This document shows, one piece after another, positions 1 to 27,284 of a stretch of DNA of 27,284 nt. Position 1 is the first letter of the stretch, and every line of letters begins with the position of its first letter. This DNA is from a virus. The notes beneath the pieces were generated by a model. It did not search any database. It was given only the letters and a program-made list of their open reading frames with translations, and was not told the DNA's origin. The stretch is taken from the IMG/VR virus record IMGVR_UViG_3300005577_000072, positions 1 through 27,284 of that record; one strand, 5' to 3'. The position numbers and the translations under genes were made by a program.

Positions 1-31
1 GGCTTACCTGAGTAAATTACCCAGATAACAA

Positions 32-54
32 TAATCTGATCACTTAGGGGGCCT
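32..54 (+). promoter_or_regulatory. Possible single-subunit (T7/T3-type) phage RNA polymerase promoter
   Basis: The stretch TAATCTGATCACTTAGGGGG resembles T7/T3-type promoters: an AT-rich upstream part, a TCACT core and a run of G at the expected start. Aligned without gaps at TCACT, it matches the T3 core (TCACTAAAGGGAGA) at 10 of 14 positions, but the upstream half matches poorly. It sits ahead of the late rightward gene block, where such a promoter is expected. I saw no second copy in the window, which weakens the call. Confidence 0.2.
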
Positions 55-110
55 CAAGAAGAAATTCTCTTTTCTCGCCCACTACTTATAAGCATTCTTA
101 GGTTTACTTA

Positions 111-116
111 TATAAT
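111..116 (+). promoter_or_regulatory. Candidate sigma70-type -10 box (TATAAT)
   Basis: A perfect TATAAT lies about 64 bases before the first gene, inside an AT-rich stretch that also carries ACTTATA twice (84-90 and 106-112). No good -35 hexamer is visible at 16-18 bases upstream; the nearest weak option is TTATAA at 86-91. It may be a weak or activator-dependent host promoter for the rightward genes, or chance. Confidence 0.3.
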
Positions 117-146
117 TCTTTGGTCGTAATCCATTCTTTGGTCGTA
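115..146 (+). repeat. 14-bp perfect direct repeat, period 18
   Basis: ATTCTTTGGTCGTA occurs at 115-128 and again at 133-146, separated by four bases. The first copy overlaps the end of the TATAAT box, so the pair covers the probable start-site region. It could be a tandem operator, a processing site or a small local duplication. No palindrome is seen within the unit. Confidence 0.8.
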
Positions 147-179
147 CCCTCAGGGTCCCGGCGTAACTGGTAGGAAATC

Positions 180-857
180 ATGGAACCAGCATCCATCCGG
201 TATAACAACCCCGGAGCAATGTGGGGCGGATCAGCCCTAGCCAAGAAGTGGGGGGCCACCAAGACGGTAGGCCTGAACGACGGCCTAGGCCAAGGGAACA
301 ACATCGCTGTCTTCCCGAGCAAGGTCCGGGGTGCTGCCGCCCAGTTCGACCTCTGGCACACCAGCCCGAAGTACCATAACAAGCCTCTCCGGCAGGCCAT
401 CGCCACTTGGTCAGGTGGGAACTACGTCCGATCCTATTTGGACTTCCTCACCAAGAGGACCCCCGGCCTTACCGACGATACTCCCATCACCGATACCTTC
501 TTGTCGTCCCCCACGGGGATCGCCTTCGTCAAAGCGCAGGCATGGCACGAGGCAGGTAAACCCTACCCGATGGCAGACGACGAGTGGAAAGCCGCTCAGA
601 GCCTCGTCTATGGCCCTTCCGCAGTCAAGCTACCTACCCCCTCTAATCATCTCCCAGCGCCCTCTGGGGCCGTTATAGCGGCTACAAGCGCCGGTCTATC
701 CGCCGGGGCTGTTATCGGGGTAGCCGTGGCTGCTGCCGCCATAGCCGCAATCATCTATTTCATCATGAAGAACCGGGCTCAGAAGGCCCTAGATACCCAG
801 ATCGCCTTCGCTGAGGCGGCACTAGCCCGAGCCAAAAACACAGATGTCAAAGTTTAA
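180..857 (+). CDS. Muramidase-like peptidoglycan hydrolase with C-terminal transmembrane segment
   Basis: The 225-aa product begins with the IRYNNPGAMWGG motif (residues 6-17), typical of phage lysozyme or transglycosylase-like proteins that start with RYNNPG. It continues with features of the same family: NIAVFPSKVRGAAAQF (41-56), a conserved IATWSGGN (74-81) and HEAGKPYP (123-130). Residues 171-196 form one strongly hydrophobic Ala/Val/Ile segment, followed by a positively charged stretch and an Ala-rich helix (197-225). The enzyme part is therefore N-terminal and the anchor C-terminal, the reverse of signal-arrest-release endolysins. It probably cuts the host wall, either as the lysis enzyme or as a virion protein used at entry. 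AGGA at 172-175 precedes the ATG. It overlaps the next gene by 14 bases. The family call is by motif; catalytic residues were not proven. Confidence 0.75.
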   Translation: MEPASIRYNNPGAMWGGSALAKKWGATKTVGLNDGLGQGNNIAVFPSKVRGAAAQFDLWHTSPKYHNKPLRQAIATWSGGNYVRSYLDFLTKRTPGLTDDTPITDTFLSSPTGIAFVKAQAWHEAGKPYPMADDEWKAAQSLVYGPSAVKLPTPSNHLPAPSGAVIAATSAGLSAGAVIGVAVAAAAIAAIIYFIMKNRAQKALDTQIAFAEAALARAKNTDVKV

Positions 858-1347
858 GAATGCCTCCGGGGCGTATCTCCTAGCCGGGCTGTTCTTTGAG
901 ACGACCTCTGCGGATAAGTCCTCTGTCGTCTACACCCTGAAGAACGAAGACCACCTAGGCTACCCCTCCCTGTACCGGCTTTACATGGAAGCCAACGACC
1001 CTACCGAGTATGACTTCGCTGTCGCGAACCTCGGGGGTTGGGACCACTGGGAGCGGCTCTCGAAGTGCTCTTGGTTCAAACCTTACCTCGAAGCATGGCG
1101 TCGGGAACTTGAAGTCCGCTTTCGCGCCCAAGCCTTAAGGAACCTTCGAGAGCTTTCCAATAATGCCTCCGGCAAAGACTACTTCCAAGTAAATAAGTTC
1201 TTGGTCGGTCAGGGGTGGAAAGAAAGCGGGCCGAAGCGACGCGCAGGCCAGCCCTCAAAAGAGGACATTAAAGCGGAAGCCCACAGACTAGCCACTATCG
1301 CCAATAACCTAGATGAAGATTACCAGCGGATCACGGGGGTCAACTAG
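844..1347 (+). CDS. Probable terminase small subunit
   Basis: This 167-aa protein starts inside the end of the muramidase-like gene. It is mostly helical and charged. The C-terminal half carries an Arg-rich helix (WRRELEVRFRAQALRNLREL, 85-104), then NNASGKDYFQVNKFLVGQGW (106-125), and a basic KRRAGQPSKEDIK segment (131-143). This pattern (helices, a 'FQVNKFL..GW' stretch, then a 'GRPSKE' tail) is what I recall from small terminase subunits of some podoviruses. Such proteins bind the packaging start site and load DNA onto the large terminase. Helix-turn-helix features are not obvious, so the call rests on family memory and on lying in the same block as the large terminase (4060). An alternative is an unrelated conserved late protein. 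Confidence 0.55.
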   Translation: MSKFKNASGAYLLAGLFFETTSADKSSVVYTLKNEDHLGYPSLYRLYMEANDPTEYDFAVANLGGWDHWERLSKCSWFKPYLEAWRRELEVRFRAQALRNLRELSNNASGKDYFQVNKFLVGQGWKESGPKRRAGQPSKEDIKAEAHRLATIANNLDEDYQRITGVN

Positions 1348-1694
1348 TGGGTCTTTATAACGCTGACGGGAATATCAATCTAACATCCGTCACAGGGGCA
1401 ACCAGAACAGGGCTTTTCGCAGCTAATGGTAGTTGGAACATCGTCATCAACGATGGCACCCAACGGACTGGACTGTACCACGCTTGTGGTGCTTTCAACG
1501 CAGTTGTAACGACTAATATCTCCTCCGGGTACTACGCCCCCAATGGCAGTATGTACGTCATGTCAGACGGTGCTGGTGGATACATTCTCAACGTCCGAGG
1601 AACTCTACCTTCAGCTTTCGTATGGCTCTACGGATCGGATGGGCAATATCTCTTGGGTAACGACGGACAACAACTTTACGGAAGGGCACCATAA
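1347..1694 (+). CDS. Small repeat protein, likely virion or appendage component
   Basis: The 115-aa frame starts with GTG at 1347, overlapping the upstream TAG by one base, with a GGGGG Shine-Dalgarno-like run at about 1335-1339. The sequence consists of about four imperfect repeats of 15-20 residues around a 'GLY.A.G..N' core: GLYNADGNINL (2-12), TGLFAANGSWNIVI (21-34), TGLYHACGAFNAVV (41-54) and SGYYAPNGSMYVM (60-72). A looser copy, WLYGSDGQYLLG, follows near 93-104. Such short beta-repeats suggest a beta-stack or a small trimeric fibre element. It lies directly before two probable tail appendage genes, consistent with a receptor-binding or fibre accessory role. No enzymatic motif is seen. 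The name is an inference from repeat style and neighbourhood. Confidence 0.6.
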   Translation: MGLYNADGNINLTSVTGATRTGLFAANGSWNIVINDGTQRTGLYHACGAFNAVVTTNISSGYYAPNGSMYVMSDGAGGYILNVRGTLPSAFVWLYGSDGQYLLGNDGQQLYGRAP

Positions 1695-2618
1695 ATGGCT
1701 CGCGAGATCAACTATACCGATATGCGCGGAGCGCCGTTTGTAGCTCCGACCTTTACAGCTAACGCTTACACGACCGTCCTTGCTGACCTACAGACTATCT
1801 TAGGTGTCGACGCAAGTGGTGCTGAAAAGACCGTCACGCTGATATCAGCGGCAACAGCCGGTGTCGACGCAGTACAGACTATCGTCAAGACGGATACCAG
1901 CACGCTCCGAGTGATCATCAAGAATGCCTCGGCGGTTATTATCGGTGTCCTCACGGCGAAGGGTCAATCCATGTCCTTCCGAAGTGATGGCGCGAACTGG
2001 ATGCGGCTCGGCATAGACGGCTACAAAGCCCCATACTACGAAGTCGGGCGCGACTACCCGCCAGTTCCGTTCCCCTCGACATATGCCACGTTCAACACCC
2101 CGGTGCAGGATAAGCTATACTTCTGCCTCATCACGCTTCGCGATCAGGCCAAGATCGACGCACTGCTGTTCAACCGCGTAAATGCGGCGACTGGTACTAT
2201 CAAATGTAAACTGGCGCTGTATGGGTTAAGCTCGGCCAACTGGTACAAGCCTGACGGCGGCGCTTTGCTGGCGCAGTCTGCGGCTGAAATCACCCAAGGT
2301 ACGGGCGGTGGCGGTGTTGACACTTCAGCCCTCGACAGTACGGTTCTAATCGATCAGGGCGCGGTATGGGCCGCTGTGATGTTCGGTGGTGGTGGCGCTA
2401 CGGTTGCCCAAACGCTTTCGATGAACCAGCCGATGTCCGGACTTTTTGGTGGTGCTACAGTAGCCGAAGCTGTCGGTTCATCCACCGCTACTGGCAAAGG
2501 CTGGTCGGCTGCGAATACTTATGTAAGTGGTTTTCCTTCGACTGCTCCGGCCTGCACTATTGTCACCGGCACGACTGCTGATCCTGCAATTCCAGCGATT
2601 GGTTGGAGAGCGGCGTAA
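1695..2618 (+). CDS. Probable tail appendage / tail fibre protein
   Basis: This 307-aa protein begins immediately after the previous stop codon (TAA then ATG). The first about 105 residues look like a beta-rich adaptor module with repeated valine/threonine strands, ending near 'GQSMSFRSDGANWMRLG', a style common in phage fibre and baseplate-decorating proteins. The centre is a second beta-rich domain. A Gly-rich linker (TGGGGVD, about 203-209) leads to an Ala/Gly/Thr-rich C-terminal third. There are no signal peptide, membrane segments or enzyme motifs. It overlaps the GH26-like gene by one base, so the two are probably co-translated and may form one adsorption apparatus: this protein as base or spacer, the hydrolase as tip. 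Function is inferred from composition and context only. Confidence 0.55.
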   Translation: MAREINYTDMRGAPFVAPTFTANAYTTVLADLQTILGVDASGAEKTVTLISAATAGVDAVQTIVKTDTSTLRVIIKNASAVIIGVLTAKGQSMSFRSDGANWMRLGIDGYKAPYYEVGRDYPPVPFPSTYATFNTPVQDKLYFCLITLRDQAKIDALLFNRVNAATGTIKCKLALYGLSSANWYKPDGGALLAQSAAEITQGTGGGGVDTSALDSTVLIDQGAVWAAVMFGGGGATVAQTLSMNQPMSGLFGGATVAEAVGSSTATGKGWSAANTYVSGFPSTAPACTIVTGTTADPAIPAIGWRAA

Positions 2619-3685
2619 TGGTTTTAGGGGTACGATCCGGTCCCTCTCGTTCTCCGAGGGATGTCAACCTTCATACATGGCCCGCTAGCCTAGCCCCGCT
2701 AGCGATTTATCATGGCTATGGTAGCGTCAATGCTGAAGATACGCTCAGCATGGACCGGATGATAAATAAGAAAGTGCCGTGGGGTCATGGTTTTCTAGAC
2801 CAAGCTTCTTTTGCAAACTTGGCGAATTCGGTTGGCTTGTTGGGAAGTGGGTCTGGTGGTGCTATCGCCAGCCATGCCAGAATGGGACGATCCAATGTGG
2901 TCGTGTCTGTGCCACTGGCAACCAATACCGCAGGACAAGCCTTATCGGATGTCGCCGCCGGAACTTGGGACGCCTCATTTACCGCGATGGCGAACGCTGT
3001 TCTAGCGTTAGGTTATACTGCACCCGTCTTTCGACTCGGCTGGGAATTCCAGATTTCGTGGGCTTGGCAGGTCACTGATGCAACGTCATCGACTAACTAC
3101 AAAGCGGCTTTCCAGCGGGTGTACGGTCTGCTAAAGGCGGTTATCCCGGGTTGCAAAGTCTGTTGGTGTATCAATCCCGGCGTCGGCGCCTACGATCCAG
3201 TATTGAGCTACCCCGGTGATGCGTACGTCGACTACATCGGTATCGACGCGTACGACAGTTCACAGCACGCCGCTACCGCTGGCGCAGATGGAGTTAACGC
3301 TTCGATCCGCTGGACGCGGGATGTGGTCGGAAGTCTCGCGAGTACCGATGACGGAACGACAGCTCCTTACGGTCTAGCATGGTTAGCTTCGTTCGGTACG
3401 GCTCACAACAAGGGTATCTGTATCCCTGAGTGGGGCTGTATTTATCAACCGGGAAATGCCAACCATAACTGCGCTGACGATGCCACGTATATTACAAATA
3501 TGTTGAACTGGATCGTCGCCAACAACGTCGTCTTTCACGGGTACTTCGAAAGCAATTCTACCCCGACGACCCAGAACTATTCTCTGTCGCGGTCAACCAA
3601 CATCGTAGGTGTTGCGCCGCTCTATCCACTGGACAACAAACCGTTGTCGGCTGCGGCATTCAAAGCTTTTTACGATCAGTATTGA
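2618..3685 (+). CDS. GH26-like glycoside hydrolase, putative capsule/exopolysaccharide depolymerase
   Basis: I place the start at ATG 2618 (TAATG overlap, GGAGAG at 2605-2610) rather than the in-frame TTG at 2603. The 355-aa product resembles a glycoside hydrolase family 26 (beta-mannanase-type) TIM barrel. RLGWEF (139-144) fits the acid/base strand with Glu143. IPEWG (269-273) fits the nucleophile strand with Glu271. Between them are CKVCWCINPG (179-188) and the strand YVDYIGIDAYD (203-213), and a late aromatic strand lies at FHGYFES (306-312). Family 26 enzymes cleave beta-mannans and related glucans with retention. In a phage late operon beside fibre genes, the likely job is to degrade host surface polysaccharide at adsorption. 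There is no signal peptide, fitting a virion protein. The true substrate cannot be told. Confidence 0.75.
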   Translation: MVLGVRSGPSRSPRDVNLHTWPASLAPLAIYHGYGSVNAEDTLSMDRMINKKVPWGHGFLDQASFANLANSVGLLGSGSGGAIASHARMGRSNVVVSVPLATNTAGQALSDVAAGTWDASFTAMANAVLALGYTAPVFRLGWEFQISWAWQVTDATSSTNYKAAFQRVYGLLKAVIPGCKVCWCINPGVGAYDPVLSYPGDAYVDYIGIDAYDSSQHAATAGADGVNASIRWTRDVVGSLASTDDGTTAPYGLAWLASFGTAHNKGICIPEWGCIYQPGNANHNCADDATYITNMLNWIVANNVVFHGYFESNSTPTTQNYSLSRSTNIVGVAPLYPLDNKPLSAAAFKAFYDQY

Positions 3686-3686
3686 T

Positions 3687-3851
3687 ATGACTGACAAAGA
3701 GCAAAAGGACCTCATCAAAGAAGCGATCAAAGAATGGATGAATGAGCGCTACGCCGAAGTCGGTCGTTGGACGATACGCATTATCTTCACCACCGCCCTC
3801 TTCGGTCTTCTTTGGGCCTACATTCAAACAAGAGGATTTAAATTCCCATGA
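3687..3851 (+). CDS. Small single-span membrane protein (holin-like candidate)
   Basis: I choose ATG 3687, just after the hydrolase stop, over an earlier in-frame start that would overlap that gene by 77 bases. The 54-aa product has a charged amphipathic N-terminal helix (KEQKDLIKEAIKEWMNERYA, 4-23), then one hydrophobic segment (about 29-46), and a short basic tail. Small proteins of this shape are common beside the large terminase gene in podoviruses. Gene 17.5 of T7, a holin, is in a comparable place between the fibre and terminase genes. A holin or other inner-membrane role is possible but not shown. No strong Shine-Dalgarno site is visible, so translation is probably coupled to the upstream gene. 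It overlaps the next gene by four bases (ATGA). Confidence 0.6.
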   Translation: MTDKEQKDLIKEAIKEWMNERYAEVGRWTIRIIFTTALFGLLWAYIQTRGFKFP

Positions 3852-4060
3852 GTATCGATGCATTCAATAATGTTCTGACTGGAGCCCTAGACAAGGTGAT
3901 CCCGAATTCTACGATGGATGTTCATTCTCGGTCGCAGAACGGTGGTGATGCTCAACAGGCCCTCCAGACTACGTGGCGCGATCCCGGTTCTTACATGGCC
4001 GGCTCTCCACCCGATAAAGCTGAACGTCCAGCGCGACGAGGTGGCATCGGGGTATTCTAA
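3848..4060 (+). CDS. Hypothetical protein (70 aa)
   Basis: I do not recognise this protein. It has an AGAGGA ribosome site at 3831-3836 and overlaps both neighbours (ATGA before, TAATG after), which argues that it is a real, translationally coupled gene. The sequence is hydrophilic, with a Ser/Asn/Gln-rich middle and a Pro/Arg-rich C-terminus ending RRGGIGVF. It is probably largely disordered, with no membrane segment and no cysteines. The ending is oddly similar to that of the next gene product, the large terminase (PRFGGVF). That could be chance or a shared short binding motif. Its fixed place directly upstream of the terminase hints at a packaging or virion role, but this is only context. 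Confidence 0.6.
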   Translation: MSIDAFNNVLTGALDKVIPNSTMDVHSRSQNGGDAQQALQTTWRDPGSYMAGSPPDKAERPARRGGIGVF

Positions 4061-5619
4061 TGTCATCGCGAAAGGACAAGAAGGCGGAGATTAGAGAACT
4101 AGCCGAAGCCGATCTTGAGACTTTCGCTAGGTTAGTTCTTCCCAATAGAGTCTATGGTGCAGTCCACGTAGAACTCTTCAAATGGTGGACTAGAGAAGAT
4201 GCTAAATCTCATCAGCTCGTGCTACTCCCCCGAGATCATGGCAAGTCTGCAATGGTGGCTATTCGAGCCGCATGGAGAATTGTACGTGATCCAGCAGTCC
4301 GCATCCTCTATATTTCATCGACTGCAAACCTTGCCTACAAGCAACTCGGCGCTATCAAAGATATTCTTACATCCGATATTGTAAGATTTTACTGGCCGGA
4401 GTTGGTCCACCCTGACGAGGGGAAACGTACGAAGTGGACAGAAGCAGAAATAGCGGTGGATCATCCAATCCGAAAAGCTGAGAACGTCCGCGATCCTACT
4501 GTTTTCACCGCAGGGTTGACTACTTCGATCACCGGCCTCCATGCTGACGTTATCATCCTCGACGACGTAGTGGTTAAGGAGAACGCCTACACGCAGGAAA
4601 GTAGGCAGAAGGTCGCAGAGCAATACTCCCTTCTAGCTTCTATTGGCGACGCTGGTGTGGAAGAATGGGCAGTAGGCACTCGGTATCATCCTAAGGACCT
4701 CTACCACGATCTCATTAACATCGGCGTAGAACAGTTCGACGATAACGCTGAGATTACCGCAATCGAGTCGTTGTATGAAGTCTTCGAGAGACAGGTCGAA
4801 AGTAGAGGCGACGGTACGGGTGAGTTTCTCTGGCCCGTACAGTTCCGGAAGGATGGCAAACCTTTTGGCTTTAATCGAGAAATACTCGCGAGAAAACGAG
4901 CAGCCTATCTCGATAAAGTTCAATATAGAGCCCAATACTACAACGATCCGAATGATCCAGACGGAGGCGGAATTTCGAAAGAGTGCTTCCAGTATTACGA
5001 CAGAGCACATCTTAGCCGAAACGCTGGGTACTGGTATTATAAACAAAACAAGCTGAACGTCGTAGCGGCTATCGACTTCGCCTACTCCAGTAAGGAGCGG
5101 GCTGACTACACAGCAATCGCTGTCGTAGGTATCGATGCCAATAGGAATTACTACGTTCTTGAGATCGACCGGTTCAAAGTAGGTGATACGAATAAAATCG
5201 CGACTTACTTCAGCCACCTTCTCACCCTCCATCAGAAATGGGACTTCCGGAAGGTCCACGCTGAAATCACAGCAGCCCAACAGGTAATCGTCGATGATCT
5301 TAAACAAAATTATATTCGTATTCATGGTCTTGCTTTGTCTATCATCGACCATCGACCTACGGGTAAGCAGGGGTCAAAGGAGGAACGTCTTGAAGCCATC
5401 CTTGGTCCGCGCTACGACAATCGGCAAATCTGGCATTACCTTGGCGGAAATTGTCAAACACTCGAAGAAGAACTCATCTTGAACAATCCTCCGCACGACG
5501 ACTGCAAAGACGCTCTCGCCTCAGCTATTGAGATCGCGATGGCCCCGGCTCAAACAGCCGCTACAAGTCTTCCGCAAATTCCTTACAAAAGTAATCCTAG
5601 ATTTGGAGGCGTATTCTAA
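4060..5619 (+). CDS. terL: Terminase large subunit (packaging ATPase/nuclease)
   Basis: The 519-aa product has the two-domain plan of podovirus large terminases. The N-terminal ATPase shows a Walker A-like loop LLPRDHGKS (55-63), a motif YISSTANLAYKQ (84-95) and Walker B VIILDD (164-169) with the acidic pair Asp168/Asp169. The C-terminal RNase H-like nuclease shows AAIDFAYSSKERADYTAIAVVG (336-357; Asp339 as metal ligand), HAE (400-402; Glu402) and HDDCKDALASA (479-489; Asp484). The protein docks on the portal, pumps DNA into the prohead and cuts the concatemer. It overlaps the gene before and the portal gene after by one base each (TAATG). Length and motif order fit T7 gp19-type terminases. 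The call is secure; the subfamily is less so. Confidence 0.95.
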   Translation: MSSRKDKKAEIRELAEADLETFARLVLPNRVYGAVHVELFKWWTREDAKSHQLVLLPRDHGKSAMVAIRAAWRIVRDPAVRILYISSTANLAYKQLGAIKDILTSDIVRFYWPELVHPDEGKRTKWTEAEIAVDHPIRKAENVRDPTVFTAGLTTSITGLHADVIILDDVVVKENAYTQESRQKVAEQYSLLASIGDAGVEEWAVGTRYHPKDLYHDLINIGVEQFDDNAEITAIESLYEVFERQVESRGDGTGEFLWPVQFRKDGKPFGFNREILARKRAAYLDKVQYRAQYYNDPNDPDGGGISKECFQYYDRAHLSRNAGYWYYKQNKLNVVAAIDFAYSSKERADYTAIAVVGIDANRNYYVLEIDRFKVGDTNKIATYFSHLLTLHQKWDFRKVHAEITAAQQVIVDDLKQNYIRIHGLALSIIDHRPTGKQGSKEERLEAILGPRYDNRQIWHYLGGNCQTLEEELILNNPPHDDCKDALASAIEIAMAPAQTAATSLPQIPYKSNPRFGGVF

Positions 5620-7448
5620 TGGCAGGTAAAGTTCTTAACCTGACCGACTTCATGTCTCCTGATCAACTTGGCAATCACGTTGCTAAGTTCTGGACTACGA
5701 ATAATACTCTCCGTCAGGATTGGCTGAACGAGAAGATCGAATTGCGGAAGTACGTCTTCGCTACGAGTACGCAGAAGACTAACAACGCCACTCAGATGTG
5801 GAAGAATACCACTACCATTCCAAAGATTTGTCAGATCAGAGATAATCTCACAGCGAACTACTATCTAAATAGTTTTCCTCGAAGGATGTGGTTCGATTGG
5901 GAAGCTGACAACGACGACAGTAACCAACAGGATAAACGCGAAGCGATTAAAACGATCACTCGGTATTGGGTCAACTATGGCCAGTTCAAAGCCGAGATGA
6001 AGAAGTGTATCGACGACTTCGTTGATTACGGGAATTGCTTCGGTACGGTAGACTGGGTAGACCAGCGGATTAAACTCAAGGACGGAAAGGAACAAGTCGG
6101 CTATGTCGGTCCCTGCCTCCGGAGGATTTCTCCGCTTGATATCGTCTTCAATCCGACCGCTCCGTCGTTTCGTGAGACGCCTAAGGTTGTACGCAGCATT
6201 ATCTCGTTTGGAGAACTCAAGAAACTTCTTATCAACCAGAGCACTCCAGAGAACAAAAAGGAATACGAAGAACTCTTCGCCTATCTAAGAGATATCCGAA
6301 GGACGGCCCAGACCTACACAGGTGACATGGCAGGCTTCGATGAGCAGTACGCGATGGATGGTTTCACGTCCTTCCGTAGTTATCTCGTCTCGGATATGGT
6401 GGAAATTCTGACTTTCTACGGTGACGTATACGATTGGGACAAAGATGAATTCCTTGAGAACTATGTCATTACCGTCGTTGACCGTCATAAGGTCATCGGC
6501 AAGAAACCAAATCCGAGTTATTTCGGCTACGCTCCCATTTTCCATTGTGGGTGGCGGCCTCGCCAAGACAACCTCTGGGCGATGGGTCCACTGGACAACC
6601 TTGTCGGGATGCAGTTCCGCGTCGATTATGTAGAGAACCAAAAGGCCGACTATCTAACCATTTCTATGGCCCCGCCCCTGAAGATCAAAGGTACTGTCCA
6701 AGATTTTACTTGGGGGCCGATGGCGAGAATTTACTGCGGTGACGATGGGGACGTAGAAGTCCTCATGCCGAACCTGAACATTCTTCAGTTGAATACCGAG
6801 CTTGCCTTCTTGTTCCAGACTATGGAAGTAATCGCTGGGGCTCCCGGTGAGCAAATGGGGATCAGGTCTCCGGGCGAGAAAACGGCATACGAAGTTCAGA
6901 AATTAGACAATGCTGCCAGCCGTATCTACGGCGCTCGCATCCAGATGTACGAAGAACAGTTCACTGAGAATGTCCTCAACGCCCTTCTGGAAATGGGCCG
7001 CCGGAATATCTCCGGTACGCAATCAATCCCGGTGTTTGATGATGATTTTAACTTCCAGTCCTTTCTCGATCTCTCAGCAGCGGATATCACAGGGGCAGGC
7101 AGGCTCAAGCCCGTAGCCGCTAGGAACTTCGCTGAAAAGGCCGAACTCCTACAAAATCTGAATACCTTCTTCAACTCACCGATGGGCCAAGACCCGACGG
7201 TGGCAGTCCACTTCTCTGGCATCCAGATGGCTAAGTTTCTAGCAGATGAGTTCCAGATCAAGGATTACAATATCGTTCAGCCCTTTGTTCGACTAGCTGA
7301 ACAGGCCGACGCACAGAGACTTGCTCAGGCGTATCAACAGCAGGTCGGCATGGAAGCAATGACACCCACAGGTCTGACACCGGATGACCATGATCCGAGT
7401 GTTGCTCCCGTACCGCAAGTCCCTCAGCCTCAAGAACCGCCTAAATGA
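5619..7448 (+). CDS. Portal (head-tail connector) protein
   Basis: The 609-aa product follows the large terminase with a one-base overlap and a GGAGG site at 5605-5609. It resembles podovirus T7 gp8-type connectors: a helical N-terminus with WKNTTTIPKI and IRDNLTANYY (61-82), a central region with FHCGWRPRQDNLWAMGPLDN, and the characteristic RSPGEKTAYEVQKLDNAASR stretch starting near residue 416. A long helix, RIYGARIQMYEEQFTENVLN, follows and would line the stem and crown. The C-terminus is Gln/Pro-rich (from about 575) and probably disordered. Twelve copies would form the unique vertex through which DNA enters and leaves; the adaptor (13145) and nozzle (14202) proteins attach below. It overlaps the next gene by four bases (ATGA). 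Confidence 0.93.
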   Translation: MAGKVLNLTDFMSPDQLGNHVAKFWTTNNTLRQDWLNEKIELRKYVFATSTQKTNNATQMWKNTTTIPKICQIRDNLTANYYLNSFPRRMWFDWEADNDDSNQQDKREAIKTITRYWVNYGQFKAEMKKCIDDFVDYGNCFGTVDWVDQRIKLKDGKEQVGYVGPCLRRISPLDIVFNPTAPSFRETPKVVRSIISFGELKKLLINQSTPENKKEYEELFAYLRDIRRTAQTYTGDMAGFDEQYAMDGFTSFRSYLVSDMVEILTFYGDVYDWDKDEFLENYVITVVDRHKVIGKKPNPSYFGYAPIFHCGWRPRQDNLWAMGPLDNLVGMQFRVDYVENQKADYLTISMAPPLKIKGTVQDFTWGPMARIYCGDDGDVEVLMPNLNILQLNTELAFLFQTMEVIAGAPGEQMGIRSPGEKTAYEVQKLDNAASRIYGARIQMYEEQFTENVLNALLEMGRRNISGTQSIPVFDDDFNFQSFLDLSAADITGAGRLKPVAARNFAEKAELLQNLNTFFNSPMGQDPTVAVHFSGIQMAKFLADEFQIKDYNIVQPFVRLAEQADAQRLAQAYQQQVGMEAMTPTGLTPDDHDPSVAPVPQVPQPQEPPK

Positions 7449-7702
7449 AACCTCTCCAGACAGACTGGCTGAAACACCTTTCTGAGCCTGATAGGCGAGA
7501 GAGTTTCGAAAAGACCCTTCGTAATAACACTCTCGTCTTTGCTCGATTGCAGGACATTATTACGGAGTGGGAAGAAACTATCCTCCGTCAGGAAACTAAA
7601 CCAGATCAATATTCTGTAGCCAATTGGGCCGAACTTCAAGCCCACAGAAACGGCAACAGAGAAATCATTCAAAAGCTGAAAGACCTAATCAGCTTCTTTT
7701 AA
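7445..7702 (+). CDS. Hypothetical protein between portal and scaffold (85 aa)
   Basis: I do not recognise a function. The product is entirely helical in appearance, charged and soluble, with a Trp-containing N-terminus (QTDWLKHLSEPDRRESFEKT) and a long central helix. It shows no cysteines or membrane spans. Its ATG overlaps the portal stop (ATGA), so translation is probably coupled. Small genes at this exact position are common in T7-like phages and may belong to head assembly. The gene is well supported by tight packing and by the absence of a competing frame. Confidence 0.7.
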   Translation: MKPLQTDWLKHLSEPDRRESFEKTLRNNTLVFARLQDIITEWEETILRQETKPDQYSVANWAELQAHRNGNREIIQKLKDLISFF

Positions 7703-7713
7703 AAAGGAATGTT

Positions 7714-8427
7714 ATGACCGATAACATCTTCGAAACTCCTGCTACCATGAAACTCGATGATCTCATGGGTGATGGTAAAAAGTATTCCGATCAAGACGCC
7801 GTGGCTAAAGCCCTCGTTGAAAAGGATACCTTCATCCAGAGATTAATCGATGAGAAACGACAACTCGAAGAGACCTTTCGAGAAAGAGAAAATGCCAGAG
7901 CCTTTGATGACCGTATTAAGGCTCTGGAACAGGCACAGTTGACCGAACGGACGGAACCTCCCGCTCGTGAAGTAACACCGCCTCAGCCATCAGTCGATCC
8001 CGCAAAGATCGAGGAAATGGTACAGCGTTCAATCGCTGAACGTGAAGCCCAGAACATCCGTTCTAGGAACCTCATCACAGTGAAAGACACGCTAACCGAG
8101 AAGATCGGTGAAGACTACACGAAATACGTTAAACAGCGTGCTGCTGAATTAAACATCGGCATGGATCAGTTGAACCAAATGGCGGCTAATACTCCACAGG
8201 CGTTTCTTGCCTTGGTATTGCCTAGCGACCGTACCCCCGAAAGCGTTGCCCCTCCGGCAAGTCGGGTTAACCCTGCGGCCTTCACGCCTCAGACAAACAG
8301 TCGCGGTAATAAGTATTACTCCGAGATGCGGAAGAGTGATCCCACCCGATACTTTACTCCAGCAGTGCAAATGGAGGAATTCCAAGAACTGAAACGGCAA
8401 GGTCCGGAGCGGTTCTACTCTTCATAA
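7714..8427 (+). CDS. Capsid assembly scaffolding protein
   Basis: I set the start at ATG 7714, which has AGGA at 7705-7708, instead of an in-frame TTG at 7624 that would lie inside the previous gene. The 237-aa product is acidic and helical. It has a coiled-coil-like stretch (about residues 30-75, rich in Glu/Arg/Lys/Gln), a Pro-rich linker near 80-95, a second helical region, and a C-terminus rich in Arg, Tyr and Pro. This composition and the place between portal and major capsid gene are typical of scaffolds, which nucleate the prohead around the portal and leave before packaging. The T7 counterpart is gp9. Sequence motifs of scaffolds are weak, so the call leans on position and composition. 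Confidence 0.82.
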   Translation: MTDNIFETPATMKLDDLMGDGKKYSDQDAVAKALVEKDTFIQRLIDEKRQLEETFRERENARAFDDRIKALEQAQLTERTEPPAREVTPPQPSVDPAKIEEMVQRSIAEREAQNIRSRNLITVKDTLTEKIGEDYTKYVKQRAAELNIGMDQLNQMAANTPQAFLALVLPSDRTPESVAPPASRVNPAAFTPQTNSRGNKYYSEMRKSDPTRYFTPAVQMEEFQELKRQGPERFYSS

Positions 8428-8439
8428 AGGAGACATTAG

Positions 8440-9390
8440 ATGTCTTTTTCAACCGCAACTAACGAGCATCTCATCCGCTCGAACCTGTGGTCGACCCGTC
8501 TCAAAGAGGTCCTTTTGGACGAACTCTTTGCGACTAAGTTCGTCGACATTATCACGGACTTCCCGGATGGCGATACTCTGAATATCCCGTCTATCGGTCA
8601 GGCTGAAGTACAGGACTACGTGGAAAACGCCGCTGTGCGTTACACCGCGATGGATACCGGTAACTTCACGTTCACCATTGACCAGTACAAGTCCACCGCG
8701 ACGTACATCACCGAGAAGATGAAACAGGACAGCTATGTCATGGGTCGTCTGATGGCTTCGTTCGTTCCCAAGCAGCATCGTGCTATTGCGAAGGAAATGG
8801 AAGTCAAGGTGCTGGACGTTGGTCCGACTGCTCAGACTGCCTCGAACTTGAACACGATCAACGGTGGCGATCACCGCTTCGTGGCCTCGGGTACGAACGC
8901 TGTCGTTCAGCCGAAGGACTTCGCGCGTGCGAACTACGCACTGACTATGGCGAACGTCCCGAATACCAACCGTATCGCGATTGTTCACCCGTCGGTGGCG
9001 TTTGCGCTGGAGACCAGCACGAACATCACGAACGTCTCGAACAACCCGCGTTGGGAAGGCATTATCGCTTCCGGTATCTCCACCGGTATGCGGTTCATTC
9101 GTAACGTCTACGGCTTTGACGTTTACGAGAGCCAGAACCTCAAACTGGTTGGCTCGGAAACCATTAACTCGGTCTCCGTCGGTGCTACCGGCGTTGCCAA
9201 CCTGTTCTTCTCGGCGACGCAGGACGTTCTCCCCTTCGTGGGATCGATCCGGCAGCCTCCGAAGGTTGACAGCGACTACAACAAGGACCTTCAGCGTGAA
9301 GAGTACGTGACGACTTGTCGTTACGGTTATAAACTCTTCCGTCCGGAGAACCTTGTGGTTGTCTTGTCCGCCACCGATCAGGTCTCGTAA
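8440..9390 (+). CDS. Major capsid protein (HK97-fold)
   Basis: The 316-aa product follows the scaffold and has the strong ribosome site AAAGGAG (8426-8432), seven bases before ATG, fitting high expression. Its codons are also the most biased in the window (many GTC, AAC, AAG, CTC, TCG). The protein shows the usual order for podovirus coat proteins: an N-terminal helix (STATNEHLIRSNLWSTRLKE), a beta/E-loop region near NIPSIGQAEVQDYVENAAVR, a spine-helix region after EKMKQDSYVMGRL, and a P-domain/A-domain segment with IAIVHPSVAFALE and YGFDVYESQNL. Hundreds of copies would build the icosahedral shell. The gene ends with TAA immediately followed by an in-frame TAG. The next gene begins nine bases later in the same reading phase. 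Confidence 0.9.
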   Translation: MSFSTATNEHLIRSNLWSTRLKEVLLDELFATKFVDIITDFPDGDTLNIPSIGQAEVQDYVENAAVRYTAMDTGNFTFTIDQYKSTATYITEKMKQDSYVMGRLMASFVPKQHRAIAKEMEVKVLDVGPTAQTASNLNTINGGDHRFVASGTNAVVQPKDFARANYALTMANVPNTNRIAIVHPSVAFALETSTNITNVSNNPRWEGIIASGISTGMRFIRNVYGFDVYESQNLKLVGSETINSVSVGATGVANLFFSATQDVLPFVGSIRQPPKVDSDYNKDLQREEYVTTCRYGYKLFRPENLVVVLSATDQVS

Positions 9391-9402
9391 TAGGAGGGTC
9401 AT

Positions 9403-9912
9403 ATGACTATTTGGCAGAACTCTGACGGTCTTGGTGTCAAGTTTGGTCGCGATGAAGCGGCTTCTCAGGACACTACCAAGAACCCCTCTGGTGAGGTAAA
9501 GGCATTCGGCGGTGTCCGCATCGCTGAATTTACCCTTGACCTTACCGATCTGACTACTTCCGGTCAGACCATTCTCTGGGATACGGCGACGTTCCCTAAG
9601 AATGCTCGGATCGAGGAGGTCGAAGTCGAAGTGGTTACCGGTGCTACCTCTGGTGGCTCGGCGACCCTTGACATCGGTCTCGTACGTTATGATCGAACCA
9701 CCGAAATCGACTTCGATGGTTTGGTTGCGGCCGCTGCGAAGGCCACCATCGACACCGCTGGTAAGCGTCTGAACCTTATCAATGGGTCGACGGCGGCCGG
9801 AGCACTCATCGGCACGACTACTGCGAACCCCGGTTTCGCGGTGGCTAAGGCAGGCACGGCGGTATTTACCGCTGGTGTGCTTCGTGTCCGCGTGAAGTGG
9901 TTCGGTGTCTAA
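9403..9912 (+). CDS. Probable head decoration / minor capsid protein
   Basis: The 169-aa product has the best ribosome site in the window (AGGAGGG, 9392-9398) and the same biased codons as the capsid gene, so it should be made in large amounts. The N-terminus (1-35) is hydrophilic. The rest reads as a beta-sandwich with strands such as RIAEFTLDLTDLTT, RIEEVEVEVVTG and a last strand LRVRVKWFGV. There are no cysteines or membrane spans. High expression directly after the capsid gene and before the terminator points to a shell-decorating or cementing protein, but a minor tail role is not excluded. The family was not recognised by name. Confidence 0.65.
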   Translation: MTIWQNSDGLGVKFGRDEAASQDTTKNPSGEVKAFGGVRIAEFTLDLTDLTTSGQTILWDTATFPKNARIEEVEVEVVTGATSGGSATLDIGLVRYDRTTEIDFDGLVAAAAKATIDTAGKRLNLINGSTAAGALIGTTTANPGFAVAKAGTAVFTAGVLRVRVKWFGV

Positions 9913-9919
9913 TCTTGAG

Positions 9920-9943
9920 GGGAGCCCTTCGGGGCTCCCTTCT
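9920..9943 (+). terminator. Rho-independent-type hairpin after the capsid genes
   Basis: GGGAGCCC (9920-9927), loop TTCG (9928-9931) and GGGCTCCC (9932-9939) form a perfect 8-bp stem closed by a C(UUCG)G tetraloop, followed by TTCTCCCTT. The U-run is short, so termination is probably partial. The place matches the T7 terminator Tphi behind gene 10 and would enrich capsid over tail transcripts. Confidence 0.85.
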
Positions 9944-9957
9944 CCCTTGGAGGTATA

Positions 9958-10572
9958 ATGACTGTAGCACATAAAAATCTCACGGGCACGGACCTCCATG
10001 TTATCAAGGGGGCTGACTCAGCTACCACAGGCCAAGTCCCGATTGCTAATGGCTCGGGTGATGCGCCTTTCGGTAAGTTGACCCATACAAGTCTCCAGAC
10101 TACGGGTAACCCTTTCGGAGCCCAGCTTTTCCATACCCGAGAGGAGCAGAGTGCCGGTGTCTCACCGAATTCGATTGGCAGTTTAAACACTTGGTCGACG
10201 GTTACACTGAATACATCTGTAACCAATGAAATCACATCCGCCTCACTGAGTTCTAACGGAATTATCCTTCCGGCAGGAACTTATTTTATCGATGCTGTCG
10301 TACCATCGTACTATGCGGCAGGCTCAACTAGTCAAGTGAAAATCCGCCTCTATAATAATACCACTTCGGCATCTATTATCGAAGGGCGATCAATCATTAT
10401 TTTTAATAGCATCGGTATGGTTTCAACCCTTAGCCTCAGAGGTCGGTTTACCCTGTCGGGCACAAGCACCTTGTATCTCCAACGATACGCTACTGGGAAC
10501 GTCTCTGGCGGGCAATCTTTCAATCACGGCACGGAAGTTTACAGTGAAGCTCTTGTCTGGAAGGTCGCCTGA
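9958..10572 (+). CDS. Minor structural protein with C1q/TNF-like beta domain
   Basis: This 204-aa gene is the first after the hairpin and has GGAGG at 9949-9953. The N-terminus (about 1-60) is a short Gly/Thr-rich adaptor with TGTDLHVIKGADSATTGQVP. The C-terminal about 130 residues read as a jelly-roll of the C1q/TNF-like kind. They include WSTVTLNTSV, GIILPAGTYFIDAVVPSYYA, QVKIRLYNNTTSASIIEGRS and GRFTLSGTSTLYLQRYATG, ending in a final strand ALVWKV. Such trimeric heads occur at tips of phage fibres or on capsids and often bind sugars. It overlaps the long fibre gene by one base (TGATG), so the two products probably act in the same appendage. The exact location in the virion is not shown. 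Confidence 0.65.
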   Translation: MTVAHKNLTGTDLHVIKGADSATTGQVPIANGSGDAPFGKLTHTSLQTTGNPFGAQLFHTREEQSAGVSPNSIGSLNTWSTVTLNTSVTNEITSASLSSNGIILPAGTYFIDAVVPSYYAAGSTSQVKIRLYNNTTSASIIEGRSIIIFNSIGMVSTLSLRGRFTLSGTSTLYLQRYATGNVSGGQSFNHGTEVYSEALVWKVA

Positions 10573-12467
10573 TGGCTAAGTTAACTCTCAGTGATCTTGC
10601 CTCGCTGACCGATGAGCAATCCGCTCTCTCGACGTTAAATAACAATAATTCGTCTGTAGAGGCAGCTTTAGAGAATACACTATCGCGGGACGGAACTTCC
10701 CCGAATACGATGCTTGCGTCGTTCGATATGAACGGCTTCCGTATTCTTAATCTTCCTCAACCGTCGTACCCGCTTGATCCCGTTCGACTGCAAGACTTAA
10801 CTGCTGCCGGGTTGTTCGTCACGGCTACGACTGGTACTTCAGGCCATACAGTTCCTTTTCTAGACGGGAACAACGTCTGGTCGGGCACGAACACCTATAG
10901 CGCCGCTGTTCAAATCAATGCGACATTGGGGATCGGAGCAGGGAATAAGATAGATTTTTCTAACGGGACTGAGATTAACCGTCAGGTTTCTGACGGCCAT
11001 ATGCAGCTCAAATCCCAGAACAATATCTTCGAGTTCCAAGGTGGCGCGACTTTCTCCGCTACGACGGACTCTACGTCCACGTCGACGGGGGCTATAACTA
11101 CTCTTGGTGGGATCGGTGTTGCTAAGAACCTAACTGCGGCAAGTCTCGTTGCATCGAACACCCTCTTCATAGGCACGGGGCCGACTACAAATTCCCCTCC
11201 TTCAAACACTGTTTTAAAAGTAATCACGACTGCTGGCCCATCAACTACTGTTCCATCTGGCACGGTGTTCTTTGACGTAAATAAAGACGACAATTACGGT
11301 GCCTATTGGAAATTCTTCTGGATGAACAATGACGGCAGTTCCGCGTCGACACTCGGCAGCCGGGTAGCTGGCACTGATGGCGACATTCTGAAAATCTGGC
11401 GGAATGTTACGGCGGGCACGAGCAGCGTCACAGTTCTATCGTCAGATGCCGCTACGTCCACCGTGACCGGTGCATTCCAAGTTGTTGGTGGTGCTGGCAT
11501 CGGTGGTGCAGCATGGATCGGGGGAGCGGTTGTCGGGTCCTCGACGATATCAGCGGCGGCGGCTAGTGGTTTTTATCTCGGGGCTAATAAACTTGCGGCT
11601 GTTAATACGAACTACCACAGTTTTTATGAGCCTGCTGGTGGTATCGCGATTGATCTCGGCAACGCTACCGATCCTACGAACTACTATTACAACACGACCC
11701 ACTCGTTCAAGCCTCGTGGTGGTGGCAGCTCGTTCCTATCTTTCACATCCTCGGGCCTGTCGTCTTCTTCGTCATCCGCCTTTGCGCCTAACTGGAGCAT
11801 CCTTAACACCGCGAACGATGCGAACTGTCCACTGTGGCAGTTCAATAAGAACAGAGCTGGTGGGCCAGTCAGCGTCAATGACTTCATGTTCTGGATACAA
11901 GTCGGGGGTTGTGACACTGGTAGTGTTATTCGTGAAGCCGCTGATTTCCGCGCAGAAGTCGATGCCGTAGCAGCCGGTTCTGTCTCCGGTCGTTGGCTCT
12001 GGCTGACGAGTAACGCTGGTTCAATCGCTGAGCGTATGCGGTTGACTTCTACTGGCGGTCTGAACCTCGGTACGTATGCTTCGGACCCCGGTGCTGGTAA
12101 CCTCAAAGCAACAGGCAGCATTCTCTCCATCGGTACAGCCGGTATCGGTTATGGCACGGGTGCTGGCGGTACGGTAACTCAGGCGACTAGCCGAACGACT
12201 GGTGTCACCCTCAATAAAACCTCTGGGGCGATTACACTCGTCTCGGCTGCTGGTTCGGCGTCCTACCAGACATTCACTGTAACCAACAGCACTGTCGCAG
12301 CTACCGACACCATCCATCTTAGCCAGAAGTCCGGTACGGATTTATACATCCTTCTCGTAACAAACGTCGCAGCAGGCAGTTTCAAGATTTCCTTCGCTAC
12401 AACTGGTGGCACAACCACCGAACAGCCGGTTATCAACTTCAACGTCATCAAAGGAGTAACCTCGTAA
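10572..12467 (+). CDS. Tail fibre protein
   Basis: The 631-aa product starts TGATG after the C1q-like gene, with GGAAGG at 10559-10564. Its N-terminal about 75 residues (LSDLASLTDEQSALSTLNNN, then LENTLSRDGTSPNTMLASFD, then MNGFRILNLPQP) match a widespread virion-anchor module of phage fibres. The middle is repetitive and rich in Gly, Ser, Thr and Ala. It holds two copies of a 'STSTGA...GGIGVAKNL' type repeat (about 165-195 and 295-325), as in other beta-helical fibres. The last about 95 residues (from TSRTTGVTLNKTSGAITL) resemble a conserved fibre C-terminal domain. No endosialidase-type chaperone signature is seen. It should bind the host surface. Its location between capsid and tail tube genes, away from the GH26 gene, gives the phage two adsorption loci. 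Confidence 0.82.
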   Translation: MAKLTLSDLASLTDEQSALSTLNNNNSSVEAALENTLSRDGTSPNTMLASFDMNGFRILNLPQPSYPLDPVRLQDLTAAGLFVTATTGTSGHTVPFLDGNNVWSGTNTYSAAVQINATLGIGAGNKIDFSNGTEINRQVSDGHMQLKSQNNIFEFQGGATFSATTDSTSTSTGAITTLGGIGVAKNLTAASLVASNTLFIGTGPTTNSPPSNTVLKVITTAGPSTTVPSGTVFFDVNKDDNYGAYWKFFWMNNDGSSASTLGSRVAGTDGDILKIWRNVTAGTSSVTVLSSDAATSTVTGAFQVVGGAGIGGAAWIGGAVVGSSTISAAAASGFYLGANKLAAVNTNYHSFYEPAGGIAIDLGNATDPTNYYYNTTHSFKPRGGGSSFLSFTSSGLSSSSSSAFAPNWSILNTANDANCPLWQFNKNRAGGPVSVNDFMFWIQVGGCDTGSVIREAADFRAEVDAVAAGSVSGRWLWLTSNAGSIAERMRLTSTGGLNLGTYASDPGAGNLKATGSILSIGTAGIGYGTGAGGTVTQATSRTTGVTLNKTSGAITLVSAAGSASYQTFTVTNSTVAATDTIHLSQKSGTDLYILLVTNVAAGSFKISFATTGGTTTEQPVINFNVIKGVTS

Positions 12468-12742
12468 TGGAAAAATTCAAGCTTATCTGGGAAAAACTCA
12501 AGCGAGAGTGGAAAACCTTCGCACTTCAGATTACTCTCTTTATCACCTCTGCATGGGAACTCGCTGTCGCTAATGGTGCGAACCTCCCCGATCTCTTCCA
12601 CTTCATTCCAGACGCCTACAAACCTTGGGTGCTTTTCGGCTTCGCGGCTGTGACCCTTCTGGTCCGCAAGTACACTCCGACTAACGTCGTAGTTCAAGCG
12701 CCGGAGCCCGCACCTGCTCCCGAGGCCCCCGCCGAGCAATAA
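12467..12742 (+). CDS. Putative holin (two membrane segments, Pro/Ala-rich tail)
   Basis: The 91-aa product has an AAGGAG site at 12451-12456 and a TAATG overlap with the fibre gene. It has a basic amphipathic start (1-16), a first hydrophobic segment at about 18-36, a short loop with LPDLFHFIPDAYKP, a second hydrophobic segment at about 52-67, and a Pro/Ala/Glu-rich cytoplasm-type tail (78-91). Two spans, small size and charged ends are usual in class II holins, which open the inner membrane at the lysis time. The next gene also encodes a membrane protein, so this pair may be holin and partner. Function is inferred from topology. Confidence 0.6.
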   Translation: MEKFKLIWEKLKREWKTFALQITLFITSAWELAVANGANLPDLFHFIPDAYKPWVLFGFAAVTLLVRKYTPTNVVVQAPEPAPAPEAPAEQ

Positions 12743-12743
12743 C

Positions 12744-13148
12744 ATGGAATGGTTCGCTAGTATTTTCAAGGGAGTTACGGAGGGGGTCGTAGGCCCCCTC
12801 TTTACCTATCTCAATAAGAAGGAAGACGTTTCCCTTGAGAAGTTCAAGGTCAATGGCGTAGTCGACACACAGGCGTTAGCTGCCCATGTAGAAGCCTTGA
12901 AGGTCCGGAGAGACGCTCTCCTAGAGGCTATGAAGTATCGGGGTATCCGGTTCTTCCAATATGCCTTTATGTTTCCTCTCGCCGTCTGGTTCAACGCAAG
13001 TTTATGGTTCGCTATTCTCCACCCCTATTGGGATGCTATTAAGAACCCCATGCCACTCGGCACCATCGGTGAAAATGTCCTGATGGCTGTAGTAGGCTTG
13101 TTGTTCCTTGCTAGTAAGATCGATGACTGGAAGCGGAGCACCAAATGA
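12744..13148 (+). CDS. Membrane protein with two spans, holin or lysis partner candidate
   Basis: The 134-aa product begins one base after the upstream stop. It has an amphipathic N-terminal part (MEWFASIFKGVTEGVVGPLF), a charged helical stalk (about 27-65) and two hydrophobic segments (about 68-92 and 107-124), ending in a basic tail DDWKRSTK. The layout of soluble stalk plus two or three helices recalls the 3TM-type holins linked to phages and gene transfer agents of Alphaproteobacteria, but I cannot confirm the family. Alternatives are an antiholin for the preceding gene or an inner-membrane virion-assembly protein. It overlaps the tail tubular gene by four bases (ATGA), so membrane and tail proteins share a transcript. 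Confidence 0.55.
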   Translation: MEWFASIFKGVTEGVVGPLFTYLNKKEDVSLEKFKVNGVVDTQALAAHVEALKVRRDALLEAMKYRGIRFFQYAFMFPLAVWFNASLWFAILHPYWDAIKNPMPLGTIGENVLMAVVGLLFLASKIDDWKRSTK

Positions 13149-13945
13149 AATACACCCTTCTTGATCTGACCCAGAATATTCTCTCTAGCATGGACGGTGA
13201 TGAAATCAATAGCATCGCCGATACGACCGAGAGTCGACAGGTTGTTGAAGTTATCAAGACGACGTATTTCAATCTCGTCGCCAATGGGGAATTGCCCAGA
13301 GATAACGATCTTTTCCAGCTAGTAGCCTCAGGTGATGCGACGAAGCCCGTTACCATGTCTCTGCCTGATGATGCGCAGGCTGTCTTCTGGGTTAAGTACG
13401 ATTACCAGACTACGGACAGCCCATACCCGAGCTTCCAAGAAATCCAAGCCATGCCGTTCGCGGACTTCGTGATCATGGTCACTAATCTGGATGCCACTGA
13501 TACGGCTGTTACGTCCTATTCGTATAATAACGGCGCTGCTAATTGGACGTTGTACTGTCGAAATGACGTAGCCCCGAGGTTCTATACTACTGCGAACGAT
13601 GGCACGATCCTTTTCGATGCGTATGACAATACAGTAGATAGTACCCTCCAGTCGAGTAAGACAATGGTTTACGGGCAGCTTGCTATGCCTTGGACCGAGA
13701 GCAATACATTCGTTCTCCCGCTCGACGACAAACAGTTTCAGCGTTTGCTGAATGAAGCGAAGTCTTTGGCGTATGCCGAGATTAAACAGACTGCCCACGC
13801 TAAGGCCGAGAAGACCGCTCGGGACCTTAAGATCGACCAGCAGGCCAGCAAGACGAAAGCATCGCTTATGGGTGATTACGATAAAGTTTTCATTCAGGGG
13901 CGTGTGAACTACGGCCAGCTAAAACCTACAGGAAGATATAAATAA
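13145..13945 (+). CDS. Tail tubular protein A (head-tail adaptor)
   Basis: The 266-aa product starts with the pattern of podovirus adaptor proteins of the T7 gp11 kind: MKYTLLDLTQNILSSMDGDE, then INSIADTTESRQVVEVIKTT, then YFNLV (helical bundle forming the ring below the portal). A beta-rich middle follows (VFWVKYDYQTTDSPYPSFQE and later strands), then a C-terminal helix (LLNEAKSLAYAEIKQTAHAK). The end, VNYGQLKPTGRYK, also fits this family, whose members often close with 'YGR'. Twelve copies would bridge portal and nozzle. It shares ATGA with the upstream gene and TAATG with the downstream one. It is a little longer than T7 gp11 (196 aa). Confidence 0.87.
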   Translation: MKYTLLDLTQNILSSMDGDEINSIADTTESRQVVEVIKTTYFNLVANGELPRDNDLFQLVASGDATKPVTMSLPDDAQAVFWVKYDYQTTDSPYPSFQEIQAMPFADFVIMVTNLDATDTAVTSYSYNNGAANWTLYCRNDVAPRFYTTANDGTILFDAYDNTVDSTLQSSKTMVYGQLAMPWTESNTFVLPLDDKQFQRLLNEAKSLAYAEIKQTAHAKAEKTARDLKIDQQASKTKASLMGDYDKVFIQGRVNYGQLKPTGRYK

Positions 13946-14202
13946 TGTATACCTTGCAAGACCAACTAGGTGACAAAGACTTATCGAAGACCCGTGTCTT
14001 TGATCTTGAGAACGGGAACAAACTCATCGCGAAGCAGACGGACCCATATGGCTTCTGGCGGCTTCATCTGGAAAAGGGTGAACTTCCGAAGTGGCTCGAC
14101 CAAGACTTCAACGAATGGGGTCAGGTATTGAAGGCCGTAGATCGTTATGGCCGAGAGCGCCAAATCGCTATTGCCGAGGTTAAGAACAAGAAGGGTCATT
14201 AA
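13945..14202 (+). CDS. Hypothetical protein between tail tubular A and B (85 aa)
   Basis: I do not recognise this family. The gene has AGGAAG at 13930-13935 and one-base overlaps with both tail genes, so it is very likely expressed with them. The product is highly charged and mixed alpha/beta, with aromatic-rich segments (TDPYGFWRLHLEKGELPKWL, 32-51) and a Lys-rich end. There are no cysteines or membrane spans. Its position suggests a tail assembly factor or small tail component; nothing in the sequence proves this. Confidence 0.68.
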   Translation: MYTLQDQLGDKDLSKTRVFDLENGNKLIAKQTDPYGFWRLHLEKGELPKWLDQDFNEWGQVLKAVDRYGRERQIAIAEVKNKKGH

Positions 14203-16307
14203 TGCCTAGGAACGCGGCTGCTTCGATTGAGAATAACTTCCTAAAGGGCCTCATCACAGAGGCTACCGGGTTGAACTACCCGGAGAATTCCTGTATCGAA
14301 ACATGGGATTGTGAATTCGATTTCTTCGGCCGCGTTCTCCGTCGCCCCGGATTTGACCGGGAATTAAATGCCTCGCTGAATACTGTGTCTGTCTCGTCGA
14401 AGGTCAAGAACAAGTACCTTTGGAAGAACGTCACCGGTGACGGTACGGTGTCTTTCGTGGTCGTTCAGCTCGGCAGCACGTTATACTTCTACGACGCTAG
14501 TAATGTCAACGCGCTGTCTGCGGGGCTATCCGGCAATACTATTAACCTTGCGACGTACTCGGTTTCTTCGGCTCCCGCGCCTGCGCAATACAACTGTCAG
14601 TTCGCCGACGGTCAAGGAAAGCTTTTTGTTTTCCATCCGTATCTCGAACATATCTACATCACGTATAATTCGGGCACTGGTGTATTCACGGCCACTCAGT
14701 ATAACCTGATGGTACGGGACTTCGAAGGTGTATCCGATGGCCTAGCTGTTGACAACCGACCCACGTCGACTGTCGCGGGGTTGTCAGCAACCCATAAGTA
14801 CAACCTCTTTAATCAGGGTTGGTGCAAGGCTGACCTCACTACCCCTGAGCTGACTGCTTGGGATGGTGCGCGGACGGACATGCCCTCGAACTGCGATGTC
14901 TGGTGGAACTTCAAGAATTCCTCCGATGCCTTCGATACGGCGACTATTGCGAACTCTGGTCGAGGCAATACTCCTGCGGCTAAGGGCCACTTCATTCTGA
15001 ACTACTACAACCAAGACCGTACTACGGCTAGTGGCGTCTCTGTCTCCGCTACTACTTCCGGCACGGCTCGGGCTACCACTGGGGCATTCCATGCTGGACG
15101 GGTTTTCTACGCTGGTGTAAATGCCGTAGGTTACGAGAGCAAAATCCTCTTCACCCAAATCATCGAACGGAACGAGCAAGTTGGTTTTTGCTATCAAGCG
15201 AGCGACCCGACTTCCGAAGACCTTTTCGATCTGCTCCCCTCTGATGGTGGAGTGATTTCTCTCCCCGAAGCAGGGACGATCTATAAACTCTTTCCTGTCG
15301 CTGCTGGGCTTCTGGTCTTTGCGTACCGTGGCATTTGGCTGATCACTGGTTCAACTGGCATCGGGTTCACCGCGACGGACTTCACTGTCTCGCCTTTGAG
15401 CAACATCCGTACTGTCTCTGGGACGAGTTTCGTGAACGTCAACGGCTTTCCGATGTGGTGGAACACAGACGGTATCTTTACCGTACAAGGAAATCCCCTA
15501 CAGGCCCAGAGCATCTCTATCAGTACCATCCAGACGTTCTTCAACCAAATTCCGAACGCAGCTAAGACTGCGGCTAAGGGCACCTTCAACCCTCTCGATC
15601 AGACGGTTACATGGCTTTTCTCGACGACTAATCCGGGTACAACTGACGAACAGCACGCCTTCAACGCTGTCCTCATCTTTAACGTATTGACCGGGGCTTT
15701 CTATCCGTGGTCGATCTCCGCAGGCGCTACCGTCCATGACGTGGTAGTGGTCGATGGCGTCGGGGGTATCGTCAGTGAGACGTTGGTGGTGAATGATGCT
15801 GCCACGCAGGTCGTAGACGATGCAGCCAACAATGTCGTCGCTTATCTGCTCAGTAATGCCGCCATCACCCCGAAGACGAAGTTCCTTATTTCGTACAACA
15901 ACGGTTCCGACCGGGTGACATGGGCGGAAGCTAATGATACGGCCTATGTAGACTGGACTAGTATCCTAGGGACTGGTGTGAATTACACTAGTTATTTCAT
16001 CACCGGGTTCAAGCTGCGAGGATCAGCGTTAACGAAATTCCAGCCCTTGTATATGAGAATATACCACGAAGGTGTGGGCAAGTTCTATATCCGAGGTATT
16101 TGGGACTATTCCAACGAGACCAGTACCGGGCGATATACTACAAACCAACTCTGTTCCTTCGATGATGACCGATATACGAACAATTACCGAAGATTAAAAA
16201 TCAGAGGACAAGGTGTCTCTCTGCAATACTACATCCAGAGTTACCCCGGCGAGCCTTTCACTGTCATCGGCTGGGCCACTATGGATATGGGGAATGCACT
16301 ACCATGA
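14202..16307 (+). CDS. Tail tubular protein B (tail nozzle)
   Basis: The 701-aa product begins MPRNAAASIENNFLKGLITE, then ATGLNYPENSCIETWDCEFD, then FFGRVLRRPGFDRE, the hallmark start of podovirus nozzle proteins related to T7 gp12 (IENNF.KGL.TEATGLN.PEN). The rest is a large beta-rich protein with a propeller-like centre (YRGIWLITGSTGIGFTATDF, then a region with GFPMWWNTDGIFTVQGNP) and a C-terminal beta domain ending FTVIGWATMDMG. Six copies would form the tube and nozzle through which DNA leaves. It is somewhat shorter than T7 gp12 (794 aa). Its stop overlaps the GNAT gene (ATGA). Confidence 0.88.
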   Translation: MPRNAAASIENNFLKGLITEATGLNYPENSCIETWDCEFDFFGRVLRRPGFDRELNASLNTVSVSSKVKNKYLWKNVTGDGTVSFVVVQLGSTLYFYDASNVNALSAGLSGNTINLATYSVSSAPAPAQYNCQFADGQGKLFVFHPYLEHIYITYNSGTGVFTATQYNLMVRDFEGVSDGLAVDNRPTSTVAGLSATHKYNLFNQGWCKADLTTPELTAWDGARTDMPSNCDVWWNFKNSSDAFDTATIANSGRGNTPAAKGHFILNYYNQDRTTASGVSVSATTSGTARATTGAFHAGRVFYAGVNAVGYESKILFTQIIERNEQVGFCYQASDPTSEDLFDLLPSDGGVISLPEAGTIYKLFPVAAGLLVFAYRGIWLITGSTGIGFTATDFTVSPLSNIRTVSGTSFVNVNGFPMWWNTDGIFTVQGNPLQAQSISISTIQTFFNQIPNAAKTAAKGTFNPLDQTVTWLFSTTNPGTTDEQHAFNAVLIFNVLTGAFYPWSISAGATVHDVVVVDGVGGIVSETLVVNDAATQVVDDAANNVVAYLLSNAAITPKTKFLISYNNGSDRVTWAEANDTAYVDWTSILGTGVNYTSYFITGFKLRGSALTKFQPLYMRIYHEGVGKFYIRGIWDYSNETSTGRYTTNQLCSFDDDRYTNNYRRLKIRGQGVSLQYYIQSYPGEPFTVIGWATMDMGNALP

Positions 16308-16756
16308 ACTTGAAACTAGCTACGTTAGATGATCTCCCTGATGTTGTCCGGCTTGCCGAGGCTTTTGCTCATGAAAGCCCGTACGCCTCAGAGACGATTA
16401 CTGGAGAGATCGAACAATTTGCCAAAGACCTTCTCCGTGATCCGACGAAAGGTATTGTTGTTCTGTACGTCAAGGACGGCAAACCAGTCGGGTTGATCGG
16501 CGGTATCATCACGAAGATGCTGATGTCTCAGTCGCTCATTGCCACAGAGTTGATGTGGTACGTCGAGCCGGAGCATCGGGGCAGTCGAAAGAGCCTTGCC
16601 TTGAAAGAAGCCTTTGAATTCTGGGGTCGGAAGATGGGAGCGAAATTCATCGCTATGTCTTCGCTGCTCCAAAGTAACCCCAGTATCGAACGATACTATG
16701 ATCGGACTGGGTATAAGCTACAAGAGAAAGCTTATTTGAAAGTAGTAGGAGCCTAA
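16304..16756 (+). CDS. GNAT-fold acetyltransferase-like protein at the T7 gene 13 position
   Basis: The 150-aa product has the GNAT order: beta1 with LKLATLDDLPDVVRLAEAF (3-21), IVVLYVKDGKPVGLIGGII (51-69), then ELMWYVEPEHRGSRKSLALK (82-101), the acetyl-CoA loop region, and IERYYDRTGYKLQEKAYLKV (128-147), the usual C-terminal 'YxRxGY' part. The loop normally reads R/QxxGxG/A, but here it is RGSRKS (92-97) with the first glycine replaced. Activity is therefore uncertain, though phage members of this kind often vary there. It lies between nozzle and core protein genes, where T7 has gene 13, an internal virion protein remotely related to GNAT folds. It may be a virion-assembly protein or a real acetyltransferase acting on host or virion proteins. 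Confidence 0.82.
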   Translation: MNLKLATLDDLPDVVRLAEAFAHESPYASETITGEIEQFAKDLLRDPTKGIVVLYVKDGKPVGLIGGIITKMLMSQSLIATELMWYVEPEHRGSRKSLALKEAFEFWGRKMGAKFIAMSSLLQSNPSIERYYDRTGYKLQEKAYLKVVGA

Positions 16757-16757
16757 T

Positions 16758-17321
16758 ATGCCCGCAATCTCCACGTTAATCGCTGTCGCTGGATTGGCTG
16801 TAGCCGCTGGTGGTGCAGCTATTAGCTATTCAGCAGCTAAATCACAGTCGCAGGCGAACCAATCAGCTATTGCTGCACAACAGGAAGCTGAGCGTCAGCG
16901 GCAACTCCAAATGAACTTAGACGCGGCTCGTCGGAAGCGAGAAATCATTCGGCAGAGTATCGCCGCACGAAGCCAAGCTCTAGCTGTGACTACCGCACAA
17001 GGCGCTGCGGGTGCTGGTGGTAGTTCTCTGGCCGGTGCCTACGGAAGTATCGCAGGCCGGACCGGTGCGAACTGGCTCGGTGTCGACCAGAACCAGCAGA
17101 TCGGTAATGCGATCTTCTCGGCCCATCAGGATCAGCTTGGCGCGTACCAGCGGGCGGCTGCGGCTGGATCGATGGTGGCTCTCGGTCAGGGATTGGGTTC
17201 TCTGGGTGGGGCTATGGTTAACAATGCCGGGACCTTCGGCAAGGTAGGCATCTGGGCCGGTAATCAGGTCGGATCGTATCTTGCCCCACAGGGTGGTTAC
17301 ACCGGCTGGGCTCGTGCATAA
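16758..17321 (+). CDS. Internal core protein (T7 gp14-like)
   Basis: The 187-aa product has GGAG at 16748-16751. It starts with a hydrophobic Ala/Val-rich segment (about 4-24). A long Gln/Ala/Arg-rich helix follows (about 25-75, including QSAIAAQQEAERQRQLQMNL), then a Gly/Ala/Ser-rich half. Length, N-terminal hydrophobic helix and position between the gp13-like and giant internal protein genes all match T7 gp14 (196 aa). T7 gp14 is ejected first and forms a pore in the outer membrane. I infer the same role. It ends TAATG at the start of the giant gene. Confidence 0.8.
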   Translation: MPAISTLIAVAGLAVAAGGAAISYSAAKSQSQANQSAIAAQQEAERQRQLQMNLDAARRKREIIRQSIAARSQALAVTTAQGAAGAGGSSLAGAYGSIAGRTGANWLGVDQNQQIGNAIFSAHQDQLGAYQRAAAAGSMVALGQGLGSLGGAMVNNAGTFGKVGIWAGNQVGSYLAPQGGYTGWARA

Positions 17322-20300
17322 TGGCTGAGGCTATTCCTCTTGGCGATGTATCGCTCGATGATACGGACAAGGATCATAAGGTTTCTCTTGATCCAGTCAC
17401 CGGGCCTCCTGTACCCCCACCGCAAGTAGCCGCTCAGCGGGCTATTAAAGCTGACTATTCTTGGCCGAACTCTCCGGGGGCTCCAACGATTTTCGGGGGC
17501 ATCTCCGCAGGCAATGAAGAAAGTCTTCGTCAGGGCCGAGCTATTGATGAAAGCGTGGATTTCGTCCAGCAGCGTAACAGGCTTATCGACCAGATCGCGA
17601 AACAGAACGGAGGCGCTGTAGACCCTCAATCGTTGCAAGTCCTGTACGATATGCAAAAAGCGGACTTCCAGTCGAACCCGAAAGATGTCTTCGAAAGGAA
17701 GTTTGCAGAGAAATTCCATACCGATGCGCTGAAGGTCAACGAAGATAACCCTGAAAGTCCTGTCCGGAAGATGCAATCGGAAGACCCGAATAAGGTTCTC
17801 GATTACACAGACCTTGCTCAGACAGCTACGGCTCTCCGTGAGTACGCTAAAACCAAACTTGAAAACCTCAACACCGAATGGGAAAACACTGGTGTCGTTT
17901 CCAAGGGTTTGCAAGTCGCTGGGCAATTCGTCCCATTGCTGTCGGCGTATAATCTTCACGGCCTTCTCGCTGATAAGGACCGATGGCAGTCCGTGTTCCC
18001 CGGTAACAACCTAGGCGAAGGTGTAGACAACCTCCTGCGCCAACCGTACGCCCTCGGAACGAAGATGCTCGACGAGGCTGTCGCCAAAGCCGACAAGATG
18101 TCCACGCTAGATGCCCAGACGCTTCTTCAAGCGGTCATCAGCTATACGACCCAAGACAGTGTGATGAATAACATCGTCGGGGTAACTGATGTGGGTGGTC
18201 TAGCGGCATCCGCAGGTAAAGGTCTGCTTAAGGTTGTCGGCAAAGCCGGTTCCGTCGCTGACCAGATTTCTCTCGCCCGTGCAGCAGCACAGAGGGCGCG
18301 TAAGGCTGCGACCGTAGAAGACACAGCTACCGCCGCATTACAGGAAATGAAGAAGGACGTAGGTGTTATACAGGTCCAACCGCCTAAGACGTACTATCTG
18401 TCCGAGAGTGCCGCTAAGAATTTAGAGACAGTAACCCTAGGCAATGAAGGCCCGATTACTGGCTTCACGACCAGCAAGGGGAGCACGTATGAATTCTCCC
18501 CTCACGGTAACCAAACGGTTCGAAATCGTGTTCCTCACGAAGGCGATGCAGAAGGTACTTCCGTCGGCCCACAGCCCCGTTCAGCCACGACTTACTTCGT
18601 CGATGCGAAGAAGCTCGATGACGTTCGTGTGCCCTCGGGCTCTGAGAAACGTATCGTTGAATTCCAGAATGGCGATATCGGTATCTCATACAAGAACGAC
18701 GAAGGCAAGTGGACTATTCCGTTCGGTTCTACTCGACTAGAAACGGAAACTCTCCCACGCGTCGGCGCGGCTCCCGTGGAAGTTTGGGGCAAGCAGCCCG
18801 GTCGATCTCCGGTCTATGGGCAGGTTCATTTCGGTAACCCGATCACGGAAGTGAAACGTTCTGAAGCTGAACCGATCTTCTACACCGATGTAAAGAACAA
18901 TGTCACCGCTACCCCCGGCAAGGCAGGTGAAGGTATGGTTCCTGTGACTGTCCATCCCGATGGCACGGTCCAATTCGGTGCGACCCAAAAGGGTGAGATT
19001 TATCATATCCCGAATGAAGTTGCTCGGCAAATGGTTCCTACCCAGAAGTTCGGTAAGGCTCCGGAGTACCGTGCTGACTTCAACAAAGACGGCCGTCCCG
19101 TATTTTATCTCGGCCCGAAGAAGAACAAGGTCTTCTCGCATGACGTGCCGGAGGGACCGGGGACGACTGCTGTTTCCGTGTCTAAAGATGGCCGTGTCGA
19201 GTTCCTTCCTACTGGAGTAGAAAGAGACTTTCAGAAGGTCGTCAAAGACGCCAGTAAAGCCGTGGCTGATCCTGAGTTGAAGGTCGGGGATGTTATGTCC
19301 CAGATCGGAGACCACGACAAAGCAGCTACGATTAATGCTGTAGCCAAGGCCACTAATCCGACTGTTGATAACGTCATCAAGGATGTGCCTTCCGCTATGA
19401 ACCCGAATAACTTCTTCGGGAAGGGATCAGCGTTATCGGCTACTTGGGCCAACCGTATGATCGAGCGTTTCGGCAAAGATACCAATGAACTCTTCAAGAC
19501 GCTCGGCCAGCTCTGGGTTACACGGCTTACTCCTGAGGCACTTCATATCGGCATTCAGGAAGCCAAGGGCGCTTTGAAGCGTATCTATGGTGGCCGTGTC
19601 AATGATGGGATCATCGATTTCCTCCACATCCCGCCGGAGTTGAACCCGAATAGGGCTAACCTCGATACGGTTGTGATGCGGTTGGGCGATCTCAACGCAC
19701 GTCCTTTCGAAAGCCGGAAGGCCGCTGAGTTGTACCGAGCTGAGATATATAAACTCACCGATAAAGAAGCGACGATTGGTCAGCAGGGCAGTTCCTACTA
19801 CATCCAGTTGCAGCGGTTCGTGGATGAAGAAAGTGATGCGGTCCGGCAGGCAATGGTCACTCCGACCAACAGCACGCCTGTATCCATGTGGAATATGATG
19901 CTGAACCGTGTCCGTACTTCGGAAGACCTTCTGAATGATCTGAACCGGAATAACCGGCACGTCGCTACTCATGCGCCGCAGATCATGAATAAGCTTCTCC
20001 GAGAACAGATCGACAGCACCAGCCGGGCACTGACGAAGCAGCAGCGGAAGAACGTCGAAGAACTTCTCCGGATAAACCGGGATACCATCGACCCGAATAA
20101 TCCCACCATCCGTGGTACGTGGTATCAGACTGATGCTGACTTCCAGAAAGCGTACTACGACAAATTCGGAAAGGTGCCGACCGATAAGGAAGTAGAACAT
20201 TACTTCAATTACACTCGGGTCTCTGACTATGACTACGCCATTAGAAATCTCGCCCTCTACCGAGACAAGGGCCGTATCGGTATCGAGCAATTCTCTTTCA

Positions 20301-23050
20301 GGTATCCCGATGGTTCTGGTAAGGCCCAGCACTTGCCGTATTTCGAAGGGAAAGATATCGAGAAGTTCCCTTGGGGTGGCCAGAACGCCGGTATCCTCAT
20401 TGTCGACAGCCGAGGGGAGACAAGATTTCTATACAAGCACGGCACGGATAATCTTCTAGATACGTCTGTCAGGAAGACAGTAGACGACCTCATCAACAAC
20501 GATGGGTTCAAGGTCGTGCAAGTCTTCGATCCGACTAAGCGCCCCTTCTCGAAGGTGGAATTCTCATCGGGTAAGATCGACGAACAAATCCACTTCGTTG
20601 TCACAGACACGCTTAATCGTCAGCCTTTGTCGTTCCAGCAGCTTGAATATCGTCCGGGTGGCCACAGTATCTATCTCGATGATTGGTACGTCAAACAGCC
20701 GCAGGTCCGTGTGGGCCAGCGGGGCCGTATGACTTACTACGGCGACAATGCTGTTATGAACTTCGCGACAGAAGCAGAGGCGAAGAAGTACGCCGAACGT
20801 ATGGATATCGCCCGGGTGATGCTCAAGAACAACGATCCTCGGCTGGATAGTTTTCTTGCGAGCAACCTCCCGTATCATCTTGACGTATTCAAAGGCATGT
20901 TCAATAAAGAACATCTCTCGTTGGATACACCTATCGTCCATGCACGGTCAGGAACTAGTACCTTCGATACGGTGACCTCGCTCAAGAGCCATAACTATCG
21001 GGATATGGTAGATGCGACCAAGAGTGAGTATAACCTCGCAGGCAGCATCGACACGAGCTTCACCGCTGATCGAAACCTCGTACTCGATACAGTCATCGAG
21101 AAGAACGGGTTCTTCGGTATTGCCCCATCGCGCCAGCTCGACCCGTATCAGGCGATGAACCGTGCGCTTGGTCAGGGCATCCGAAATCTCTGGATGAACG
21201 ACTATAAAATCTCGGCTGTCCAGAACTGGCTTCAGGAGTTCGGTGACGTTATGAAGCCCGACTTCAAACAGCTTTCCAACAACCCGATGTACTTCCTCTA
21301 TAACCCTCAGTGGAATGAAGCTACCGTCGACAAAGCTCGACTGGCTGCTGCTAAAGCTGCCCAGAGAAGCATCGTGAATTTCGTAGGTGCAAGATCGGAA
21401 CTTGGCGGGCAGATTGAGTTCATGGAAAACAAACTCATGGACAGTATCTACGGGAAGTTCGGGCAAGAGAAGGCTCAGTGGTTCGGGGATCATCTGCTGC
21501 CCGGTATCAAAGACCCGGCTCAATATGCTCGTGCTGTAGCTTTCCACAGTAAACTCGGGTTGTTTAACCCTGTGCAGATGTTCGTCCAGATGCAATCGCT
21601 GGCTAACGTCATGGCATTGGCTGGCCCTGTTAATGGGTTCAAGGGGGCTGGGGCGGCATTCCTGATGCGGCGACTGGCCCATACCGGAGAGCAATCGATC
21701 ATCGATAGTTTCGCGGAGAAAGCCACAGCCCTTGGCTGGACGAAGGATGAATTCCTAGAAATGTACTCCGCCTTCCGGAAGACCGGGCTATACGAGGTTG
21801 CCGGTGAAGCTGCACTTCGAGATGATGTCTTCGATCCAAAGCTCTTTCGATCCACAGTGGGGGCATTCCTCGACAAGGGGACGATGTTCTTCAATGAGGG
21901 CGAGCGTACGGTACGTCTCTCCGCATTCGCAGCAGCGTACCAAGAGTGGAAGCTCGCGAACCCCGGTGTAGCCCTCTCCAACCGGGAACTCGGGAAGATC
22001 ATGACTAGGAGTGACACGCTTAGTGCAAGCATGACAAGAGCAAGCGCGGCGCAATGGCAAAATGGTCTCCTTTCTATTCCTACACAGTTCCTTGCTTACA
22101 ACGCTCGTATCGCAGAGCAGTTCTTCTCCAAGCGGCTAACCACCACAGAGAAGCTTCGGGCCTTCGGGCTGTACTCCGCGATGTACGGTGTCCCGAGCAC
22201 TATCGGTGCTGTCGCTGGTGTGTGGCCCTTCTACGATGACATTCGTGAAGAAGCTATGAAGCGCGGCGTCGACATCCATGACAACTTCTATAAAGTCTTT
22301 TCAGAAGGCGTACTCTCAGCCGGGTTCTCGATGATTACCGGTAAGGACTATAACTTCTCGCAGCGTTGGGCTCCGGGTGGCACTACGGCCTTCCGTGATC
22401 TCGTTCGAGGCGACAAAGGCTTCTTCGAGACACTTGGCGGTCCATCAGCCAGCATCATGGGGGATATCCTCAAGACAAGCTATCCTCTCGGCCGGTCGCT
22501 GTGGGAACTCGCCCGTGGCCAATCCGAAGACTTTCCGACAAGAAAAGAGGACTTCTTCTCCATCGCGAACAACTCTTCAAGCCTTTCTCTCGTGACCCGT
22601 ATCGGTGTTGCCATGACCTATGGGAAGTATATCTCCAAGAACAATGTTCAAGTCGGTGACATGGATAACATGGACGCACTGATGAGCATTCTCGGTGTGA
22701 CCCCGCAGCATATCTCCGACACGTATGTCATGAGTAAGGCAAACAAGGAAGACGCCCAAGCTAAGAAAGAGTGGGAAGATGCTGCTCTCCGGGAGTATTC
22801 TCAAGGCATGTCTGCTTTGAAGCGGGGCGACTACCAAGGTTATAAAGACTACATGAGCCGGTTCAACACATATATGACTAACGATCTCTTCACGATTGAA
22901 GACCGTACTCGTATCGAGAACCGAGCTTCAGCGTATACCCCTGACCTAGACGAGAAGGTCATCACTGACTATTGGAAGAAAGCACCCCGGAAGTATCAAG
23001 ACGAACGGTTCAAAACAATGCAGAATTTCTTTAAGAATGGACCTCAGTAA
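17321..23050 (+). CDS. Giant internal virion (ejection) protein, 1909 aa
   Basis: At 1909 residues this is the largest protein in the window, longer than T7 gp16 (1318 aa). The N-terminus (1-60) is Pro-rich and disordered. Residues 75-350 are helical. Residues 351-640 form a beta-rich insert with recurring units: TTSKGSTYEFSPHGNQTVRN (383-402), then related segments at 517-555 and 592-632 that share 'P(I/V)FY...K(N/K)N...V.V..DG.V.F'. The rest is helical, with hydrophobic stretches near 1416-1454 and 1612-1640, as in the membrane-active C-terminal half of podovirus ejection proteins. No lytic transglycosylase motif (ES..NP.A) is seen. It should be packaged in the capsid core and ejected to build the channel across the envelope. 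No strong ribosome site is visible, so it is probably coupled through TAATG. Confidence 0.82.
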   Translation: MAEAIPLGDVSLDDTDKDHKVSLDPVTGPPVPPPQVAAQRAIKADYSWPNSPGAPTIFGGISAGNEESLRQGRAIDESVDFVQQRNRLIDQIAKQNGGAVDPQSLQVLYDMQKADFQSNPKDVFERKFAEKFHTDALKVNEDNPESPVRKMQSEDPNKVLDYTDLAQTATALREYAKTKLENLNTEWENTGVVSKGLQVAGQFVPLLSAYNLHGLLADKDRWQSVFPGNNLGEGVDNLLRQPYALGTKMLDEAVAKADKMSTLDAQTLLQAVISYTTQDSVMNNIVGVTDVGGLAASAGKGLLKVVGKAGSVADQISLARAAAQRARKAATVEDTATAALQEMKKDVGVIQVQPPKTYYLSESAAKNLETVTLGNEGPITGFTTSKGSTYEFSPHGNQTVRNRVPHEGDAEGTSVGPQPRSATTYFVDAKKLDDVRVPSGSEKRIVEFQNGDIGISYKNDEGKWTIPFGSTRLETETLPRVGAAPVEVWGKQPGRSPVYGQVHFGNPITEVKRSEAEPIFYTDVKNNVTATPGKAGEGMVPVTVHPDGTVQFGATQKGEIYHIPNEVARQMVPTQKFGKAPEYRADFNKDGRPVFYLGPKKNKVFSHDVPEGPGTTAVSVSKDGRVEFLPTGVERDFQKVVKDASKAVADPELKVGDVMSQIGDHDKAATINAVAKATNPTVDNVIKDVPSAMNPNNFFGKGSALSATWANRMIERFGKDTNELFKTLGQLWVTRLTPEALHIGIQEAKGALKRIYGGRVNDGIIDFLHIPPELNPNRANLDTVVMRLGDLNARPFESRKAAELYRAEIYKLTDKEATIGQQGSSYYIQLQRFVDEESDAVRQAMVTPTNSTPVSMWNMMLNRVRTSEDLLNDLNRNNRHVATHAPQIMNKLLREQIDSTSRALTKQQRKNVEELLRINRDTIDPNNPTIRGTWYQTDADFQKAYYDKFGKVPTDKEVEHYFNYTRVSDYDYAIRNLALYRDKGRIGIEQFSFRYPDGSGKAQHLPYFEGKDIEKFPWGGQNAGILIVDSRGETRFLYKHGTDNLLDTSVRKTVDDLINNDGFKVVQVFDPTKRPFSKVEFSSGKIDEQIHFVVTDTLNRQPLSFQQLEYRPGGHSIYLDDWYVKQPQVRVGQRGRMTYYGDNAVMNFATEAEAKKYAERMDIARVMLKNNDPRLDSFLASNLPYHLDVFKGMFNKEHLSLDTPIVHARSGTSTFDTVTSLKSHNYRDMVDATKSEYNLAGSIDTSFTADRNLVLDTVIEKNGFFGIAPSRQLDPYQAMNRALGQGIRNLWMNDYKISAVQNWLQEFGDVMKPDFKQLSNNPMYFLYNPQWNEATVDKARLAAAKAAQRSIVNFVGARSELGGQIEFMENKLMDSIYGKFGQEKAQWFGDHLLPGIKDPAQYARAVAFHSKLGLFNPVQMFVQMQSLANVMALAGPVNGFKGAGAAFLMRRLAHTGEQSIIDSFAEKATALGWTKDEFLEMYSAFRKTGLYEVAGEAALRDDVFDPKLFRSTVGAFLDKGTMFFNEGERTVRLSAFAAAYQEWKLANPGVALSNRELGKIMTRSDTLSASMTRASAAQWQNGLLSIPTQFLAYNARIAEQFFSKRLTTTEKLRAFGLYSAMYGVPSTIGAVAGVWPFYDDIREEAMKRGVDIHDNFYKVFSEGVLSAGFSMITGKDYNFSQRWAPGGTTAFRDLVRGDKGFFETLGGPSASIMGDILKTSYPLGRSLWELARGQSEDFPTRKEDFFSIANNSSSLSLVTRIGVAMTYGKYISKNNVQVGDMDNMDALMSILGVTPQHISDTYVMSKANKEDAQAKKEWEDAALREYSQGMSALKRGDYQGYKDYMSRFNTYMTNDLFTIEDRTRIENRASAYTPDLDEKVITDYWKKAPRKYQDERFKTMQNFFKNGPQ

Positions 23051-25239
23051 TGGCAACTTTCTATCAAGAGCCGAACCCCACGAACGATCCGAACTACGAC
23101 AAGCAGAGCCGTGAGCCAGATCGCGTACAAGCCGATCAATCTCTCGGGCAGCTTTTCGAGGGCATCGGCAATGTCACAAATCTCTCCGGGAAGGCTTTGA
23201 ATAATATCTTCACCGAGAATATCAAACGCGATGCTCGCGATATGATCGATCCGATCATGCGGGAACACGGGACTGATCTCTCTGGCGAAGACATCAAAGC
23301 TATCGCAGGCACAGGGGCCAAGGGTAAGGTCCGGCTGATGCAGATGCGCAACGGCGCAGGTGGGTACACAGACCCGACCGATGACTCTGGTGCTCTGTCT
23401 TTCGCCCCGTCTGATCCTGACGTTCAACAGGCGGTGAAACTATTTGACAGTGCTACCCCGAATGACCCTGCCCGTCGTCCACTACCCGGTGCAGCTCAGA
23501 AAGAAGTAGACACCCTGTCACGCATGGATCAGGCATACCGTGCCGGAAACCTCTCTGATAGCTATTTCTACGGCCAGTTGAACGCTGTAGTAGCAAAGCT
23601 TCGTAGCCGGTATCAGGGCTTCGAGGATGAAATCGATCAGGCGGTTCAAGGGATCACTGGCGTTCAACCTGCGAATGCCCTCCGTAAATCGCTTCTGAAC
23701 GATATCCAGTACAATCAAGCAGCCGCACTACAGGGGCAGACTTCCGATGACAAGTGGCGCGACCAGAACGCCCACTATATCTACGCCGCTACTGGACGTG
23801 ATCCTTACAGTGTTCCTGTTGATGTCGCTAAGGCAGAGGTCGCGAAGTATCGTGGCCAGCAGGACCTTCTCCGAGGAAAAACCCTAGCTGCCGAAGCTGG
23901 CTCTCCGGATGCCGAAGCGGCTGTCTCTGATACGCTCGCCCACATGGTTCGGTCGGATTTGACCCAATTCGTAGGTGGCGTCAAGGGTGAGACGTTTGAC
24001 AGTGACTTCCGCAAGAAGGCTCAGGAAATGACCCTGAACGGTGGAGGCACACAGAAGGACATCGACGAACTCGTAGCCAACTTAGAGAAGCGAAAAGGCG
24101 ACCTCTCCGCCCAGATGCGTCAAACCGCTTACAGCCCTCTAGCTGACGACCCGCAGGGCCGTAGTATGGTTTCCAAGCTCGGTAAGGGTGGCGATACTCG
24201 GTTCAACGAAATCATGAACGTCCAATTGAAACAGTACGACGATATGATCGCGTTGGTTAAGAGCAAGAATTTCTCTCAACTCGAACGGACGACTAATACC
24301 ATCAAAGAGCAGGACAACATTGACGTTATGAACCTCCGGAGGGCGTTCCCGATGAGCCGGGTCGCTACGTCGATCTCTACAGCCTTCCCGAACAATCCTC
24401 AGATGGTCAACCGGTTCCTAGAAGTCAGCGACGTTCTCCCGAAGTGGGCTCAGGCGGTGAAGGACGGTGTAGGTAATGCGATCCTCGGGGGCAGCAACAC
24501 TACTCCCGCGCCTACGCCCTCGCAAGCGGTCGGGGCCTATGGCCCTGCTGGTACTGGCAAGCCGAGCAATGCCGATGATGCCGATAAGCAGGCTCAGATG
24601 TATCGTGAGACGGTCAAGCAGTACGATATGGTGATCTCGCCTGAGAACAAGAACATTCCTAATGCTGCCCACGTTGCGAAACAGTTCTTCAAGGACGTGG
24701 ACTTCTACAACAAGATGAATGACTCTGCCCGTCTGAAACTCTTCATGACGATGGCGACCCCGGAGAAAACTGCCTTCGTGAACCAGATCGCAAGCAAAGA
24801 CCCTGAAGTCCGTGATCTCTACAGGTCATGGGTTCTCCGGGCAGCAGGTGATATCTGGCGTCGTTCGGCTGATGATCTTCAGAGCTATCTGAAAGACAAG
24901 TCCGTGGACGTTCAGTTCAACCAGACCGGCGGGTACTTCTACAATAATACGAAGTACGAAGCTGGTGCCGGTGCAGCCCGCGCTGTGACCCCACTGGGCA
25001 TGAAGCCCATCCAAGACAATATCAACGCGGTGAACAACGTCATCACGATGCTTAAACCCATCGTGGGCAACGAACCGGAGAAGTACCTCCCAGCCCTTGG
25101 CATCGACCCGAAGGCCCAGAAGAACGATACCTTCTTCGAGGCTATCCGGCAGAAGCTTAAAGACAAGTATGAAGATTGGATGACCGAGACTGAGCGTGAA
25201 GCGATCATCAGAGGCGAGAAGAAGCTAAACCCTCGGTAG
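23050..25239 (+). CDS. Internal virion protein (T7 gp15-like by size and place)
   Basis: The 729-aa product overlaps the giant gene by one base. It is helical, hydrophilic and rich in Asp, Lys and Gln, without cysteines or clear membrane spans. The first 40 residues are disordered; a Pro/Ala-rich linker lies near 480-495 (GSNTTPAPTPSQAVGAYGPA). The size resembles T7 gp15 (747 aa), which works with gp14 and gp16 in the ejected channel, but in T7 gene 15 precedes the larger gene 16 whereas here the order is reversed. The match is by size and context, not by detectable similarity. Just before the TAG stop there is a slippery heptamer with a long open -1 frame, so a fraction of this protein may be extended (see 25227-25233). 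Confidence 0.75.
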   Translation: MATFYQEPNPTNDPNYDKQSREPDRVQADQSLGQLFEGIGNVTNLSGKALNNIFTENIKRDARDMIDPIMREHGTDLSGEDIKAIAGTGAKGKVRLMQMRNGAGGYTDPTDDSGALSFAPSDPDVQQAVKLFDSATPNDPARRPLPGAAQKEVDTLSRMDQAYRAGNLSDSYFYGQLNAVVAKLRSRYQGFEDEIDQAVQGITGVQPANALRKSLLNDIQYNQAAALQGQTSDDKWRDQNAHYIYAATGRDPYSVPVDVAKAEVAKYRGQQDLLRGKTLAAEAGSPDAEAAVSDTLAHMVRSDLTQFVGGVKGETFDSDFRKKAQEMTLNGGGTQKDIDELVANLEKRKGDLSAQMRQTAYSPLADDPQGRSMVSKLGKGGDTRFNEIMNVQLKQYDDMIALVKSKNFSQLERTTNTIKEQDNIDVMNLRRAFPMSRVATSISTAFPNNPQMVNRFLEVSDVLPKWAQAVKDGVGNAILGGSNTTPAPTPSQAVGAYGPAGTGKPSNADDADKQAQMYRETVKQYDMVISPENKNIPNAAHVAKQFFKDVDFYNKMNDSARLKLFMTMATPEKTAFVNQIASKDPEVRDLYRSWVLRAAGDIWRRSADDLQSYLKDKSVDVQFNQTGGYFYNNTKYEAGAGAARAVTPLGMKPIQDNINAVNNVITMLKPIVGNEPEKYLPALGIDPKAQKNDTFFEAIRQKLKDKYEDWMTETEREAIIRGEKKLNPR
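25227..25233 (+). promoter_or_regulatory. Candidate -1 programmed frameshift site (AAACCCT)
   Basis: A AAC CCT in the zero frame fits the X XXY YYZ slippery pattern and lies two codons (CCT CGG) before the TAG at 25237-25239. A -1 slip would continue as TCG GTA GGC GGC GGC CGG into the open frame ending at 25526, giving about 825 aa instead of 729. A 5-bp hairpin, CCCCG (25260-25264) with CGGGG (25273-25277), lies downstream, but about 26 bases away, farther than usual. No experiment supports it yet. Confidence 0.35.
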
Positions 25240-25265
25240 GCGGCGGCCGGATAAGCGCGCCCCGT

Positions 25266-25526
25266 TTGTCAGCGGGGGATACGATCACCGACGTTCTAGA
25301 GAACGATATACCGGGGTTCTCTCCGTATCCGAACTTTAGGAAGTCGGAGAACATCGAAGACAGGCGGCATGACCCTGCTGTGCCTGTCGGTAAAGATGAG
25401 GAAAGTGGTTTCGATCTCAGTGACTACGGTCCAATCCCTGCGGAGACTGATCTCTCCAGAGCAGCGGGGACAGGAGCCCTGAAACCTAGGCCACCAATTC
25501 CCGATCTTCGGCGTAGATTTGAGTAA
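25266..25526 (+). CDS. Small open frame (86 aa) or C-terminal frameshift extension
   Basis: This frame ends TAATAA just before the terminator. If read as a separate gene its only start is TTG at 25266, with no Shine-Dalgarno sequence in the preceding 20 bases. The frame is, however, open upstream to 25200 and in the -1 phase relative to the 729-aa gene. It therefore reads naturally as the end of that protein after a -1 frameshift, joined through SVGGGRISAPR. The sequence is acidic, Pro/Asp/Arg-rich and probably disordered, with YPNFRKSENIEDRRHDPAVP (18-37) and PRPPIPDLRRRF near the end. No known domain is seen. Codon style matches the neighbours, so I think it is translated; how it starts is unsure. 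Confidence 0.5.
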   Translation: MSAGDTITDVLENDIPGFSPYPNFRKSENIEDRRHDPAVPVGKDEESGFDLSDYGPIPAETDLSRAAGTGALKPRPPIPDLRRRFE

Positions 25527-25530
25527 TAAA

Positions 25531-25566
25531 AAACCCCCTTGGCCAAAGCCTTGGGGGTTTCTTTTT
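25531..25566. terminator. Strong bidirectional terminator between convergent operons
   Basis: AAACCCCC (25531-25538) pairs with GGGGGTTT (25553-25560). After a TT/TT internal loop, GGC (25541-25543) pairs with GCC (25548-25550) around a CAAA loop. Rightward it is followed by CTTTTTGTTT. Leftward the reverse strand continues TTTTTTATTACT. It can thus stop both the structural transcript and the minus-strand operon. Confidence 0.93.
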
Positions 25567-25568
25567 GT

Positions 25569-25682
25569 TTAGTCCTTAAGACCCTTTTTCTTATCGATTT
25601 TCAGGTCTTTCTTGGAGCCTTCTTTAATGCCCTTCTTCTTATCGAGGGCCTTGTCTTTAGTGCTCTTTGAGGCTTTTGCCAT
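25569..25682 (-). CDS. Lysine-rich 37-aa peptide with an internal duplication
   Basis: Read on the minus strand, ATG at 25682 overlaps the TAA of the preceding gene (TAATG), with AGGA just upstream. The product has 37 residues, 15 of them lysine. It contains two near-identical units, ALDKKKGIKE (12-21) and KIDKKKGLKD (28-37). No membrane segment or cysteine is present. Such a basic peptide could bind nucleic acid or an acidic host protein, or act as a small regulator. It is the last gene before the terminator. Coupled start, clean stop and codon use consistent with neighbours argue that it is real; no family is recognised. Confidence 0.6.
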   Translation of the reverse strand: MAKASKSTKDKALDKKKGIKEGSKKDLKIDKKKGLKD

Positions 25683-25975
25683 TATCCTAATACTCCCATG
25701 ATTTTCTTCTGCATTTCGTCGACCCACCGTTCCTTGATCATAAGCCGCATCTGGATATCATCTAGATACTTCTTAGGGACTTGGAAAGGCAGGCTTCGGC
25801 TGGTGCTGTCGAAGAATAAATCGAGGATGTACTCCTCACGGCTCTTGAAGACGTTGTACTTGTGGTATATCTTAAGCCGCGCTCGACGAGTCGTTCCGTA
25901 CAGGCGGTGGAACCAATCCTGTAGTTGTTCCATTTCCCGTTCCAGCAGGGGTTTGTGGTCGCTTAGGTCTGTCAT
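25682..25975 (-). CDS. Hypothetical protein (97 aa)
   Basis: I choose ATG 25975 with GAGGG just upstream, rather than an in-frame TTG at 26005. The product is helical and highly charged: an acidic first helix (SDHKPLLEREMEQLQDWFHR, 5-24), a basic middle (TTRRARLKIYHKYNVFKSRE, 28-47) and a C-terminal helix with KERWVDEMQKKIMG. There are no membrane spans. The function is not recognised. Its first 104 bases overlap the 3' end of the upstream diphosphohydrolase-like gene in another frame, an unusually long overlap for this window. It ends TAATG at the lysine-rich peptide gene. Confidence 0.65.
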   Translation of the reverse strand: MTDLSDHKPLLEREMEQLQDWFHRLYGTTRRARLKIYHKYNVFKSREEYILDLFFDSTSRSLPFQVPKKYLDDIQMRLMIKERWVDEMQKKIMGVLG

Positions 25976-26324
25976 CGTTCCCTCTGTTCCAAGCCGTGTA
26001 GGCAATCAAGAAGAAGATATTGGTCGCGGCGTGCCATAAGTGATGTTCGCCCGTGTCTTGGTCCTTGTCCTCACCCCCCCACCAAGCATTGATATGACGT
26101 ATAGCCGCGTCAGTTGGGCGTGACCAATCCATGCCCTGTTCCCAGTTCCTCGGGGCATACTTCCTAGCGCCAATTCCAAGGATCGTAGCAACTGCTTTAA
26201 CGCCTTCAACTGGGACGAGGTGAAAGCTGTCGATCCCGAGCCACTCACTCCACTTGAACTTGCCATGATCGAATTTGACTCCTTGCTTGTTGATGTCGTC
26301 TCCGGGACGTAACTGCTCAGCCAT
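25872..26324 (-). CDS. dATP/dGTP diphosphohydrolase-like protein (DUF5664-type)
   Basis: The start ATG 26324 overlaps the DUF4406 stop by eight bases; the frame is open farther upstream but only through that gene. The 150-aa product shows the phage family often named 'dATP/dGTP diphosphohydrolase, N-terminal': KFDHGKFKWSEW (17-28), HLVPVEGVKAVATILGIGAR (35-54), KYAPRNWEQGMDWSR (55-69) and AIRHINAWWGGEDKDQDTGE (74-93), then HHLWHAATNIFFLIAY (94-109). Acidic Glu85/Asp86 and the His cluster (94, 95, 98) are candidate metal ligands. Related enzymes turn dNTPs into dNMPs, changing nucleotide pools. The last about 32 residues are Pro/Thr/Gly-rich and lie in the overlap with the next gene. Family call good, substrate unknown. 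Confidence 0.72.
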   Translation of the reverse strand: MAEQLRPGDDINKQGVKFDHGKFKWSEWLGIDSFHLVPVEGVKAVATILGIGARKYAPRNWEQGMDWSRPTDAAIRHINAWWGGEDKDQDTGEHHLWHAATNIFFLIAYTAWNRGNDDRPKRPQTPAGTGNGTTTGLVPPPVRNDSSSAA

Positions 26325-26679
26325 AGATGATTTGATACTCCGGGTTCTGGGCCTTAGCGAACTGGGCCACAGCCCACTCAGCTCTAGCGCCTGTGCTCTT
26401 TTCCCATCCGGGCAGGAGGTAAATCGCATCGCTGTTGATAACCTTGTCACAATCCCACGTGAAAGCGGATTTCCAATCCCATCCTTCATCGACCAGTGAG
26501 CGATTATCTCCCGTAGAGAAGGAACTGTGGGTCTGTACATCTTTCTCTGTTTCCTTCGCAGCGGGGTTCCAGACCTTCCAACCTTGACGTTCCAACGTGT
26601 ACTGAGCCGTAAAGAAAGCCGGGAAGTTGAACTCCGGGTAGCCGCTCATCGGCCCTGCGATATAAATCTGCTTAGGCAT
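26317..26679 (-). CDS. DUF4406 protein (nucleoside 2-deoxyribosyltransferase-like fold)
   Basis: The 120-aa product has GGAGG (minus strand, 26693-26689) before ATG 26679. It begins KQIYIAGPMSGYPEFNFPAF (3-22), the signature of DUF4406. It continues with GWKVWNPA (33-40), a DWKSAFTWDCDKVINSDAIY run (68-87) and LLPGWEKSTGARAEWAVAQF (88-107), where Glu101 corresponds to the catalytic Glu of deoxyribosyltransferases. The fold is related to nucleoside 2-deoxyribosyltransferases, which move deoxyribose between bases, and more remotely to TIR domains. The real substrate of DUF4406 proteins in phages is not established. It shares 8-base overlaps on both sides, in a row with a second such fold at 26836. 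Confidence 0.85.
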   Translation of the reverse strand: MPKQIYIAGPMSGYPEFNFPAFFTAQYTLERQGWKVWNPAAKETEKDVQTHSSFSTGDNRSLVDEGWDWKSAFTWDCDKVINSDAIYLLPGWEKSTGARAEWAVAQFAKAQNPEYQIIYG

Positions 26680-26839
26680 CTTGAGTTTCCTCCGGGGCTT
26701 CGGTTTCCTTAGGTTGCTGCTCTTGAAGCTGGACGTTAAGCTTCTCGATCAGGAACTTGACATCAGCGTACGGGAGTTTACCGAGAGCAGCGCCGATGAT
26801 CTGGACTTCTTCAACCGTGACATTCAAATTGAAATTCAT
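26672..26839 (-). CDS. Conserved small phage protein (55 aa)
   Basis: The start ATG 26839 has GGAGA upstream and forms ATGA with the stop of the preceding gene. An earlier in-frame start at 26905 would run inside that gene. The product reads MNFNLNVTVEEVQIIGAALG, then KLPYADVKFLIEKLNVQLQE, then a Gln/Glu/Pro-rich tail: one short strand and two helices followed by a disordered acidic end. Small proteins with the 'NVTVEEV..I..ALGKLPY..V..LI.K' pattern are common in phages, and no function is known to me. It overlaps the DUF4406 gene by eight bases. Confidence 0.72.
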   Translation of the reverse strand: MNFNLNVTVEEVQIIGAALGKLPYADVKFLIEKLNVQLQEQQPKETEAPEETQDA

Positions 26840-27276
26840 CTGTAGTTCTCCAATCCTTGGATTAAGTCTTCTTTGTTCGTAAAAATATCCGTAGCGAAAT
26901 TCCACATTACATCATAGCGATCAGGAACCCCATCAAGAAGGATGAAGCCGGGCTTAGCGGGTCCGCCCCCACAGCCACCAGTAAACCATCCAAGCTCAAG
27001 ATGGCCACTCCTGCCCGCAGGCATAATAAGAACAGCCAGATCACACCGTCGAAGATGTGTCGTATCGAACTCGAAGGTGTGTCTAGCAGCGTAACCATAG
27101 ACTGAGGTCTTAAGGTCGCGACCCCGAATATGCTCGTAGTCACGCCACTTGTCGTCGGCCTCATGCCCCGCTCCATACCAATCATCGAATGCGTCCCAGC
27201 CTGCGGCTCGAAGACTGTTCCCGATAATGGGAATGTTTTCATTCCGCAGGCTTCCGATTATGTACACGGATTTCAT
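26836..27276 (-). CDS. Nucleoside 2-deoxyribosyltransferase-like protein
   Basis: The 146-aa product opens MKSVYIIGSLRNENIPIIGN, followed by AGWDAFDDW (25-33) and a KWRDYEHIRGRDLKTSVYGY segment (43-62). It then has ARHTFEFDTTHLRRCDLAVL (64-83) and MPAGRSGHLELGWFTGGCGG (85-104). Glu94 in SGHLELG sits where the family nucleophile is found, and the Gly-rich loop precedes the strand FILLDGVPDRYDVMW (111-125). Family members exchange bases on deoxyribose or hydrolyse the N-glycosidic bond. It is the first complete gene of the leftward operon in this window. Its start lies eight bases from the right edge, so the upstream gene and ribosome site are not visible; a TAATG coupling is suggested by the bases present. 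Confidence 0.8.
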   Translation of the reverse strand: MKSVYIIGSLRNENIPIIGNSLRAAGWDAFDDWYGAGHEADDKWRDYEHIRGRDLKTSVYGYAARHTFEFDTTHLRRCDLAVLIMPAGRSGHLELGWFTGGCGGGPAKPGFILLDGVPDRYDVMWNFATDIFTNKEDLIQGLENYR

Positions 27277-27284
27277 TATTGAGC

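Follow-up and report, generated by a model that had tools for sequence, protein, structure and literature searches.

A recurrent trio of phage genes that may dismantle deoxynucleotides in series

If the phages concerned have ordinary DNA, why would they destroy DNA precursors? This directly testable question is raised by a minus-strand run of genes in a 27,284-base viral record (the window), whose terminase is nearest to those of Lentibacter, Celeribacter, and Roseobacter phages such as ICBM1, P12053L, and SIO1 (∼60%). The plus strand of the window carries structural genes, and the minus-strand run comes in from the right edge and stops at a strong hairpin (fold energies of -22.3 and -19.9 kcal/mol; z -3.9 and -3.4). 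An initial annotation had placed here a trio of nucleotide-handling genes, all of which are present at that place and on that strand, DUF4406 and DUF5664 being recognized by Pfam and P0002 by PHROG and AlphaFold2 (Table 1). The description of the three as overlapping holds for DUF4406 and DUF5664, which share 8 nt; P0002 and the DUF4406 gene P0001 have no mutual overlap and are separated by a 55-aa ORF, P0003, which bridges them by overlapping P0002 by 4 nt and P0001 by 8 nt. Successive overlaps among the first five ORFs of the run are thus 4, 8, 8, and 104 nt. A search of the phage collection returned no homologue of P0004, matches in a promoter scan were no more frequent than in shuffled sequences, and NCBIfam and PADLOC family searches gave nothing informative.

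Table 1. Features of the minus-strand run, in order of transcription, and of the hairpin at its end.
Feature	Position	Strand	Evidence
P0002, 146-aa NDT-fold protein, predicted (deoxy)nucleoside-monophosphate N-glycosidase	26836-27276	-	phrog_12607, AlphaFold2, Foldseek, triad Tyr5/Asp71/Glu94
P0003, 55-aa ORF between P0002 and P0001	26672-26839	-	no family match
P0001, DUF4406 (PF14359), distant NDT-superfamily protein	26317-26679	-	Pfam, profile matches, triad Tyr6/Asp76/Glu101, Ser95 (phosphate-binding position)
P0005, stand-alone DUF5664/PF18909 (dGTP_diPhyd_N), predicted dATP/dGTP/dUTP pyrophosphohydrolase	25872-26324	-	Pfam, profile match to Wayne DUF5664
P0004, 97-aa ORF, candidate module member	25682-25975	-	overlaps DUF5664 3' end by 104 nt
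37-aa Lys-rich ORF, last of run	25569-25682	-	ORF list
Terminator-like hairpin between convergent operons	25526-25568	.	U-tract on each strand

The first gene of the run, P0002, had no Pfam match and was assigned to its PHROG family (“nucleoside deoxyribosyltransferase”) at E 2e-11. Its AlphaFold2 model (mean pLDDT 96.9) is that of an NDT-fold protein: the top Foldseek match in the PDB was the transferase 7o62 (E 9e-5, probability 1.00), with the CMP N-glycosidase MilB (4jem) also found and DNPH1 (8qhq) lower down. Tyr5, Asp71, and Glu94, the catalytic triad, are invariant in 46/46 P0002-family proteins. Among PDB sequences, the P0002 profile weakly finds MilB and BcmB; these CMP/hmCMP hydrolases are the nearest solved relatives of P0002 by sequence.

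P0001 matched PF14359 (DUF4406) at E 9e-20. A PDB search with its sequence found nothing useful; the DUF4406 profile gave weak matches to BcmB (E 0.007) and the NDT 7m5h (E 0.016), and matched the P0002-family profile at 95.6% probability, which makes the two families distant relatives. The triad is nearly unbroken, with Glu101 in all 41 proteins compared and Tyr6 and Asp76 in 40/41 each. On its NDT-type sequence and this triad we assign P0001 to the NDT superfamily.

In NDTs, an Asp six residues before the nucleophile serves in recognition of the 5'-OH. This feature of the transferase branch, seen in 7m5h, is missing in both families: the position is Gly in 46/46 P0002-family proteins, in a Gly-[Lys/Arg]-Ser sequence, and Ser in 41/41 DUF4406 proteins. 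In DNPH1, which has the catalytic residues Tyr24, Asp80, and Glu104, the residue six before the nucleophile is Ser98, which holds the phosphate (PMC10603095). With Ser or Gly in place of the transferase Asp, both families appear more like monophosphate N-glycosidases, and their pockets seem to resemble those of DNPH1/MilB-type nucleotide N-glycosidases more closely than those of nucleoside transferases. P0002 shares with DNPH1 and MilB/BcmB the NDT fold and the Tyr/Asp/Glu triad, and with MilB a His-x-Glu-[Leu/Ile]-Gly motif, and DUF4406 shares the triad and the Ser; unlike in DNPH1 and MilB, however, the P0002 phosphate loop is Gly-[Lys/Arg]-Ser, and identity to them is very low (∼16%).

Public records label both families nucleoside deoxyribosyltransferases, and these annotations, together with the top Foldseek match, would fit a salvage role in which P0002 and/or DUF4406 swap bases between deoxynucleosides. 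We consider such a role unlikely, given the replacement of the transferase Asp in every protein of both families and the linkage and fusion of these partners to a pyrophosphohydrolase whose products would be dNMPs rather than nucleosides, which argues for dNMP substrates. No activity of a P0002-family or DUF4406 protein was reported in the literature searched.

The third protein, P0005, consists of a lone PF18909 domain (Pfam E 2e-27; 95.4 bits vs. a cut-off of 27), and a Pfam scan found no DUF550 (PF04447) domain in it. The Pfam name was rejected as sole proof of an enzyme, since in Acinetobacter phage SH-Ab 15497 the same domain is fused to DUF550 (MazZ type), an arrangement unlike that of P0005 and of the trio genomes, which have no DUF550. 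Support for activity comes instead from a published assay, in which the stand-alone DUF5664 of Arthrobacter phage Wayne converted dATP, dGTP, and dUTP to monophosphates (PMC12884076). The P0005-family profile matched this protein at 99.8% probability over 108 columns, and P0005 retains Lys55, Trp61, His77, Asp88, His95, Asp117, and Arg119; cleavage of dNTPs to dNMP and PPi is accordingly predicted for it by homology. PDB sequence searches with P0005 and the DUF5664 profile found no solved relative, and Foldseek with the helical DUF5664 model returned only noise, including the MazG-like DR2231 at E > 4. In two relatives (G002, L033:14431-14901; G003, L035:12636-13148), Asp replaces the nearly invariant His95 and the Gly-Glu motif carries an insertion; the activity of these proteins may be altered.

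The whole trio recurs in the same order in three viral contigs of 49-51 kb (G001-G003), where it converges with the structural genes and closes a block of primase-helicase, family A polymerase, Cas4-like exonuclease, endonuclease VII, and metallophosphoesterase genes. Between the window and these contigs, P0002 is more conserved (68-71% identity) than the terminase (61-64%). The slot of P0003 is occupied by a different 82-aa ORF in G001 and G003, and G002 has a comparable 48-aa Lys-rich ORF (L033:15027-15173) at the place of the 37-aa ORF of the window.

Wider scans used our own HMMs, with loci picked by similarity to this cluster and the best 80 kept per scan. Among the 73 distinct P0002-family loci obtained in this way, DUF5664 was the commonest neighbor (30 loci), followed by endonuclease VII (15), DUF4406 (12), ThyX (11), and dCMP deaminase (6); the strict order NDT-DUF4406-DUF5664 occurred nine times in the loci from these scans. 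After dereplication at 70% identity, and against a null of simple random placement that ignores operons, 19 of the 27 NDT loci with a DUF5664 had it on the same strand and no more than 1 kb away (2.4 expected; upstream in 9, downstream in 10). For DUF4406 the figure was 9 of 11 (1.3 expected), and for DUF5664 beside DUF4406 it was 31 of 32 (3.3 expected), all among the best 80 per scan. Nine ORFs among the matches listed are DUF4406-DUF5664 fusions. Rather than the scattered placement that would speak against a common pathway, then, the genes of the trio, as a set or in pairs, were found together far more often than random placement predicts.

The trio is also present in three genomes (G009, G010, and G011) with no detectable relative of the window terminase, and two others (G007 and G008) have only remote relatives of it. 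At two loci (L088 and L120) the DUF5664 gives no useful BLAST alignment to P0005, yet PF18909 recognizes both. Unrelated terminases and divergent DUF5664 sequences suggest that this gene set came together, or moved, on more than one occasion. Roughly half the viral P0002-family loci among the best 80 per scan had no DUF5664 nearby, nor did any of the 43 cellular loci, and P0002 proteins would therefore also work without DUF5664. The closest cellular relatives are largely from Patescibacteria and archaea; P0002 relatives in such MAGs (L285-L292, L294, and L295; 41-55% identity, no DUF5664 nearby) may be cellular or viral genes.

For the proteins of the window we infer reactions, step order, base specificity, and purpose as follows. 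P0005 would cleave particular dNTPs to dNMP and PPi, and in a retaining mechanism of two steps P0002 and/or P0001 would next split the dNMP at its N-glycosidic bond, with Glu94 (P0002) or Glu101 (P0001) as nucleophile and Asp71 or Asp76 as acid, releasing the base and deoxyribose-5-phosphate. Because two steps in series would keep the dNMP from being re-phosphorylated, the dNTP would be removed for good, and the likely purpose would be a rebalanced or sanitised pool of dNTPs while the phage replicates. That the trio is a serial line of this kind, trimming or sanitising the pool, we regard as somewhat probable. For the more general suggestion of the initial annotation, a nucleotide-handling trio acting in one pathway, support is good: the genes co-occur, some are fused, their catalytic residues are intact, and activity has been published for a stand-alone DUF5664. 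Against the line stand the oddity, for a phage, of destroying dNTPs with no recognized dNTP-synthesis gene, the missing His of the G002 and G003 DUF5664 proteins, and the frequency with which the P0002 family occurs apart from DUF5664.

Such a line has so far been described only in altered-adenine phages, and phages with altered DNA are the only ones for which stand-alone DUF5664 activity is known. In the PurZ0 phages Wayne and Ghobes, as here, a stand-alone DUF5664 (DUF5664-1/DutZ) is encoded close to an NDT-fold gene, in Wayne that of DmtZ, and the expected logic is likewise dNTP to dNMP to base. DmtZ is a dAMP hydrolase/transferase of related fold from 2-aminoadenine (Z) phages that converts dAMP to adenine and is distinguished by Asn77 and Asp12 in Ghobes numbering (PMC12884076). 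Identity of P0002 or P0001 with DmtZ was rejected: there was no phmmer match, Asp71 and Asp76 occupy the Asn77 position, and the counterparts of Asp12, aligned by motif, are Arg11 in P0002 and Ser12 in P0001. The second enzyme here thus belongs to a different branch of the superfamily, and DUF4406, absent from Wayne, Ghobes, SH-Ab 15497, NMeng1, and ParKuw1, is added.

The precedent of DUF5664 with an NDT-fold partner in Z-DNA phages (PMC12884076) raises the possibility, put forward in the initial annotation, that the trio helps to make or protect a modified base, by removing a canonical dNTP and so favoring incorporation of a modified one (2-aminoadenine or other). PurZ (PF00709) was found in none of G001-G013, some of which, like the window, are fragments, whereas the controls Wayne and Ghobes were positive; DUF550/MazZ (PF04447) was found in none of ten trio genomes, with SH-Ab 15497 as positive control. 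Trio-bearing relatives are thus unlike Wayne and Ghobes, and a Z-DNA phage was rejected on these absences. The initial annotation called for a search for base-modification enzymes; a scan of 44 proteins of the relative G003 recognized no family of this kind. Trio-bearing phages do not appear to have altered adenine, and with neither NDT-fold protein carrying the distinguishing residues of DmtZ, we hold a base-modification pathway to be very improbable.

As to the base on which the line would act, the evidence points in different directions: the Wayne DUF5664, the kcat of which is highest on dATP, suggests a purine, whereas the likeness to MilB and the ThyX and dCMP deaminase neighbors suggest a pyrimidine. 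A substrate-specific version of the serial line would accordingly have dUTP or a modified pyrimidine dNTP as true substrate, with DUF5664 replacing a dUTPase and P0002 or DUF4406 cleaving dUMP, hmdUMP, or another odd dNMP in the manner of DNPH1. It is favored by the hydrolysis of dUTP by the Wayne enzyme (PMC12884076), by MilB and BcmB as nearest solved relatives of P0002, and by the recurrence of ThyX and dCMP deaminase beside the P0002 family, but the Wayne enzyme turns over dATP fastest and the scanned G003 genes include no recognized ThyX, dCMP deaminase, or dUTPase. We regard it as a credible but distinctly less probable reading.

The serial line might also serve counter-defence, by draining a nucleotide such as dAMP that feeds a host immune signal or by degrading the signal directly. 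Such a purpose is possible in view of the dAMP depletion by which phages are reported to counter the dITP-based defence Kongming (PMC12948488); a line from dATP through dAMP to adenine would deplete dAMP and so also starve a dITP-type defence, and the module is found in unrelated phages. Nevertheless, in relatives the genes lie in a replication operon, and there was no PADLOC match, a weak test in that PADLOC is a library of defence systems. The initial annotation's proposal that nucleotide signals are removed rested on a remote fold likeness to TIR domains, and we found nothing that ties the trio to NAD or cyclic ADP-ribose substrates. Overall we think a counter-defence role doubtful. In its broadest form, a mobile dNTP-to-base module of ordinary-DNA phages, with two NDT-fold glycosidases for different bases, would drain dAMP/dATP or another deoxynucleotide and blind nucleotide-sensing immunity, an idea we likewise offer as a long shot.

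Should the serial line be correct, a concrete substrate class could be given to two families common in phages: DUF4406, so far listed as a domain of unknown function, and the P0002 family, so far only annotated “deoxyribosyltransferase,” both of which recur beside DUF5664. In the literature searched, which lay mostly outside subscription journals, DUF4406 is mentioned in three unrelated papers and DUF5664 in one, and the trio was not described. The cultured Nostoc phage NMeng1 (OQ540924) resembles the trio phages in that a DUF5664 gene overlaps a P0002-family gene, the pair lying in a replication block that also encodes a helicase and a DNA polymerase; it differs from them in having no DUF4406, in belonging to a different phage family, and in its divergent DUF5664. 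Paracoccus phage ParKuw1 has a P0002 homologue and no DUF5664; the block that holds the homologue also encodes a protein annotated as a pyrophosphatase.

Three further observations concern other parts of these genomes. Among the structural genes of the window, a 150-aa ORF (16304-16756) with no counterpart in G001-G003 looks GNAT acetyltransferase-like by eye. About 2 kb upstream of the G003 NDT gene lies a gene for a SLOG protein (YspA/cpYpsA-related, PF10686, a nucleotide-binding family; L035:9591-9989), which has a counterpart in G001. Upstream of the replication block of G003 (L037:2389-10197; G003 42389-50197), and also in G001 and G002, is a cluster of gamma-glutamyl cyclotransferase-like, peptidase C26/GATase, GATase_6, phiEco32-like COOH-NH2 ligase, and Amidoligase_2 genes, possibly a peptide or amide tagging system.
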